Source of the DNA: Serpentinimonas maccroryi
Lineage (GTDB): Bacteria > Pseudomonadota > Gammaproteobacteria > Burkholderiales > Burkholderiaceae_C
NCBI RefSeq assembly: GCF_000828915.1
Contig: NZ_AP014569.1
Coordinates: forward strand, 62,001 to 126,000
Reading direction: 5' to 3'
DNA: 64,000 nucleotides
This document shows, piece after piece, positions 1-64,000 of this stretch; position 1 is the first letter of the stretch, and each line of letters opens with the position of its first letter. The translations under genes were made by a program, and so were the position numbers. The notes under the pieces are model-generated. The model did not search any database. It was given only the letters and a program-made list of their open reading frames with translations, and was not told where the DNA came from.

Positions 1-1
1 T

Positions 2-424
2 GTGGCCAAGGCCGTGGCCTACCAGGCCACGCTGCAGGGCTATGACGCGCGGTACCTGCAAGCCGACACCGAGTTTGCTCACTACGCGTTGGCCAGCGAC
101 TCAGAGCGCACCGAGCTGCTCAAGGACTGGGTCGCGCCGGACCTGCTCGTCCTCGATGACCTGTTCCTGGCCAGGCGCATCAGCGAGCACGCCGCCGAGG
201 TGCTGCAGGCCATCGTGCACCAGCGCTACAAGCTGCGCCGCTCCATCGTCATCACCTCCAACCGCGTGGTGCAGGACTGGGGCAAATATCTGGGCGACGC
301 CACCATGGCCACCACCATCCTGGACCGACTTATGCACCGCTGCGCGATGCTGGAGTTCGAGGGCAAGAGCTACCACCTCAAGGAGGCCGCTGCACGCATC
401 GCCGTTGGACCTGAGTCGTCATAA
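2..424 (+). CDS. istB: IstB-like ATPase of an IS21-type element, 3' part only
   Basis: The open frame runs off the left edge. The GTG at position 2 lies inside the protein, just after where IstB proteins carry their Walker A loop, so the P-loop is outside the window. What is visible is the C-terminal two thirds of an IstB/DnaC-like AAA+ helper: a Walker B-like stretch (LLVLDDLFLAR), a sensor segment (SIVITSNR) and the typical ending with a DRLMHRC-like motif. IstB normally assists an IS21 IstA transposase in target choice; the istA partner would lie to the left and is not seen. Its TAA stop is 20 bp before the left end of an IS481-type element, whose transposase frame ends inside its last codons. 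Whether the upstream part is intact cannot be judged. Confidence 0.85.
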   Translation: MAKAVAYQATLQGYDARYLQADTEFAHYALASDSERTELLKDWVAPDLLVLDDLFLARRISEHAAEVLQAIVHQRYKLRRSIVITSNRVVQDWGKYLGDATMATTILDRLMHRCAMLEFEGKSYHLKEAAARIAVGPESS

Positions 425-1411
425 TCCGGCGGTCCTGCCTGGGGTGTCACATCCCGGACGATCATACGGGCGTTTATGGAACAGATCAGGGCGAGAAGCG
501 TACCATTCTTTCATGGCTTGCATCGGCGTTTTGCTCTTCAACGCTGACTGTGGCAGTTGGTGGTTGTACAAAGTCACGTAGCGCATCAAGGTCTGCTCCA
601 GATCCTGCCCACTGTGGAAGTGATGCGTCTTGAGCACATCGGCAATGCGGCCGTTGAAGCGCTCGACCATGCCATTGGTTCTGGGCGTTCTGGGTTTGGT
701 CAAGCGGTGTTCAATGCCCAAGGCTTGGCACAACTGATCAAACTCATGTTGACCCGTGGGCTGCCTGGCACGCGAGGCAAAGAGCCTGTCCGTGAACTCT
801 TTGCCGTTGTCAGTCAACAACTTATGAATCTTGAGCGGACAGGCTTTGTGCAAGGCGCCAAGGAAAGCCTTGGCACTGGCTGCGGTCTTGTTGCTCTTGA
901 TCGCCACGTACACCCAGCGCGTGGCGCGGTCGATGGCCACGAACAGGTAGCGCCACTTTGTCTCATCGGCCATTTGCGGCAGGTACTTCACGTCGACGTG
1001 CAGGTAGCCCGGCTCGTAGCTATTGAAGCGCTTGTGGGGCTCACGGGGCGTGGCGGGCTTGAGGGCATTGAGGTTGCCCACGCCATGGCGGCGCAGGCAG
1101 CGGTCAATACCAGAGCGGCTGGCTTTGGAGCAGAGAAATTCGCGCGTGACGGCAAGCAGGTCGTCCAGAGGCAACAGCAGGGTGCGCCGCAGTTGCACGA
1201 CCACATGCTCTTGGGCAGGCGTGAGGGTGGTCTGAAGACGGTGTGCGGTGTGCGAACCGTCCTGCACGCTGCTGCGATTTTTCCACTTGTAGACCGTGGC
1301 TAGGGTGATGCCAAAGCGCTGGGCTAGGCTGGCGGCACTGGCGCTGCTGGCAGCGATTTCTGCGCGGATGGCGGGCGTGGTGCGCGCGTTCTTGTGCAGG
1401 GCTATCATCAT
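419..1411 (-). CDS. IS481-family DDE transposase
   Basis: 330-residue transposase with an N-terminal helix-turn-helix (about residues 15-45, SLAQRFGITLATVYKWKNR) and an rve-type integrase core. The three acidic residues are placed as expected for IS481: the D in HVDVKYL, the D in LLTDNGKEF and the E in NGMVERFNGR. The ending LFHKRPYDRPGCDT is characteristic of the family. The coding frame passes through the element's own left inverted repeat (445-463); the last seven codons and the TGA lie outside the repeat, in flanking DNA, so the last residues depend on the insertion site. The gene ends tail to tail with istB, overlapping it by six bases. The frame is intact, so the element could still be active. 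Confidence 0.93.
   Translation of the reverse strand: MMIALHKNARTTPAIRAEIAASSASAASLAQRFGITLATVYKWKNRSSVQDGSHTAHRLQTTLTPAQEHVVVQLRRTLLLPLDDLLAVTREFLCSKASRSGIDRCLRRHGVGNLNALKPATPREPHKRFNSYEPGYLHVDVKYLPQMADETKWRYLFVAIDRATRWVYVAIKSNKTAASAKAFLGALHKACPLKIHKLLTDNGKEFTDRLFASRARQPTGQHEFDQLCQALGIEHRLTKPRTPRTNGMVERFNGRIADVLKTHHFHSGQDLEQTLMRYVTLYNHQLPQSALKSKTPMQAMKEWYASRPDLFHKRPYDRPGCDTPGRTAGL
445..463 (+). repeat. Left terminal inverted repeat of the IS481-type element
   Basis: The sequence TGTCACATCCCGGACGATC begins with the usual TGT end. On the minus strand it encodes the GCDT residues near the transposase C-terminus. Confidence 0.75.
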
Positions 1412-1502
1412 GTAGACTCTCCTTGAGCTTGCGTCAGATCGTACACCAGCGCCCTCATCGCCTCACGAGCGATGAACAACGGATAACGCTTCGAGTCTAT
1501 AC

Positions 1503-1521
1503 AATCATCGGGGATGCGACA
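1503..1521 (-). repeat. Right terminal inverted repeat of the IS481-type element
   Basis: The plus-strand sequence AATCATCGGGGATGCGACA matches the reverse complement of the left repeat at 15 of 19 positions. It lies about 90 bp upstream of the transposase start. Confidence 0.7.
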
Positions 1522-1686
1522 GCTATCCGCAATCGCTTCCTCGGTTTCTTTCCGTCCCATCACACCCCCACACTGAAATTGTCTTGCTCGGATCATTGAG
1601 GTTATCACTTGGAGCTAGGTTCGGATAGATTGTGCTTTTGCAAATGAGCCTGCCGGGTTAGAGTGGGCGCGTTTAGTTATACCCAA

Positions 1687-2676
1687 ATGAACCGAAGGGA
1701 AAGTGCGTTGACAAACATCAGCCTGGCGCTCCGAGATCGCCTAGAACACCATCAAATCATCATCTACTTCGCGGCCGTCGTAGTCGCGGCGGCCGTCGCG
1801 CTCCTGGTACCGGGCACCGACGCGCTGGAAGGGGCGATCAATCCGGCGCTGGCCCTGATGCTCTTCGTCACCTTCTTGCAGGTGCCGCTTGCTGACCTGG
1901 GCCGCGCCTTCACACGCATTCGCTTCTTGGGTGCGTTGCTGACCACCAACTTCCTGATCGTGCCGTTGCTGGTCGCGCTCCTGGTGCAGTTCCTGCCGGC
2001 CGACCCGATGGTGAGGCTCGGCGTGCTGCTCGTGCTCCTGACGCCCTGCATCGACTACGTGGTGACGTTCTCGCACATCGGCCGCGCCGACGCCCGTTTG
2101 CTGCTGGCCGCCACCCCGATGCTGCTCATTGCGCAAATGCTGCTGCTGCCGGCTTACCTGCGCGTGTTCCTGGGCGACGCAGCGGCCGAGCTGGTGCATC
2201 TAGGCCCGTTTGTTCATGCGTTTGTGTGGCTGATCGCCATCCCGCTTGTCCTGGCCGCCCTGGTGCAGTTATGGGCGGCCCGCAGCGGGGCCGGCCAGCG
2301 TGTCGCGGCGGGCCTTGGTCTGCTGCCGGTGCCGGCGACGGCGCTGGTTCTGTTCGTCGTCGTGGCTGCGATGGTGCCCCAGCTCGGGGCCGCCATCGAA
2401 CCCGCTTTGCGGGTGATTCCGCTCTATGTGGCGTTCGCAGTGGTCGCACCCCTCATTGGCTGGACGGTTGCCCGTCTATCGCGCCTCGATGCACCGGCTG
2501 GCCGGGCCGTGGCGTTCAGTGCGGGCACGCGCAATTCCCTGGTGGTGCTGCCGCTGGCCCTGGCGGTGCCGGGAGCTATTCCGGTGCTGCCGGCCATCAT
2601 CGTGACGCAAACGATGGTCGAGCTGGTCGCCTCGGTGATCTACATGCGCCTGATACCGAGGCTCGGGGTGGCCTGA
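1687..2676 (+). CDS. SBF/ACR3-type membrane transporter (arsenic-resistance-like)
   Basis: A very hydrophobic protein of about 320-330 residues with around ten membrane segments. It belongs to the bile acid:sodium symporter/arsenite carrier superfamily; members with the motif LLTPCIDYVVTFSHIGRADARLLLAATP are often annotated as arsenic resistance proteins. The substrate is not proven, and no arsR or arsC lies beside it. The start is uncertain: GTG 1663 and ATG 1687 lack a Shine-Dalgarno, while TTG 1708 follows AAGGGA at good spacing and gives a protein starting near TNISLAL. The stop TGA is the first three bases of the left inverted repeat of an IS3-type relic, so the native C-terminus may have been replaced. 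It sits alone between two mobile elements, which suggests acquired or shuffled DNA. Confidence 0.75.
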   Translation: MNRRESALTNISLALRDRLEHHQIIIYFAAVVVAAAVALLVPGTDALEGAINPALALMLFVTFLQVPLADLGRAFTRIRFLGALLTTNFLIVPLLVALLVQFLPADPMVRLGVLLVLLTPCIDYVVTFSHIGRADARLLLAATPMLLIAQMLLLPAYLRVFLGDAAAELVHLGPFVHAFVWLIAIPLVLAALVQLWAARSGAGQRVAAGLGLLPVPATALVLFVVVAAMVPQLGAAIEPALRVIPLYVAFAVVAPLIGWTVARLSRLDAPAGRAVAFSAGTRNSLVVLPLALAVPGAIPVLPAIIVTQTMVELVASVIYMRLIPRLGVA

Positions 2677-2698
2677 ACCGCCCCGGGAATTGAGGAGG
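2674..2698 (+). repeat. Left terminal inverted repeat of the IS3-type relic
   Basis: 25 bp starting TGAACCGCCCCGGG. Its first three bases form the stop codon of the upstream transporter gene. Confidence 0.85.
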
Positions 2699-2723
2699 CT
2701 CCAACGTCTGAGAAGATGGAGCC

Positions 2724-3253
2724 ATGACCACGCCAGACAAGTCGGCACCGTGTCCGCTGGACCATGTCAACCGGCAGTTTCAGGCCAGCCGACCCAATGA
2801 GCTGTGGGTGTCAGACTTCACCTATGTCTCCACCTGGCAGGGCTGGTTGTACGTGGCGTTTGTCATCGATGTCTACGCCCGGCGCATCGTGGGCTGGCGG
2901 GTCAGCCGCAGCATGCAGACGGACTTCGTGCTGGACGCGCTTGAACCGGCGCTGTATGACCGCCAGCCGGCAGCCCATGCTTTGACGCATCATTGCGACA
3001 GGGGCAGTCAATACGTCAGCATTCGCTACACCGAACGCTTGGACCAGGCGGGCATACAGCCCTCGGTTTGATTCACCGCCGGGGACCCTGGAAGACCAAG
3101 GAATCCGTGGAGCTGGCCACCCTGCAATGGGTGCACTGGTTCAACCTCGTCCGACTGCTCACGCCAATTGGGGGCATCCCTCCGGCAGAAGCTGAGGCAA
3201 ACTACTGGGGGCAACTCGCCAACAGCAACACCTCTGAAGAGGTGTCAACTTAA
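2724..3253 (+). pseudogene. IS3-family transposase orfB remnant
   Basis: The first part (2724-3071) reads as the rve core of an IS3-type OrfB: NELWVSDFTYVSTWQGWLYVA with the first D, then the HHCDRGSQYVS motif with the second D. It stops shortly after IQPSV. The downstream part continues in another frame from about 3070 to the TAA at 3251-3253, with the family ending IHRRGPWKTKE and PPAEAEANYW. Between them roughly twenty residues, including the NALAET-type motif with the third catalytic residue, are missing, and the join shifts the frame. orfA is absent. It is therefore a dead transposase gene inside an element that still has both ends. Confidence 0.88.
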
Positions 3254-4533
3254 ACCAATCGGCCTCCTCGATTCCCGGTGCGGTTCACCGGCGCTACAGT
3301 ATGCGCGGTGGCTGAGCCGCTGGCACTGGCGACCAAGCCCGCGACCCAATCGGCGGTACCGGCCGACAGCGTCCAGCCCAAGTGGCCGTGTCCGGTGTTG
3401 TAGTAAACGTTGGGTTTTTTGCCTCGGCCCACGCGCGGCATCATGTCGGGCATCATCGGGCGCAAACCGGCCCACGGCACCACTTGGCGCGTGTTCACGC
3501 CCGGGAAGCACTGGTTCACCCAATCGATCAGGGGCTTGATGCGGTCCGCCCGTATGTCTTTGTTGGCGCCGTTGAATTCGGCTGTGCCCGCGACGCGAAA
3601 GCGGTCTGGGCCCAGGCGGCTGGTCACCAGTTTGGTTTCATCGTCCAGCAGGCTCACCCACGGGGCAGCTTGCTGGCTGGCTTCGTCTGGCAGCTGCACG
3701 GTGATGGAATAGCCTTTGACCGGGTAGATGTTGACGCGGTCACCCAGTTGGGCGGCCAAGTCGCGGCTGGTGATGCCGGCGCACACCACAAGGCCGTCGA
3801 AGCGGTGGGTGGTTTCCCCGGCAGCGTCTTGGGCTGTGACCCAAGCGCTTTGGCCGTCGCTGCGCAGGCGGCGCACTGGCTGCCCGTAGCGGATCGCTGC
3901 GCCCAAGCGCTCGGCCGCAGCGGCCAAGCCCACGGTGTATTTGTGGATGTCGCCGGTGGAATCGCTTTCGGTGTAGTAGCCGCCGTAGTACTGGCCAGCC
4001 AGCGTGGGTTCGATGGCGCGGATTTCTGCCGGCGTGACGGCCCGGCGCTGCAAACCGCCCGCGGCCAGCAGCTGGCTCACGCGGCCGGCGTGCTCAAAGC
4101 CGTTTTGGTCGCGGTATATGTGCAAAATGCCGCGCTTTTCGCTGTTGAAATCTAGCCCTTCGGCGTCGGCCCAAGCAAAAAAGTGCTCGCGCGCGGCAAT
4201 GGCCAGCTTGGCGGTTGCGGTGGTGTTGCGCTCATAGTGCGGGATGTTGGCCATGAACTCCAGAAACCACGACAGCTTGTGCCAGCTCGGCTTGGGGTTG
4301 ACCAGCAGCGGTGCATCGCTTTTGAGCATCCACTTGAAGCCCTTGAGAATGGTGGACCAGTGCGTCCACACCTCGGCGTTGGAGGCCGACAACTGACCGC
4401 CGTTGGCAAACGAGGTTTCCATGGCCGCGTAGCGGTTTTGCTCGAATAGGGTGACGCTCAAGCCGCGCTTGGCCAAGGCGTAGGCCGTGGTGACGCCGGT
4501 GATGCCTCCGCCAACGACTGCGATCGACTTCAT
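3250..4533 (-). CDS. dadA: D-amino acid dehydrogenase-like FAD oxidoreductase
   Basis: FAD-dependent DAO-family protein, 427 residues from the ATG at 4533. It starts with the dinucleotide-binding motif VVGGGITGVTTAYALAKRG, ends with the GLRPMMPDMMPRVGR and YYNTGHGHLGWTLS motifs of DadA proteins, and has no signal peptide. The family oxidises D-amino acids to keto acids and ammonia, passing electrons to the membrane chain. An upstream in-frame ATG at 4569 is ignored because the 4533 start follows a GGAG. The last dozen codons come from the IS3-type inverted repeat, so the natural C-terminus was replaced; the FAD and substrate regions look complete. A tandem glycine riboswitch lies directly upstream, so glycine or a related amine may be the physiological signal and possibly a substrate (inference). 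Confidence 0.9.
   Translation of the reverse strand: MKSIAVVGGGITGVTTAYALAKRGLSVTLFEQNRYAAMETSFANGGQLSASNAEVWTHWSTILKGFKWMLKSDAPLLVNPKPSWHKLSWFLEFMANIPHYERNTTATAKLAIAAREHFFAWADAEGLDFNSEKRGILHIYRDQNGFEHAGRVSQLLAAGGLQRRAVTPAEIRAIEPTLAGQYYGGYYTESDSTGDIHKYTVGLAAAAERLGAAIRYGQPVRRLRSDGQSAWVTAQDAAGETTHRFDGLVVCAGITSRDLAAQLGDRVNIYPVKGYSITVQLPDEASQQAAPWVSLLDDETKLVTSRLGPDRFRVAGTAEFNGANKDIRADRIKPLIDWVNQCFPGVNTRQVVPWAGLRPMMPDMMPRVGRGKKPNVYYNTGHGHLGWTLSAGTADWVAGLVASASGSATAHTVAPVNRTGNRGGRLV
3263..3287 (-). repeat. Right terminal inverted repeat of the IS3-type relic
   Basis: Inverted copy of the left repeat with two mismatches. It encodes part of the altered C-terminus of the DadA-like protein. Confidence 0.85.
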
Positions 4534-4599
4534 GAGTGGGCTCCAAAGTGTCAGAAAGGGCAGGCACACTCCGCTCTGTGCGGAATGCGCGCCCCCTCT

Positions 4600-4782
4600 G
4601 TTTGGAACCTGAGAGATTCATGACCCGTGGCTTTGGGTCACTTGCTCCTGCGGTGGGTCGGGCGATGAGGCCGACCACTCTTCAGAGATTTGCATGGCAA
4701 GCGCCGGTCCTTTGGCCTGAGAGTTTCCGGGGCGGTTGCTCCTTCGGCGCCCACCTCAATGAAGGGTGGATCTCTCCCGACG
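4600..4782 (-). promoter_or_regulatory. Tandem glycine riboswitch (gcvT type)
   Basis: Read on the minus strand, the first aptamer (4779 down to 4716) has GGGAGAGATCC, then GCCGAAGGAGCAA, then AAACTCTCAGG. A linker follows, then a second aptamer (4690 down to 4604) with ATCTCTGAAGAG, CGCAGGAGCAAGTGACC and GAATCTCTCAGG. These are the conserved blocks of the two glycine-binding domains in the usual order. It ends about 70 bp before the ATG of the dadA-like gene at 4533, so it belongs to that transcript. The expression platform is not obvious; I see no T-tract hairpin before the start, so translational control is possible. Confidence 0.92.
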
Positions 4783-4843
4783 CTTGTGCAGGTAGTGATA
4801 CCGCAGATGTTACTGCAATACCGGGATTTGTGGCTTAACTGTA

Positions 4844-4871
4844 GAAAAAAATGCTGGGGCAAGCCCCAGCC
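4844..4871 (-). terminator. Rho-independent terminator after the aminotransferase gene
   Basis: On the minus strand GCTGGGGC, a TTG loop and GCCCCAGC form an 8 bp perfect stem, followed by A and a run of seven T. It begins about 20 bp after the aminotransferase stop and separates that unit from the riboswitch-dadA transcript. The flanking CCCCAG hexamer is repeated about three times at 4865-4886. Confidence 0.88.
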
Positions 4872-4890
4872 CCAGCCCCAGCCCCACCGC

Positions 4891-6021
4891 CTACAACCCG
4901 AGCTGATCGAGCGCCGCCGCGAGTTGCGCCACGCTGCGCTCGGGCTGCGCCAGTTTGTCGAGGCCAAACAGGCCAATGCGAAAGGTGCGCCAGTCGGCCG
5001 GTTCGTCGCACATCAGCGGCACACCGGCGGCGCTCTGGATGCCGACGGCGCGAAACTTTTGCCCGTTGTGCAGCAGCGGGTCGCTGGTGTGGCTCACCAC
5101 CACGCCGGGCGCCTGGTAGCCGGCTGTGGCGACGCTGCGCAGGCCGCGCGACTCGAACAGGGCGCGCACTTGCCGACCGAGCAGGTTTTGCTGCGCACGC
5201 GCGCGCTCGAAGCCAAAAGCCTGGGTTTCGAACATGACCTCGCGCAGCCGCACCAGCGCGTCGGTGGGCATGGTGCTGTGGTAGGTGTGGCCGCCGGCTT
5301 CGTAAGCCTGCATGACTTGCAGCCATTTTTTCAGGTCGCAGGCAAAGCTGCTGCTGCGCGTGCCCTCGATGGCGGCGCTGGCGCGTTCGCCCAGCACCAC
5401 CATGGCGCAGGCGGGCGAGCCGCTCCAGCCTTTTTGCGGCGCGCTGATGAGCACATCGACGGCGCAGGCCTGCATGTCCACCCACAGCGCCCCCGAGGCG
5501 ATGCAGTCGAGCACGAACAGGCCATCGACGGCGCGCACCGCTTCGCCGACGGCGCGCAGGTAGTCGTCGGGCAACAGCAGGCCGGCGGCGGTTTCGACGT
5601 GCGGGGCAAACACCACGGCCGGGCGCTCGCGCGCAATGGTGGCCAGCACCTCGTCGAGCGGGCACGGCTGCCAAGGTGCCTGCGGTTCATCGGCGCAGGG
5701 GCGGGCTTTGAGCACCAGTTCCTGCGCCGGGATGGCGCCCATCTCGAAAATCTGCGACCAGCGGTAGCTGAACCAGCCGTTGCGCAGCACCAGCACCTTG
5801 CGCCCACCGGCAAACTGGCGCGCCACCGCTTCCATGCCAAAGGTGCCGCTGCCCGGCACCAGCGCGGTGGCGTGGCCGTTATAGACCTGTTTGAGCAGGG
5901 CCGAGATATCGACCATCACGCGCTGGAAGCGCTGCGACATGTGATTCAGGGCGCGGTCGGTATAGACGACCGAGAACTCGAGCAGGCCGTCGGGGTCGAT
6001 TTGGGGCAGCAAAGCGGGCAT
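4891..6021 (-). CDS. Class V PLP-dependent aminotransferase
   Basis: 376-residue cytosolic fold-type I enzyme of the alanine/serine-glyoxylate aminotransferase branch. Visible family features are LVPGSGTFGMEA near the N-terminus, the phosphate-binding and Asp region (FVLDCIASGALW) and the PLP lysine in SAPQKGWSG. Such enzymes move an amino group between alanine, serine or similar donors and a keto acid such as glyoxylate; the exact substrate is not readable. The ATG at 6021 follows AGGAG at good spacing, so the longer open frame to 6087 is not used. It lies downstream of the ubi operon on the same strand and ends in a strong terminator. Its position next to a glycine-riboswitch gene fits glyoxylate/glycine metabolism, but that is inference. 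Confidence 0.85.
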   Translation of the reverse strand: MPALLPQIDPDGLLEFSVVYTDRALNHMSQRFQRVMVDISALLKQVYNGHATALVPGSGTFGMEAVARQFAGGRKVLVLRNGWFSYRWSQIFEMGAIPAQELVLKARPCADEPQAPWQPCPLDEVLATIARERPAVVFAPHVETAAGLLLPDDYLRAVGEAVRAVDGLFVLDCIASGALWVDMQACAVDVLISAPQKGWSGSPACAMVVLGERASAAIEGTRSSSFACDLKKWLQVMQAYEAGGHTYHSTMPTDALVRLREVMFETQAFGFERARAQQNLLGRQVRALFESRGLRSVATAGYQAPGVVVSHTSDPLLHNGQKFRAVGIQSAAGVPLMCDEPADWRTFRIGLFGLDKLAQPERSVAQLAAALDQLGL

Positions 6022-6091
6022 TGGGGCTCCTGTCCTGAAAAAGGGGGGCGTTTGGAGCTTAGCACGTGGCGCCGGGCTGCCGTGCAAGGGC

Positions 6092-6964
6092 CTACGCGGC
6101 TGCGGTGGAATGCCCGGGCGCCGGCACGCCGAAACGCTGCTGCAACGGCGGCAGGTTGAACTGCTCCAGCACCTGCAGCAGGCGCTGGCGCGCGTGGGCG
6201 CGTGGCGGGCCGACTTTGCGCGCCAAAATCAGTTCGTTTTTCAGTGAATGCTCCCAGCCCACCAGTTCGGTCACCGTGACCTGGTAGCCATGGGCCTCGA
6301 GCTGCAGGCAGCGCAGCACGTTGGTCAGGTGGCTGCCAAACTCGCGCGTGTGCAGCGCGTGACGCCAGAGTTCGCTCAACGGCGCGCGCGGCTGGGGCGC
6401 AGCCGCCGACAGGCCCTTGTACTGGCGCAAGGCGGAGGCGACTTCGGCCTGGCAGCACGGCACCAGCACCAGGTGTTGCGCCCGGTGCGCCAGCGCAAAG
6501 GCGATGGCGTCGTCGGTGGCGGTGTCGCAGGCGTGCAAGGCGGTGACCACATCGACCACCGGCGCCAGCTCGGCCTGCAGCGCCTGCTGCACCGTGGCGG
6601 CGACAAAGCCCATGCGCGCAAAGCCCAGCCGCTGCGCCAGCGCCTGCGCGCTGTGCACCAGTTCGGCGCGCGCCTCGACGCCGATCACCCGGCCTTGGCT
6701 GCGCGCCTTGAAAAAACGGTCGTAGAGCAGAAAACCCAAATAGGATTTGCCGCAACCGTGATCGACCAGCGTCACGTCGCCGCGCCGCTGCAGCACGTCG
6801 AGCAGCAGCGGCTCGATAAAGTGCAGCAGATGCTGCACCTGCTTGAGCTTGCGCCGGCTGTCCTGGTTCAGGCGGCCGTCGCGCGTAACAATGTGCAGGT
6901 GCTGCAGCAGCTCGATCGACTGCCCGCTCAGCAGCGGGTCGGGGGTGTGGGGCGGGGGGCTCAT
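6092..6964 (-). CDS. Class I SAM-dependent methyltransferase
   Basis: 290-residue protein with the SAM motif [20 protein letters not shown], an acidic motif II ([11 protein letters not shown]), a [16 protein letters not shown] segment and a VPCCQ motif like that of PF13679-type methyltransferases. The substrate is unknown. The ATG at 6964 overlaps the ubiD stop (ATGA), so translation is coupled and the gene is the last member of the ubi operon. It does not resemble UbiE or UbiG, so membership of the quinone pathway should not be assumed. Longer upstream starts within ubiD are rejected because they overlap it. Confidence 0.8.
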
Positions 6965-8445
6965 AAGCCCAGCGATTGTGCCAGCGCGTCCATGCGCTGG
7001 GTTACCGCGGGGCTCATGTGGATGCTGCGGCCCCATTCGCGCGTGGTTTCGCCGGGCCATTTGTGGGTCGCATCCAGCCCCATCTTGCTGCCCAGGCCGC
7101 TGACGGGCGAGGCAAAGTCGAGGTAGTCGATCGGGGTTTGTTCCACCAGCATGCAGTCGCGCGCCGGGTCCATGCGGGTGGTGATGGCCCAGACCACCTC
7201 GCGCCAGTCGCGCACGTCGATGTCGTCATCGACGACGACGATAAACTTGGTGTACATGAACTGGCGCAAATGGCTCCAGATGCCCATCATCACCCGCCGC
7301 GCGTGGCCGGCATACGCCTTGCGGATGCTGACCAGCGCCAGGCGGTAGCTGCAGCCCTCGGGCGGGAGATAAAAATCCACCACCTCGGGCAGGGCGCGTT
7401 GCAGCAGCGGGATGAAGAGCTCGTTGAGCGCCTGCCCGAGCACGGCCGGCTCGTCGGGCGGCTTGCCGGTGTAGGTCGAGTGGTAGATCGGCGCCGTGCG
7501 CTGGGTCAGGCGCTGCACCGTGAACACCGGGAACTCGGCGCGTTCGTTGTAGTAGCCGGTGTGGTCGCCATAAGGGCCTTCGAGCGCGTGCTGCCAGCCG
7601 CTGGGGTGCAGGGGATCGGGCAGGATATGCCCTTCGAGCACGATTTCGGCTTGGGCCGGCACCTGCAGCGGCACGCCGATTGCGGACGCGACTTCGGTGC
7701 GGGCGCCACGCAGCAGGCCGGCAAATTGGTATTCCGAGAGCGCGTCGGGCACCGGTGTCACGGCACCGAGCAGGGTCGCCGGGTCGGCGCCGATGGCCAC
7801 GGCCAAGGGGAAGGGCTGGCCCGGATGCAAGCGGCAGTGGTCGCGAAAGTCGAGCGCGCCGCCACGGTGCGCCAGCCAGCGCATGATGAGCTGGTTGCGC
7901 CCGAGCAGCTGCTGGCGGTAGATGCCCAAGTTCTGGCGCGGCTTGTGCGGCCCGCGTGTGATCACCAGGCCCCAGGTCAGCAGCGGGGCCACGTCGTCGG
8001 GCCAGCAGTGCTGTATGGGCAACTGCTGCAGATCGACGTCGGGGCCCTCGAACTGCACCTGTTGGCACGGCGGGCGCTGCAGCACCTGGGGCCGCATGCG
8101 CCAAAGCGCGCGCGCCATGGCCGCCAGCTGGGGGGCGTCGCGCAGGCCGCGCGGGGCCTCGGGCTCTTTGAGCTGGGCCAAAAGCTGGCCAAACTGGCGC
8201 AGCCCCGCCACCGAATCGAGGCCGCAGGCGCGCGCCACCCGCGCCGGGGTGCCAAACAGGTTGGCCAGCACCGGCATCGGGTAGCCGCTCGGGTGTTCAA
8301 ACAACAGCGCCGGGCCGCCGGCGCGCAACACCCGGTCGCACAGCGCCGTCATTTCGAGCTTGGGCGAGACCGGCGCGGCGATGCGGCGCAACTCGCCCGC
8401 CGCTTCGAGCTGGCTCATGAAGTCGCGCAGGTCGCGGTAGGGCAT
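6961..8445 (-). CDS. ubiD: UbiD-family 4-hydroxy-3-polyprenylbenzoate decarboxylase
   Basis: 494 residues, the usual length of UbiD. It begins [22 protein letters not shown] and carries the conserved blocks [21 protein letters not shown] and [20 protein letters not shown]. UbiD removes the ring carboxylate of the polyprenylated 4-hydroxybenzoate intermediate of ubiquinone, using the prenylated FMN made by UbiX, whose gene lies just upstream. The stop overlaps the start of the methyltransferase gene. UbiD is cytosolic or membrane-associated and works with or without oxygen, which fits the neighbouring ubiU, ubiV and ubiT. Confidence 0.96.
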
Positions 8446-8455
8446 GGTGGTGTTT

Positions 8456-9073
8456 TTAAGTTCCGGCGTGGCTAGGGGCCGCGCTGCTGAGCCCGGTCCA
8501 GCGCTGGGCGCGTGGGTGCGCCAGCCCGAGCAAGTCGAGCACGCGCATCAGGCTGGCGTCCACCAGATCCTCGATGCTGCGCGGGTGCTGATAAAAAGCC
8601 GGCATGGGCGGGCAGATGATGCCGCCCATCTCGGTGACTTGGAGCATGTGGCGCAGGTGGCCCAAGTGCAGCGGCGCTTCGCGCGGCAGCAGGATCAGGC
8701 GCCGGCGCTCTTTGAGCATGACGTCGGCGGCGCGCACGATCAGGTTGTCGGCCAAGCTGAGGGCGATCGCTGCCAGGCTGCGCATCGAGCACGGGGCCAC
8801 CACCATGCCGTGGCAGCGAAAGGAGCCGCTGGCGGGCGCGGCCCCGATGTGGTGCACGTCGTGCAGTTGCGCCACCGCTGCGCGCACATCGTCTGGCCCG
8901 AGGTCCAGCTCGTGCTGCAGGGTCAGCCAGCCGGCATCGGAGACCAGCGCATGAACCTCGAGCGCGGGCAGTTCGCGCAGCAGTTGCAGCAGCCGCCAGC
9001 CATACACCGCCCCGCTGGCCCCGGTGATGGCCACCAGCAGGCGCTGCACGCTGGGTGGGGCCTCAGGCTGCAT
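8456..9073 (-). CDS. ubiX: Flavin prenyltransferase UbiX
   Basis: 205-residue flavoprotein starting at ATG 9073. It has the Rossmann-like [14 protein letters not shown] motif, [14 protein letters not shown], and the [34 protein letters not shown] signature region (in pieces here), all typical of UbiX/Pad1. It attaches a dimethylallyl group to FMN to make the UbiD cofactor. The start overlaps the end of the DGC gene by 11 bp and ubiD follows after 10 bp. The longer open frame to 9391 is the DGC gene read in another frame. Confidence 0.95.
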
Positions 9074-9446
9074 GGGGCTGCAGGTGCTCCAAGCCGCGCC
9101 GCACCCGGTACAGCACGGCTTCGGCCTGCTCGGGGTCGAAGTCTTCGTGGCGGCGTTTGCGCACGCCGTAAATCTGCAGCTGATGGTGTTGCGCCGGCTC
9201 AATGCCGTGGCGGCGCAGGCAGTGCGCGGCGCATGACAGCGGGCAACCGTCGAGCACGACGATCGGGCGCTGCGCGTGGGCGAGCTTGAGCAGCGAGGGC
9301 ACGTCGCCGCCGACGCCGGCAATGCACGACATCTCGGCCACGCCGCTGCGATCGAGCCGCAGCGCCACGTGGTTGGCCAGTTGCGCGGCACTCGAGCAGC
9401 CCGAGCAAGCGTAGATCAAGGGCTTGGGTTTGGAGTCGGGTGCCAT
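9063..9446 (-). CDS. DGC-domain putative zinc-binding protein
   Basis: 127-residue cysteine-rich protein. Near the start it has YACSGCSSAAQ (CxxC), then SCIAGVGGD, then DGCPLSCAAHCLRRHG, which gives the DGC family (PF08859) its name. These cysteines suggest a metal or Fe-S site; the biochemical role of the family is not established as far as I know. Its start codon overlaps the ubiT stop (TAATG) and it overlaps ubiX, so it is tightly coupled inside the ubiquinone operon. A role in metal or Fe-S supply for the UbiU/UbiV system, or in redox sensing, is only a guess. Confidence 0.82.
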   Translation of the reverse strand: MAPDSKPKPLIYACSGCSSAAQLANHVALRLDRSGVAEMSCIAGVGGDVPSLLKLAHAQRPIVVLDGCPLSCAAHCLRRHGIEPAQHHQLQIYGVRKRRHEDFDPEQAEAVLYRVRRGLEHLQPHAA

Positions 9447-9997
9447 TATTGGGCCTGTTCGTGGGGTGCGGGGCGGGATGGGGCGCGAGGTGGCGGCGGG
9501 GCTGTGGCGCAGCGGGCATCGAGGCGCTGGCGCAGCCGCTGCAGCAGCGCCGGGGGCGTCCAGTCCGCGTGCCCAAACAGCGGCCAGTCGAGCGCATCGA
9601 GCGCGTTCTTGACCACCAGCCCGAGTTCGGTGTCGCCCTGCAGCGACAGGCGGCGGTTGAAAAACAGCGTGTCAGGGTCGTCTAGGCGCTGGGCCAGCCG
9701 CAGCAGGTCGCAGGCGTCGGCGCTCAGGGTCAGGTCGGGCTCGGGTTGTGGCGCACAGGGCAGAAACAGGCTGCGCTGCCAAGCGAAGTCAAAGCGCAGA
9801 CCGGCGTCGCGCACCTGGATGCAAAAACGCTTGCCCTGCATGTGCGCGGCGACGTCGGGCGGCAACTGGCGCGCCAGCACCGCGTTCAAGCCCAGCACCA
9901 GCAGCAGCGAGCCGGGGTAGCGCGGCAGCCGGGACAAGACGGCCGCCAGCGGGGCCGGAACGCGCGGGCGCGCAGCGGGTGCCAAGCTGGGGTTCAT
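9446..9997 (-). CDS. ubiT: SCP2-domain ubiquinone factor UbiT
   Basis: 183-residue SCP2 sterol-carrier-like protein. It opens with a proline-rich stretch and LAAVLSRLPRYPGSLLLVLGLNAVLARQLP, then the lipid-binding fold with LRFDFAWQ, DLTLSADACDLLRLAQ and LSLQGDTELGLVVKNALDALDW. This is the pattern of UbiT (YhbT), the accessory lipid-binding factor of O2-independent ubiquinone synthesis, as opposed to UbiJ. The call is strongly supported by ubiU and ubiV upstream in the same operon. The C-terminal 25 residues are alanine/proline-rich and probably disordered. The start is ATG 9997, just after the hemolysin III gene. Confidence 0.88.
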   Translation of the reverse strand: MNPSLAPAARPRVPAPLAAVLSRLPRYPGSLLLVLGLNAVLARQLPPDVAAHMQGKRFCIQVRDAGLRFDFAWQRSLFLPCAPQPEPDLTLSADACDLLRLAQRLDDPDTLFFNRRLSLQGDTELGLVVKNALDALDWPLFGHADWTPPALLQRLRQRLDARCATAPPPPRAPSRPAPHEQAQ

Positions 9998-10007
9998 ATG
10001 CAGTCGT

Positions 10008-10631
10008 TCATCCGTTGAGGTAGAGCAAAAGGGCCACAAAGTGGCAGGCGCTGCCACCGAGCACAAACAGGTGCCAGATGCCGTGGCTGTGGCGGATGCG
10101 CTCTTTGGCGACATAAAACAGCACGCCCAAGGTGTAGAGCACGCCGCCGCCGAGCAGCCAAGACAAACCGGCCCAACCCAAGGCTTGCCAAAGCGGCCCG
10201 ATCACTACCAGGGCCAACCAGCCCATGCCTAGGTAGATCGCCAGCGAGAGGATGCGTGAGCCCCGAGCCAGCGGACTGAGCTCGAGCGCAACCCCTAGAG
10301 TCGCCAGCGACCAAGATGCAGCCAGCACGAGCCAGCCGGTGCTGCCGGGCAGCGCCAGCAGCGCAAACGGCGTGTAGCTGCCGGCGATGAACAGGTAGAT
10401 GCTGCAATGATCCAGCTTCTGGAACACGGCTTTGGCCTTGCCACGCAGGCTGTGGTAGAGCGTCGAGGCCAGAAAGAGCGTGACCAAGGTCGCGCCGTAG
10501 ATGCTGAAGGCCACGATGCGCCAAGGGTCGCCGCTGAGCGCGGCCAAGGTGATGAGCAGCGTGGCCCCAATCAAGGCCAGCGCAGCCCCGACCAAGTGGC
10601 TGATGCTGTTGAAGCGTTCGCCGCTGTACAT
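10008..10631 (-). CDS. trhA: Hemolysin III / PAQR-family membrane protein
   Basis: 207 residues with seven hydrophobic segments. Family residues include FNSISHLVGAALALIG at the start, STLYHSLRGKAKAVFQKLDHCSIYLFIAGSYTPF (in pieces) and the C-terminal HSHGIWHLFVLGGSACHF with its histidine pair. PAQR/TrhA proteins are integral membrane proteins, probably zinc-dependent and linked to membrane lipid homeostasis; haemolysis is not a general property. Here the gene is inserted between ubiV and ubiT with gaps of 4 and 10 bp, so it is co-transcribed with quinone genes. The ATG at 10631 is used; the open frame to 10754 runs back into ubiV. Confidence 0.93.
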   Translation of the reverse strand: MYSGERFNSISHLVGAALALIGATLLITLAALSGDPWRIVAFSIYGATLVTLFLASTLYHSLRGKAKAVFQKLDHCSIYLFIAGSYTPFALLALPGSTGWLVLAASWSLATLGVALELSPLARGSRILSLAIYLGMGWLALVVIGPLWQALGWAGLSWLLGGGVLYTLGVLFYVAKERIRHSHGIWHLFVLGGSACHFVALLLYLNG

Positions 10632-10635
10632 AAAC

Positions 10636-11592
10636 TCAGCTCCGGGCCCAAGGGGCGGTGGCGACACGCGCCAACCCGGGCTGGCCATGCCAGTAGCCAT
10701 TGCAGTCGGCGCTGGGCAGCAGCTCGAGCAGGGCGCTGCGCGCCGCGGCTGCATCCAGCTGGCCGCTGCGCACGGCGTGGTACAGGTCGATCACGTCGGC
10801 CGTGTGCAGCGCCTGCGGCACGATGCGCGCCACTTCCACGCCCAACGCCACCAGATCGGCCCAGCAGTCGATCAGGCTGTGCACTTGCGCCGACTGGGTT
10901 TGCAGGCCGTTGAGCACCAAAAACTCGCTTTGCTCGCGCGTGCGCAGCAGCAGGCCCTCGGGGTGTTCGAGGCAGCGAAACTGGCAATCGTCTTTGGGCA
11001 GGCGGTGGTGCCGGGCGGTGAAGCAGCGCGCCGAAAAGGCCAGCGGCAGGCGGCCGTGCACCAGCACCTCGGTCTGCAGCGCCGCCGGGCGGCGCGCTTG
11101 CAGCAGCGCCAAATCCTCGCGCCGCAGTTCGAGCGCCGCCACCCAGCGCTTGGCGCCTAGGGCGGCGATCCACTCCAGCGCCGGGCCGTTGTAGAGGTTG
11201 AGGTGCGGCCCAGCGACGAAAGGCAGCCCCGCAGCCGACAGCACGCCGACCGCGCCCATGTCGTTGGCCTCGACCTCGAACTCGCCATTGGCGACGACGC
11301 GCTGCATGGCGCTGACCTCGGAGCCCGATTCGAGCAGCACCTGGGTGGACAGCAGCACCGTCTTGCCGCTCGAGCGCAGCAGCCGCGCGAGCTCGATCCA
11401 GTCGCTCAAACGCAGCTCGTGGCGGCGCGAGCACACGGTCTCGCCCAGATAGACCAGATCGACGGGCGTGGCGGCGATGGCGGCGTAGAAATCAAACACC
11501 TGCGCGCGCGGCCAGTAGTAGGGCAGGGGTGCCAGCGCCAGCGCCGGGGCGGTGGCCGCAACGGGGCTCGGAGCCAAGGCGGTGGCGCTCAT
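10636..11592 (-). CDS. ubiV: O2-independent ubiquinone hydroxylation factor UbiV
   Basis: 318-residue U32-peptidase-like protein. Its cysteines fall at about 54, 190, 203 and 207, spaced as the 4Fe-4S ligands of E. coli UbiV (one early cysteine, then C-x12-C-x3-C). Other family segments are VDLVYLGETVCSRRHEL, VEANDMGAVGVL and HLNLYNGPALEW. UbiV forms a complex with UbiU that hydroxylates the quinone ring without oxygen, using prephenate as oxygen donor in E. coli. The ATG at 11592 overlaps the ubiU stop (ATGA), consistent with paired synthesis. The N-terminal 25 residues are an Ala/Pro-rich extension not seen in the E. coli protein. Confidence 0.95.
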   Translation of the reverse strand: MSATALAPSPVAATAPALALAPLPYYWPRAQVFDFYAAIAATPVDLVYLGETVCSRRHELRLSDWIELARLLRSSGKTVLLSTQVLLESGSEVSAMQRVVANGEFEVEANDMGAVGVLSAAGLPFVAGPHLNLYNGPALEWIAALGAKRWVAALELRREDLALLQARRPAALQTEVLVHGRLPLAFSARCFTARHHRLPKDDCQFRCLEHPEGLLLRTREQSEFLVLNGLQTQSAQVHSLIDCWADLVALGVEVARIVPQALHTADVIDLYHAVRSGQLDAAAARSALLELLPSADCNGYWHGQPGLARVATAPWARS

Positions 11593-12587
11593 TTCCAGGC
11601 CCTCTGATAAGCGCCCAAAGTGTGTTGCTGGCCTTCGGCCACGGCGTCGAGCGCGGCCAGCCACTCGCCCCGCGGGCGGTAGTGCTGCGGCTGGGCCTTG
11701 CAGGCGTCGATGGCGGCGCGCCAGACCTGCGTCACCTGCGCCACGTAGGCCGGGCTGCGCTGGCGGCCCTCGATCTTGATGGCGCGCACCCCCATCTGCA
11801 GCAGTTGCGGCAGCAGGCTCAGGGTGTTGAGGCTGGTGGGCTCTTCGATGGCGTAGTCGTGGGCGCGCTCGGCGACGTCGTAGCGGCCCTTGCACAGGGT
11901 CGGATAACCGGCGTTCTCGTCTGGGCCGTAGCGGTCGATCAGCACCCCGCCTAGGCGCGCTTCTAGGCCAGAGGGTGTTTCGTGCCAGCGCACCGCCTTG
12001 GCCGGCGAGCACACGCCGTGGGTGTTGGGCGACTCGCCGGTGACAAAGGACGACAGCGCGCAGCGGCCCTCGACCATCACGCACAGGCTGCCAAAGCCGA
12101 AGACCTCGATCTCAACCGAGGTCTTTTGCACCACCTGGCGCACCTGTTCGAGCGCCAGCACGCGCGGCAGCACGGCGCGCACGATGCCAAACTGGCGCTG
12201 GTAAAAGTTGATGGCCTCGAAGTTGGTGGCCGAGCCCTGCACCGACAAATGCAGGCGCAGCCCCGGGTGGCGCTGGCAGGCGTAGCGCAGCAACCCCGGG
12301 TCGGCCAAAATCACGGCATCGACCCCCAGCGTGACGGCCTGATCCAGCGCCTGCTGCCAGCGCTCGGGCTGCGCCGCTTGGGCGTAGGTGTTGATCGCCA
12401 GGTACACTTGGCAACCGCGCGCGTGCGCGTAGGCCAAGCCGCTGGCCAAGGCCGCTTGGTCGAAGTTTAGGCCGGCGAAGTTGCGCGCATTGGTGGCGTC
12501 GCGCAGCCCCAGATAGACCGCGTTGGCACCGTGGTCCACGGCTTGCTTGAGCGCGGCCAAGCTACCGGCAGGGCAGATCAAATCCAT
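11589..12587 (-). CDS. ubiU: O2-independent ubiquinone hydroxylation factor UbiU
   Basis: 332-residue U32-family protein starting MDLICPAGSLAALKQAVDHG. Cysteines at 169, 176, 193 and 232 sit at the same numbers as the 4Fe-4S ligands described for E. coli UbiU, within GFGSLCVMVEGRC, THGVCSPAKAVRW and YPTLCKGRYD. It is the first gene of the minus-strand ubi operon, followed by ubiV with an ATGA overlap. The 80 bp upstream carry a TACCCCC/GGGGGTA inverted pair (12599-12629) and a TATAGT close to the start. I see no FNR-type TTGAT-N4-ATCAA box, so anaerobic control is not evident. Confidence 0.96.
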   Translation of the reverse strand: MDLICPAGSLAALKQAVDHGANAVYLGLRDATNARNFAGLNFDQAALASGLAYAHARGCQVYLAINTYAQAAQPERWQQALDQAVTLGVDAVILADPGLLRYACQRHPGLRLHLSVQGSATNFEAINFYQRQFGIVRAVLPRVLALEQVRQVVQKTSVEIEVFGFGSLCVMVEGRCALSSFVTGESPNTHGVCSPAKAVRWHETPSGLEARLGGVLIDRYGPDENAGYPTLCKGRYDVAERAHDYAIEEPTSLNTLSLLPQLLQMGVRAIKIEGRQRSPAYVAQVTQVWRAAIDACKAQPQHYRPRGEWLAALDAVAEGQQHTLGAYQRAWK

Positions 12588-12667
12588 GCCAGCCACTATA
12601 CCCCCAGCGCAGGCTGCACAGCGGGGGTAGTAGTGCCTCAGGACGATAGGCCTAGGGGATGATGCCG

Positions 12668-13795
12668 CTACCGTGGCCCCAAGCGCAGGGCATCGACGGC
12701 AGCGCGCACCACGGCCTGGACGTTGCCGTTGGCGCCAAAGCTGCGCCGCAGATAGGTGGCGTGGTTGCCGTCGCGGCCGGCTACGCGCTCGATCTCGTCC
12801 AAGCCGGCTTGCGACTCCAGCGCTTGGGCATGCGGGGCCAGCCGGCGCAGCGTGGCCAAGATGTCTTCCCGGATGCTGATGGGCTCGCGCGTCTTGGGGT
12901 GCACCAGCAAACCGTCGAGCCCAAAGCGGCAGGCCTGAAAACGGTTGTAGGTGTAAACCAAGTAATCGTCTTCGGCTGGCGGCTCCTCGAGCCGATGCAA
13001 GAGGTGGCGGCACAGGGTTTGCAAATAGGCCGCCAAGGCGGCGGCGCGCTCGACCGTCAGCGGCGTGTCGCAGACGCGCAACTCGATGGTGCCGTATTCG
13101 GGCTTGGGCCGGATGTCCCAGTAAAAATCTTTCATCGAGCGCACCACGCCGGTCGATTCCATTTTGCTGAAATAGCCTTCGCTGAACTCGTCCCAGCGCA
13201 GCACGAAAGGGGCGCGGCCGCTGAGCGGGAAGGCAAAGACCGAGTTCAGGCGCGCCGAATCGAACAAGGTGTCCACCCCTTGCGAGTAGGGCGATGAGGC
13301 CGACAAAGCGATGAAATGCGGCACAAAGCGGTTGAGCGAGTGCAGCAAAAACAAAGCCTCGTCGGCCGACTCGCAGCCGATGTGGACGTGCTGACCAAAA
13401 ATCGTGAATTGCTTGGCCAGATAGCCGTACAGGTTGGAGAGCTGCGCGAAGCGCGGGCGCGCAAAGATGCGCTGCTCGAACCAGCGCTGAAACGGGTGGG
13501 TGCCGCCGCCTGCGATTTCAAGGTTGAGCCGGTCGCAGCCCTGCACCAGCGCATCGCGCATGGCGTGCAGTTGCGTCAGCAAGCCGGCGTGGCCGGTGTG
13601 GATGCCGGTGGCCACTTCGATCATGCTCTGCGTCATCTCGGGCGTGACCGTGCCCGGGAAGGGCTTGCGTGCGAGCAGCTCGAGCAGGTCGTCGGCGCTG
13701 CTCGAGAGGTCGTGGTCGTAGGTGTTGACGAGCTGCAGCTCGAGCTCGACGCCCATGGTCAGGGCGTTGCTGGATTTGAAGGCTTCGAGTCCCAT
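12668..13795 (-). CDS. YbdK-type carboxylate-amine ligase (GCS2 family)
   Basis: 375 residues with the GCS2 fold: [12 protein letters not shown] at the N-terminus (catalytic glutamates), then [19 protein letters not shown] and [22 protein letters not shown]. Family members such as E. coli YbdK have weak glutamate-cysteine ligase activity in vitro and their true role is unclear. It directly follows the CPA2 antiporter gene (2 bp gap) on the same strand, so the two are probably co-transcribed. Length is normal and all core motifs are present. Confidence 0.9.
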
Positions 13796-13797
13796 GG

Positions 13798-15027
13798 TCA
13801 GTCTCGGGGTGGGGTTGCAGGGTGGTCGGTCGCCGCCGTCACGTGGGTCTCACGGGCGGCTCTCAGGCAGAGCTGGGTCACCCAGGGCCCGAGCAGGCCC
13901 AAGAGCACCATCAGCGCCGCCATGGCGGCAAAGGCGCTCTGGGCGGGCTCGAAGCCGTACAGGCGCGTCTGTTCGAGCAGCAGCACGAAAAAGGCCGACA
14001 GCGGCACGAGCGCCAAGCCGCTGAGCAGCCCTTTGCGCAGGGTGATGCCGCTGATGCGGGCCACGGCCAAGCTGCAGGCGGTTTTGCTCAACAAGCGCAG
14101 GCCCAGCAGGACCAAGGCGATCCAGATCGATGACCAGACGTCGGCCCAGACGATCAGCGAACCCACATAGACGAACAAAAACACGCCCAGCAATTCACCG
14201 ATGGAGCCAAAGCCGCGCTGAGCGTTGGTGAGCTGGATGCGGCGCTCGCGCGCCACGATGCCAAACACCAGCGCCGCCAGCAGCGGCGACAGCATCAGGG
14301 CGTAGGCGGCGGTGGTCAGCAGCAGCACGGCGAGCGCAAACACCACCGACAGGCTCTGGCTGTGCGCGGCCACGCGGCGCAGCAACCAGGGAATGGCCAC
14401 ACCGATGGCGGCTCCAAGGGCGACCGAAACCGCCAGCGCGTAAACGCTGCCGATGGCGGCGGCCTGCCAGTCGCCGACAGCACGCACGTGCCACAGGCCC
14501 ACCACCAGTTTGACCAGCAACACCGCCACCAGGCAATTGATGGCGCACAGGTGCATGATGCGCTCGGTCACTTGACCGGCGGCGCGGGTTTCGTGGGCCA
14601 CGCGCAACAACACCGCCGGCGAGGTCGAAACCGCCAACGCCGCCAGAATCAGCCGCACCTCGAGGCTGAGCTCGAACCAGCCGGTGGCCCAAAACACCAC
14701 GGCAAAAGTCAGGGCCGACTCAACCAAGCCCAGCAACAGCACCCAGGGGTTGTGGCGCAGCCAGCGCAGGTTGATGCGGTAGCCGAGCTCGAACAGGATC
14801 AGCGCCAAGGCCAGGTTGGCCAAAAACGACAAGCCGGTGACGGCGGCGGTCAGGCCGTGCAGGTTGAGCCAGCCGCCCAGCAGGCCGACGGCAAAGTAGG
14901 TGCTCACGCGCGGCACGCGCCAGAGCGTGTGCAGGCGTTCGCCGGCCAGCCAAGCCAGCAGCAAGGCCAGCGGCCAGCCCATGGCCTGTACGAAGAAGGG
15001 CAGTTCTTGTAGCTGCATCAAATCCAT
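13798..15027 (-). CDS. CPA2-family cation:proton antiporter
   Basis: 409-residue integral membrane protein with about 12-13 hydrophobic segments, of the Kef/NhaS type but without a visible C-terminal RCK/TrkA domain. It includes the [17 protein letters not shown] and [12 protein letters not shown] stretches seen in Na+/H+ and K+/H+ exchangers. The ion is not readable. The ATG at 15027 follows AAGGAG; the ATG at 15042 is less favoured. It pairs with the YbdK-like gene downstream; the aroG gene upstream is 60 bp away. A monovalent cation antiporter would help pH homeostasis in an alkaline setting, but such genes are common. Confidence 0.88.
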
Positions 15028-15087
15028 GCTCCTTGCTGTCAAGCAAAAGGTGGTGAGCGATGGCCGGGCGGTACGGCGCCAGCGGGC

Positions 15088-16215
15088 TTAAGTCTGCTTG
15101 CGTCGCGCCGCCACGGCGTCGGCCAGTCCTTGCAGCAGGCCGACGGTGTCGTCCCAGCCGATGCAGGCGTCGGTGATGCTCTGGCCGTAGCACAGGGTGC
15201 CGATGGCGTCTTGGCCAGGCGTGAATTTTTGTGCCCCGGCGCACAGGTGGCTTTCGACCATCACGCCCATGATCTGGCGCGATCCGGCGGCGATCTGCTG
15301 TCCGATGTCGGTGGCCACTTCGAGCTGGCGCTGGTGCTGCTTGCTGCTGTTGGCGTGGCTGCAGTCTATCATCAGGCGCGGCGTGAGTTTGGCGGCGGCC
15401 AATTCGGCGCAGGCGCTGGCCACGTTGGCGGCGTCGTAGTTGGGCGCTTTGCCGCCGCGCAAAATCAGGTGGCAGTCGGGGTTGCCCTTGGTCTGCACGA
15501 TCGCCACCTGGCCGTTTTTGTGCACCGACAAAAAGTGGTGCCCGCGCGCCGCCGCCAAAATGGCGTCGCTGGCGATGCGGATGTTGCCATCGGTGCCGTT
15601 TTTGAAGCCGATGGGCGCGCTCAGGCCCGAGGCCAGTTCGCGGTGCACCTGGCTTTCGGTGGTGCGCGCGCCGATCGCGCCCCAGCTGATCAGGTCGCCG
15701 ATGTACTGCGGGCTGATGACGTCGAGGAACTCGCTGCCGGCGGGCAGGCCGAGGCGGTTGATGTCGATCAGCAGCTGGCGCGCAATGCGCAAGCCCTCGT
15801 CGATGCGAAAGCTGCCGTCGAGGTAGGGGTCGTTGATCAGGCCCTTCCAGCCGACGGTGGTGCGCGGTTTTTCGAAATACACCCGCATCACGATCTCGAG
15901 CTGCTCGCGGTGCTGCTCGCGCAGCGGCTGCAGGCGCCGGGCGTAGTCGAGCGCGGCGGCGGGGTCGTGGATCGAGCACGGGCCGACCACCACCAGCAGC
16001 CGCTCGTCTTGCCCTTGCACGATGCGGTGGATGTTGCGCCGCGTCTGGCCGATGAGTTGCTCGACCGCGGTGCCACGGATCGGGAAAAAGCGGATCAGGT
16101 GTTCGGGAGGCGGCAGCACGGTGATGTCCTCGATGCGTTGGTCGTCGGTCAGGCTGGTGCGATCGATCGGGTGCGTGTGCCAGTAGTCGGCGGGGGCGGC
16201 GGCGGTAGTGCTCAT
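15088..16215 (-). CDS. aroG: 3-deoxy-7-phosphoheptulonate (DAHP) synthase, AroG type
   Basis: 375 residues, class I alpha DAHP synthase. Motifs: VVGPCSIHDPAAALDYA (PEP/metal-binding Cys), YFEKPRTTVGWKGLINDPYLDGSF (read in two parts), SPQYIGDLISWGAIGARTTESQ, GFKNGTDGN, and LMIDCSHANSSK. It condenses phosphoenolpyruvate with erythrose 4-phosphate, the first step of aromatic amino acid synthesis. The ATG at 16215 is preceded by AAGGAG. The leader carries an aromatic leader peptide and a terminator-type hairpin, so the gene is probably attenuation-controlled by aromatic aminoacyl-tRNA supply. Which amino acid inhibits the enzyme cannot be told. Confidence 0.96.
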   Translation of the reverse strand: MSTTAAAPADYWHTHPIDRTSLTDDQRIEDITVLPPPEHLIRFFPIRGTAVEQLIGQTRRNIHRIVQGQDERLLVVVGPCSIHDPAAALDYARRLQPLREQHREQLEIVMRVYFEKPRTTVGWKGLINDPYLDGSFRIDEGLRIARQLLIDINRLGLPAGSEFLDVISPQYIGDLISWGAIGARTTESQVHRELASGLSAPIGFKNGTDGNIRIASDAILAAARGHHFLSVHKNGQVAIVQTKGNPDCHLILRGGKAPNYDAANVASACAELAAAKLTPRLMIDCSHANSSKQHQRQLEVATDIGQQIAAGSRQIMGVMVESHLCAGAQKFTPGQDAIGTLCYGQSITDACIGWDDTVGLLQGLADAVAARRKQT

Positions 16216-16276
16216 GGTCAAACTCCTTGAAGGGGGTGGCTGCGAAAGGGGTGGGGTGTCGCTTAGGGGCGAGGGC

Positions 16277-16306
16277 AAAAAAAAACCGCCGGAGGGTTTC
16301 CGACGG
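16277..16306 (-). terminator. Attenuator hairpin in the aroG leader
   Basis: On the minus strand CCGTCGG, a short AAACCCT loop and CCGGCGG form a 7 bp stem with one G-U pair, followed by nine T. It lies 62 bp before the aroG ATG and 39 bp after the stop of an aromatic leader peptide, the layout of a classical attenuator. The other strand also has a run of six T after the stem, so it could stop transcription both ways. Confidence 0.8.
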
Positions 16307-16344
16307 TTTTTTGGGCGCCTGCGGCCGGTTTTATGGGGCCGCAC

Positions 16345-16413
16345 TCATCGCTCTCTGCCGTCGGTGACGCGTGAGAACCAAAAGCTGGCAAAATAAAAGC
16401 GGGCGGCTTGCAT
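16345..16413 (-). CDS. Aromatic leader peptide of aroG
   Basis: A 22-residue frame starting at ATG 16413 and ending TGA 16347-16345. Its middle reads RFYFASFWF: four Phe, one Tyr and one Trp in nine positions, far beyond chance. It lies upstream of a terminator-type hairpin and of aroG on the same strand, as pheL and similar leader peptides do. When charged aromatic tRNA is scarce, the ribosome would stall in this stretch and favour an antiterminator (inference). The gene is too short for usual gene finders. The divergent ABC exporter begins 125 bp away, so both promoters lie between. Confidence 0.8.
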   Translation of the reverse strand: MQAARFYFASFWFSRVTDGRER

Positions 16414-16537
16414 GGGCGACAATGTAGCACATTTGCAGTGCCCCAGCCTGCTGCCTTCGTATCCCCCGCGCGCTCCCCCGGTGCTGCCTGCGCGGACCCT
16501 TACACGGGCCGGCAAAGCGGGTAGAGTGCCCACCCTG

Positions 16538-18511
16538 ATGAGACCCAGCCCCCCAGCCACCGCCGCCGCGTCCACCGACAGCCCCAGCCCCAGCCCCAGC
16601 GATGACGCAGCCCCCGTCGCGGCCGGCGTGAAAACGCCTGCCCCCGAAGCCCACGCCAACTGGTCGGCCCTGCGCCGCCTGCTGCCTTACCTGTGGCAGT
16701 ACCGCTGGCGGGTGGCGGCGGCGCTGGCCTTCATGGTGGCGGCCAAGCTGGCCACGGTCTCGGTGCCGCTGCTGCTCAAAGAGCTGGTCGATACCCTAGT
16801 CCCGCCCGGTGGGCCGAACCGGCTCGGGCTGCCCGAGGCCGGGGTGGCGCTGGTGGTGCTGCCGCTGGGGCTGCTGCTGGCCTACGGGGCGCTGCGCTTT
16901 TGCACTGCGCTCTTTACCGAGCTGCGCGAGCTGGTCTTTGCCAAGGCCACCGAGGGCGCCACCCGCGCCATCGCCTTGCAGGTGTTTGGCCACCTGCACG
17001 ACTTGAGCCTGCGCTTTCACTTGCAGCGCCAGACCGGCGGCCTGACGCGCGACATCGAGCGCGGCGTGCGCGGGGTGCAGTCGCTGGTGTCGTACCTGCT
17101 CTACAGCATCGTGCCCACGATCCTCGAAGTCACGCTGGTGCTGCTGCTGCTGGGTTTGAAGTTCGACCTCTGGTTTGTCTGGATCACGCTCGCTGCGCTG
17201 GTGCTGTACGTGTTTTTCACGCTGCGCGTGACCGAGTGGCGCATGGAGCTGCGCCGCCACATGAATGAGGCCGAGTCGCTTAGCCAGAGCCGCGCCATCG
17301 ACTCCTTGCTCAATTACGAGACCGTGAAGTACTTTGGCAACGAGGGCTTCGAGGCGCAGCGCTACGACGCGGCGTTGGAGGGTTTGCAGCGCACCCGACT
17401 CAAAACCCAAGCCACCCTGTCGCTGCTCAACGCCGGGCAGCAGCTCATCATTGCGCTGGCGCTGGTGGCCATGCTTTGGCGCGCCACCGAGGGCGTGCTG
17501 GCCGGGCGCATGACGCTGGGCGACCTGGTGATGATCAACGCCTTCATGATCCAGCTCTACATCCCGCTCAATTTTCTGGGCGTGCTGTACCGCGAGATCC
17601 GCCAAGGCCTGATCGACGTCGAGCGCTTGTTCACGCTGCTCGACAGCCAGCGCGAGATCGCCGACCGCCCCGATGCCACCGAGCTGCAGCTGCAGCAGGC
17701 GCCCGAGATCCGCTTCGAGGACGTGCACTTTGGCTACGAGCGCGAGCGCGAGATTTTGCGCGGCCTGAGCTTCACCATCCCGGCTGGGCAGACGGTGGCG
17801 GTGGTGGGGCCGTCGGGCGCGGGCAAATCGACGCTGGCGCGGCTGCTGTACCGTTTTTATGAGGTCGGGCAGCCGGGGCAGGGGCCGCAGGCGTCCGGGC
17901 GCATCACCATCGACGGTCTAGACCTGCGCGCTTGCACCCAAGCCAGCCTGCGCCGCGCCATCGGCATCGTGCCGCAAGACACGGTGCTGTTCAACGACAG
18001 CATCGAGTACAACATCCTGTACGGCCGCCCCGATGCCGGGCCCGAGGAGGCACGGCGCGCAGCGCAGGCGGCGCACATTCACGACTTCATCAGCGCCCTG
18101 CCGCAGGGCTACCAGACCGCGGTGGGCGAGCGCGGGCTCAAGCTCTCGGGCGGCGAAAAGCAGCGCGTGGCCATCGCCCGCACCCTGCTCAAAGACCCGC
18201 CGATCCTGATCTTCGACGAGGCCACGTCGGCGCTGGACTCGGCCAACGAGCGCGCCATCCAGGCCGAGCTGCGCCAGGTGGCGCGCAACAAGACCACGCT
18301 GGTGATCGCGCACCGGCTCTCGACCGTGGTCGATGCGCACCAGATTCTGGTGCTGGAGCAGGGCCGGATCGTCGAGCGCGGCCGCCACGCCGACTTGCTG
18401 GCCGCCGGGGGCCGCTACGCGCAGATGTGGGCGCTGCAGCACCACGGCGCTGGCGCGGCGAGCCCCTCGCCTGAGCTGCCCGGACACGAAGCTGCGACAA
18501 TTCCGCCATGA
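16538..18511 (+). CDS. Atm1/HMT-type ABC exporter, fused membrane and ATPase domains
   Basis: 657 residues. A proline/serine-rich N-terminus (about 40 residues, with a CAGCCC hexamer repeat coding SPSPSPS) is followed by six membrane segments and an ATPase domain with Walker [17 protein letters not shown]-loop [12 protein letters not shown], signature [13 protein letters not shown], Walker [14 protein letters not shown] and H-loop VIAHRLST. The order TM-ATPase and motifs such as [11 protein letters not shown] are those of the Atm1/HMT1 group, which export glutathione-type or sulfur compounds linked to Fe-S proteins and metals. The start is ATG 16538. Its stop overlaps the pyrC start (ATGA). 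Confidence 0.92.
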
Positions 18512-19611
18512 CCGACGCCGCTGCCCCAACCCCTGCTTCCACCGCTGTTTCCACTGCGGCCTCGCCCGAGGCCCTGAGCCTGATTCGCCCCGACGACTGG
18601 CACCTGCACGTGCGCGACGGCGTGGCGCTGCAAGCCGTGCTGGCGCACTCGGCGGCGCAGTTTGGGCGCGCCATGATCATGCCGAATCTGAACCCGCCGG
18701 TGCGCACGCTGGCCGACGCCAGCGCCTACCGCGAGCGCATTTTGGCGGCGCTGCCACCGGGCTCGAACTTCGAGCCGCTGATGACGCTGTACCTGACCGA
18801 CCAGACCGCGCCCGACGAGATCGTGCGCGCCCAAGCCAGCGGCATCGTGCACGGTGTGGGCGAGGCCTTTTTGGCCGGCGCCACCACCAATTCGGCCTTT
18901 GGCGTGAGCGATTTTGCGCGCTGCGACGAGGTCTTTGCCGCCATGCAAGAGGTCGGCCTGCCGCTGTTGCTGCACGGCGAGGTCACCGACCCGGCGGTGG
19001 ATGTATACGACCGCGAGCGCGTGTTCATCGACCTGCACCTGAGCCGCATCGTGGCGCGCTTTCCGCGCCTGAAGGTGGTGCTCGAGCACATCACCACGCG
19101 CGAGGCGGTGGAGTTCGTGACCCAGGCCGGGCCGCTGGTGGCGGCCACCATCACCGCGCACCACCTGCTCTACAGCCGCAACGCGCTCTTTAGCGGCGGC
19201 CTGCGCCCGCACTACTACTGCCTGCCGGTGCTCAAGCGCGAGCAGCACCGCCTGGCCCTGCTCGAGGCTGCCACCAGCGGCAACCCGAAGTTTTTTCTGG
19301 GCACCGACAGCGCCCCGCACGCGGCCCACCTCAAAGAGCACGCCAGCGCCTGCGCCGGCTGCTACACCGCGCACGCCGCGCTCGAGCTCTACGCCGAGGC
19401 CTTCGAGTCGGTGGGGGCGCTGGAGCGGCTCGAGGGCTTTGCCAGTTTTTACGGCGCCGATTTTTATGGCTTGCCGCGCCACACCGAGCGCGTGACGCTG
19501 CGGCGCCAGCGCTGGGAAGTGCCCGCTTCCTACCCCTTTGGCCAAGCCGAGCTCAAGCCGCTGCGCGCCGGCGAGGCACTGGACTGGCGGCTCGACAACA
19601 CAGCGGGTTGA
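18508..19611 (+). CDS. pyrC: Dihydroorotase PyrC
   Basis: 367 residues with [10 protein letters not shown] (first two metal histidines), [41 protein letters not shown] and the late FLGTDSAPH motif. This is the class II zinc amidohydrolase, about the E. coli PyrC length, that cyclises carbamoyl-aspartate to dihydroorotate in pyrimidine synthesis. The start ATG overlaps the stop of the ABC exporter gene, so the two are translationally coupled though functionally unrelated. The N-terminal 25 residues are an Ala/Ser/Thr-rich extension. Confidence 0.97.
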
Positions 19612-19612
19612 A

Positions 19613-19650
19613 TTAAGAAAGAAGCGGCCCCCACAAGTAGCAGGGGCCGC
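19613..19650 (-). terminator. Terminator after nrdJ
   Basis: On the minus strand GCGGCCCC (19650-19643) and GGGGCCGC (19631-19624) form an 8 bp perfect stem around an 11-base loop, followed by the T-rich TTCTTTCTTAATT. It lies 34 bp after the nrdJ stop and just beyond the convergent pyrC stop, so it ends the nrdJ transcript. Confidence 0.8.
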
Positions 19651-19683
19651 AGGCGCCCACGCCCTGCGGCTGGGGCGCTGCGC

Positions 19684-22206
19684 CTAGCCGCAGACGCCGA
19701 CGTGGCCGCAGGCGGTGCAGTAGTCGCAGCCGTCGCGCCGGATCATGGCGTGGGCGCCGCACTCGGGGCATTTCTTGCCCGCCATCAGGCCCGGGCCGCT
19801 GGGTGCGGCGGCCGGTTCGGGCTCGGGGTCGGCCTCGGGCTCGGGCAGCGCCAGGCTGAGCTGGTCGGCGTTCAGGTTGCGCCGGGCGCGCAGCTCGAGG
19901 ATGTTCTGGATCGCGTAGGCGATGGCCGCCACTTCGGAGTCGTGCCACAGCGGCACTTGGGTGCCATCTTCCTTGATCTTGTGGCCATGGCGCACCGGGC
20001 CGCGGTCCCAAGCGACTTTGCGCATGTCGCTCAGCGCCCGCTCCAGAAAACCGCCGCGCGCAGCCAGCGACAGCAGCCGCATGCTGGCCGTGATCCACTG
20101 CTGCGATTCGCCGTACTGGCCCACCGGCATGAAAAACTCGATGGCGCGATCGACGTGGCCCGAGCCATCGGGGCGCGGCAGGGGCAGGAACGAGACGATC
20201 AGGTACAGGCGTTTGTGGCCTTCGTGGGTCCAGTACTCGATTTTTTCGGCCACGGCGTCGAGCGCGCCCTTGGGGCGGCTCTCGATCACGCTGCGCATCG
20301 GGTCGGCTGGGGCGGCGGGTGCGGGCGCGGCGGCCGGGGCTGGGGTGGCGGCGGGGCTTTCCGGCAGGGTTTCGAGCACCGAACCCAAGATGGCGTTCGG
20401 GCGGTAGGTGGCCAGCCCTTTGAGGCCGGCGCGCCAGGCGTGCAGGTACAGGTCTTTGAAGTCGGCGTAGGGGTAATCGGCGGCGACGTTGACGGTTTTG
20501 GAGATCGCGGTATCGACAAAGGGCTGCACCGCCTCCATCATGGCGATGTGGTCGTGCGCGCTCATCTCGAGCGCGTTGACGAAGCAGTCGGGCAGCTGGC
20601 GCGTGTCGTGGCCGAGCGCGCGGTACAGGCGCCAGGCGTGGTCTTGCACCTCGTATTCGCTGCGGCTGCCGTCGGCTTCGCGTTTTTTGCGCAGATAAGT
20701 CCAAGAAAACGCCGGCTCGATGCCGTTGGAGGCGTTGTCGGCAAACGCCAGGCTGACGGTGCCGGTGGGCGCGATGGAGAGCAGGTGGCTGTTGCGGATG
20801 CCGTGGGCGCGAATGCTGGCTTGAATGTCGGCCGGCAGGCGGCTGGCGAAGCTGCCGGCCTCGAGGTAGCGTTCGGCGTCAAACAGCGGGAACGCGCCTT
20901 TTTCGCGCGCCAGCTCGACCGAGGCGCGGTAGGCGGCGTCGCGCATGCAGGCCGCGATTTCGCGCGCCATCTCGCGCCCGGCGGCGCTGTCGTAGCGCAG
21001 CCCCAGCAGCACCAAGGTGTCGCCTAGGCCAGTGAAGCCGACGCCGATGCGGCGCTTGGCCTGCGCCTCGCGCTGCTGCTGCGGCAGCGGCCAGTGCGTG
21101 AGCTCGAGCACGTTGTCGAGCGCGCGCACCTGCACGGCCACGCAGTCGGCAAAGCGCTCGAAGTCAAAGCGCGCCGTGCCGCCGTGGTCAAAGGGGTGCA
21201 GCACGAAGCGCGGCAGAATCACCGGCCCAAGGTCGCAGCAGCCGTAGGGGGGTAATGGCTGCTCGCCGCACGGGTTGGTGGCTTCGATGCTTTCGCAGTA
21301 GCGCAGGTTGTTGTCGCGCGCGATCTGGTCGAGGAACAGGATGCCGGGCTCGGCAAAGTCGTAGGCCGAGCGCATGATGGTGTCCCACAGCGTGCGCGCC
21401 GGCAGCTGGCGATAGACCCACAGGCCATCGGCGCGTTGCTGGGCGCCAGCGGCCACTTGGTCGGCGCCGGGGGTGGCCGGGTGCACCAAGTCCCACGGGC
21501 GGTCGTGCAGCACGGCTTCGATGAAGGCGTCGCTCACGCCCACCGAGACGTTGAAGTTGTTCCAGCGCCCCGGGGTGCGCTTGGCGGTGATGAACTCGAG
21601 CACGTCCGGGTGGTCGATGCGCAGCACGCCCATCTGGGCGCCACGGCGCGCGCCGGCGCTCTCGACCGTGGCGCAGGACTGGTCAAAAACGTTGATGTAG
21701 CTGCAGGGCCCGCTGGCGGTCGAGGCCGTGCCCTTGACGCGCGCGCCCTTGGGTCGGATGCGCGAAAAATCGTAACCGACACCGCCGCCGCGGCGCATGG
21801 TCTCGGCGGCTTCGCGCAGCGCCTCGTAGATGCCGGGGTAACCAGCGTCGTCCATGCCCTGGATGCAGTCGCCCACGGGCTGTACAAAGCAGTTGATCAG
21901 GGTGGCGCTGATGCCGCTGCCGGCCGCGCTCATGATGCGCCCGGCGCCGATGCCGCCGGCGGCGAGGTTGCGCCTAAAAAGAGCCTCGAATTCGGCGCGG
22001 CGCTCGGGCGCCTCGACGCTGGCGAGTGCGCGCGCGAGGCGGTCAAACAGATCGTCGGCGTTGCGCTCGTCGCCCTTGAGGTATTTTTCGCGCAGGACGT
22101 CGAGGCTGATCGGTTGCGGCGGCAGGTCGGGCAGCGCGCCAGCGCGGGGAGCGGGGCTGGAAATAGAAGCGGTGGGGGCGGAGGAAGTGGGGGTAGCAGA
22201 GGTCAT
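19684..22206 (-). CDS. nrdJ: Adenosylcobalamin-dependent ribonucleotide reductase, class II
   Basis: 840 residues. The core has GIGAGRIMSAAGSG, CINVFDQSC-like and TNPCGEQPLPPYGCCDLG motifs, a glycyl-free class II architecture, and an HLLSIAPTGTVSLA block. Near the C-terminus are an Ala/Pro-rich linker and the zinc-ribbon KKCPECGAHAMIRRDGCDYC and TACGHVGVCG. It reduces ribonucleotides to deoxyribonucleotides using coenzyme B12, with or without oxygen, suiting a facultative anaerobe. I see no cobalamin riboswitch in the 150 bp upstream of this two-gene unit. The start ATG overlaps the stop of the nitronate monooxygenase-like gene by 4 bp. Confidence 0.95.
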   Translation of the reverse strand: MTSATPTSSAPTASISSPAPRAGALPDLPPQPISLDVLREKYLKGDERNADDLFDRLARALASVEAPERRAEFEALFRRNLAAGGIGAGRIMSAAGSGISATLINCFVQPVGDCIQGMDDAGYPGIYEALREAAETMRRGGGVGYDFSRIRPKGARVKGTASTASGPCSYINVFDQSCATVESAGARRGAQMGVLRIDHPDVLEFITAKRTPGRWNNFNVSVGVSDAFIEAVLHDRPWDLVHPATPGADQVAAGAQQRADGLWVYRQLPARTLWDTIMRSAYDFAEPGILFLDQIARDNNLRYCESIEATNPCGEQPLPPYGCCDLGPVILPRFVLHPFDHGGTARFDFERFADCVAVQVRALDNVLELTHWPLPQQQREAQAKRRIGVGFTGLGDTLVLLGLRYDSAAGREMAREIAACMRDAAYRASVELAREKGAFPLFDAERYLEAGSFASRLPADIQASIRAHGIRNSHLLSIAPTGTVSLAFADNASNGIEPAFSWTYLRKKREADGSRSEYEVQDHAWRLYRALGHDTRQLPDCFVNALEMSAHDHIAMMEAVQPFVDTAISKTVNVAADYPYADFKDLYLHAWRAGLKGLATYRPNAILGSVLETLPESPAATPAPAAAPAPAAPADPMRSVIESRPKGALDAVAEKIEYWTHEGHKRLYLIVSFLPLPRPDGSGHVDRAIEFFMPVGQYGESQQWITASMRLLSLAARGGFLERALSDMRKVAWDRGPVRHGHKIKEDGTQVPLWHDSEVAAIAYAIQNILELRARRNLNADQLSLALPEPEADPEPEPAAAPSGPGLMAGKKCPECGAHAMIRRDGCDYCTACGHVGVCG

Positions 22207-23522
22207 AAGGGCAGCGTGAGTCGGGCTGCGGTGATTTTAGGCTGCAAGCACCGGGCGGGCCGGGCGTAGGGTTGGGCAGGCTCGAGCTCGGCCAACCAAG
22301 CCGCTTTGGGGTCGCCGCTGACGCCTTCGCGCACGCCTTCGATGAGCCAGCGCAGCAGGTCGCGCACTGGGCGGATCTGGTCGCCAAAGGGCAGCGGGCC
22401 GGCGCCGCGAAAAAACAGGCCGCGCTGCGCGTCGCCCTCGAGCGCGTGCCCGAGCTGCTGGTCGATGCAAAACTGGCCCATCTCGGCCTTGCCGTCGCGC
22501 AAGCCGCAGTGGGTGAGGCAGTCAAAGCCCATGTTGCAGTGGCCCTTGGCGTGCGCCACCGCCTTGAGCTTGGGCTCGATGCGCAGGTATTTGCTCAGCC
22601 AGTGGTTGCGCACCCCGCGCGCCGGCAGCCCAGCGACGCTGATGAACTCGGCCAGATCGCGTGGCCGCGCCCGCGCCAGAATGTGCTTGAAGCCCAGATC
22701 GGCATCGCATTCTTGGGTCACGGCAAAGGCGGTGCCCAGCTGCACCGCATCGGCTCCCAAGCCCTGCAGGCGCTGCACATCGGCGCGCTCATAGACGCCG
22801 CCGGCGGCGATCAGGGGGATGGCGCGCTCGATGCCAGCCGAGCGCAAAAAGGCGCGCACCGCCGGCAGCACCTGCTCGAAGTCGAAGCGGCTGTCGCGCA
22901 AATCTTCGACCTTGGCCGCGCCCAAGTGGCCACCGGCCCAGCGCGGGTGCTCGATCACGATGGCGTCGGGCAGGCGGCCTTTTTTCTCCCACTTGCGCAC
23001 GATCAGCTGCACACCGCGCGCGTCTGACAAAATCGGGATGAGCGCGGTTTTGGGGTGGTCTTGCGCCATTTCGGGCAAATCCAGCGGCAGCCCGGCCCCC
23101 ACCACCAGCGCGTCGATGCCGCAGGCCAGCGCCTCGCGCACGTGCGCGCTGTAGGCGCTGATGGCCTTCATGATGTTGATCGCCAGCAGGCCGCCGCCTT
23201 GTGCGAGATCGCGCGCGCGCGCGATCTCGCGCCGCAGCGCCACGATATTGGCGGCGTCGATCAGCGGCCGCGCCTCGGGGCCGGTGCCCAGATGCGCGGT
23301 CTGTTCCATCAGGTCGGGGTGTTTGCGCCGCAGATCGACCGACGACAGCGTGCCCACCGCCCCCAGCGCCGCCACGTTGCCGGCCAGGCTCGAGGCCGAT
23401 ACCGCCACGCCCATGCCGCCTTGCACGATCGGCAGCAGAGTGCGGCCAGCCAGTAGCAGCGGCTGCAAGCCGGTTTGGGAGAGCCATTCGGTGACGCTGG
23501 GCGTGCTGGGCATGGGGTTCAT
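22203..23522 (-). CDS. Nitronate monooxygenase-like flavin oxidoreductase
   Basis: 439 residues with a TIM-barrel NMO/2-nitropropane dioxygenase pattern: LPIVQGGMGVAVSASSLAG near the start, DALVVGAGLPLDLPE, IEHPRWAGGHLG, PLIAAGGVYERADVQRLQGLGADAVQLGTAF (FMN phosphate-binding, in pieces), and an unusual Cys-bearing C-terminal part (CNMGFDCLTHCGLRDG, FCIDQQLG). The ATG at 23522 (MNPMPS) is chosen; ATG 23513 is possible. Substrates of this subgroup are not known to me; a nitroalkane or enoyl reduction role is only family-based. It is co-transcribed with nrdJ by overlap. Confidence 0.82.
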   Translation of the reverse strand: MNPMPSTPSVTEWLSQTGLQPLLLAGRTLLPIVQGGMGVAVSASSLAGNVAALGAVGTLSSVDLRRKHPDLMEQTAHLGTGPEARPLIDAANIVALRREIARARDLAQGGGLLAINIMKAISAYSAHVREALACGIDALVVGAGLPLDLPEMAQDHPKTALIPILSDARGVQLIVRKWEKKGRLPDAIVIEHPRWAGGHLGAAKVEDLRDSRFDFEQVLPAVRAFLRSAGIERAIPLIAAGGVYERADVQRLQGLGADAVQLGTAFAVTQECDADLGFKHILARARPRDLAEFISVAGLPARGVRNHWLSKYLRIEPKLKAVAHAKGHCNMGFDCLTHCGLRDGKAEMGQFCIDQQLGHALEGDAQRGLFFRGAGPLPFGDQIRPVRDLLRWLIEGVREGVSGDPKAAWLAELEPAQPYARPARCLQPKITAARLTLPL

Positions 23523-23695
23523 TTCGGGTGGGTCGTTGTGGTTCCCAGGCCAGCTCAGGGGTCCGGAGGGCTTGGCGTCGGTTAATTCTACGCGCATGGC
23601 ACGCGCCTGCGGCTGCGCTGGCGCATCAAGGCCAGCCGTGGGGCTTCATCGGGGCGCAAATACGCCCGCCCCTCGTCGGCTGGCGGCGTTGCCCC

Positions 23696-24568
23696 TCACT
23701 GCAGCAGCGGCGCGCTGCTGGTCTCGAGATCGAGGCCCTCGATCTGCGCCGCGCCGGCCAGCAGCAGCATGTAGTGGCGCAGCGCCGTGGCGCGCGACTT
23801 GAGGCGCAGCTGGCGTTCGATGCGCTCGCGCACTTCGTCGAAAGCGAGCTGGCGGCCCTTGCGCCTGCCCAGCACCTCGACGATGTGAAAGCCAAAGCGC
23901 GTGTGCACCAAGCGCGGGTGCAGCCCCATGCCGCCGAGTTGGTCGGTCTGGAAGAACAGCTCGTTGGCCAGTTCGAGTGCGCAGTCGTCGGGGCCGATCC
24001 AGCCCAGTTCGCCGCCTTGGGCGCCGCTGGGGCAGTTGGAGAGCTCGCGCGCCAGTTCGCCGAAGCGCTGCGGCGCGGCTTCTTTGCGCGACAGCTCCAG
24101 CAACGCGGTTTCGGCGCGCTGCGCCAGCGCGTGCACATTCACCCCCGGGGTGACGGCAAACAGGATGTGGCGCAGGTTCACCGCCTGCCCGACCACGAAC
24201 TGCAGGCTCTGGGCCTGGTAGGTGCGCTCGCACGCCTCGAGGTTGGGCTCGGGCGTTTGCACCTCGGCCTCGAGCATGGCTTGGATGCACTCCTGCTGCG
24301 CCTCGTCCAAGGTCGGGGCCAGATCGGTGTGCTCAGCGGCGGGCAAGAGGCCACGGCGCACCGCCTCTTGGCGCAGCAGCTCGGCGTAAGCGCGCTCGCG
24401 CAGTTCGGGCGGCGACAGGGCCTCGTCGGCGCGTTGCAGCGCCACGCCGTTGATGCGCGGCAGCGGCGGCGCGGTGGCGGCCGCTGCCTCGGCGGCTTGG
24501 GCGGCACACTGGCAGCCACCACCACCGCCACCGCAACCCGTGCGCGTGGCTTCAGTCAAGTCGTTCAT
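23696..24568 (-). CDS. PpiC-type peptidyl-prolyl isomerase of the nar operon
   Basis: 290 residues. The N-terminus carries an odd Gly/Cys cluster (CGGGGGGCQCAA) followed by an Ala-rich stretch; there is no signal peptide, so it should be cytoplasmic. The central part is a SurA-N/NifM-like helical region. From about residue 140 a rotamase domain follows with NLRHILFAVTPGV, GELGWIGPDD and VHTRFGFHIVEVLGR. Isomerases of this kind follow narI in several Pseudomonas and betaproteobacterial nar operons and are thought to help mature the nitrate reductase. It starts 58 bp after narI. The Cys/Gly cluster could bind metal (inference). Confidence 0.87.
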   Translation of the reverse strand: MNDLTEATRTGCGGGGGGCQCAAQAAEAAAATAPPLPRINGVALQRADEALSPPELRERAYAELLRQEAVRRGLLPAAEHTDLAPTLDEAQQECIQAMLEAEVQTPEPNLEACERTYQAQSLQFVVGQAVNLRHILFAVTPGVNVHALAQRAETALLELSRKEAAPQRFGELARELSNCPSGAQGGELGWIGPDDCALELANELFFQTDQLGGMGLHPRLVHTRFGFHIVEVLGRRKGRQLAFDEVRERIERQLRLKSRATALRHYMLLLAGAAQIEGLDLETSSAPLLQ

Positions 24569-24626
24569 AGTGGGTCTGGCTTTCAGGTTTGGGTGGGATG
24601 TCCGTGGTTGTGGGGGTGCAGGCGGT

Positions 24627-25346
24627 TCAGCGTGGCGCGTCCGAGCGCTCGCCCAGACCCAAGCGGCGGCTGCGCACCAGTTGGTAGGGGCGCCGCAGGT
24701 AGGCCAAGGTGCCAAAGCCGCTCCAGACGTGCACCAAGCGGCTGAACGGAAACACCAAGAACAGCGTCATGCCCAGCACCAAGTGCGCCTTGGTGATCCA
24801 GCCGATATCGACCAGCAGCTCGGCGGCGCCGGCGCGCAAGGTCACGATGTGCTGCGCCCAAGCCGACAGCTGCGCCATCTTGGCACCATCGAGGTGGTAC
24901 TGCACCGAACCCCAGATCGTGGCCAAGCCGAGCGCGAACTGGGCCCACAGCAGCCACAGAATCAAGATGTCGGCGCCCTTGCTGGTGGCGCGGATGCGGG
25001 GATCGCTCAGGCGCCGGTGCAGCAGCAGGCTCAGGCCGATCAGGCCCAGCACCCCAGCCACGCCGCCGACGCTGATGGCCATGAGCTTTTTGTCGGCGGT
25101 GCTGATAAAAATCTCATAGATCCAAGGCGGGGTCAGCAGGCCGACGGCGTGGCCAAAAAAGATCACCAGAATGCCGATGTGAAACAGGTTGCTGCCCCAG
25201 CGCAACTGGCCGGTGCGCAGCAGCTGCGACGAATCGGTCTTCCAGGTGTACTGGTCGCGATCGAAGCGCAGCAGGCTGCCGACCAAGAACACGGCCAAGC
25301 AGATGTAGGGGAAGTAGCCAAAGAAGAACTGGTGCAGCGAGTTCAT
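24627..25346 (-). CDS. narI: Respiratory nitrate reductase gamma subunit (cytochrome b)
   Basis: 239 residues with five membrane segments. Heme-ligand histidines lie in NLFHIGILVIFFGH and in KAHLVLGMTLFLVFPFSRLVH. NarI anchors NarGH in the inner membrane and oxidises quinol, passing electrons through two b hemes. The start overlaps the narJ stop by 4 bp and the gene is followed by the PpiC-type isomerase gene. Confidence 0.97.
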   Translation of the reverse strand: MNSLHQFFFGYFPYICLAVFLVGSLLRFDRDQYTWKTDSSQLLRTGQLRWGSNLFHIGILVIFFGHAVGLLTPPWIYEIFISTADKKLMAISVGGVAGVLGLIGLSLLLHRRLSDPRIRATSKGADILILWLLWAQFALGLATIWGSVQYHLDGAKMAQLSAWAQHIVTLRAGAAELLVDIGWITKAHLVLGMTLFLVFPFSRLVHVWSGFGTLAYLRRPYQLVRSRRLGLGERSDAPR

Positions 25347-26047
25347 GTCTGCGCTCCTTGATGCGACGGTTTGGACGGCTTGACAAAGCGTATCGGTTGC
25401 GGCTGATCGGGCCGCGTTTGGCCGCTGCTGGCGCAGCCGTCAAACGCCGCCGGCTCGGCCCAGGCCTGATCGAGATCCGGGTCGGCGGCCACCGGCACCG
25501 GTTCGGCGGCCTCGCCGGCGAGCTCGAGCACCGCCGCCAGCACGCAGGCGTAGGGGCTTTGGCGCTTGAGCAGGGCGCTGAAGATGGCGCGCACGATGTG
25601 CGCGGTCTCGTGCAGAAAGGCCCGCGCTTGCTCGGCCGGCTGGGTCGAGGCGAACTCGAGCAGCACCGGCAGGTAGTCGGGCAGGTCGTCGGCGTCCAGG
25701 TACAGGCCGGCTTGCTCGTAGGTTTGCAGCAGGTCGATCATGGCCGGGCCGCGGTCGCGGCTGTCGCCGTGCACGTGCTCGAACAGGTGCAGCGCCGTGC
25801 CACGGCCGCGGTCAAAGAGCTCGACGTACTCGGCCTCGACCGTCAGGCCGCTGCTGTGCTGCAGGCGCTGCAGCAGCTGCTCGAGCTCGGCCAAGCGCGG
25901 CGCGGCGAGCGCGGCCTCTTGTTGCAAGGCGGCGCGCAGCTCGGGCAGGTGCGCGCGCAGGGCCGCGTCGGGGTAGCGCAGCAGGTGCGCCAGCGCGCGC
26001 AGCGTCAGCTGCATGCTCGGGGCCAGTGGGGGGCTGTGGTGGCTCAT
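25343..26047 (-). CDS. narJ: Nitrate reductase assembly chaperone NarJ
   Basis: 234 residues, all-helical TorD/NarJ-type chaperone with LRALAHLLRYPDAALRAHLPEL, YVELFDRGRGTALHLFEHVHGDSRDRG (in pieces) and DDLPDYLPVLLEFAS motifs. It binds the NarG N-terminus and allows cofactor insertion before membrane docking. The ATG at 26047 is 1 bp from the narH stop; an internal Met near residue 12 (MQLTLRALAH) is a possible alternative. The C-terminal 45 residues are acidic and variable. Confidence 0.95.
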   Translation of the reverse strand: MSHHSPPLAPSMQLTLRALAHLLRYPDAALRAHLPELRAALQQEAALAAPRLAELEQLLQRLQHSSGLTVEAEYVELFDRGRGTALHLFEHVHGDSRDRGPAMIDLLQTYEQAGLYLDADDLPDYLPVLLEFASTQPAEQARAFLHETAHIVRAIFSALLKRQSPYACVLAAVLELAGEAAEPVPVAADPDLDQAWAEPAAFDGCASSGQTRPDQPQPIRFVKPSKPSHQGAQT

Positions 26048-26048
26048 C

Positions 26049-27581
26049 TCAGGCTCCTACCTTGATGGGGATGGTGCGCTTCTTCTCGGCCCCGAACAGG
26101 CTGGTTTCGGTTTCGCCGTCGGAGCAGCCGTTGCCAAAACTGAAGCCGCAGCCACCGCGCAGGTTGTAGGCGTTTTCGGCGTACTCGCGGTGCGTGCTCG
26201 GGATCACGAAGCGGTCTTCGTAGTTGGCGATGGCCATGATGTGGTACATGTCTTCGACCGTGGCCGCATCGAGCCCGACCTGATCGAGCACCTCTTGGTT
26301 CACCACGCCCTCGACGTGCTTGGCGCGCTGGTAGGCGCGCATGGCCAGCATGCGCTCGAGCGCCTTGACCACCGGGAACGGGTCGCCGGCGGTGAGCAGG
26401 TTGGCCAGATACTTGACCGGGATGCGCAACTGGCTCACGTCGGGGATGACGCCGTTGAGGTTGAGCGCGCCGGCGTTGGCCGCGGCGCTGATGGGCGACA
26501 GCGGCGGGATGTACCAGACCATGGGCAGGGTGCGGTATTCCGGGTGCAGCGGCAGCGCCACCTTCCAGTCCATCGCCATCTTCCACACCGGGCTCACACG
26601 GGCGGCGTCGAGCCAGTTCTGCGGCACGCCGTCGCGCAGGGCTTGGGCGATGACCTCGGGGTCGTTGGGGTCCAGAAAGACGTCGAGTTGCGCCTGGTAC
26701 AGGTCGGTGTCGCGGGCCACGCTGGCGGCTTGCTCGATGCGGTCGGCGTCGTAGAGCAGCACGCCGAGGTAGCGGATGCGGCCCACGCAGGTCTCGGAGC
26801 ACACCGTGGGCTGGCCGGCTTCGATGCGCGGGTAGCAGAAGATGCACTTCTCGGCCTTGCCGCTTTTCCAGTTGTAGTAGATTTTTTTGTACGGGCAGCC
26901 CGAGACGCACATGCGCCAGCCGCGGCACTTGTCTTGGTCGATCAGCACGATGCCGTCTTCTTCGCGCTTGTAGATGCTGCCCGATGGGCAGGAGGCGACG
27001 CAAGTCGGGTTCAGGCAGTGCTCGCACAGCCGCGGCAGGTACATCATGAAGGTGTTTTCGAACTCACCCACCATGGCTTTCTGCGCCGCCTCGAAGCTGT
27101 CGAGGTTGGAGTCCTTGCTGCGCTTGGAGAACTCGCCGCCCAGGATTTCTTCCCAGTTCGGGCCCCATTCGATCTTCTCCATGCGCTGGCCGGTGATGAG
27201 CGAGCGCGGGCGTGCCGTGGGCGCGGTCTTCATTTCGGGCGCGCTGTGCAGGTGCTCGTAGTCGAAGGTGAAGGGCTCGTAATAGTCGTCGATTTCGGGC
27301 AGGTTGGGGTTGGCAAACAGCTTCATCAGCAGCGACCACTTGCCCCCTTGGCGCGGCACGATCGAGCCGTCGCTCTTGCGGGTCCAGCCGCCGTTCCAGC
27401 GATTTTGGTTTTCCCACTCCTTGGGGTAGCCGATGCCGGGTTTGGTCTCGACGTTGTTGAACCAGGCGTACTCGACGCCGGGGCGGTTGGTCCAAACGTT
27501 CTTGCACGTTACCGAGCAAGTGTGGCAACCGATGCATTTGTCCAAGTTCAGGACCATGCCGATCTGTGCGCGTACTTTCAT
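26049..27581 (-). CDS. narH: Respiratory nitrate reductase beta subunit
   Basis: 510 residues with the four Fe-S binding cysteine groups: CIGCHTCSVTCKNVW at the N-terminus, CEHCLNPTCVASCP, CRGWRMCVSGCPYKK (the Trp marks the 3Fe-4S cluster) and CIFCYPRIEAGQPTVC with CSETCVGRIRYLG-type continuation. NarH carries electrons from NarI to NarG. Length and motifs are standard. It lies 31 bp after narG and is followed by narJ. Confidence 0.98.
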   Translation of the reverse strand: MKVRAQIGMVLNLDKCIGCHTCSVTCKNVWTNRPGVEYAWFNNVETKPGIGYPKEWENQNRWNGGWTRKSDGSIVPRQGGKWSLLMKLFANPNLPEIDDYYEPFTFDYEHLHSAPEMKTAPTARPRSLITGQRMEKIEWGPNWEEILGGEFSKRSKDSNLDSFEAAQKAMVGEFENTFMMYLPRLCEHCLNPTCVASCPSGSIYKREEDGIVLIDQDKCRGWRMCVSGCPYKKIYYNWKSGKAEKCIFCYPRIEAGQPTVCSETCVGRIRYLGVLLYDADRIEQAASVARDTDLYQAQLDVFLDPNDPEVIAQALRDGVPQNWLDAARVSPVWKMAMDWKVALPLHPEYRTLPMVWYIPPLSPISAAANAGALNLNGVIPDVSQLRIPVKYLANLLTAGDPFPVVKALERMLAMRAYQRAKHVEGVVNQEVLDQVGLDAATVEDMYHIMAIANYEDRFVIPSTHREYAENAYNLRGGCGFSFGNGCSDGETETSLFGAEKKRTIPIKVGA

Positions 27582-27612
27582 TGCATTGCTCCTTGTTCGC
27601 GGTGCGTGGGCA

Positions 27613-30600
27613 TCAGGGGTTTTCGCCCTGCGACAAGACGGCGCTGGCGCGCTGCGGGTCGTCCGGGGTGTCGAGCCAATCGACCTTGTGCATCTTGCGC
27701 ACCACCACGAACTCGTCGCGGTTGGTGCCGATGGTGCCGTAGTAGTTGAAGCCCCAGCTCAGCTGCGCGTAGCCGCCGATCATGTGCGTCGGCTTGGTGA
27801 CGGCGCGCGTGACCGAGTTGTGGATGCCGCCGCGGTGGCCGGTGATTTCGGAACCCGGCGCGTTGATGATCTTCTCTTGCGCGTGGTACATCATCACCAT
27901 GCCCTGGTTGACGCGCTGGCTGACCACGGCGCGCGCCGAGATGGCGCCGTTGACGTTGAACAGCTCGACCCAGTCGTTGTCTTCGATGCCGGCGGCCTTG
28001 GCATCGACTTCGGACAACCAGATCACCGGTCCGCCGCGGTTGAGCGTGAGCATCATCAGGTTGTCGGAGTAGGTGCTGTGGATGCCCCACTTCTGGTGCG
28101 GGGTGATGAAGTTGAGCAAAATCTCCTTGTTGCCGTTGGGCTTGCGGTTGTGGATGGCGTCGGTGGTGTTGAGGTCCACCGGCGGCCGGTAGCTCGAAAA
28201 GCCCTCGCCAAAGGCGCGCATCCAAGCGTGGTCTTGGTAGAACTGCTGGCGCCCGGTCAGGGTGCGCCATGGAATCAGTTCGTGCACGTTGGTGTAGCCG
28301 GCGTTGTACGACACCTTCTCGGATTCCAGCCCGGACCAGATCGGCGAGCTGATGATCTTGCGCGGCTGCGCCTGGCAGTCGCGGAAGCGGATTTTTTCGT
28401 CCTCGCGGTGCAGCGCCAGGTGCGCGTGCTCGCGCCCGGTGACCTTGGACAGCGCCTCCCAAGCCTTGACGGCGACGTGGCCGTTGGTCTCGGGCGCCAG
28501 CTGCAAAATCACTTCGCAGGCGTCGATGTCGCTGACGATGCGCGGCATGCCTTTGGTCGGGCCTTCTTCCAGCGTGATGCCGTTGAGCTCGCCCAGCTGC
28601 GTGACTTCGGTCTCGGTCTTCCAGGCCATGCCCTTGCCGCCGTTGCCCAGTTTGTTGAGCAGCGGCCCGAGCGCGGTGAAGCGCTTGTAGGTGTTGGGGT
28701 AGTCGCGCTCGACCACGGTCATGGCCGGTGCGGTCTTGCCTGGCACCAAATCGCACTCGCCTTTTTTCCACTCCTTGACGTCGAAGGGCTGCGCCAACTC
28801 GGCCGGGCTGTCGTGCATCAGCGGCGTCAGCACCAGCTCTTTTTCTACGCCCAAGTGGCCGACGCAGACCTGGCTGAACGCTTTGGCCAGGCCCTTGTAG
28901 ATCTCCCAGTCGGAGCGGCTCTGCCAGACCGGATCGACCGCCACCGACAGCGGGTGGATGAAGGGGTGCATGTCGCTGGTGTTGAGGTCGTTTTTCTCGT
29001 ACCAGCTGGCCGTGGGCAGCACGATGTCGGAGTACAGGCAGGTGGTGCTCATGCGAAAGTCGAGCGTCACCAGCAAGTCGAGCTTGCCTTCGGGCGCTTG
29101 GGCGTGCCAAGCGACTTCGGTCGGCTTGGCGTCGGCGGCGCCGAGGTCTTTGCCCTGCACGCCGTTTTGCGTGCCCAGCAGGTGCTTGAGGAAGTACTCG
29201 TGGCCCTTGCCCGACGAGCCCAGCAGGTTCGAGCGCCAGACGAACAGGTTGCGCGGCCAGTTTTGCGGCGCATCCGGGTCTTCGCAGCTCATCTGCAGGC
29301 TGCCGTCCTTGAGCGCCTTGACGGCGTAGTCCTTGGGGTCCATGCCGGCGGCGGCGGCGTCCTTGACCACCTGCAAGGGGTTGGTCTTGAGCTGCGGTGC
29401 GCTGGGCAACCAGCCCATGCGTTCGGCGCGCACGTTGTAGTCGATCAGGCTGCCGCCGTAGGCTTTGGGGTCGGCCAGCGGCGACAGGATGTCGGCGACG
29501 CCGATCTGCTCGTAGCGCCACTGGTCGGTGTGGGCGTAGAAGAACGAGGTCGAGTTCTGCTGCCGCGGTGGGCGCGCCCAGTCGGTGGCAAAAGCCAGCG
29601 GAATCCAGCCCGACTGCGGGCGCAGCTTCTCTTGCCCGACGTAGTGCGCCCAGCCGCCGCCGCTTTGGCCGATGCAGCCGCACATCATCAGCAGGTTGAT
29701 GACGCCGCGGTAGTTCATGTCGGCGTGGTACCAGTGGTTCATGGCGGCGCCGATGATGACCATGGATTTGCCGTGCGTCTTGTGCGCGTTGTCGGCAAAC
29801 TGGCGCGCCACCGTGATCACCTGCTGACGCGGCACGCCGGTGATGGCCTCTTGCCAAGCCGGGGTGTAGGGGGCGTTGTCGTCGTAGTTTTTGGCCCCGC
29901 TGCCCAGCCCGCGGTCGATGCCGTACTGCGCCACCTGCAAGTCGAACACCGTCGCCACCAGTGCTTGGGGCGCGCCGTCTTCTTTACTCAGCGGCAACTT
30001 GACCACCGGCACGCGCACGCGGTTGATGTCTCCTCCGCCCATTTTGTTGGAACTGAAATGCGGCACGTCGCGGCCGGCGAAGTAGGGCAGGGCCACTTCG
30101 GCGATCTGGTGTTCTTGGGCGCCGTCTTCAAGCACCGAGAGCTTGAGCCGCACTTCTTCGTTGGTGCGCGCTTCTTTGGCTTCTAGGTTCCACTTGCCGA
30201 GGTCTTCGCGGCCTTCGGGGCCCCAGCGAAAGCCGATCGATCCGTTGGGCAGCACCGCCTTGCCGGTGGTGTCGAAGGCGACGGTTTTCCACTCCGGGTT
30301 GTTGCTTTGGCCGAGCTTGCCGGCAAAGTCGCTGGAGCGCAGGTAGCGGTCCGGCACCAGCGTGGTGCTGCCGTCGGCTAGGGTGTGCTCCTTGAGCAGC
30401 ACCAGCAAGGGCAGGTCGGTGTAGCGGCGCGCGTAGTCGTCGAAGTAGGCGCTGCGCACGCCGCTGTCGGGGAAGTAGAACTCCTTCAACACCACATGGC
30501 CCATGGCCATGGCGAGTGCGGCGTCGGTGCCCTGCTTGGGGTGCATCCAGATGTCGGCCAGCTTGGCGACTTCGGAGTAGTCGGGTGTGACCGCCACCGT

Positions 30601-31431
30601 TTTGGTGCCCTTGTAGCGCACCTCGGTGAAGAAGTGGGCATCCGGGGTGCGCGTCTGCGGCACGTTGGAGCCCCAGGCGATGATGAAGCCCGAGTTGTAC
30701 CAGTCGGCCGATTCGGGCACGTCGGTCTGCTCGCCCCAGATCTGCGGGCTGGCCGGGGGCAGGTCGCAGTACCAGTCGTAAAAGCTCATGCTCACGCCGC
30801 CGAGCAGGCTCATGTAGCGCGAGCCGGCTGCGTAGGAAACCATCGACATGGCCGGAATGGGCGAAAAGCCGATGATCCGGTCCGGCCCATACTTCTTGAT
30901 CGTATAGACGTTGGCGCTGGCGATGAGCTGGTTGACTTCGTCCCAGGTCGAGCGCACGAAGCCGCCCATGCCGCGCACCTGCTGGTAGTCGCGCCGTGCT
31001 GCCTCGTCGTCGGCGATCAGCGCCCAAGCATCGACCGGCGTCTTGGCCACCTTGAGCGCGGCGCGCCAGCGCTCCAGCAGCCGGCCGCGCACCATCGGGT
31101 ACTTGACCCGGTTGGCGCTGTACAGGTACCAGCTGTAGGAGGCGCCCCGGGCGCAGCCGCGCGGCTCGTGGTTGGGCATGTCCCAGCGCGTGCGCGGGTA
31201 GTCGGTCTGCTGGGTTTCCCAGGTGACGATGCCGCCCTTGACGTAGATTTTCCAGCTGCAGGAGCCGGTGCAGTTGGTGCCGTGGGTCGAGCGCACGATC
31301 TTCTCGCTCGCCCAGCGGTTGCGGTAGGCGTCTTCCCAGGTGCGGTCTTCGGCGGTGGTGCGGCCGTGGCCGTCGGCAAACGGTTCGCGTGCCAGCTTGA
31401 AGAAGGTCAAACGGTCAAGGAAATGGCTCAT
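27613..31431 (-). CDS. narG: Respiratory nitrate reductase alpha subunit (Mo-bisMGD)
   Basis: 1272 residues from ATG 31431 (MSHFLDRLTFFKLAREPF), the usual NarG length. The FS0 4Fe-4S ligands are in THGTNCTGSCSWKIYVKGG (His-Cys-Cys-Cys). The molybdenum Asp region reads SMSFYDWYCDLPPASPQIWGEQ. MGD-binding blocks follow through GAAMNHWYHADM and the C-terminal part. The early start at 31563 is rejected because it adds a non-homologous stretch reaching into narK. NarG reduces nitrate to nitrite on the cytoplasmic side; the N-terminus keeps an SRR-like-free short leader bound by NarJ. It is the first enzyme gene after the narK group. Confidence 0.98.
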   Translation of the reverse strand: MSHFLDRLTFFKLAREPFADGHGRTTAEDRTWEDAYRNRWASEKIVRSTHGTNCTGSCSWKIYVKGGIVTWETQQTDYPRTRWDMPNHEPRGCARGASYSWYLYSANRVKYPMVRGRLLERWRAALKVAKTPVDAWALIADDEAARRDYQQVRGMGGFVRSTWDEVNQLIASANVYTIKKYGPDRIIGFSPIPAMSMVSYAAGSRYMSLLGGVSMSFYDWYCDLPPASPQIWGEQTDVPESADWYNSGFIIAWGSNVPQTRTPDAHFFTEVRYKGTKTVAVTPDYSEVAKLADIWMHPKQGTDAALAMAMGHVVLKEFYFPDSGVRSAYFDDYARRYTDLPLLVLLKEHTLADGSTTLVPDRYLRSSDFAGKLGQSNNPEWKTVAFDTTGKAVLPNGSIGFRWGPEGREDLGKWNLEAKEARTNEEVRLKLSVLEDGAQEHQIAEVALPYFAGRDVPHFSSNKMGGGDINRVRVPVVKLPLSKEDGAPQALVATVFDLQVAQYGIDRGLGSGAKNYDDNAPYTPAWQEAITGVPRQQVITVARQFADNAHKTHGKSMVIIGAAMNHWYHADMNYRGVINLLMMCGCIGQSGGGWAHYVGQEKLRPQSGWIPLAFATDWARPPRQQNSTSFFYAHTDQWRYEQIGVADILSPLADPKAYGGSLIDYNVRAERMGWLPSAPQLKTNPLQVVKDAAAAGMDPKDYAVKALKDGSLQMSCEDPDAPQNWPRNLFVWRSNLLGSSGKGHEYFLKHLLGTQNGVQGKDLGAADAKPTEVAWHAQAPEGKLDLLVTLDFRMSTTCLYSDIVLPTASWYEKNDLNTSDMHPFIHPLSVAVDPVWQSRSDWEIYKGLAKAFSQVCVGHLGVEKELVLTPLMHDSPAELAQPFDVKEWKKGECDLVPGKTAPAMTVVERDYPNTYKRFTALGPLLNKLGNGGKGMAWKTETEVTQLGELNGITLEEGPTKGMPRIVSDIDACEVILQLAPETNGHVAVKAWEALSKVTGREHAHLALHREDEKIRFRDCQAQPRKIISSPIWSGLESEKVSYNAGYTNVHELIPWRTLTGRQQFYQDHAWMRAFGEGFSSYRPPVDLNTTDAIHNRKPNGNKEILLNFITPHQKWGIHSTYSDNLMMLTLNRGGPVIWLSEVDAKAAGIEDNDWVELFNVNGAISARAVVSQRVNQGMVMMYHAQEKIINAPGSEITGHRGGIHNSVTRAVTKPTHMIGGYAQLSWGFNYYGTIGTNRDEFVVVRKMHKVDWLDTPDDPQRASAVLSQGENP

Positions 31432-31468
31432 GGCTGGGTCTCCAGTGTGAAAGGTGGCTTGGGCGGGA

Positions 31469-32851
31469 TCAGCAGGGCTTCTCGGCGCCTTTGCGCCAGT
31501 AGTACCAGTAGTTGAGCGCGATGCCCACGAAGTACAGGAAGGCGAAGAAATAGAGCGCGGCATTGGGGCTGCCGGTCATGGCAAACGAGCGACCAAACAG
31601 GATCGGCACAAAAAAGCCCAGCAGCAACACCGCCATCGCCGCCGTAAAGCCCAGCACCGGGCTGGCTTGCTTGGGCTCGAAGATCATCACGATCTGCTTG
31701 AACACGCTGGCGTTGCCGATGCCAGCACCCAAGAAGATGCCCAGCAGCACGATGAAGAACAGGGTGAACTGCTCGGATGAAGTCGGTGCGGTGAGGAAGG
31801 TCAGGCCGATGGCCGAGCTGGCCATGATCGCGAACACCAGCATGGTCATGTTCGAGCCGCCAAACTTGTCGGAGAAGATGCCGCCGATGGGCCGAATCAG
31901 CGCCCCCACCAGCGGCCCGATCCAAGCGTAGGCGAGGGGGTCGGGGGCGTTGGGCAGGCCGTGGAACACTTCGCGGATCAGCAGCGGCGTCGAGGCGACA
32001 AAGCCCGAAAAGGTGCCGAAGGTGAAGGTGTAGAGGATGGTCTGCACCCAAGTGTGCTTGAGCTTGACGATCTGCATCTGCTCCATGAAGTCGCCGCGCG
32101 CCGGGTGGTTCTTCATGCCAAACAGCACCAGCACGGCCATGATCAGGGTCGGGATGAGCCAGATGTAGGCCGCGTTTTGTGGGTACATCAGAACCTCGCG
32201 CACCACCTCGCGCGTCGCTGGGTTGAGCACCCTGAACATCATCGAGTCGCCGGCAATGGCGCCAAACAGCCCCACGCCGATGGCGGCGGGCACCAAGAAC
32301 TGCGCCGTCGAGGCCCCCAGGTTGCCAAAGCCGATGGTGAAGCCCAGCGCCGAGCCGCCGATGCGCTTGGGAAACCACAGGCTGATGTTGGCCGCGGTAG
32401 AAGAGATCTGGCCACCGGCACACAGCCCCGCGACACCGGCCCAGAACAGCAGCACCCAGAACGGTGTGGTCGGGTCTTGCACCACGTGCCCGATGCCAAA
32501 GATCGGGATCAGCAGCGCCAGCGTGAAGATGAAGGTGGTCCACATGCCGCCGATCTTGAGCACCAAAAAGGTGTGCGGAAAGCGCGCCACCGCGCCCATG
32601 AGCAGCGCCATCGCCGGCAGCCAGAAGCGCTGATCGACGGTGAGCTGAAAGCCCAAGCCCGGCAGGCGCACCACCAGCGCGCTCCAGGTAAACCAGACCG
32701 CAAACGCCAAGTGCAGCGCCAAGAAGGCGATGATCAGGGTGCGGATCGCCAGCCACTTGCGGCTGTTCCAAAAAACCGGGTCCTCGGGGCGCCATTCGGT
32801 CACGTTGGGCGACCAGATCGGTTTCGACTGGGCGCTGGTTCGGTTGTTCAT
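31469..32851 (-). CDS. narK2: NarK-type nitrate/nitrite MFS transporter (NarK2-like)
   Basis: 460 residues with about 12 membrane segments. The N-terminal RPEDPVFWNSRKWLAIRTL and AFAVWFTWSALVV stretches resemble E. coli NarK, and the nitrate signature appears as GFGNLGAS. This type is usually a nitrate/nitrite antiporter (family knowledge). The ATG at 32851 follows a GGAG; the longer frame to 33025 lies in a hairpin-rich leader and is not used. It sits 37 bp before narG and ends the run of three narK genes. Confidence 0.93.
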   Translation of the reverse strand: MNNRTSAQSKPIWSPNVTEWRPEDPVFWNSRKWLAIRTLIIAFLALHLAFAVWFTWSALVVRLPGLGFQLTVDQRFWLPAMALLMGAVARFPHTFLVLKIGGMWTTFIFTLALLIPIFGIGHVVQDPTTPFWVLLFWAGVAGLCAGGQISSTAANISLWFPKRIGGSALGFTIGFGNLGASTAQFLVPAAIGVGLFGAIAGDSMMFRVLNPATREVVREVLMYPQNAAYIWLIPTLIMAVLVLFGMKNHPARGDFMEQMQIVKLKHTWVQTILYTFTFGTFSGFVASTPLLIREVFHGLPNAPDPLAYAWIGPLVGALIRPIGGIFSDKFGGSNMTMLVFAIMASSAIGLTFLTAPTSSEQFTLFFIVLLGIFLGAGIGNASVFKQIVMIFEPKQASPVLGFTAAMAVLLLGFFVPILFGRSFAMTGSPNAALYFFAFLYFVGIALNYWYYWRKGAEKPC

Positions 32852-32908
32852 ACTGTGCTCTCCGTTAAAAATGAGCTGCAGCGCGTGCGTAATCGGTTGC
32901 AGGCGCTG

Positions 32909-32957
32909 GGGGCGCAAACGCCCCGGTGGCTGGGTTCGACTGTGCCGCTTGCGGCAC
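32909..32957. other. Two GC hairpins in the gap between two narK genes
   Basis: The 186 bp gap (32852-33037) between the 547-residue NarK gene and narK2 contains GGGGCG-CAAA-CGCCCC (32909-32924) and GTGCCGC-TT-GCGGCAC (32942-32957), both perfect. Neither is followed by a T run on the minus strand, so they look like mRNA-processing or stability elements, not terminators. No other gene is visible in the gap. Confidence 0.55.
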
Positions 32958-33037
32958 GACTTGAACATCCTTCGAAGGGGCTGGCGCGCCGACTCTGAAA
33001 GAGCGATGGCACGCGGCGCCGCCATCGGTCGAAGGAA

Positions 33038-34681
33038 CTAATGCCCTTTGAGGCCCTTTTGCTCGAGTTGCTGCACCAAGGTGCGCAGGTCGTCGAGGTC
33101 GCGGAACTTGGCCGTGAGTTGGAAGCCGTCGTTCTTCTGGCTCAGCTCCACGCCTTGGTTGCCGGCTAGGAACTGGCCCAAGCGGCTGCGCGCGTCTTCC
33201 TTGAGCCGGTTCTCCTCGGCGATCGCGTGGTCCACCGACGACAGCACGTAGTTCTCGTCAAAGCCGCCCTTGGGCTCTTGCAGCCAGATCACGCACACCA
33301 GCCAGCTGAAGAAGGCCCCGGCGGCGATGATGAAGAAGAACTGCTGCGGCGTGACGTACATGAAGATGAACAGGTAGAACACCGCACCGGCGTTGCCGTA
33401 GGCCCCGCACATGCCCGAGATCTGGCCGGTCACGCGCCGCTTGATCGAGGGGATGATGCCGAACGTCGCCCCTTCGGCACCCTGCACGAAGACCGAGAAC
33501 AGGATCGTGAAGCAGACCGCGATCACCAGCGGCCAGCTGCTGTCGAGCAGGCCCATCAGCACCGCACCGATTCCGATGCCGAACATGTAGGCCGCCATGA
33601 CGAAGCGCCGGTTGCCAAAGCGGTCTGAAACCAGCCCGCCCAACGGACGCGCCACCAGGTTGACGAAGGCGAAGGTCGAGGCCACCAGACCCGCCTGCAC
33701 CGGCGACAAACCCCAGGTCATGAGGAAGAACATCGGCAGGATCGAGACCACGGCGATTTCGGCGCCGAAGTTGGCGAAGTAGGTCACGTGCAGCGCCGCC
33801 ACCGACTTGTAGGGGTAGCGGTCGTCTTCGGGCACGCCGCGCTTGAGGATGGGCAGATTGACGCGCAGGATCTGCACCACCTGGTAGATGATGATGAGCG
33901 CGATGCCCAGATAGAGCGCGTAGGACAAGTTGTCGCCGATGAAGCCCGACAGATGGATGCGATAGACCACGATCGCCAGCACGCCGGTGAGGAAGATGGT
34001 GAACAGGATGTGCAACACCATGTCGCCGTAGGACGAGACTTCCAGCGCCGAGGCCTTGCGCGGCTTGCGCTGGGTGCCGGGCTTGGGGCCGTCGGTGATG
34101 GCGAACCAGTAAAACACGCCATACAGCGCCATCACCGTGCCCGACATGGCGATGGCGTAGCGCCAGCCGTCGTCGCCGCCAAACACGTACATGGCGATCG
34201 AGGGGATGGTGAGCGCCGCCCCGGCCGAGCCGAAGTTGCCCCAGCCGGCGTAGAAGCCTTCGGCAAAACCGATGTCGCGCGGTTTGAACCACAGCGCCGT
34301 CATGTGGATGCCGATCACGAACGAGGCCCCGACACAAGACATGACCAAGCGCGAGACGAACAACACCTCGCGGCTGTCGCCAAAGGCGAAGACGAAGGTC
34401 GGGATGGCCATGACCACCAGCAGGACGGAGAACACGCGCCGCGGACCCCAGCGGTCCAGCGCCATGCCGACGAAGACGCGCGCCAGAATGGTCAGCGCGA
34501 CGTTGGCGATGGCAAAGATCTGGATGTCCTCGCGCGTCAGCCAGTCTTCGGACTGGAGCATCATGGCCGCCAGCGGCGCCATGTTGAACCAGACGTAGAA
34601 GGTCATGAAAAAAGCGATCCACGTCAGGTGGAGGGCTTTGATTTCCGGGTTTTTGTAGCGAAATAAGTCGGCGACTTGCAT
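33038..34681 (-). CDS. NarK-family MFS transporter with long cytoplasmic tail
   Basis: 547 residues with 12 or so membrane segments. Nitrate-signature-like motifs are GFYAGWGNFGSAGAA and the later SGMCGAYGNAGA. An approximately 80-residue hydrophilic tail follows the last helix (after WLQEPKGG), ending in a helical, charged stretch (LDDLRTLVQQLEQKGLKGH) that could form a coiled coil. Such long-tailed members occur as the second NarK of nar clusters. Substrate is presumed nitrate or nitrite. It begins 30 bp after the universal stress protein gene. Confidence 0.9.
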   Translation of the reverse strand: MQVADLFRYKNPEIKALHLTWIAFFMTFYVWFNMAPLAAMMLQSEDWLTREDIQIFAIANVALTILARVFVGMALDRWGPRRVFSVLLVVMAIPTFVFAFGDSREVLFVSRLVMSCVGASFVIGIHMTALWFKPRDIGFAEGFYAGWGNFGSAGAALTIPSIAMYVFGGDDGWRYAIAMSGTVMALYGVFYWFAITDGPKPGTQRKPRKASALEVSSYGDMVLHILFTIFLTGVLAIVVYRIHLSGFIGDNLSYALYLGIALIIIYQVVQILRVNLPILKRGVPEDDRYPYKSVAALHVTYFANFGAEIAVVSILPMFFLMTWGLSPVQAGLVASTFAFVNLVARPLGGLVSDRFGNRRFVMAAYMFGIGIGAVLMGLLDSSWPLVIAVCFTILFSVFVQGAEGATFGIIPSIKRRVTGQISGMCGAYGNAGAVFYLFIFMYVTPQQFFFIIAAGAFFSWLVCVIWLQEPKGGFDENYVLSSVDHAIAEENRLKEDARSRLGQFLAGNQGVELSQKNDGFQLTAKFRDLDDLRTLVQQLEQKGLKGH

Positions 34682-34711
34682 GATGGGTATGGGCTGGCGG
34701 GTTGTTGGCCC

Positions 34712-35182
34712 TTAGCCTTCTTGGGTCGGGATGATGAGCAAGGGGCACTGGGCGCGGCGCGCCAAGAAGGCGCTGACGGTGCCAAAGGTCATGTGGTCGA
34801 GCTCGTCGAAGAGCGCGTCGATGCGCCGGGCGATGAAGTTGCCATCGGGCTTGTACGAGTGGCGCGCGATCACCAGCACGTCGGGCCGGTGCTGCTCGGT
34901 GGCTTGCAGCAGCATCTTGCGCGCGTCGCCCTCGGCCACCAGCACCCGGGTCGCAAAGCCGGCCAAGGCCAGTTCGGCGGCGGCCGCTTCGGTGCCGGCT
35001 TTTTGCTCTTGGTACTGGGCGCTGAACAGCTCGTCACCCGAGTTGGCGTTGCTGCCGGGCTCCTCGATCACGGTGACCAAGGTGACGCGGGGCAGTTCGC
35101 GCGCCATGAGAAACATTTTTTTCACGGCCTCAAGCGCAATGCGGGCATTGCGTGAGTGGTCGTAGGCCAACATCACTTCCAT
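34712..35182 (-). CDS. Universal stress protein (UspA family)
   Basis: 156-residue single Usp domain: MEVMLAYDHSRNARIALEAV at the start, the loop PDVLVIARHSYKPDG, and a C-terminal GTVSAFLARRAQCPLLIIP. The ATP-binding G-2x-G-9x-G(S/T) pattern is not clear (the region reads MTFGTVSAFLARRAQ), so it may be a non-nucleotide-binding type. It is embedded between narK genes with short gaps, so expression with nitrate respiration is likely. Usp genes of this type are often part of anaerobic regulons. Confidence 0.88.
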   Translation of the reverse strand: MEVMLAYDHSRNARIALEAVKKMFLMARELPRVTLVTVIEEPGSNANSGDELFSAQYQEQKAGTEAAAAELALAGFATRVLVAEGDARKMLLQATEQHRPDVLVIARHSYKPDGNFIARRIDALFDELDHMTFGTVSAFLARRAQCPLLIIPTQEG

Positions 35183-35301
35183 AAGATTCCCCTCGGGTTA
35201 AGCCACGGCCATAAAGCGGCCGGGGTTGGGCATCAACTCTGCCGCTTTGGCAGGGTTTTGCCCATTCTCCCGAAGGGCGCCTGGGGTGTTGTGCCGAAGA
35301 A

Positions 35302-36618
35302 CTAGGGTGCGGTGGCGGGCGCGGGGGTGTGGGCTTTGGGGCGCTTGAGGTAATCCGAGTTGCGCACTTCGGTCCAGTACATCCAGATCAGCGACACCCA
35401 GACCACGCCAAACAGCAGCATGAAGGCGGTCGAGCGCACGCCGGTCAGGTCTTGCAGCATGCCGAACATGATCGGCAGCACGAAGCCGCCGAGCGCGCCG
35501 ATGCAGCCGACGATGCCCATGATGACGCCGATGTTGCTCGGGTAATCGTCGGCGATGTATTTGCACACCGATGCCTTGCCAAAAGCCCAGGCAATGCCGA
35601 GCACGAACATCAGCACCGTGAAGCTCCAGACGTTGTGCGCGAGCGTGAAGGTGACGGGGCCGCCTGCAGTTTGGATGGTGTAGGTGGTGGCCGGGTACGA
35701 GAGCAGGAACAAACAGACCCAGCTCACCCACATCACCCACCAGGTGGTGCGGTGGGCGCCGTAGCGGTCCGACAGCCAGCCACCGACGCCGCGCAGCACG
35801 CCGCCGGAGAGCGAAAACACCGAGGCCAGCAAGGCGGCGATGCGGATATCGAGGCCGAACTCGCCCACGTAGTACTGCACCATCCACAGCGACAGCGCGA
35901 CGTAACCACCGAGCACCACCGAGTAGTACTGGCAGTATTTCCAGACCGTGGGGTCTTTGAGCGCCTGCAGTTGCTCGCGCCAGGTGATGCGCGCATCGAC
36001 TTTGTGCTGCGGGTCGCTGTAGGTCAGGAACCAAAACAGCAAGGCCATGGCCAGCATCGACAGCGCATAGACCTGCGGCACGAAAATCCAGCCAAAAGCC
36101 ACCAGCAGGCTGGGTGCCACCAGTTTGCCCAGCCCCGCGCCCATGTTGCCGGCGCCAAACACGCCCATGGCAAAGCCCTGGTTGCGCGGCTCGAACCAGC
36201 GCGCCACGTAGGGCGTGCCGACCGAGAACGAACCACCGGCCAGGCCGACGAACAGCCCGAGCACCAAGAATTGCCAAAACTCGGTGGCGTGGCTGATGAG
36301 CCAGATCGGCACCACGGTCGAGAGCATGAGCAGGAAAAAGACGATGCGCCCGCCGAACTTGTCGGTCCACATGCCGAGCGGAATCCGGATCAGCGCGCCG
36401 GTGAGCACCGGGGTGGCGGTGAGCAGGCCGAACTCGGTCGCGCTCAGTTGCAGCTCTTGCTTGATCGGCACACCGATGACGCCAAACATCATCCAGACCA
36501 TGAAGCAGACCGTAAAGGCGAGCGTGCTCATGATCGCCACCGACAATTGCTTGCGCCTGAGGCCGGTGCCGCTGTGCGTCTGCGTCTGCGCCTGAACGTG
36601 AACTGGGCGCGGGTTCAT
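35302..36618 (-). CDS. narK1: NarK1-type nitrate MFS transporter
   Basis: 438 residues with 12 predicted membrane segments; the N-terminal 25 residues are Gln/Thr-rich and cytoplasmic. Signature-like segments are FGAGNMGAGLGKLVAP and GIAWAFGKASVCKYIADDYP. Its short loops are those of type I NarK, usually nitrate/proton symporters (family knowledge). The ATG at 36618 follows GAGGG. It is the first gene of the narK1-usp-narK-narK2-narGHJI series; 246 bp separate it from narL upstream. In that gap I see no clear FNR box, only a weak NarL-heptamer-like GGGAGTA near 36830. Confidence 0.93.
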   Translation of the reverse strand: MNPRPVHVQAQTQTHSGTGLRRKQLSVAIMSTLAFTVCFMVWMMFGVIGVPIKQELQLSATEFGLLTATPVLTGALIRIPLGMWTDKFGGRIVFFLLMLSTVVPIWLISHATEFWQFLVLGLFVGLAGGSFSVGTPYVARWFEPRNQGFAMGVFGAGNMGAGLGKLVAPSLLVAFGWIFVPQVYALSMLAMALLFWFLTYSDPQHKVDARITWREQLQALKDPTVWKYCQYYSVVLGGYVALSLWMVQYYVGEFGLDIRIAALLASVFSLSGGVLRGVGGWLSDRYGAHRTTWWVMWVSWVCLFLLSYPATTYTIQTAGGPVTFTLAHNVWSFTVLMFVLGIAWAFGKASVCKYIADDYPSNIGVIMGIVGCIGALGGFVLPIMFGMLQDLTGVRSTAFMLLFGVVWVSLIWMYWTEVRNSDYLKRPKAHTPAPATAP

Positions 36619-36864
36619 GGGGTGGCCCTCGTGCGGGGTGGGTGGGTGGGCATGGTTTGGGCTCCGTTGGGCTGGGGAGCGGGCACGGGTGGCTGCTTGC
36701 CTAGGATGCAGCGTTGAGTGGGCCCGCAACCCGCACTGTGTCCGCTGCCGCCCGCTTTGCCCATCCTGCTCAATGATGTCGGGCGCCCCTGCCGCATGGC
36801 CGACCCCGGGGCATGCCTACCCTGGCCGTTGGGAGTAGATCGGGTGCAGGAGCAGGGCGCAGCG

Positions 36865-37599
36865 CTAGCTCAGCCCGCGCTCGCTGGCATAGACGGCGGC
36901 GTGGACGCGGTTGCTCAGGTTGAGCTTGCGCAAAATGTGCTGGACGTGGATTTTGACCGTGGTCTCGGCGATGCCCAGCGCGCGCGCGATGTGCTTGTTG
37001 CTGTCGCCCTTGGCGATGAGCTTTAGGATTTCGCTTTCGCGCGGCGACAGGGTGTGGATCGGGTCTTTGGGGTTGAGCGCGTGCAGCGCTTGGCTGCGCG
37101 CCGCCGCCGGCGCGGAGTCAGCGGCCGGGTTGGCTGGAGCAGCGGATGGGGTGTCGGGGGGGTGGCGCAAAAGCCCGACCAGTTTGCCCATCATCTCGGG
37201 GCTGATGACCGAGTCGCCGTCCCAGACGCGCTGGATCGAGTCGCACAGGGCGTCGGTGTTGATGGTCTTGACCAAGTAGCCGTCGGCACCGGCGCGCAGC
37301 CCGGCGGCCAGGTCTTCGACGTTTTCGCTCACCGTCAGCATGAGCACGCGCACGCCCGGCTGGGCGCGCTTGAGGTCGGCAATGGCCTGCACCCCGAGCA
37401 CACCCGGCATGTGGTTGTCGAGCAAGACCAGATCGGGGCGCTGCTGGCCCAGCACCTGCAGGGCTTGCGAGGCGTCGGCGGCCTCGCCCACGACTTCAAA
37501 GCGCGCATCCTGCGCCAGCAGCGCGATCAGGCCGCGTCTAAACAGGTTGTGGTCATCGACCACCAGCAGGCGGATGGGCGGGGTGGGGGCTGGGTTCAT
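36865..37599 (-). CDS. narL: Nitrate response regulator NarL
   Basis: 244 residues. The receiver domain (about 9-125) has VVDDHNLFRRGL, phospho-acceptor Asp at about 61 in LVLLDNHMPGV, and YLVKT with the conserved Lys. A Pro/Ala linker leads to a LuxR-type helix-turn-helix (LSPRESEILKLIAKGDSNKHIARALGIAETTVKIHV in pieces; about 180-240). Its start overlaps the narX stop by 4 bp. It should bind nitrate-responsive promoters, including those of the nar genes downstream on the same strand. Confidence 0.95.
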   Translation of the reverse strand: MNPAPTPPIRLLVVDDHNLFRRGLIALLAQDARFEVVGEAADASQALQVLGQQRPDLVLLDNHMPGVLGVQAIADLKRAQPGVRVLMLTVSENVEDLAAGLRAGADGYLVKTINTDALCDSIQRVWDGDSVISPEMMGKLVGLLRHPPDTPSAAPANPAADSAPAAARSQALHALNPKDPIHTLSPRESEILKLIAKGDSNKHIARALGIAETTVKIHVQHILRKLNLSNRVHAAVYASERGLS

Positions 37600-39482
37600 G
37601 CGGCGTTGCTTTGAGTGGCGGTTGGGAGTTCGAGGCAGACTTCGGTGCCGTGCGCCGGGCGCGATTCGATCTGCACCCGGGCGCCGATGCGCTCGGCGCG
37701 TTCGCGCATGATATGCAAACCGACGTGGGTGTCGTCGGCAGCGGGTGGCTTGGGCTCGAAGCCGCAGCCGTCGTCGCGCACCTTGAAGCGCCACACTGGG
37801 CCGCGTTCGACGCTGAGCCAGACCCGGTTGGCGTGGGCGTGCTTGCGCACGTTCGACAAGGCTTCCTGCAGCACATGCAGCACCTGCAGCTGCACGTCGG
37901 AGGGCAGCTCGATCGCCTGGCCCTGCAGCTCGAGCTCGGTTTTGATGCCGCTTTGGTGCTCGAACTTGCTCAGGGTGGCGCGCAGGGCCTGCGCCATGTC
38001 GTCGCTGTTGGTGCGGGTGCGAAAGTGCACCAGCAGTTCGCGCACGTCGCTGGTGCTCTCGCGCACGCCGGCGTCGATTTCCTCCAGTGCCTGCTGCACC
38101 AGCTGCGTGTCGGCGCGCTGCAAGGCCTGGCGCAGCAACGTGACCTGGATCTTGAGGAAAGCCAGCGACTGGGCGATCGAGTCGTGCAGTTCGCGCGCCA
38201 GCAGGGTGCGCTCCTCGCTCACCGCAGCTTCGCGCAGCAGGGCGGTGTTGCGCAGGTGTTCGAGGGCGGCGGCCAGTTGGCTGGCTAAGGCTTCGTAGAG
38301 CGCGCGGTCGGCCTCGGTCAGGGTGGCCGGGTGGCGAAAGAACAGGTCGATCTCGCCCAGCAAACGCTCCTGGACCCGAATCGGTACCGTGATCAGGCTG
38401 ACAAAGCCGGCCTTGGCGCAGTTGCCCAAGCGCGCGTCGGTGGCGCTGACGATGGGTATCACGCGTGTGCGCGCCTGCTCGGGCAACTGGCCGCAGGCGC
38501 AGGCGCCGGCCTCGATGCAGTGTTCGCCCTCGACCAGTTCGGGCGGCAGGGCCTCGCTGCCCAGCATCAGGTAGCGCTGGTTGGCCGGGTCGGTCCAGCG
38601 CAGGGCCAGGCCATCGGCCTGGCTGAAGGCGCGCACGCGCTGGGCAAATCCGCGCGTGATTTCGTCCATCGAGCGGGCGTCGATCAGAAAGCTGCTGACT
38701 TCGTACAACACGCGCAGGCGCTCGCGCTCGGCGCGCAGGTCGCGCGTCTTGTTTTCGACCCGGCGCTCCAGCCCTTGGTAGAGCTCGCCCAAGGTCTGGG
38801 TCATGTGGTTGAAGCCGGCGGCGAGCTGGTTGAACTCGTCGTGCGCCTCGGGCGGAATGCGCGCGCCGAACTCGCCCGCTTGCACCCGGTTCTGGGCCTC
38901 GATCAGGCGGCGCACGGGGAAGGCGACGTACAAATGACCCATGTAGAGCGCCAAGATCGCCCCAGCGACCGCCAGCGCCATCATCACGAACTGAAACAGG
39001 GTCAAGAGGGCGCCAAAGCGCACCAATACGCGTTCGATCGCCAGCACCAACAGGTCCACCTCATCGACGAAGGCATCGACCTCGGTGACCAATTGCCCAT
39101 GGCCGAGCGCTGGGCCGTATGCGCCCGATAGCACCGGACGCAGCTGCAGCCAAGAGGTCTGCAAGGCTTCAAACTTGGCCCGGGTGGCGGCGTTCCAAGG
39201 CACGAGCAGGGGGCGTTGCGGGTCGCCCCGGCGCAGCAAATCCAAGCTGTGCTCGAACTCCTGCACCAGCACGGCGCGCGCCTGCAGGTCGTGCTGCGCC
39301 AGTTCGGCGCTCAGCAGGCGCCAGGCTTGCATGCGCAAGCGCCCGGCTTCGTTCACGGCGGCGGCGCCGCCGTCGAGCTTGCGCGTGACCCACATGGTGG
39401 AGGCGATGGAGACCAGCGCCAAACCCAGCAGCGCCAAGCCCAGCACCAAAAACTGGGTCGAAAGTCGGCGTTTGGGCATCAT
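37596..39482 (-). CDS. narX: Nitrate/nitrite sensor histidine kinase NarX
   Basis: 628 residues. A first membrane segment (about 10-30) leads to a periplasmic domain with the P-box-like VNEAGRLRMQAWRL (43-56) that binds nitrate in NarX. A second membrane segment is followed by a HAMP domain (RRLIEAQNRVQAGEFGARIPP) and a GAF-like central module with a cysteine cluster (CIEAGACACGQ and a later CAKAG). The HisKA_3 H-box ARELHDSIAQSLAF has the His at about 433, followed by N and G boxes (EALSNVRKHAHANRVW, DDGCGF). The start is ATG 39482 (MMPKRR). The divergent nnrS gene is 176 bp away. Confidence 0.95.
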   Translation of the reverse strand: MMPKRRLSTQFLVLGLALLGLALVSIASTMWVTRKLDGGAAAVNEAGRLRMQAWRLLSAELAQHDLQARAVLVQEFEHSLDLLRRGDPQRPLLVPWNAATRAKFEALQTSWLQLRPVLSGAYGPALGHGQLVTEVDAFVDEVDLLVLAIERVLVRFGALLTLFQFVMMALAVAGAILALYMGHLYVAFPVRRLIEAQNRVQAGEFGARIPPEAHDEFNQLAAGFNHMTQTLGELYQGLERRVENKTRDLRAERERLRVLYEVSSFLIDARSMDEITRGFAQRVRAFSQADGLALRWTDPANQRYLMLGSEALPPELVEGEHCIEAGACACGQLPEQARTRVIPIVSATDARLGNCAKAGFVSLITVPIRVQERLLGEIDLFFRHPATLTEADRALYEALASQLAAALEHLRNTALLREAAVSEERTLLARELHDSIAQSLAFLKIQVTLLRQALQRADTQLVQQALEEIDAGVRESTSDVRELLVHFRTRTNSDDMAQALRATLSKFEHQSGIKTELELQGQAIELPSDVQLQVLHVLQEALSNVRKHAHANRVWLSVERGPVWRFKVRDDGCGFEPKPPAADDTHVGLHIMRERAERIGARVQIESRPAHGTEVCLELPTATQSNAA

Positions 39483-39529
39483 AGGGGCGTACTCGGGGGC
39501 TATTGTCGCCGCTGGGGCCGCCCTGGGTT

Positions 39530-39547
39530 CTAGTTCCAAAGAACTAG
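39530..39547. promoter_or_regulatory. Perfect 18 bp palindrome between narX and nnrS
   Basis: CTAGTTC, four bases CAAA, GAACTAG: seven-base perfect arms in the 176 bp divergent gap, 48 bp before the narX ATG and 112 bp before the nnrS ATG. It does not match NarL heptamers, FNR/DNR boxes or the NsrR consensus as I know them. An unknown dimeric regulator is plausible. Confidence 0.5.
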
Positions 39548-39658
39548 GGCGCAACCCGCAGCATCCTCCTCTTGCACGGCACAGGCCCGGCCGCAGAAGG
39601 ATGGCGCCGTGTCGGTCTGGGTGCCATGATGGCGCGTGATGTGCATCGATTATTTGCC

Positions 39659-40939
39659 ATGAACGCGCCGCCCCCACCTGCTGCTGCGCCAGCGCGCTGG
39701 AGTTGGCGCGCCCTGTACTGGGCGCCGCACCGGCTGGCCTTTGCGCTGGCGTGCGTGCTGCTGATTTTGTCGAGCCTGTGGTGGCTCAACGTGCAGCTGG
39801 TGCGCAGCGCCTGGCTGCCCGAGGCGCTGGTGTGGCCGCTGGTCTGGTACCCGAGTCTGGTTCATGGCGCGGTCATGACCTATGGCTTCGTGCCGCTGTT
39901 TTTTCTGGGGTTTTTGTACACCGCCGGGCCGCGCTGGCTCGGCATCGAGGGGCCGACGGCGCGCCAGATCGCGCCCGGGCTGTGGCTGCAGGGGTTGGGG
40001 TGGTGCCTGTGGCTGCTGGGAGCGCAATTGGGCGGCACGGTTGCCTTGGTTGGGGGTGCCCTAGCGTGGCTGGGGCTGTGCGCGGGCCTGTGGCATTTGC
40101 TCGCCATGCTGCGCCAAAGCCGGGTGGCCGATCAGGTGCACGCGCGCCTGATCGCTGGCGCTTGGGGCCTAGGGCTGCTGTGCTTGGCCGGTATGTTGCT
40201 GGCGCTGGCTTGGGACCAGCCCTCGCTGGCGCGGGCGTGGCTGACCAGTGGCTTGTGGGGCTTTGTGGTGGTGGTCTATGTGACGGTGGCGCACCGCATG
40301 ATCCCGTTCTTCACCTCCAGCGCCTTGCCCATGATCAGCATCTGGCGCCCGCTCTGGGTGCTGCTGTTTTTGCTGCTGGCGATCGCGCTGCGCCTGCTCA
40401 TGGTCTGGGTCGAGTGGCTGGAATGGGAGCTGCGCCTGTGGGCGGCGCTGGGCAGCTTTTGGTTGTTGGTCTCGGGCATGGTGCTGCTGGGGCTGGCCTT
40501 TGTCTGGGGGTTGGTGCAGAGCCTGCGCATTCGGTTGCTGGCGATGCTGCACATCGGTTTTTTGTGGCTCGGGCTGGCGTTTTTGATCGATTCGATCGGC
40601 CACTTCTGGATGCTGCTCTCGGGCGATGCGCCTTGGACGCTGGGGGCCATGCACGCCATCACCATGGGTTTCATGGGTTCGCTGTTGCTGGCGATGGTGA
40701 CCCGGGTCTCGTGCGGGCACAGCGGGCGCTTGCTGGTGGCCGACCGGCTGGTGTGGAGCCTGTTTTGGTTGCTGCAGCTGGCCACGGTGCTGCGGGTGGT
40801 GTCGGACTTGGTCGATCTGCGCTACCTGCTGGGCCTGACGCTGGCCGCCGCGCTGCTCTGGACGCTGGCACTGCTGCCGTGGGCGCTGCGCATGCTGCGC
40901 TGGTACGGCTTGCCGCGCATCGATGGTCGGCCGGGCTGA
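39659..40939 (+). CDS. nnrS: NnrS-family heme-copper-type membrane protein
   Basis: 426 residues, about 12 membrane segments. NnrS-type residues include LVWYPSLVHGAVMTYGFVPLFFLGFLYTAGPRWLG (in pieces), AHRMIPFFTSSALP, HIGFLWLGLAF and MHAITMGFMGSLLLAMVTRVSCGHSGR with several conserved histidines. NnrS is linked to denitrification and nitric oxide stress. The ATG at 39659 gives the family-like start; ATG at 39626 or 39629 would add eleven or so residues. It faces away from narX and converges with fdsD. No nitrite or nitric oxide reductase is in the window. Confidence 0.9.
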   Translation: MNAPPPPAAAPARWSWRALYWAPHRLAFALACVLLILSSLWWLNVQLVRSAWLPEALVWPLVWYPSLVHGAVMTYGFVPLFFLGFLYTAGPRWLGIEGPTARQIAPGLWLQGLGWCLWLLGAQLGGTVALVGGALAWLGLCAGLWHLLAMLRQSRVADQVHARLIAGAWGLGLLCLAGMLLALAWDQPSLARAWLTSGLWGFVVVVYVTVAHRMIPFFTSSALPMISIWRPLWVLLFLLLAIALRLLMVWVEWLEWELRLWAALGSFWLLVSGMVLLGLAFVWGLVQSLRIRLLAMLHIGFLWLGLAFLIDSIGHFWMLLSGDAPWTLGAMHAITMGFMGSLLLAMVTRVSCGHSGRLLVADRLVWSLFWLLQLATVLRVVSDLVDLRYLLGLTLAAALLWTLALLPWALRMLRWYGLPRIDGRPG

Positions 40940-40976
40940 GGGGCAGCATGGCTCACGCCCGCCCCCCGCACCAGCC

Positions 40977-41279
40977 TCAAGCCTTGGGCGGCCCGTAGTA
41001 GCTTTTTTTTGCCGCAGCCTCGTCTTGCAGCAGGCGCGCGCCGGCCACCACTTGGGGCGCTAGGCCGTGGGCGCCGGCTTCGATGTGCGCCAGCAGCGCC
41101 GCGCGCATGCGCGGCTCCCAGTAGCTACGCAGGTGGTTGCGCACGCCCTCGGCGGCGCGCTCGGGCGGGTAGGGGGCAAAGAAATCGCCGATCTGCCCGG
41201 CCATGGTCAGCAGGCGCTCGAGCTCCATCACGGCCGGCTCGGCGCTGGGTGGGGCGTGGAGGTGCGCGGGGCTGCTCAT
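40977..41279 (-). CDS. fdsD: Formate dehydrogenase delta subunit
   Basis: 100-residue protein with ERLLTMAGQIGDFFAPYPPERAAEGVRNHLRSYWEPRMRAAL in the conserved central part (given in overlapping pieces), as in FdsD of the soluble NAD-linked formate dehydrogenase. FdsD is needed for an active complex, probably in assembly. Its start overlaps the fdsA stop (ATGA). The end is 37 bp from the convergent nnrS stop. I see no clear terminator between them. Confidence 0.92.
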   Translation of the reverse strand: MSSPAHLHAPPSAEPAVMELERLLTMAGQIGDFFAPYPPERAAEGVRNHLRSYWEPRMRAALLAHIEAGAHGLAPQVVAGARLLQDEAAAKKSYYGPPKA

Positions 41280-43426
41280 GCCAGCACCTCGCTGGCTTGG
41301 GTGCTGGCAGCGCTCACGCCCGCCGGCGCGGCGACGCGCAGCACCTCGACCGCCGTGACCTTGTACTCGGGGCAGTTGGTGGCCCAGTCGGAGCGGTCTG
41401 AGGTGAGCGCGTTGACGCGCGACTCGGCGTGGTGGAAGGTGGTATAGACCACGCCCGGGTTGACGCGCTGCGAATACACCGCCTTGAGCTGCGTGCTGCC
41501 AAAGCGGCTGCTCACTTGCACCTGCTCGCCGTCGCGGATGCCGCGCGCGATGGCGTCGGCGGCGCTGATTTCGAGCACGTCTTCGGGGTGCCATTGGCTG
41601 TTGGCGCTGCGCCGGGTCTGGGTGCCGGCGTTGTATTGCGTGAGGATGCGGCCGGTGGTGAGCAGCAGCGGGTAGCGCTCGCTGCTGCGCTCGGTGGTGG
41701 GCACGTAGCCGGTGAGCATGAAGGTGCCCAAGCCGTTGGCGCGCGGGAAGCGCTCGAGGTGCAGCACCTCGGTGCCCTCGGGCGCCTTGGCATCGACCGG
41801 CCACTGCGCCGAGCCGACGCGCTCGAGCAGCTCGAACGACAGGCCGCTGTAGGCGGGGGTGAGGCTTGCCAGCTCCAGCAGCACCTCGCCGGCGTCGCGG
41901 TACTGGGTGGCGTAGCCCATGGCGTTCATCAGCCGCACCACGACCTCCCAGTCTTGCAGGCCGGCCAGCGGCGGCACCACCTGGCGCACCCGACTGACGC
42001 GGCGCTCGGCGTTGGTGAAGGTGCCGTCTTTTTCGAGCGCGGAGCTGCCCGGCAGCAGCACGTGCGCGTACTTTGAGGTTTCGTTGCGGTACAGGTCTTG
42101 CAGCACCACAAACTCCATGTTGCGCATGGCGGCGATGACGTGGTTCTGGTTCGGGTCGCTCTGCACCGGGTCTTCGCCCATGATGAACATGCCGCGAAAG
42201 TCGCCGCCCACGGCGGCGTCAAACATATTGGGCAGGCGCAGACCCGGCTCGGGGTCTAGGGCCACGCCCCAACCGGCTTCGAAGCTGGCGCGCACCTCGG
42301 GGTCGGAGACGAAGCGATAGCCCGAATAGACGTGTGGCCAGCTGCCCAAGCAGCTGCCGCCCTGCACGTTGCCCTGCCCGCGCAAGGGGTTGACGCCCAC
42401 GCCTTCGCGGCCCAGCATGCCGCAGGCCAGCGCCAGGTTGCCCAAGCACATGACGCCGGTCGAGCCTTGCGAATGCTCGGTCACGCCCAGGCCGTAGTAG
42501 ATGGCCGAGTTGGGGCCGGCGGCATAGCGCCGCGCCAGCGTGCGGATGGCCTCGGGGTCGAGCCCGGCCTCGGGGCCGGCGACTTCGGGGGCGTAGCGCG
42601 GGTCGGATACCAGCGCCTGCCAGCGCTCGAACTCGGGCCACTCGCAGCGCTCGCGCACAAAGGCTTCGCGGTACAGGCCTTCGGTCACGATCACGTGCGC
42701 CACGCTGTTGAGCACAAGCACATTGGTGCCCGGGCGCAGCGCCAGATGCACCGTGGCCTGGCAGTGCGGCGACGACACGGTTTCGGTGCGCCGCGGGTCG
42801 ATCACCAGCAGCGTGGCGCCTTGGCGCACGCGGCGCTTGAGCAGCGAGCCAAACACCGGGTGCCCCTCGGTGGGGTTGGCTCCCACCACCAAAATCACGT
42901 CGGCTTGCAAGATCGAGTCGAAATGCTGGCTGGCCGCGCCCGCGCCGATGGTGGCCGAGAGGCCAAACTGGGTCGGGGAGTGGCAGATGCGCGCGCAGTT
43001 GTCGATGTTGTTGTTGCCAAACACGGCCCGCGCCAGTTTTTGCGTCAGGTAGATTTCTTCGTTGGTGCAGCGCGAGCTCGAGACCGCGCCGATCGAGCGC
43101 ACACCGTGGCGCTGCTGCACCCCGCGCAGGCCGGCGGCGGCAAAGGCGATGGCCTCGTCCCACGAGGCTTCGCGCCAAGGTTCGTCGATCGAATCGCGGA
43201 TGAGCGGCGTGCGCACCCGGTCCGGGTCGTTGTAGTAGTTGTAGGCAAAGCGGCCTTTGACGCAGCTGTGGCCGTGGTTCGATTTGCCCTCTTTCCAAGG
43301 CAGCATGCGCACGATGCGGCCGGCTCGGGTTTGCGCCTCGAGGGCGCAGCCCACGCCGCAGTAGGCGCAGACGGTGACGACGCTGCGTTCAGGTTGCAGT
43401 GGCAGTGGCATGATCGTTGGCTCCAT
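41276..43426 (-). CDS. fdsA: Formate dehydrogenase alpha subunit, catalytic (molybdopterin) part
   Basis: About 716 residues. It starts where normal FdsA reaches its 4Fe-4S and molybdopterin region: TVCAYCGVGCALEAQ and HGHSCVKGRF supply the four cluster cysteines. The active-site loop ICHSPTQFGLSATIG, with Cys as molybdenum ligand, comes next, then the MGD-binding domains to a normal FdsA end. The N-terminal ferredoxin-like domain is on a separate upstream frame (43389-44123), overlapping by 38 bp in the +1 frame. Possible starts are ATG 43426 and ATG 43411, the latter with a GGAG at nine bases. It oxidises formate to CO2, feeding electrons through FdsA-N and FdsB to NAD+. The split may be natural, a mutation, or a sequencing slip at an A6 run (43441-43436). 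Confidence 0.9.
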   Translation of the reverse strand: MEPTIMPLPLQPERSVVTVCAYCGVGCALEAQTRAGRIVRMLPWKEGKSNHGHSCVKGRFAYNYYNDPDRVRTPLIRDSIDEPWREASWDEAIAFAAAGLRGVQQRHGVRSIGAVSSSRCTNEEIYLTQKLARAVFGNNNIDNCARICHSPTQFGLSATIGAGAASQHFDSILQADVILVVGANPTEGHPVFGSLLKRRVRQGATLLVIDPRRTETVSSPHCQATVHLALRPGTNVLVLNSVAHVIVTEGLYREAFVRERCEWPEFERWQALVSDPRYAPEVAGPEAGLDPEAIRTLARRYAAGPNSAIYYGLGVTEHSQGSTGVMCLGNLALACGMLGREGVGVNPLRGQGNVQGGSCLGSWPHVYSGYRFVSDPEVRASFEAGWGVALDPEPGLRLPNMFDAAVGGDFRGMFIMGEDPVQSDPNQNHVIAAMRNMEFVVLQDLYRNETSKYAHVLLPGSSALEKDGTFTNAERRVSRVRQVVPPLAGLQDWEVVVRLMNAMGYATQYRDAGEVLLELASLTPAYSGLSFELLERVGSAQWPVDAKAPEGTEVLHLERFPRANGLGTFMLTGYVPTTERSSERYPLLLTTGRILTQYNAGTQTRRSANSQWHPEDVLEISAADAIARGIRDGEQVQVSSRFGSTQLKAVYSQRVNPGVVYTTFHHAESRVNALTSDRSDWATNCPEYKVTAVEVLRVAAPAGVSAASTQASEVLA

Positions 43427-44112
43427 CAAAAAGGCTTTTTTCAACTAGGGCTTGGCTCGGGCAGCTCTGCACACAGGCACCGCAGCTGACGCAGTCGGAT
43501 TCGAAAAAGGGCTGGTTCTGCCCGGCCACGACTTGGGTGTCGAAGCCGCGCCCTTGCAGGGCCAGGGCAAAGGTGCCCTGGATTTCTTCGCAAGCGCGCA
43601 CGCAGCGGCTGCAGACAATGCACTTGGCCGGGTCGAACAAAAAGTAGGGGTTGGACTGATCGACTGGCGCCCCGGCGTGGCTGGCCCCGTTGTGGCCGTA
43701 GGGGTGGCTGCGCACACCCACTTGCTCTAGGGTTTGGTGGAATTCGCTCCAGCCGCCCGCGATTTCGTCGGCCGGAAAGTCGGACAGGTACAGCTCCAGC
43801 ACACCGCGGCGCAGCGCCTGCAGCCGCGGCGTGGCGGTGCGCACCACCATGCCCGCTTCCACCGGGGTGGTGCAGCTGGCCGGGTAGCCGCGCTTGCCCT
43901 CGATCTCCACCAAGCAGACGCGGCAGCTGCCAAAGGGCTCGAGCGTGTCGCAGGCGCACAGCTTGGGCACCTGCGAGCCGGCCTCGGTGGCCGCCAGCAG
44001 CACCGAGCTGCCCGCAGGCACCGTGACCGCCACGCCATCGATCTCTAGGGCCACCGGGGCGCCGTCGCGCGGTGGTGTGCCGTAGTCGGTATCGGCTTTG
44101 AGCCGGCGCAGT

Positions 44113-44123
<11 letters not shown>
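43389..44123 (-). CDS. fdsA: Formate dehydrogenase alpha subunit, N-terminal Fe-S part
   Basis: 244 residues corresponding to the first quarter of FdsA: a 2Fe-2S ferredoxin domain with CACDTLEPFGSCRVCLVEI and a later Cys in YPASCTTPVEAG, a His-cysteine motif region (FHQTLEQVG), then two 4Fe-4S groups CIVCSRCVRACEEIQGT and CVSCGACVQSCPSQAL. It stops at a TGA right after a run of alternating Ala/Thr codons, where usual FdsA would pass into ERSVVT and the molybdopterin domain. It overlaps fdsB upstream by 11 bp. If the split is real, this is a separate electron-transfer subunit resembling HoxU or NuoG-N. Confidence 0.88.
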
Positions 44124-45683
<1,560 letters not shown>

Positions 45684-45687
<4 letters not shown>

Positions 45688-46202
45688 GCGCGCTGCTCCT
45701 CGGTGTGCTGGATCAGGGCCTGGGCTTGCTCCAGCCCGACCCGGGCGTGCAGTTGGCCATCGAGCATCAGCGCCGGCGAGGCCGCGCACAGCCCGAGGCA
45801 ATAGACCGATTCGAGCGCCCAGGTGCCATCGGCGCGGGGCTGGTCGAGCTTGCAGCCCAGGCGCTGCTCGAGCGCGGTGGTGAGCGCTTGGCTGCCCATG
45901 GCCTGGCACGATTCGGCTTGGCAGACGCGCAACCGGTGCTGCGCCGGCGGTTGGCTGCGAAAATCGTGATAGAAGCTGATGACGCCGTGCACCTCGGCGC
46001 GCGAGAGCCCCAAGGCACGCGCGATGCGCGGCACGGTGCTGGAGGGCACGTAACCGAAGGCGGCTTGCACCTCGTGCAGCAGCGGCAGCAGGCCGCCGGG
46101 CACCTTGCGCCAGCGCTCGAGCAGCGGAGTCAGCTTGTCGGGCGCCGCTTGGTCGGGATGGGGTGCGGCTGGCGCGGCCGCGGGGCTTGGTAGGGTGCTC
46201 AT
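45684..46202 (-). CDS. fdsG: NAD-linked formate dehydrogenase gamma subunit (NuoE-like)
   Basis: 172 residues with the NuoE-type thioredoxin-like 2Fe-2S fold: GGLLPLLHEVQAAFGYVP, EVHGVISFYHDF, RVCQAESCQAMGS (two ligands, five apart) and VYCLGLCAASPALMLDG with the other two cysteines. The start is ATG 46202 with GGAG upstream. It is encoded between fdhD and fdsB and forms the NADH module with FdsB. Confidence 0.95.
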
Positions 46203-46215
46203 GCGTCTCCTTGGG

Positions 46216-47061
46216 CTAGTTGTCGATGGGGGCGGTGAGGGAGGTGTAAATGGGTTCGAGCGCGGCGATGCGCCCGGCCGCGCTGTAGGCGGTGAACGAG
46301 CGGCCACGGGCAAAGCCGATCAGGGTCTGGCCGCACTGGTTGGCCAAGCTGACGCCGAGCTTGGTGGGTGCCGACACCGCCACCAGCACCGTGATGCCAA
46401 AGGTGGCGGCCTTTTGCACCATCTCGAAACTGGCGCGGCTGCTCACCAGGGCAAAGCCGCTGGCCGGGTCGGTGCCGCGCGCGGCCAGGGCGCCGATGAG
46501 TTTGTCCAGCGCGTTGTGGCGCCCCACGTCTTCGCGCACGCAGCAGATGCGGCCGTCAGGCTGGCACCAGGCGGCGGCATGCGTGGCCCCGGTGCGGTTG
46601 CGCAGCGCTTGCAGCGGCTCCAGCTCGGTCAGCGCGCGCTCGATGGCCTCGGTACCCAAGCGCGGGCCGCGACCGCGCAAATCGGGCAGCGGCCGCAGCA
46701 CGCCGGGCAGGCTTTCGGTGCCGCACAGGCCGCAGCCGCTGCGCCCCACCAGGTTGCGCTGGCGCAGCGCCAGCAAAGGCTCCAGCGCCGGTGTGGCGAT
46801 CTCGATCGCCAAGCGCGCACTGCTGCTGCCCACCCAGGTCTGCACGGATTCGTATTGATCCTGCCGTGCAATGCCTTCGCTGAGGGTGAAGCCGAGCGCC
46901 AGATCGTCTAGGTCGGCCGGGCTGGCCATCATCACCGCGAAAGGCGTGGCGTTGTATTCGATGGCCACGGGGATTTCCTCGGCCAGTTCGTCCAGCGCAG
47001 CCCGGCGCGTGCCGTCGCGCCAACACCAGACCGGTTGAGTGCTTGCACTAGAATAGCTCAT
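46216..47061 (-). CDS. fdhD: Sulfurtransferase FdhD for formate dehydrogenase maturation
   Basis: 281 residues with LALGFTLSEGIA, the catalytic loop SGCGLCG (Cys at about 110 and 113) and CVREDVGRHNALDKLIG and SSRASFEMVQKAATFGI. FdhD moves sulfur from IscS to the molybdenum cofactor of formate dehydrogenase. In C. necator the equivalent, fdsC, lies between fdsA and fdsD; here it leads the operon. The frame stays open to 47433, but that stretch is AT-rich and not homologous to FdhD, so ATG 47061 is the start. No good Shine-Dalgarno is visible. Confidence 0.94.
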   Translation of the reverse strand: MSYSSASTQPVWCWRDGTRRAALDELAEEIPVAIEYNATPFAVMMASPADLDDLALGFTLSEGIARQDQYESVQTWVGSSSARLAIEIATPALEPLLALRQRNLVGRSGCGLCGTESLPGVLRPLPDLRGRGPRLGTEAIERALTELEPLQALRNRTGATHAAAWCQPDGRICCVREDVGRHNALDKLIGALAARGTDPASGFALVSSRASFEMVQKAATFGITVLVAVSAPTKLGVSLANQCGQTLIGFARGRSFTAYSAAGRIAALEPIYTSLTAPIDN

Positions 47062-47543
47062 GGGGGAAACCCTAATTAACGCATTCAAAAACCAAAGCTT
47101 GTATTCGCGGATTTTATCCAATAAAAAAACCTGCCGTGTTGTGTGTCTTTTGTAGGGTCGCGAAAGCGTCAACAAGATTGGCTTGCAGTGCGGATGCAAA
47201 TGACCTGGAAGTCGCGAAAAATTCAGAAAAAGCTTATATATTTCTTTTCTGAGAACTTTAGTTCCGATTAAATAGATTGGGACTTTCCCTAGTGTGTTTT
47301 TGATGCTTCTAGGGCATATATTCGCACGTCCGCAGGGCAAGCCCAGCGGCGCGTTTAAGCTCTGGTCTTGCTGATCCATCCACTTGTCGCTGTTCGGGTT
47401 AAGTGTTGATGGGTGCTTGATGAATACCAGCAAGTCCCTGAATCACAAGGTTTTTTTCAATCAGATGTGGTAGGCGAACTGAGGGGCATCAGCTCACTTG
47501 TCCATGCCTAACCTGAACAGCGCCATCCACTTGAGGAGACACA
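47062..47543. other. 482 bp divergent intergenic region, AT-rich
   Basis: This gap separates the minus-strand fdhD-fds operon from the plus-strand OxlT-like gene and should hold both promoters. The part from about 47080 to 47300 is markedly AT-rich against the GC-rich surroundings (runs such as AAAAATTCAGAAAAAGC and TTATATATTTC). A short palindrome GAACT-TT-AGTTC lies at about 47249. The fdhD frame reads open through it by chance. I found no gene, ModE box or FNR box. Confidence 0.6.
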
Positions 47544-48896
47544 ATGAAATCCAACGCCTCCCCGGCCCCCACCTGGCTGGGTATCGATCTGGTTAAAAAC
47601 CGCTGGATCTTTCCCCTATTGGGCGCGCTCACCACCTTGATCGGTGGCGCCGCCTATGCCTTTAGCGTGTTTGTGCGCCCGCTCGAAGCCGAATTCGGCT
47701 GGACCCGCGCCGAAACCGTTGCCGCCTTTTCCACCGCCATGTTCGTGTTTGGCATTCTGATGTTCGTCGGCGGTTATTTCGTGGACAAATACGGCCCAAA
47801 AATCGTGTTCTTTGTGGGCGCGGCCTTTTTGGCCACGTCGCAGATTCTTTCGGCGCAAATCGACACCGTGGTTGAACTGGTGCTGACCTTTGGCGTGGTC
47901 GGCGGCATCGGTTTGGGCCTGACTTACACCGCGGCCACGGTGGCGGTGAGCTCGCGCTGGTTCCCGGACAAAAAGGGCACGGCGATCGGCTTTGCGGTGC
48001 TGGGTTTTGGTTTGGGGGCGGCGGTGGCGGGGCCGGTCTGGACCGCCAGCATCGCCGCCATCGGCTGGCGTGAAACCTATATGTGGACTGGGGCCGTGTT
48101 TGCAATCGGTCTATTCATCATCGGCACGGTACTGCGCTTTCCACCCGCCGACTGGCATTTCGTGCCCGGCCGCGGCTGGGAGCCCATGGACGATGCCACC
48201 GCCGCTGCCGCCCGTGGCAAAAACGAGGTCGCCATCAACCCGAACGACCTAACCTTCGCCGAGGCCGCACGCACACCGCAGATGTGGCTCACCGGAGCCA
48301 TGTTCTTCCTGAGCATCTTTGGTGGCCTGATGGCGGTTTCGCAACTGGCGGCCTTTGCCCGCGACGCCCAGCCGACCGGCATCGGCATGGCCGCCGCCGC
48401 CGCCGGCTTGGTGGTGATGACCATGGCCATCTTCAATGGCGCGGGGCGCCCGACTTGGGGCGCCATCTCCGACATCATCGGCATCCGCAACGCCTACATG
48501 ATCGTGATCTGCCTCATGATCGCCGCCATGCTGACCCTGAGCATCGCCGCCACGCCGACCGTGATGTTCGTGGCTGCTGGGCTCACCGGCTTTGCCTTTG
48601 GCGGCATACTGGCCCTGAACCCGATCCTGACCACGGCCTTCTTTGGCTCCACCTACGTCGCGCGCATCTACGGCTTGGTGTATTTGATCGGCTTTGGCGG
48701 CGGCGGCTTCTTCGGGCCGATGGTGGGCGGCATGGTGCGCACCCAAACCGGCAGCTACGACATGGCCTTCCTGAGCGCGGCCGCCACCGCCACCGTGGCG
48801 CTGGTGCTGGCCTTTTTCCTGGTGCCTAAGAGCGGCCAGGAACACCTCAAGCGCCCGGGTGCGGCGCCTGCTCCGCGTACCGATGTGGCGGCCTGA
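47544..48896 (+). CDS. OxlT-like MFS antiporter (oxalate/formate type)
   Basis: 450 residues, 12 membrane segments, with LLGALTTLIGGAAYAFSVFVRPLE near the start and WFPDKKGTAIGFAVLGFGLG in the fourth/fifth helix region, typical of the oxalate:formate antiporter subfamily of MFS. Related proteins also carry lactate or other monocarboxylates, so the substrate is uncertain. Its place opposite the fds operon favours formate. The ATG at 47544 follows GAGGAG. A strong hairpin lies just after the stop. Confidence 0.87.
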   Translation: MKSNASPAPTWLGIDLVKNRWIFPLLGALTTLIGGAAYAFSVFVRPLEAEFGWTRAETVAAFSTAMFVFGILMFVGGYFVDKYGPKIVFFVGAAFLATSQILSAQIDTVVELVLTFGVVGGIGLGLTYTAATVAVSSRWFPDKKGTAIGFAVLGFGLGAAVAGPVWTASIAAIGWRETYMWTGAVFAIGLFIIGTVLRFPPADWHFVPGRGWEPMDDATAAAARGKNEVAINPNDLTFAEAARTPQMWLTGAMFFLSIFGGLMAVSQLAAFARDAQPTGIGMAAAAAGLVVMTMAIFNGAGRPTWGAISDIIGIRNAYMIVICLMIAAMLTLSIAATPTVMFVAAGLTGFAFGGILALNPILTTAFFGSTYVARIYGLVYLIGFGGGGFFGPMVGGMVRTQTGSYDMAFLSAAATATVALVLAFFLVPKSGQEHLKRPGAAPAPRTDVAA

Positions 48897-48920
48897 GCCC
48901 CCACGGTTACACTCAAGAGC

Positions 48921-48957
48921 CGCGCCCACCACTGCAAGCCGTGCAGTGGTGGGCGCG
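48921..48957. repeat. 16 bp perfect inverted repeat after the OxlT-like gene
   Basis: CGCGCCCACCACTGCA, a five-base spacer AGCCG, and TGCAGTGGTGGGCGCG. It lies 25 bp after the OxlT-like stop and 58 bp before sbtA. There is no T run on either strand, so it is not a classic terminator; it may stabilise or separate transcripts. Confidence 0.7.
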
Positions 48958-49014
48958 CGCGCGGCGCACCAAAGGGCAGCCGCTTGATCAACGGCCTGAG
49001 GTGAGGCGCTGTCC

Positions 49015-50019
49015 ATGGATGTTTTGCTCGAATTTTTCCACACCTTCCTGACCCAGTTCCAAACCCCCACGCTGGCGTTTTTGCTGGGGGGTATGTTGGC
49101 GGCGGCATTGGGCAGCAAGCTCGATATTCCAGACGCCATCTACCGCTTCTGCGTTTTCATGCTGCTGATGCGCATCGGCATTCAGGGCGGCATGGAAATA
49201 CGCGGCGGCGACATCGGCGCCATGCTGTTGCCGGCCTTGTTCAGCGCCGTAATCGGCATGACGATCGTGGTATTGGGTTGGTTGACCTTGGCGCGCATGA
49301 ATGGCGTAAAAAAAGACGATGCCCTGGCCACCGCAGGCCTATTTGGCGCCGTCAGTGCGTCCACCATGGCTGCGGCCATGTTTATGCTCGAAGACGAAGG
49401 CATTTATTTCGAAGCCTGGGTGCCGGCTTTGTATCCGTTCATGGATATTCCGGCGCTGGTGCTGGCCATCGTATTGGCCAATATGTACTTGAGCAAAAAG
49501 GACGGCTCCACCAAGCGGGTGGCGATTTGGCCCATCGTCAAAGAAAGCCTGCAAGGCCCAGCGCTGTCGGCCATGCTGCTGGGTGTGGCGATCGGGCTGT
49601 TTACGCGCCCCGAGGCGGTATTTGAAGGCTTTTACGACCTGCTGTTTCGTGGCCTATTGACGGTGTTGATGATCACCATGGGCATCGAGGCCTATCAGCG
49701 CCTGAACGAATTGCGCAAGGTCGCGCATTGGTACATCGCCTACGCCTTCGTGATGCCGATCGTGCACGGTTTGATTGCATTTGGTTTGGGTTACGTGGCG
49801 CACGTGCTGGTGGGTTTCAGCCCCGGGGGCGTGATCTTGCTGGCGATCATCGCTGCGTCCAGTTCCGACATCTCGGGCCCGCCCACGCTGCGCGCCGGCA
49901 TCCCCACGGCCAACCCGTCGTCGTACATCGGCTCATCGACCGGCATCGGCACGCCGGTGGCGATCGCCATCTGCATCCCCTTGTTCTTGATCCTCGGGCG
50001 CTGGGTTTTTGACCTATGA
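49015..50019 (+). CDS. sbtA: SbtA-type sodium-dependent bicarbonate permease
   Basis: 334 residues, about ten membrane segments in two related halves. Family features include LAFLLGGMLAAALGSKLDIPDAIYRFCVFMLLMRIG (in pieces), GLFGAVSASTMAAAMFMLE, and the second-half SDISGPPTLRAGIPTANPSSYIGSSTGIGTPVAIAI (in pieces), which match cyanobacterial SbtA. SbtA brings bicarbonate in with sodium. The gene overlaps sbtB by 4 bp. SbtA homologues exist in several bacterial groups, and carriage of bicarbonate here is inferred from similarity and from the sbtB partner. Confidence 0.9.
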   Translation: MDVLLEFFHTFLTQFQTPTLAFLLGGMLAAALGSKLDIPDAIYRFCVFMLLMRIGIQGGMEIRGGDIGAMLLPALFSAVIGMTIVVLGWLTLARMNGVKKDDALATAGLFGAVSASTMAAAMFMLEDEGIYFEAWVPALYPFMDIPALVLAIVLANMYLSKKDGSTKRVAIWPIVKESLQGPALSAMLLGVAIGLFTRPEAVFEGFYDLLFRGLLTVLMITMGIEAYQRLNELRKVAHWYIAYAFVMPIVHGLIAFGLGYVAHVLVGFSPGGVILLAIIAASSSDISGPPTLRAGIPTANPSSYIGSSTGIGTPVAIAICIPLFLILGRWVFDL

Positions 50020-50354
50020 TAAGGATTTTGGGTACAGAAATGCTGAACAAGGCCAAGAAGGTGGTGGTGGTCACCGAAAAGATTTTGCTCGACAAGGTGG
50101 TGACGCTGGCCATGGCAGCCGGGGCCACCGGTTACACGGCGGTGTACGCCAACGGACAAGGGCACCGCGGTGTGCGCTCCGACGCCCTGAGTGGGCATGG
50201 TGAGATTTTTAGCAACGTCAAGATCGAATTCATCACCGCCAGGCCCGAGGTGGCGCAAAAGATCATCGATGGGGTGGTGTCGACCTATTTCGGCAACTAC
50301 TCCGGTATCTCGTACGTGGAAGACGTCGAAGTGGCGCGTACAAGCCAGTTCTGA
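50016..50354 (+). CDS. sbtB: PII-like signalling protein SbtB
   Basis: 112 residues of PII fold: KKVVVVTEKILLDKVVTLAMAAGATGYTAV, a T-loop region GQGHRGVRSDALSGHG, and VAQKIIDGVVSTYFGNYSGISYVEDVEV (given in pieces). SbtB proteins bind adenine nucleotides (including cAMP) and control SbtA. The C-terminal redox CGPxxC-type extension known from some cyanobacterial SbtB is absent. The start is ATG 50016 (overlapping sbtA) or ATG 50040 (MLNKAKK); the latter matches the family length but neither has a clear Shine-Dalgarno. Confidence 0.88.
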   Translation: MIRILGTEMLNKAKKVVVVTEKILLDKVVTLAMAAGATGYTAVYANGQGHRGVRSDALSGHGEIFSNVKIEFITARPEVAQKIIDGVVSTYFGNYSGISYVEDVEVARTSQF

Positions 50355-50414
50355 CGGGCACCCTAGCGTGCCCTGCGCGGTCCAGCGACGGCGACAAAAT
50401 CCAAACCAGCTTCG

Positions 50415-51035
50415 ATGCAAGACCGCACCGCCAGCGACCATGGGCACTGGGCCCAAGCCCTGATACAGGGCCGACACAGCACCTCGCCTAGGCGCCTGTG
50501 CGCGCCGGGGCCCGACGCGGCGCAGCAGCAGCTGATCTTGGCGGCGGCGGCGGCCGGGCCCGACCATGGGCGCATTTTGCCGTGGCGCCTGATTGAGGTG
50601 CCGCTGGCGCAGCGCGCGCGCTTGGGGGCGGCTTTTGCGGCGGCCTTGCTGGAGCGCGACCCCCAAGCCAGCGCCGAGCAACTGGCGCAGGCCGCCGACA
50701 AAGCGCAGCGCGCGCCTTGGCTGCTGCTGGCGCTGCTGCGCCTGAATGCTGCGGGGGCCGAGATTCCCCAAATCCCCGATCACGAGCGCCTGTTGTCGGC
50801 CGGCGCGGCCTTGCAAAACATGCTGCTGCAAGCCAGCGCGCTGGGCTTGGGCTCGAGCCTCACCAGCGGCCAAGCGTTGCAATCGGCCCCGCTGCGGCGT
50901 TTGTTTGGCTTGGCCGACGATGAAATGGCGCTGTGCTTTGTCAACATCGGCCATGTGGTGCAGCCCCGGGCAGTGCGCGAGCGGCCCGCCGTGGACGCTT
51001 ACTTTAGCCGCTTGGCTGCGCCGACTCCAAGCTGA
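50415..51035 (+). CDS. Nitroreductase-family protein
   Basis: 206 residues of the nitroreductase/flavin reductase fold, similar to YdjA: RHSTSPRRLCAPGPDA at the start, the GPDHGRILPWRLIEV region, LLSAGAALQNMLLQASALGLGSSLTSG, and CFVNIGHV near the end. FMN-dependent NAD(P)H oxidoreductases of this type act on varied substrates. It is 60 bp after sbtB and 9 bp before mobA, on the same strand, so the three probably form one transcript. There is no clue to the substrate. Confidence 0.82.
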   Translation: MQDRTASDHGHWAQALIQGRHSTSPRRLCAPGPDAAQQQLILAAAAAGPDHGRILPWRLIEVPLAQRARLGAAFAAALLERDPQASAEQLAQAADKAQRAPWLLLALLRLNAAGAEIPQIPDHERLLSAGAALQNMLLQASALGLGSSLTSGQALQSAPLRRLFGLADDEMALCFVNIGHVVQPRAVRERPAVDAYFSRLAAPTPS

Positions 51036-51044
51036 CGCGCCGCA

Positions 51045-51767
51045 ATGACCTTGGCCTCTGATGCAAACTGGCCCGTGACGGCCTTGGTGCTGGCTGGCGG
51101 GCGCGGCAGCCGCATGGGCGGGGTGGACAAGGGGCTGGTGCGCTTGCAAGGGGTGCCGCTGGTGCAGTGGGCGCTGCAGCGCTTGCGCGCGCAAGTCACC
51201 GATGGCGCCGATGCTGGAGCCGGGCCGCTGCAACTGGCGATCAATGCCAACCGCGAATGGGCCGACTACGCCGCCTTCGGGCTGCCGGTGTGGCCGGATC
51301 CGGTGGGGCATTTTGCCGGCCCGTTGGCGGGTTTTGCCGCCGGTTTGCAGCACTGCCGCACGCCTTTGCTGCTCACGGTGCCCTGCGATGTGCCGTTGTT
51401 TCCGCTCGATCTGCTGCGGCGCTTGCACCACGCCCTGCTGCAGGAACAGGCCGACATGGCGCTCGCCGCTGCGCCCGATGAGTGCGGAACCCTGCGCTGG
51501 CAACCGGTTTTTTGTCTGATGCGCGCCAGTCTGCGCCCCAGTCTGCTCGATTACATCGCCCAAGGGGGCGGCAAGGTGCAGGCGTGGGCGCGCACGCAGC
51601 GTTGCGCCGTGGTGCCCTTCGATGCCCCCACCGACAACCCGCTGGCTTTTCGCAACCTGAATACGCCGCAGGAGCTGCGCGAGTTGGAGGCGCAGCTGGC
51701 CGCGCTCGGCGCGGGGGCCGGCCTCCCGTTGGACCGACCGATGGCACCGCAACCGGCGCCGGGGTGA
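51045..51767 (+). CDS. mobA: Molybdenum cofactor guanylyltransferase MobA
   Basis: 240 residues with the nucleotidyltransferase motif LAGGRGSRMGGVDKGL (about 16-31), then INANREWADY, WPDPVGHFAGPLAGFAAGL (in pieces), LTVPCDVPLFPLDLL and DNPLAFRNLNTPQEL. MobA attaches GMP to molybdopterin to make MGD, needed by FdsA and NarG in this window. The C-terminal 25 residues are Ala/Pro-rich. It converges with the M48 protease gene, with no spacer between their stops. Confidence 0.96.
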   Translation: MTLASDANWPVTALVLAGGRGSRMGGVDKGLVRLQGVPLVQWALQRLRAQVTDGADAGAGPLQLAINANREWADYAAFGLPVWPDPVGHFAGPLAGFAAGLQHCRTPLLLTVPCDVPLFPLDLLRRLHHALLQEQADMALAAAPDECGTLRWQPVFCLMRASLRPSLLDYIAQGGGKVQAWARTQRCAVVPFDAPTDNPLAFRNLNTPQELRELEAQLAALGAGAGLPLDRPMAPQPAPG

Positions 51768-53363
51768 TCATTGCCAGGGCAATGCCTGCAAGCGCGCCAC
51801 TTCTTCAACGTGGCGCAGCCGCGCATCGATGATCGACTGCTCGATGTGATCGGCGGCACCCGGTGCCTGTCCCAACCGGCGCGCGGCGCGCAACCGCTCC
51901 AGGGCGCCGGGGGCGTCGAGCAGGGCCAGCCGGGCCTCGGCTTCGGCGCGGGCGGCGCGCACGGGCTGCTGCTGCGCCAGATGCAGCCCGGCCAGGGTTT
52001 GCCAAGCCAAGGCGTCGTTGGGGTGCAAGCTGGTGCGCGCTTGAAGGCGCGCGATCGCCAGCCGCTGCAGTTCGGTGCCGTGCTGCAAGCTGGCTTGGGC
52101 CCCGAGCAGCAGCGCAGCCCGGCGATCTGATTGCAGCGCGGCTTGCAGCAGGGTGCCGAGCTGTTGCTGTTGTGCCAGGGGCAGCGCCTGCGCTGGCAGC
52201 AGCAGCAACAGCTCCAGCTGCAACCAGCGCAACTTCTCTTGGGTGGCGGGTTCGGTGGGGGCCAGCGCCTGCAAGCGCTGCAAGCCGTGCAGCGCCAGCG
52301 CCGGTTCGCGCAACCGCGCCGCAGCCAAGGTGGCGGCGTAGAGGCGGCCCAGTTCCTCATTCTCTAGGGCCGTTGGCAAGTGGCTGGCTGACCGCCCAGC
52401 GCTGGACGCGCGCAGGGTGGCGGCCAAGGCTTGCAGCCGATCGCTGCCGGTTTCAGACAGCACACGCGCCCGCGCGGCCATGAGCGCGTGCACCGGCGCC
52501 GGTACCGGGCTTTGGGCTTGGCGCGCCGGCCCCAGATCGTGCAACCGTGCTTCGATGTCGGCGCTGCGCTCGGCGGTCATGGGGTGGGTGCGCAGGTAGG
52601 GGAAGGACCCGCCGTCGTTGAGCCGCGCAGCGGCTTGCAGTTTGCTGAACAGGGTGACAAAACCGCGGCCATCGAAGCCGGCTTCGGCCATGATGTCCAG
52701 CCCCACGCGGTCGGCCTCGCGCTCCATGTCGCGCGAAAACGCGAGCTGACCTTGCAGCGCCACCGCTTGCCCGCCGGCCATGGCGGCGTTGGCGATGTCG
52801 GCGTTGCGCGCGGCGTTGGCGGCCAGCGCACCCAAAATCATGGCCCCGATCACCCACGGCGTTTGCTGCTGGCCGTGCTCGATGCGGCGCGCGATGTGGC
52901 GCTGCGACACATGCGCCAGCTCGTGCGCCAGCACGGCGGCGATTTCGTCGGCGCTGGTGCTGATGGCCAGCAGCCCCAAGTGCAGGCCCAAGTAGCCACC
53001 CGGCAGGGCAAAGGCGTTGACGCTGCGCTCGCGGCTGAACAGCAGCTCCCAGGCAAAGCGCTCGGCCAGCTCGGGCGAGACTTCGCCGCGGCGCTGGGCC
53101 GCTTGCATCAGCGGCTGCCAAATGCTTTGCAGGTAGTCGTGCAGCAGCGGGTCGTCGATGAAGTCGGGGCTGCGGTAGAGCGAGCGCGCGATTTCGTCGC
53201 CCAAGCGCCGCTCCTGCGCCAACGACAGCGCGCTGGCGCCGCCCAAGGCGGGCAAATTGGGGGTGGCCGCCGCAGTGGGTAGCGTGGCTGCAGGCAGCAC
53301 CAGCACCGCCAGCCCCAAGACCAACAACCATGGGCGGCAGCGTTGCAACAGGTTCGTTCTCAT
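51768..53363 (-). CDS. Secreted M48-family metalloprotease, BepA-like
   Basis: 531 residues. A signal peptide (about 1-33, basic start then LLVLGLAVLVLPAA) leads to an M48 peptidase domain with zinc motif HELAH (147-151) and the downstream Glu in MEREADRVGLDIMAEAGF. A tetratricopeptide-rich C-terminal half follows (Ala/Leu helices, about 310-531), as in BepA/YfgC. These periplasmic proteases help or degrade outer-membrane proteins such as LptD. The start is ATG 53363; moaC runs divergently from 92 bp away. Confidence 0.92.
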   Translation of the reverse strand: MRTNLLQRCRPWLLVLGLAVLVLPAATLPTAAATPNLPALGGASALSLAQERRLGDEIARSLYRSPDFIDDPLLHDYLQSIWQPLMQAAQRRGEVSPELAERFAWELLFSRERSVNAFALPGGYLGLHLGLLAISTSADEIAAVLAHELAHVSQRHIARRIEHGQQQTPWVIGAMILGALAANAARNADIANAAMAGGQAVALQGQLAFSRDMEREADRVGLDIMAEAGFDGRGFVTLFSKLQAAARLNDGGSFPYLRTHPMTAERSADIEARLHDLGPARQAQSPVPAPVHALMAARARVLSETGSDRLQALAATLRASSAGRSASHLPTALENEELGRLYAATLAAARLREPALALHGLQRLQALAPTEPATQEKLRWLQLELLLLLPAQALPLAQQQQLGTLLQAALQSDRRAALLLGAQASLQHGTELQRLAIARLQARTSLHPNDALAWQTLAGLHLAQQQPVRAARAEAEARLALLDAPGALERLRAARRLGQAPGAADHIEQSIIDARLRHVEEVARLQALPWQ

Positions 53364-53454
53364 GGCCGTATGATGCCAGCATGGCGCAAAAGTGCGCTCC
53401 ATCCGTCGTCGCCAGCCCTCCAGGCCCCTGCACCACCCCTCTTGCCGCCAGAAC

Positions 53455-53967
53455 ATGTCCGAGCCATCAACCCATTTAACCCATTTCGACTCCCAAGGCC
53501 AAGCCCACATGGTCGATGTGGGGGCCAAGCCGGCCAGCCACCGCGTGGCGGTGGCTCAGGGCCTGATCCGGCTCGAAGCGGCCACCTTGGGGTTGATCGA
53601 GGCCGGCAGCGCGAAAAAAGGCGATGTGTTGGGCGTGGCGCGGCTGGCCGGCATCATGGCGGCCAAAAAAACCAGCGATCTCATCCCACTGTGCCACCCG
53701 GTGGCGCTGAGCCACGTCGGGCTCGATTTCGAGCTCTTGGCCGAAGGGCCGGCCGTGCGCTGCACCGCCCGCGCCGAGACGGTGGGGCCGACCGGGGTCG
53801 AGATGGAAGCGCTCACTGCCGTGCAAGTGGCGCTGCTGACGATCTACGACATGTGCAAGGCGGTGGACCGGGGCATGGAGATCACCGGCGTGCGCCTGCT
53901 GCACAAAGCCGGCGGGCGCTCGGGCGACTACCGGGCCCCAGACCGGCCCGCCGCAGAGGTTCAGTAG
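53455..53967 (+). CDS. moaC: Cyclic pyranopterin monophosphate synthase MoaC
   Basis: 170 residues with [54 protein letters not shown] and GGRSGDY. MoaC catalyses the second half of the first step of molybdenum cofactor synthesis. The start is ATG 53455, preceded by GCCAGAAC; the longer frame to 53392 has no family sequence. Its end overlaps the convergent 3-hydroxybutyryl-CoA dehydrogenase gene by 7 bp. moaA, moaD and moaE are not in the window. Confidence 0.96.
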
Positions 53968-54812
53968 CTAAACACGCCGCGCCCGCTCTTGCGGCCCAAG
54001 CGGCCGGCGGCCACCAGTTCTTTGAGCAGCGGGCAGGGGCGGTATTTGCTGTCGTTGAACTCGGACACAAAGACGTTCATCACCGCCAAGCAGACGTCGA
54101 GCCCGATCAGGTCGGCCAGCGCCAGTGGCCCAATGGGGTGGTTGCAGCCCAGTTTCATGCCCGAGTCGATGTCTTCGGCGCTGGCCAGCCCTTCGGCGAG
54201 CACAAAAAAGGCCTCGTTGATCATCGGGATCAGCACCCGGTTGACGACAAAACCGGGCGCGTTTTTGACCGTGATCGGCGTTTTGCCGAGCTTGAGCGCG
54301 AGCGCATGCACGGCGGCATGGGTGGCGTCGCTGGTCTGCAGGCCACGGATGAGCTCGACCAGCGCCATCATCGGCACCGGGTTGAAAAAGTGCATGCCAA
54401 TGAAGCGCTCGGGCCGCCCGCTCAAGGCCGCCAGCTGGGTGATGCTGATCGAGCTGGTGTTGGTGGCGACCACGGTTTCGGCCGGCAGCAGCGCGTCGAG
54501 CTGGCGCAGGATGCTGAGCTTGAGCTCGAGGTTTTCGGTGGCGGCTTCGATCACCAGTTGCGCCCCTTGCAGCGCGGCGTAGTCGGTGCCGACCTGGATG
54601 CGCGCCAGCGCGGCGTCTTTGTCGGCGGCGCTGATTTTTTCTTTTTTCAGCAAGCGATCGAGGTTGCTGGTGACGGCGGCCAAGCCTTTTTGCACCGCAG
54701 CGGCGTTGATGTCAACCATCACGACCGCGACGCCGTTGAGCGCGCAGACCTGCGCGATGCCGTGGCCCATGGTGCCGGCGCCAAGGATGCCGACGGTGTG
54801 GATTTCGCTCAT
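53961..54812 (-). CDS. 3-hydroxybutyryl-CoA dehydrogenase
   Basis: 283 residues: [24 protein letters not shown]-binding motif at the N-terminus, [32 protein letters not shown] with the catalytic His, and the C-terminal [29 protein letters not shown] (in pieces). Single-domain FadB2/PaaH2/Hbd type. It interconverts (S)-3-hydroxybutyryl-CoA and acetoacetyl-CoA in fatty acid or butyrate metabolism. The ATG at 54812 has GGAGAG upstream. The phasin gene upstream relates to polyhydroxybutyrate, but a terminator lies between. Confidence 0.95.
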
Positions 54813-54940
54813 GTGTGCTCTCCTGAAGGGTTGGATAAGGCGGTTGGCAATAGGGTCATTATGCCGTTGCGCGCTCCCCGAGCATGACAATTCGGTGGCG
54901 CCAGCGCGTCCCTTTGGCGCCATGCCGCGCGCCCAAAGCC

Positions 54941-54974
54941 AAAGCCCCGAGGGCGGTGACGCACTCGGGGCTTT
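54941..54974. terminator. Terminator-like hairpin between phasin and hbd genes
   Basis: AAAGCCCCGAG (54941-54951) and CTCGGGGCTTT (54964-54974) make an 11 bp perfect stem with a 12-base loop. The A/T ends give short U tracts in both directions. It lies 78 bp after the phasin stop on the minus strand. Confidence 0.75.
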
Positions 54975-55051
54975 GGGGCCACCTCACCAAGGCACGGAAA
55001 TCATCCGGCCTAGGTGGGGAGCAGATCGGTGCCGATCAGGCAACCGATAGA

Positions 55052-55606
55052 TCAGGCAGCCGATTTGCTGGAACGGGCAGCCGGTTTGGCGCTGGCAGCA
55101 GCGGTGCTGGTGACGGCGTTGAAGTTGGCTTCGGCCAGCTCGGTGGCTTGCTTGACGCCTTTTTGCACCAATTCCATGGCGGCGCTGGCGGTCGAGACGG
55201 CGCTTTTCACGGCAGCCACGGCCGACTCCGAACCCTGGGGCGCGTTTTTCACGGCGCTGTCCACGGCGGCGACGAACTGCTTTTGCGCGTCCGAGGCTTG
55301 GGCTTCGGCGACTTTGCTCAGCTCGGCGCCCATGCCGGTGGCGATTTCGTACAGGTGGCGGCTGTAGGAAGCGGCTTTTTCGGCCAGGGGTTGCAGTGCG
55401 GCGCTTTGCAGGGCGACCACGTCTTGCAGGTCTTTGGCACCCAGCACGGCTTGGGCGTGGCTGGCGCTTTCCGACAGCGAAGCGCGGGCGGCTTGCAGGT
55501 TCAGCTCGTTCAGGCGCTCGACGCTGGCCAGCGCCTTGCTGCTCAGATCAAACAGGGTGGAGACTTGGGCTTTTTGGGCGGCGAGGATTTGTTCAACGGT
55601 CAACAT
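55052..55606 (-). CDS. phaP: Phasin (PHA granule-associated protein)
   Basis: 184 residues, amphipathic and helical, without a signal peptide: [37 protein letters not shown] (in pieces) is the typical phasin_2 start, and the C-terminus is Ala/Ser/Lys-rich ([12 protein letters not shown]). Phasins coat polyhydroxyalkanoate granules. The ATG at 55606 follows AAGGAA. The upstream region has a sigma-70 type promoter flanked by two PhaR-like operators, a common control by polymer level. phaC and phaA are not in the window. Confidence 0.92.
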
Positions 55607-55697
55607 GGCAGGGTTCCTTAAAAAAAGGGTGAGGGCAAAAGATCTGACAGTTCGAAAACTGTAGCGCGCGTTTGCTTCAAAACCGTGTCAGCCCGGA

Positions 55698-55714
55698 TTT
55701 GCTGCGCTGCAACA
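55698..55714. promoter_or_regulatory. PhaR-like operator 1
   Basis: TTTGCTGCGCTGCAACA, an imperfect inverted repeat resembling phasin-repressor sites (TTGTTGC...GCAACAA). It lies just downstream of the phasin -10 box, over the likely transcription start. Confidence 0.6.
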
Positions 55715-55722
55715 TGAAACGA

Positions 55723-55750
55723 AGTATAGGGGCTGTGGCGCGCTTTGCAA
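55723..55750 (-). promoter_or_regulatory. Sigma-70-type promoter of the phasin gene
   Basis: On the minus strand -35 TTGCAA (55750-55745), 16 bp spacer, -10 TATACT (55728-55723). It lies 117 bp before the phasin ATG, between the two PhaR-like operators. Confidence 0.65.
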
Positions 55751-55754
55751 GTCT

Positions 55755-55777
55755 TTTTTGTTGCGGTGCAACAAAAA
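55755..55777. promoter_or_regulatory. PhaR-like operator 2 (perfect inverted repeat)
   Basis: TTTTTGTTGC, three bases GGT, GCAACAAAAA: ten-base perfect arms, just upstream of the phasin -35 box and about 60 bp (centre to centre) from operator 1. It shares the GTTGC/GCAAC core with operator 1. Confidence 0.65.
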
Positions 55778-55891
55778 CCCCCAAAAACCCTCAGAGCACG
55801 TGCCCGACCGGCTTGTGCCACAGTCAAAGGGAACTCTGCCGCTGGGCGGTGTCGAATCGCAGCCTCTCAACCTCAACCTCACAGGATCTTT

Positions 55892-56359
55892 ATGCTCTAC
55901 GCCTCCCTCAAAACCGTGCACCTGCTGGCCATCATCGTTTGGCTGGGCGGCATGGTGTTTGCCATGTTCTTCTTGCGCCCGGCGCTGGCCACGCTCGAAC
56001 CGTCGGTGCGCCTGCCGATCATGCACGAGGTCATGCGGCGCTTTGCCAACGCGGTGGTGGCGGTGTCGCTGGTCGCGCTGTTTACCGGGTTGTGGATGAT
56101 CGGCAACGTGGCGCGCGCCGCTTCCGAGGGCGGGGGCAGCTTCACCATGCCGCTGGACTGGAAAGTGATGTCTACTTTGGGCGTTCTGATGCTGCTGATC
56201 GTCGGCCACATCCGCTTTGCCCTCTTTAAGCGCTGCGACAAAGCGGTGCAAGCCAAAGACTGGCCAGCCGCCGCGGCGGTGATGGACAAAGTGCGCACTT
56301 GGGTGCTGGTGAACTTGGCCATCGGCGTGTTCATCGTCGGCTTTACGCTGCTCAACTAA
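55892..56359 (+). CDS. Small CopD-like integral membrane protein
   Basis: 155 residues with four membrane segments: SLKTVHLLAIIVWLGGMVFAMFFLRPAL (in pieces), RRFANAVVAVSLVALFTGLWMIG, VMSTLGVLMLLIVGHIRFALF and the last helix WVLVNLAIGVFIVGFTLL. The conserved His in the first helix (VHLLAIIVWLGG) and a later GHIRF suggest heme or copper binding as in CopD/DUF-type proteins, but the function is unknown. ATG 55892 follows AGGATC. It is divergent from phaP. Confidence 0.82.
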   Translation: MLYASLKTVHLLAIIVWLGGMVFAMFFLRPALATLEPSVRLPIMHEVMRRFANAVVAVSLVALFTGLWMIGNVARAASEGGGSFTMPLDWKVMSTLGVLMLLIVGHIRFALFKRCDKAVQAKDWPAAAAVMDKVRTWVLVNLAIGVFIVGFTLLN

Positions 56360-56445
56360 GCGCTGAACCCGCTGCCCCTTGGGCAGCAGGCTACAACCAG
56401 CCGCCTCCAGAACCCACCCGCAACGTGCCCTCAGAGCGTCTGGCT

Positions 56446-59118
56446 TTAGGCGCGTTGGGCGGTCTGCAGCGGCAGCTCGAGGTGGCGCAGATCCGGGTCT
56501 TCGGGGTGCACGCTGATGTGAAAGCCGAGCTTGCGCCCCAGCCCCAGCATGCCGTCGTTTTCGCGCAGCACCGCGCCCACGATGCGCTGGGTGCCGTGGG
56601 CGCGCAGGTAGCGGATCAGTTTGTCCATCAGAATCCAACCCAGCCGGTGCCCCTTCATGTCGGAGCGCACCAGCACGCCGAATTCGGCCTCGAGGTTGTC
56701 GGGGTCGCCTAGGCCGCGCACGTCGCCGATCATCTCCTCGCTGCCGTCGGGCAGGGGCAGGGTGGCGATGAAGGCCATCTCGCGCTCGTAGTCGATCTGC
56801 GTCATGCGCGCCAACTCGCTGTGCTCGAAGCTGCGCCGGCTGTAGAACAGGCGCAGGCGGATGTCTTCGGGGTCGAGTTGCTCAAAAAAGCGCTCCAGCA
56901 GCCCCTCGTCCTCGGGCCGGATCGGGCGCAGCGTGAGCGTGCGGCCGTCGGCAAAGGGCAGGGTTTCGATCAGCTCGAGCGGGTAGGGTCGGATGGCAAA
57001 GTTGGCCGCTCCGGCCGGGCGCTCGCGGCTCAGGCGTAGCCGCGCATCGAGCACCAGCGCGCCCTCGGGGTTGAGCAGCAGCGGGTTGATGTCGAGTTCG
57101 GCGATTTCGGGCACCTCGGCCAGCAGCTGCGACACCGCCACCAGGGCGTCGATGAGCGCCTCCAGCTTGGCCGCGGGCACGTTGCGGTAGCCCTGCAGCA
57201 GCCGCGCCACGCGGGTGCGCTCGACCAGCGAGCGCGCCAGCTTGCCGTTGAGCGGCGGCAGCGCCACCGAGCGGTCCGACAGCACCTCGACGGCGACGCC
57301 GCCTTGCCCGAACACCATCACCGGGCCAAACAGCGGGTCGATGCGCGCACCGATGATCAGCTCATGCGCGTGCTGGCGCCGCACCATGGGCTGCACGGTG
57401 AAGCCTTCGATGCGCGCCTGCGGCAGGAGTTGCAACACGCGCTCGAGCATCGAGCGCGCCGCTTGCTCCACTTCGGCGGCGTTGTGCAGGTTCAGGCGCA
57501 CGCCACCGACATCGGACTTGTGCGTGATGTCGTGCGACAAAATCTTGAGCGCCACCGGAAAGCCCAGCGTGCCGGCAGCATAGACGGCCGCCTCGGGTTC
57601 GGGGGGCACGACCCGGGTGGGCGTGACCGGCAAGCCGGCGCGTTTGAGCAGTTCTTTGGTTTCGGGCTCGGTGAGCCACTCGCGCCCGTCGGCCAGCACG
57701 AACTCGACCAGTTCGCGGATGCCGGGCAAGTCCATGCGGCTGTGCAGCGGCGCAGCGGGCGGGGTCTCCATCAGGTCGATCTGGTGGTGCCGGTGCAGGC
57801 GCAGCGAGGCGAAGGCGCGCACCGCGTCTTCCGGGGTGTCGTAGTCGGGGATGCCGGCAGCACGAAACAGCGCGCTGGCCTCGGCCACGGCCTGCGTGCC
57901 CAGCCAGCAGCCAAGCACGCGCACCGGTTTTTCGCTCGCCAGCGGCAGCAGCGCCTGGGCGATGTCGAGGCTGGGCACGTGGCCGGTGGGGGCGTGCACC
58001 AGCAGCACGGCGCAGTCGCGCTCGCGCAGCAGGATGCGCAGGGCGTCGAGGTAGCGCTGCGGTGGCGCATCGCCGCCGATGTCCACCGGGTTGGCGCGCG
58101 ACCAGCCGACGGGCAGCACCGCGTCGAGCTCGGCGATGCGCTCGGGGCTCAGGGGCGCCAGCTGCACGCGGGCGTAGTCGGCGGCGTCGGCGGCCAGCAC
58201 GCCGGCCCCGCCGCCGTTGGTGAGCACGATCAGCTGTTCGCTGCGGTTGTCGCGAAAGCGCGCCAGCAGCTCGGCCGCCATGAACAGGTGCTGCAGCCGG
58301 AACACGCGCAACATGCCGGCGCGCGACACGGCGGCGTCAAAGACGCGGTCGCTGCCGGCCAGTGCCGCGCTGTGCGTCGAGGCGGCCTGCTGGCCCTGGC
58401 CCGAGCGCCCGCCCTTGACCACGATCAGCGGTTTGTTGCGCGCCGCCACCCGCGCGGCGGACAAAAATTTGCGCGGCTCGTCCAGCGTCTCGACGTAGAG
58501 CATGATGGCGCGCGTGCGCGCATCGCTGGCGAGGTAGTCGAGCACGTCGGCAAAATCGACGTCGGCGTGCTCGCCCAGGGCAATGAAGTGCGAAAAGCCG
58601 ATCTGGCGCGAACTGGCCCAGTCCATCATGGCGGTGACCAGCGCCGCCGACTGCGACACGAAAGCCACCGACCCGGGTTGTGCGCCCACCTGCGTCAGGC
58701 TGATGTTGAGCCCCAGGTGGGGCACCAGCAGGCCGGTGCAGTCGGGGCCGAGGATGCGCAGCGCGTAGGGCTGGGCCGCCGCCAGCATGGCCTGCTTTTG
58801 CGCCGCGCTCAAGCCCGTGCTCACCACCACCGCCGCCTTGCAGCCGCGCGCGCCCAAGGCACCGATCAGGCTGGGTACGGTCGCCGCTGGGGTGCAGATC
58901 ACGGCCAGATCGGGCGTTTGCGGCAACTCGGCCACGCTGTGCCAGACCTTGTGCGCGCCCAGCTGGCGCAGGCGCGGGTTGACGGCATGCAGCGTGCCCT
59001 TGAACTCGGCCGCAAGCCGGTTCCAGATCGCGGTGCCGTCGCGCTGTGGCCGGTCCGAGGCCCCAAAAACCGCGACGCTGCGCGGGGCTAGCAAGGCGTG
59101 CAAATGGCGGGTCATCAT
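56446..59118 (-). CDS. Pat-type protein acetyltransferase (acyl-CoA synthetase-GNAT fusion)
   Basis: 890 residues. The N-terminal two thirds are an NDP-forming acyl-CoA synthetase-like region with CoA-binding (SVAVFGASDRPQRDGTAIWNRL in pieces), ligase-CoA and ATP-grasp parts (GFPVALKILSHDITHKSDVGGV). The last about 170 residues are a GNAT domain (TLRPIRPEDEGLLERFFEQL, then GVLVRSDMKGHRLGWILMDKL and LRENDGMLGLGRKLGF). This is the Pat/YfiQ/Pka layout that acetylates lysines of metabolic enzymes such as acetyl-CoA synthetase. The synthetase part is normally inactive. ATG 59118 overlaps the DUF502 stop by 4 bp. Confidence 0.93.
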   Translation of the reverse strand: MMTRHLHALLAPRSVAVFGASDRPQRDGTAIWNRLAAEFKGTLHAVNPRLRQLGAHKVWHSVAELPQTPDLAVICTPAATVPSLIGALGARGCKAAVVVSTGLSAAQKQAMLAAAQPYALRILGPDCTGLLVPHLGLNISLTQVGAQPGSVAFVSQSAALVTAMMDWASSRQIGFSHFIALGEHADVDFADVLDYLASDARTRAIMLYVETLDEPRKFLSAARVAARNKPLIVVKGGRSGQGQQAASTHSAALAGSDRVFDAAVSRAGMLRVFRLQHLFMAAELLARFRDNRSEQLIVLTNGGGAGVLAADAADYARVQLAPLSPERIAELDAVLPVGWSRANPVDIGGDAPPQRYLDALRILLRERDCAVLLVHAPTGHVPSLDIAQALLPLASEKPVRVLGCWLGTQAVAEASALFRAAGIPDYDTPEDAVRAFASLRLHRHHQIDLMETPPAAPLHSRMDLPGIRELVEFVLADGREWLTEPETKELLKRAGLPVTPTRVVPPEPEAAVYAAGTLGFPVALKILSHDITHKSDVGGVRLNLHNAAEVEQAARSMLERVLQLLPQARIEGFTVQPMVRRQHAHELIIGARIDPLFGPVMVFGQGGVAVEVLSDRSVALPPLNGKLARSLVERTRVARLLQGYRNVPAAKLEALIDALVAVSQLLAEVPEIAELDINPLLLNPEGALVLDARLRLSRERPAGAANFAIRPYPLELIETLPFADGRTLTLRPIRPEDEGLLERFFEQLDPEDIRLRLFYSRRSFEHSELARMTQIDYEREMAFIATLPLPDGSEEMIGDVRGLGDPDNLEAEFGVLVRSDMKGHRLGWILMDKLIRYLRAHGTQRIVGAVLRENDGMLGLGRKLGFHISVHPEDPDLRHLELPLQTAQRA

Positions 59119-59735
59119 GGTGGTTTGCGCGGTGGCATCCAAGCGATCAGGGCCGAGCGCATGGCTTCTTCGACGCTCATGTCGATCGGTGTCAGCCAAG
59201 CGCGCGGAACGAACACAGTGTAGCCGCCGATCATGTAGCCCATGGGCAAATAGACCGCCACCCGGTCGCCCTGCAAAAAACCGGTGGGCAGGCCGGCGAC
59301 GTGGTTGCGCGTGACCAAGCCCACCACTTCGAGCGGCTGCTCGGGCCAGCGCACAATCACCACCTGCTGCGTGGTTTCGCCGGGGCTTTGCGGTGAAAAA
59401 TAGTCGGCAAAGCTTTTGAGTGAGTTGTAGATGCTGCGCACCACCGGGATGTTGGTGAAGGGCAGCTCGACCCAGTTGAGCAGGCGCGATGTGTCTTGGC
59501 GCGAGATCAGGTAGCCGGTCAGAATGATGATGCCGATGGCCACCAGCAGCCCCAAACCGGGGAGGTAGAGGCTGCCCAGCAGCGGGCGAATCAGGTAGGA
59601 AGCCAGCGACTCCGACCATGCCACCAAGGCAAACAGCAGATAAACGGTGAGCAACAGCGGCAAAATGGTGATCAGGCCGCGCAGAAAGTACTGCGGCAGG
59701 CGTTTGACGAGGGCGGTCGGGCGGGTGGAATCCAT
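59115..59735 (-). CDS. DUF502 membrane protein
   Basis: 206 residues with two membrane segments (about 18-42 and 55-80: LITILPLLLTVYLLFALVAW and LPGLGLLVAIGIIILTGYLIS) and a cytoplasmic domain with NIPVVRSIYNSLKSFADYF and VVGLVTRNHVAGLPTGFLQGDRVAVYLPMGYMIGGYTVFVP (in pieces). This is the DUF502 family; its function is not established. It overlaps the Pat-like gene by 4 bp, implying joint expression. The start is ATG 59735. Confidence 0.9.
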   Translation of the reverse strand: MDSTRPTALVKRLPQYFLRGLITILPLLLTVYLLFALVAWSESLASYLIRPLLGSLYLPGLGLLVAIGIIILTGYLISRQDTSRLLNWVELPFTNIPVVRSIYNSLKSFADYFSPQSPGETTQQVVIVRWPEQPLEVVGLVTRNHVAGLPTGFLQGDRVAVYLPMGYMIGGYTVFVPRAWLTPIDMSVEEAMRSALIAWMPPRKPP

Positions 59736-59876
59736 GTGAGGCGCTCGGTTGAAAGCCGCAAGCATGACAGTTTCATGCAGCAGAGCCGATTGTGCGCGAT
59801 GATTGCAAGCCGGTGTCGATGGCACGCGGTCGGGTGTCTGTGGGTGGCAACGGGCCAATCGGCCAAGAAAGGGGAT

Positions 59877-60266
59877 ATGGGCAAATTGCTGGATGGCTTG
59901 GCGTGGCTGCTGGGCGCGTTGCTGCGCCTGGTGCTGTGGCTGTTTTTGATTGGGATCGGGGTTTTGCTGCTGGTCGTGGCGCTGCCTTTGCTGCTGCTGG
60001 GCGCTCTGTGGGCCTTGCTGCGCGGGCGGCGCGTGGCCGTGCCGCTGGCCGCCGAGCTGCTGCGCCGGCAGATGCAGGAGCGGATGCGCGCACGCGGGCG
60101 CGGTTGGGGTGGGCGGGCCGGTCGCGGCCCCGGCGCTGCCGCTGGGCGTGGCGACGAGGTGGTCGATGTGGAGGCGCGCGATGTCGAGGTGCGCGAGGGC
60201 CAGACCCCCAACCCGACCTTGCCCGGCGACGGCCCAAGCAGGCCCCCCGACGACCCGCGCCCATAA
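59877..60266 (+). CDS. Small hypothetical membrane protein
   Basis: 129 residues. The N-terminal half is extremely hydrophobic (LLRLVLWLFLIGIGVLLLVV region, one or two helices, residues about 8-48); the C-terminal half is Arg/Gly-rich then acidic and proline-rich, likely cytosolic and disordered. I recognise no family. The ATG at 59877 follows AAAGGGG at good spacing, and codon use looks like real coding. The open frame back to 59496 is antisense to DUF502 and is not used. It converges with rsmI. Confidence 0.7.
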   Translation: MGKLLDGLAWLLGALLRLVLWLFLIGIGVLLLVVALPLLLLGALWALLRGRRVAVPLAAELLRRQMQERMRARGRGWGGRAGRGPGAAAGRGDEVVDVEARDVEVREGQTPNPTLPGDGPSRPPDDPRP

Positions 60267-60342
60267 CAGCGGCCGACGGCGCCACCACGCCGGCCCCTCT
60301 AGGCTGTGTGCGGCCGCAGGGCAGGGCGCAGAGGGCTTTGGC

Positions 60343-61293
60343 CTAGCTGGCTTGGAGCGCTTGGCGCTGCAGCGCCGCCTCGTAGAGCGCGTTGCGCGGC
60401 GCGCTGGTGATCTCGGCACACAGGCGCACGGCGGTTTTCAGGGGCAGTTCGGGCAGCAGCAGATCGAGCACGCGCAGCGCCTCGGCACCTAGGCCGGCAT
60501 CTGGGCCGGCCTCGGGGTCGGTGGCCGGCGTGGCCTCGGGTGGGTGCAGCAGCAGGGCAAATTCGCCGCGCAGGCGCTGCGGCTTGGCCGCCAGCCAAGC
60601 AGGCAGGTCGGCGCAGGGCAGGGTGGCGATTTCTTCGAACTGCTTGGTGAGCTCACGGCCCACGGTGAGGCGCCGCGCACCCAAGGCCGCCAGTTCGCGC
60701 GCCAGCGCCGGGATGCGGTGCGGGGCCTCGAGCAGCACGCCGGTTTGCGGCAGCTGCGCCAGCCGGCGCAGCGCGCGCTCGCGCGCCGCCCCCTTGGCGG
60801 GCAAAAAACCGAGGAAAACAAAACCCGGCGCCGCCTCGCTCTCGACCCAACCGGCCACGCTGAGCAAGGCGGTGAGGCTGCTGGCGCCAGGCAGCGGCAC
60901 GCAGCGCAGTCCGGCGGCGGCCACGGCCTGGCACAGCCGGGCGCCGGGGTCGCTGATGCCGGGGGTGCCGGCGTCGCTCACGTAGGCGATGCGCGCGCCG
61001 GCTTGCAGCCGCGCCACCACGGCGGCGGCGGCTTCGCGCTCGTTGTGCTGGTGCAGCGCCAGCAAGGGGCGCTCGATGCCATAGGCGCGCAGCAGCGCGG
61101 CGCTGTGGCGCGTGTCTTCGCAGGCCACGGCATCGACTTGCTGCAGCAGGTGCAGCGCGCGCAAGCTGATGTCGGCCAAGTTGCCGATCGGGGTCGCCAC
61201 CAGGTACAGGGTGGCAGGCGGATAATGCTGCGCACCGGCCACTGCTTGGGCGGCTTGCAGGGCAAGTGCGCCCGAGGGGTTGACAGAGACCAT
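60343..61293 (-). CDS. rsmI: 16S rRNA 2'-O-ribose C1402 methyltransferase RsmI
   Basis: 316 residues, SPOUT-unrelated tetrapyrrole methylase fold: [68 protein letters not shown] and [14 protein letters not shown]. The C-terminal HTH-like part is present. It modifies C1402 of 16S rRNA with RsmH. The ATG at 61293 lies in CATG with the divergent yraN ATG, so the two start codons overlap by two bases. Confidence 0.95.
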
Positions 61294-61783
61294 GAGCGAA
61301 ATCTTAAAACCGGCCACCGATGCGGCAACCAAGGCAGCGGAAACCAAGCCGAGGCCAGCCAAGCCAGCGCCAGCCGCCACGGGACAGAAGGCTCAGAGCA
61401 CCAAAGCCCCAAGCACCAAAGAACGGGGCGCCGCCGCCGAGGCGCTGGCCCTGGCCTTCCTGCAGCGCCAAGGCTTGCGCCTGCTGGTGCGCAATTTTCG
61501 CACGCCGGGGCGTGGCGGCGGCGAGATCGACCTGATTCTGCGCGAGCGCGACGGCACGCTGGTGTTTGTGGAGGTGCGTCAGCGCCGCCAGCGCAGCCAC
61601 GGTGGTGCGGCGGCGTCGGTCTCGGCGCTCAAGCAGCGGCGCCTGCTGTTTGCGGCGCGGCATTATTTGCTGCGCTGGGCGCAGCTGCCGCCGTGCCGCT
61701 TCGATGTGGTGGCCGTGCAAGGCGAAGGCGAGGCGCTGGAAATCGAATGGTTGCGCGCCGCCTTCAACGCCGACGGCCTTTAA
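61292..61783 (+). CDS. yraN: YraN/UPF0102 family protein
   Basis: 163 residues: an Ala/Lys/Pro-rich N-terminal extension of about 45 residues, then the UPF0102 endonuclease-like fold with [27 protein letters not shown] (in pieces), [20 protein letters not shown] (E-I-D and E-V motifs as in a PD-(D/E)XK-like site) and RFDVVAVQ. The function is unknown. Beyond the extension there is no ATG closer to the domain, so ATG 61292 is the only good start. It diverges from rsmI and is followed by the DolP-like gene. Confidence 0.9.
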
Positions 61784-61893
61784 CGGATGCTGTCCGCAAA
61801 CAAAGGGTTACGCCTGCAGCGCGGGGCCAAGGTGGGCGCTGCCCACCGCACAGGTATCATAGGCGGATTGATTCATCTGTAAGGAATTTGGCC

Positions 61894-62565
61894 ATGGCTT
61901 TAGACAAGGGTTCGCACAACGCACGGCTGTTGGCGGTGGCGGCGCTGGTGCTGGCGGCGGCGATGGGCCTGTCGGCCTGCGCGCCGCTGATCGCGGGCGG
62001 CGCGGTGGCCGGTACGGTGCTGGTGGCCACCGACCGCCGCACCTCGGGCGCCATGGTCGAAGACCAAGGCATCGAAATGCGCGCCGCCAGCCGGCTGCGC
62101 GCCGAGATCGGCAACCGCGGCCGCGTCAACGTCACCAGCTACAACCGGCGCGTGCTCATCACCGGCGAAGTGGCCACCGAAGCCGACCGTGCGCTGGCGC
62201 TGCGCGTGGTGGCCGGGGTGGAAAACGTGCTGGCGGTGGTCGATGAGCTGGCCGTCATGGGGTCGCCTTCGCTCACCGCGCGCTCGGCCGATCTGCTAGT
62301 GAGCGCGCGCGTGCGCGCTGGCCTGATCGACGCCGCCGACCTGTCTTCCAACGCGTTTTTGATCGTCACCGAGCGCGGCACCGTCTATCTGCTGGGCCGG
62401 GTGACGGCGCGCGAAGCCGACCGGGCCACCGAAATCGCACGCCGCACCGCTGGCGTGCAGCGCGTGGTGCGGGTGTTCGAGCTCATCACCGAAGAAGAAC
62501 TGGCGCGCATTGCACCGGCACCGGCGCCGGCCAGCGCGGCCCCCCGAACCCCCGCAGGCAACTAA
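61894..62565 (+). CDS. DolP-like outer-membrane BON-domain lipoprotein
   Basis: 223 residues. A lipoprotein signal (basic start, AAALVL-type hydrophobic stretch, lipobox LSAC with Cys at 29) precedes GGAVAGTVLVATDRRTSGAMVEDQ and two BON domains (about 68-130 and 148-210), the layout of DolP/YraP. DolP helps the envelope and BAM function in E. coli. The C-terminal tail is Ala/Pro-rich. In E. coli diaA lies between yraN and dolP; here only 110 bp separate them and diaA is missing. ATG 61894 follows AAGGAA. Confidence 0.93.
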   Translation: MALDKGSHNARLLAVAALVLAAAMGLSACAPLIAGGAVAGTVLVATDRRTSGAMVEDQGIEMRAASRLRAEIGNRGRVNVTSYNRRVLITGEVATEADRALALRVVAGVENVLAVVDELAVMGSPSLTARSADLLVSARVRAGLIDAADLSSNAFLIVTERGTVYLLGRVTAREADRATEIARRTAGVQRVVRVFELITEEELARIAPAPAPASAAPRTPAGN

Positions 62566-62567
62566 AG

Positions 62568-62600
62568 GGCGCAGGGAAAGAGCGCAGGGAAAGGGCGCAG
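62568..62600 (+). repeat. Short tandem repeat after the DolP-like gene
   Basis: GCGCAGGGAAAG units repeat about 2.5 times in the convergent gap before the dehydrogenase gene. There is no terminator-like T run. Probably of little function. Confidence 0.5.
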
Positions 62601-62644
62601 AGGCAGAGGAGACGCGCGGGCAACAAGCGCGCCCCGCAGCGCCT

Positions 62645-63547
62645 CTAGCGCAGCCGCCGCACCAGGCTCGAGGTGTCCCAGCGGCCGCCGCCTATGCGCT
62701 GCACGTCGGCGTAGAACTGGTCCACCAACGCCGTCACCGGCAGCGAGGCGCCGTTGCGCTGCGCCTCGGCCAGCACCAGCCCCAAGTCTTTGCGCATCCA
62801 GTCCACCGCAAAGCCGAAGTCGAAGCGATCGGCCACCATGGTCGGGCCGCGCTGCTGCAGCTGCCAGCTCTGCGCCGCGCCTTGGCCGATGACCTCGAGC
62901 ACCTGCCCCATGTCCAGCCCGGCGCGCTGGCCAAAAGCCACCGCCTCGCTCAAGCCCTGCAGCAGCCCAGCGATGCAGATCTGGTTCACCATTTTGGTGA
63001 GCTGCCCGGCGCCGCAGGGCCCCATCAGCGTCACGGCGCTGGCGTAGGCCTGCAAGGTGGGGCGCACGCGCTCGAAGGCCTCGGGTGCGCCGCCGCACAT
63101 CAGCGTGAGTTGCCCGTTTTGCGCCCCCAGTTGGCCGCCCGAGACCGGGGCGTCGAGAAAATGCAGCCCGCGCGCCCGTGCCAGCGCGTCGAACTCGCGC
63201 GCCAGCTCGACCGAGGCGGTGGTGTGGTCCACCAGCAGCGCGCCCGCGGCCAAGCCGGCCATGGCGCCGTGCTCGCCCAGCAGCACCGCGCGCACGTCGG
63301 CGTCGTTGCCCACGCAGCACAGCACCATGTCAGCCCCAAGCGCGGCCAGCCGCGGCGTGGGCTGGCTGGCGCCACCGAACTCGGCCACCCAGGCCTGCGC
63401 CTTGGCGGGGTTGCGGTTATAGACCGTGACCTGGTGCCCGGCTTGCGCCAGGTGGCCGGCCATGGGAAAGCCCATCGCGCCCAAGCCGATAAAGGCCAGC
63501 TTGAGCGGCGCCACAGCGGCGTGGGTTTTGGGGTTCAGACTGGGCAT
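62645..63547 (-). CDS. 3-hydroxyisobutyrate dehydrogenase-family oxidoreductase
   Basis: 300 residues of the beta-hydroxyacid dehydrogenase family: IGLGAMGFPMAGHLAQAGHQV (in pieces) NAD(P)-binding motif, FLDAPVSGGQLGAQNG substrate motif, GPCGAGQLTKMVNQICIAG with the catalytic Lys, and a normal C-terminal dimerisation part. Members act on 3-hydroxyisobutyrate, tartronate semialdehyde or related acids; the substrate is not readable. It lies 6 bp after the pilU-like gene on the same strand. Confidence 0.9.
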   Translation of the reverse strand: MPSLNPKTHAAVAPLKLAFIGLGAMGFPMAGHLAQAGHQVTVYNRNPAKAQAWVAEFGGASQPTPRLAALGADMVLCCVGNDADVRAVLLGEHGAMAGLAAGALLVDHTTASVELAREFDALARARGLHFLDAPVSGGQLGAQNGQLTLMCGGAPEAFERVRPTLQAYASAVTLMGPCGAGQLTKMVNQICIAGLLQGLSEAVAFGQRAGLDMGQVLEVIGQGAAQSWQLQQRGPTMVADRFDFGFAVDWMRKDLGLVLAEAQRNGASLPVTALVDQFYADVQRIGGGRWDTSSLVRRLR

Positions 63548-63553
63548 GGTGGT

Positions 63554-64000
63554 TTAGAGGATTTGCAGGTGTTCGGTGCCCGCCCCCAGATCGGTGTTGC
63601 GGGCGCGCTGGCTTTGCAGCTTGATGCGCAGCTTGAGGTCGTTTTGCGAGTCGGCGTTGCGCAGGGCTTCTTCGTAGCTGATCAGGTTGGCCTCGAAGGC
63701 CGTAAAGAGCGACTGGTCGAAGGTCTGCATCCCGACCTCGACGCTCTTTTTCATGGTCTCCTTGAGCTCGTTGATCTCGCCCTTCATGATCTGGTCGGCG
63801 ATCAGGCCGCTGTGCAGCAAAATCTCGACCACGGCGTAGCGGCCCTTGCCGTCTTGGCGCGGCAGCAGGCGCTGCGCCACCATGCCGCGCAGGTTGAGCG
63901 AGACGTCCTTCAGAATCTGGGCGTGCACCGCTTCGGGGAAGAAGTTGATGATGCGCTCCATGGCCTGGTTGGCGCTGTTGGCGTGCAGCGTGGCCAAGCA
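63554..64000 (-). CDS. pilU: PilT/PilU-type retraction ATPase, 3' part
   Basis: The frame runs off the right edge. The visible 147 or so residues start in the conserved LATLHANSANQAMERIINFFP region and include LRGMVAQRLLPRQDGKGRYAVVEIL (in pieces) and IADQIMKGEINELKETMKKS, ending with a GxGTEHLQIL-like tail. NxxxxAxERIINF and the long tail favour PilU over PilT. The Walker A and Asp boxes lie outside the window. It drives type IV pilus retraction. The TTG at 63997 is inside the gene and not a start. Confidence 0.88.
   Translation of the reverse strand, partial: CLATLHANSANQAMERIINFFPEAVHAQILKDVSLNLRGMVAQRLLPRQDGKGRYAVVEILLHSGLIADQIMKGEINELKETMKKSVEVGMQTFDQSLFTAFEANLISYEEALRNADSQNDLKLRIKLQSQRARNTDLGAGTEHLQIL

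Follow-up and report, generated by a model that had tools for sequence, protein, structure and literature searches.

The first step of aromatic amino acid biosynthesis is understood mainly from E. coli, with its TyrR and TrpR repressors and three differently inhibited isoenzymes. Leaders that sense several related amino acids at one site are known from the ilv and thr operons, and these differ from the leader described here, which lies in front of the aroG-like DAHP synthase gene of Serpentinimonas maccroryi, in being concerned with branched-chain amino acids or with Thr and Ile instead of the aromatic ones. The E. coli pheL-pheA and trpL-trpEDCBA leaders follow the same 1:2/2:3/3:4 logic, with the regulatory codons placed over strand 1, but each of them senses one amino acid and controls terminal-branch genes, whereas the gene concerned here encodes the common first step.

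The closest known system is AroR-aroF of Corynebacterium glutamicum, in which mixed aromatic codons likewise precede a DAHP synthase gene under ribosome-mediated attenuation, and the AroR leader is reportedly leaderless. The likeness is functional, and AroR differs in coming from an unrelated phylum and in having no Trp codon. AroR contains Phe-Tyr-Phe and, according to secondary accounts of the work, responds to Phe, with Tyr reportedly without effect (Neshat et al. 2014, via PMC11802643 and PMC4046766). The uORFC-13-1 motif, found before aroF of Acholeplasma, consists of a Phe-codon uORF and a terminator, and attenuation was proposed for it; it differs from the present leader in belonging to another phylum, in having a ribosome-binding site, in containing only at least one Phe codon and in being represented by 24 sequences (PMC8632094). 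For the aroF leader of Shewanella a structured 5'-UTR before DAHP synthase was computed and Tyr-tRNA-sensing attenuation was cited, and it differs in that no mixed leader is described there (PMC2659441). DAHP synthase genes of Gammaproteobacteria have been described as being under TyrR/TrpR control (PMC5343134).

No earlier description of the Burkholderiales aroG leader was found in the open literature; it may have been predicted elsewhere. The leader combines the features that mark an attenuator, i.e. codons for products of the pathway in a short ORF, an intrinsic terminator between this ORF and the gene, and an antiterminator that excludes the terminator. It is a well-supported and probably undescribed variant of the classical mechanism.

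Leader ORF, terminator and gene in S. maccroryi

The window analysed, meaning the whole stretch of 64,000 nucleotides of S. maccroryi DNA, carries the leader on its minus strand, from ATG 16413 to TGA 16345 (Table 1). The ORF comprises 22 codons with RFYFASFWF inside, and reads ATG CAA GCC GCC CGC TTT TAT TTT GCC AGC TTT TGG TTC TCA CGC GTC ACC GAC GGC AGA GAG CGA TGA. It is followed by a terminator hairpin, AAAAAACCGUCGGA-AACCC-UCCGGCGGUUUUUU, of 14 pairs and -18.9 kcal/mol, and then by nine U (16285-16277). The 137-nt leader folded better than every one of 200 dinucleotide shuffles (z = -3.83). The U run is separated by about 60 nt from the ATG 16215 of the DAHP synthase gene, which has AAGGAG 7 nt upstream. 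The product scored 534.5 bits against TIGR00034 aroFGH (cut-off 173.2), and its best PDB matches were Phe-sensitive DAHP synthases. The original prediction had read this locus as a 22-codon aromatic frame with a hairpin and nine U in front of aroG, and both elements were borne out.

A longer DAHP synthase start at GTG 16344 was considered and rejected, since such a gene would cross the terminator and since a good Shine-Dalgarno sequence stands before ATG 16215. The longest frame of the gene, 15088-16344 (-), opens inside the attenuator, and gene finders may wrongly extend the gene through the terminator. An extra hairpin, UGCGGCC..GGCCGCA, lies between the leader stop and the terminator (16320-16345, minus strand) and shortens the 2:3 loop in S. 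maccroryi.

When the window was searched for ORFs of at most 45 aa with at least six aromatic residues in 9 codons, two loci were obtained, the aroG leader and one other. The latter, MTGSPNAALYFFAFLYFVGIALNYWYYWRKGAEKPC (approximately 31469-31579, minus strand), is unrelated and hydrophobic, and resembles a small membrane protein.

Table 1. Features of the aroG leader region in the window
Feature	Position	Strand	Basis
Probable extended -10 element TGC-TACATT	16421..16429	-	-10-like hexamer near ATG in 63/89 leaders
Leader peptide ORF MQAARFYFASFWFSRVTDGRER	16345..16413	-	ORF call, homologous leaders, synonymous-only wobble
Strand 1 GUUCUC, over last Trp/Phe/Ser codons; 5' side of 1:2 pause/protector hairpin	16373..16378	-	
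Strand 2 core CCGACGG; antiterminator partner of strand 3, inside 1:2 hairpin	16358..16364	-	
3' side of 1:2 hairpin, GAGAGC	16350..16355	-	
Strand 3 CCGUCGG; terminator 5' arm, alternative partner of strand 2	16300..16306	-	
Strand 4 CCGGCGG; terminator 3' arm	16286..16292	-	
Run of nine U, end of intrinsic terminator	16277..16285	-	
Regulated gene, type I 3-deoxy-7-phosphoheptulonate (DAHP) synthase, aroG-like, 375 aa	15088..16215	-	

Conservation of the aromatic tract

DAHP synthase genes were sought in 60 relatives and in named genomes, which gave 110 loci in all. An aromatic leader was present at the same place in all 30 of the closest loci and in 92 of the 110, and removal of 3 identical repeats left 89 distinct leaders. 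Loci without a leader include Polynucleobacter, second copies in Cupriavidus, Thauera, Rhodocyclus and one contig truncated upstream. The typical peptide is M..FYFYFWFSVPGGREA in Comamonadaceae, MSAKFYFYFFWYLRPLADREG in Burkholderia, Paraburkholderia and Caballeronia, and FFTGYFYFSNSNPKAVE, which has no Trp, in Massilia and its relatives. Phe and Tyr were present in 89 of 89 distinct leaders and Trp in 74, the remaining 15 having no Trp codon.

Within the tract of the 89 leaders Phe was encoded by TTT (254) or TTC (125), never by TTA or TTG; the Tyr codons were TAT (64) and TAC (90), and TGG was found 76 times. The variation of the Phe and Tyr codons was thus synonymous only, and differences in leader length preserved the frame. 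This pattern of codon change indicates that the aromatic tract is translated, and the aromatic stretch, for which conservation in related genomes had been named as a check, is kept as amino acids across the order.

Past the tract it is the nucleotides GGCGG...GAGAGG that are conserved, and they are read in varying frames, giving GGREA, ADER (L024, L136), AEER (L132) or PAEER (L056); sometimes the region contains a stop codon (L016, L017, L019). Since the pattern of conservation reverses past the tract, the first half of the leader is kept as peptide and the second half as RNA. This bears on the idea that a free aromatic amino acid is sensed by the nascent peptide itself, which would then halt its ribosome in the manner of TnaC. 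The peptide is indeed short and aromatic, but an arrest peptide sits poorly with a distal part that is conserved as RNA, in differing frames and sometimes with a stop inside, and with tract residues that exchange among F, Y and W, so that we hold such arrest to be highly improbable.

Three competing helices

Helix statistics were computed on an alignment of 64 leaders. The antiterminator, which the original prediction had left unfolded, exists: strands 2 and 3 form 89.9% standard pairs, against 16-56% when one strand is slid along the other, and double-sided changes occur in 4 of 7 pairs (0 of 500 shuffles, which ignore kinship). Compensatory versions of the 2:3 helix include AGCGG:CCGCU in one leader (L032) and CUGGCGG:CCGCCAG in Burkholderia. 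In the genus of S. maccroryi a C to U change in strand 3 is matched by a G to A change in strand 2, while strand 4 retains a G-U pair. The strand 3 of each leader fitted its own strand 2 better than swapped strands did (0 of 5000 permutations, relatedness not removed).

The alternative helices 1:2 and 3:4 were 92.7% paired, with 7 pairs showing double changes and a covariation score attained in 0 of 500 shuffles (kinship not removed), and the terminator cells were paired in 97.2% across the 64 leaders. The sequence comparison thus establishes three competing, mutually exclusive stems with compensatory changes.

Short ORFs are common, and one could by chance stand beside an ordinary terminator. 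To this we assign a negligible probability, because the search for aromatic ORFs given above yielded 0 loci in 20 random 64-kb sequences from a first-order Markov model, and conservation across the order together with covariation refute it.

Probable promoter and predicted start of the leader transcript

In 63 of the 89 leaders, mainly those of Comamonadaceae, the leader ATG is preceded at 6-9 nt by the end of a -10-like hexamer, usually in the extended form TGCTACATT. No -35 hexamer was recognisable upstream of the aroG leader, and no Shine-Dalgarno sequence was found before the leader ATG. Transcription is predicted to start at the leader ATG or within 1-3 nt of it. As the likely -10 box ends at such a short distance from the ATG, the transcript is probably leaderless, with translation of the peptide beginning at or next to its 5' end.

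Stall model and proposed mechanism

The effect of a waiting ribosome was assessed with a simple model, in which the RNA was folded up to the terminator loop and the ribosome footprint was held single-stranded. Mean formation of the 2:3 helix was 0.97-1.0 when the ribosome stood 1-4 codons short of the last aromatic codon; it was 0.8 when this codon itself was occupied, and 0.01 three codons further on. For the leader in the window the values were 1.00 at Phe11, Trp12 and Phe13, 0.89 at Tyr7 and 0.40 at Phe6, in comparison to 0.06 with no ribosome. The full-length RNA at equilibrium still favours the terminator with the ribosome on Trp12, and therefore antitermination must be kinetic, the 2:3 helix forming first. 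Antitermination by an earlier-forming 2:3 helix is usual for such systems.

We consider it very likely that a ribosome-mediated transcription attenuator precedes the DAHP synthase gene. In the proposed mechanism RNA polymerase would start near the leader ATG and a ribosome would translate the aromatic-rich peptide. As long as all three aromatic tRNAs (Phe, Tyr and Trp) are charged, the ribosome would pass the tract and cover strand 2, leaving strand 3 to pair with strand 4, and transcription would end at the U run. A shortage of any one of these charged tRNAs would keep the ribosome waiting in the tract, where it would mask strand 1; strand 2 would then capture strand 3 ahead of the synthesis of strand 4, no terminator would form and the DAHP synthase gene would be transcribed. 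If the leader is not translated at all, the 1:2 hairpin would form and termination is expected. That the leader responds to charged tRNA, and with what relative weight for each of the three amino acids, we infer.

Which amino acids may be sensed

Given the stall values on the Phe, Trp and Tyr codons, the gene should be released whenever one of these amino acids runs out. The proposal that one leader would sense Phe, Tyr and Trp together thus agrees with the conservation of the codons and with the stall model, which suggest that all three would be sensed in vivo as well. It had also been claimed that such a mixed leader departs from single-amino-acid leaders such as pheL and trpL; the mixed codons are present, but mixed leaders as such are not new, as ilv, thr and AroR demonstrate.

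The Tyr codon of S. maccroryi lies 6 codons upstream of the last Phe (FYFASFWF, as against FGYFWF) and is thus more distant from strand 1 than the Tyr codon of most relatives. With its codon placed farther upstream, Tyr may be the amino acid sensed most weakly in S. maccroryi.

The attenuator could instead sense mainly Phe, with the Tyr and Trp codons as passengers of little effect. Phe is the commonest residue (379 of 609 aromatic codons), Trp is absent from 15 of 89 leaders, and the functional relative that has been studied best, AroR of C. glutamicum, reportedly answers to Phe and not to Tyr. Against this, Tyr occurs in all 89 leaders and Trp in 74 of them, nearly always where a stall opens strand 2. 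We regard sensing of mainly Phe as possible but rather unlikely.

Specificity and distribution

A covariance model (R1) was built from the leader alignment and used to scan the order at E <=0.001 with strict filters. The S. maccroryi genome contained exactly one match, and no such leader precedes its trpE, its pheA or its second DAHP synthase gene. Across Burkholderiales 96 of 399 genomes were positive. All 30 loci that were checked lay directly before a DAHP synthase gene, and all 20 further loci showed an aromatic leader, which ties the element to this gene. One locus (G057:C1:2636369-2638684) has two tandem DAHP synthases behind a single aromatic leader.

In a class-wide sample 4 of 5 matches outside the order (L176-L179) adjoined DAHP synthase and had Phe/Tyr/Trp leaders, and so the element is either older than Burkholderiales or was transferred. 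The leader in these other orders of the class is of the type FYFWYYFPKPLAEEG. The fifth match (L180, E 9.6e-4) was discarded as a false positive, as it adjoins no DAHP synthase.

No Rfam family matched the aroG leader element. Phe_leader (RF01859) scored 15.9 bits, below its gathering threshold of 55, and among other Rfam riboswitches and leaders, including T-box, none matched the window at gathering score except the glycine riboswitch. The aptamer of the latter (RF00504) was found at 4695-4789 (minus strand) with 68.1 bits.

The terminated leader of about 137 nt would resemble an sRNA in RNA-seq, and it gives a weak full-length match to Rfam ncS01 (28.8 bits, cut-off 58), which would suit an independent trans-acting sRNA with an incidental link to aroG. 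However, true ncS01 (129 bits) adjoins genes for branched-chain amino acid transport and lacks an aromatic ORF, whereas each of the 30 checked copies of the aroG leader stands directly before DAHP synthase, and an independent sRNA is accordingly judged very improbable. The identity of the aroG leader with ncS01 (RF02865) itself was rejected, since in Burkholderia that RNA lies between the transporter genes and has no aromatic ORF.

In its widest form, the attenuator reading would have one leader, on a leaderless transcript, serve at the first step of the pathway as an OR-gate for the charging of the Phe, Tyr and Trp tRNAs in much of Burkholderiales and in some other Gammaproteobacteria, with the released RNA or peptide acting in addition in trans, as has been described for rnTrpL of Sinorhizobium. 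Taken as a whole, this is a speculative proposal with a small chance of being right.

Implications for Burkholderiales

At the practical level, the results allow a region that otherwise carries no annotation or a wrong one to be labelled specifically as leader peptide plus terminator, and they supply a covariance model for a family missing from Rfam. They suggest that in Burkholderiales such as Comamonas, Hydrogenophaga, Cupriavidus and Paraburkholderia a single leader directly monitors how well the aromatic tRNAs (three, or two in some families) are charged. The attenuator would also be a control point relevant to the production of aromatic compounds in Burkholderiales hosts.
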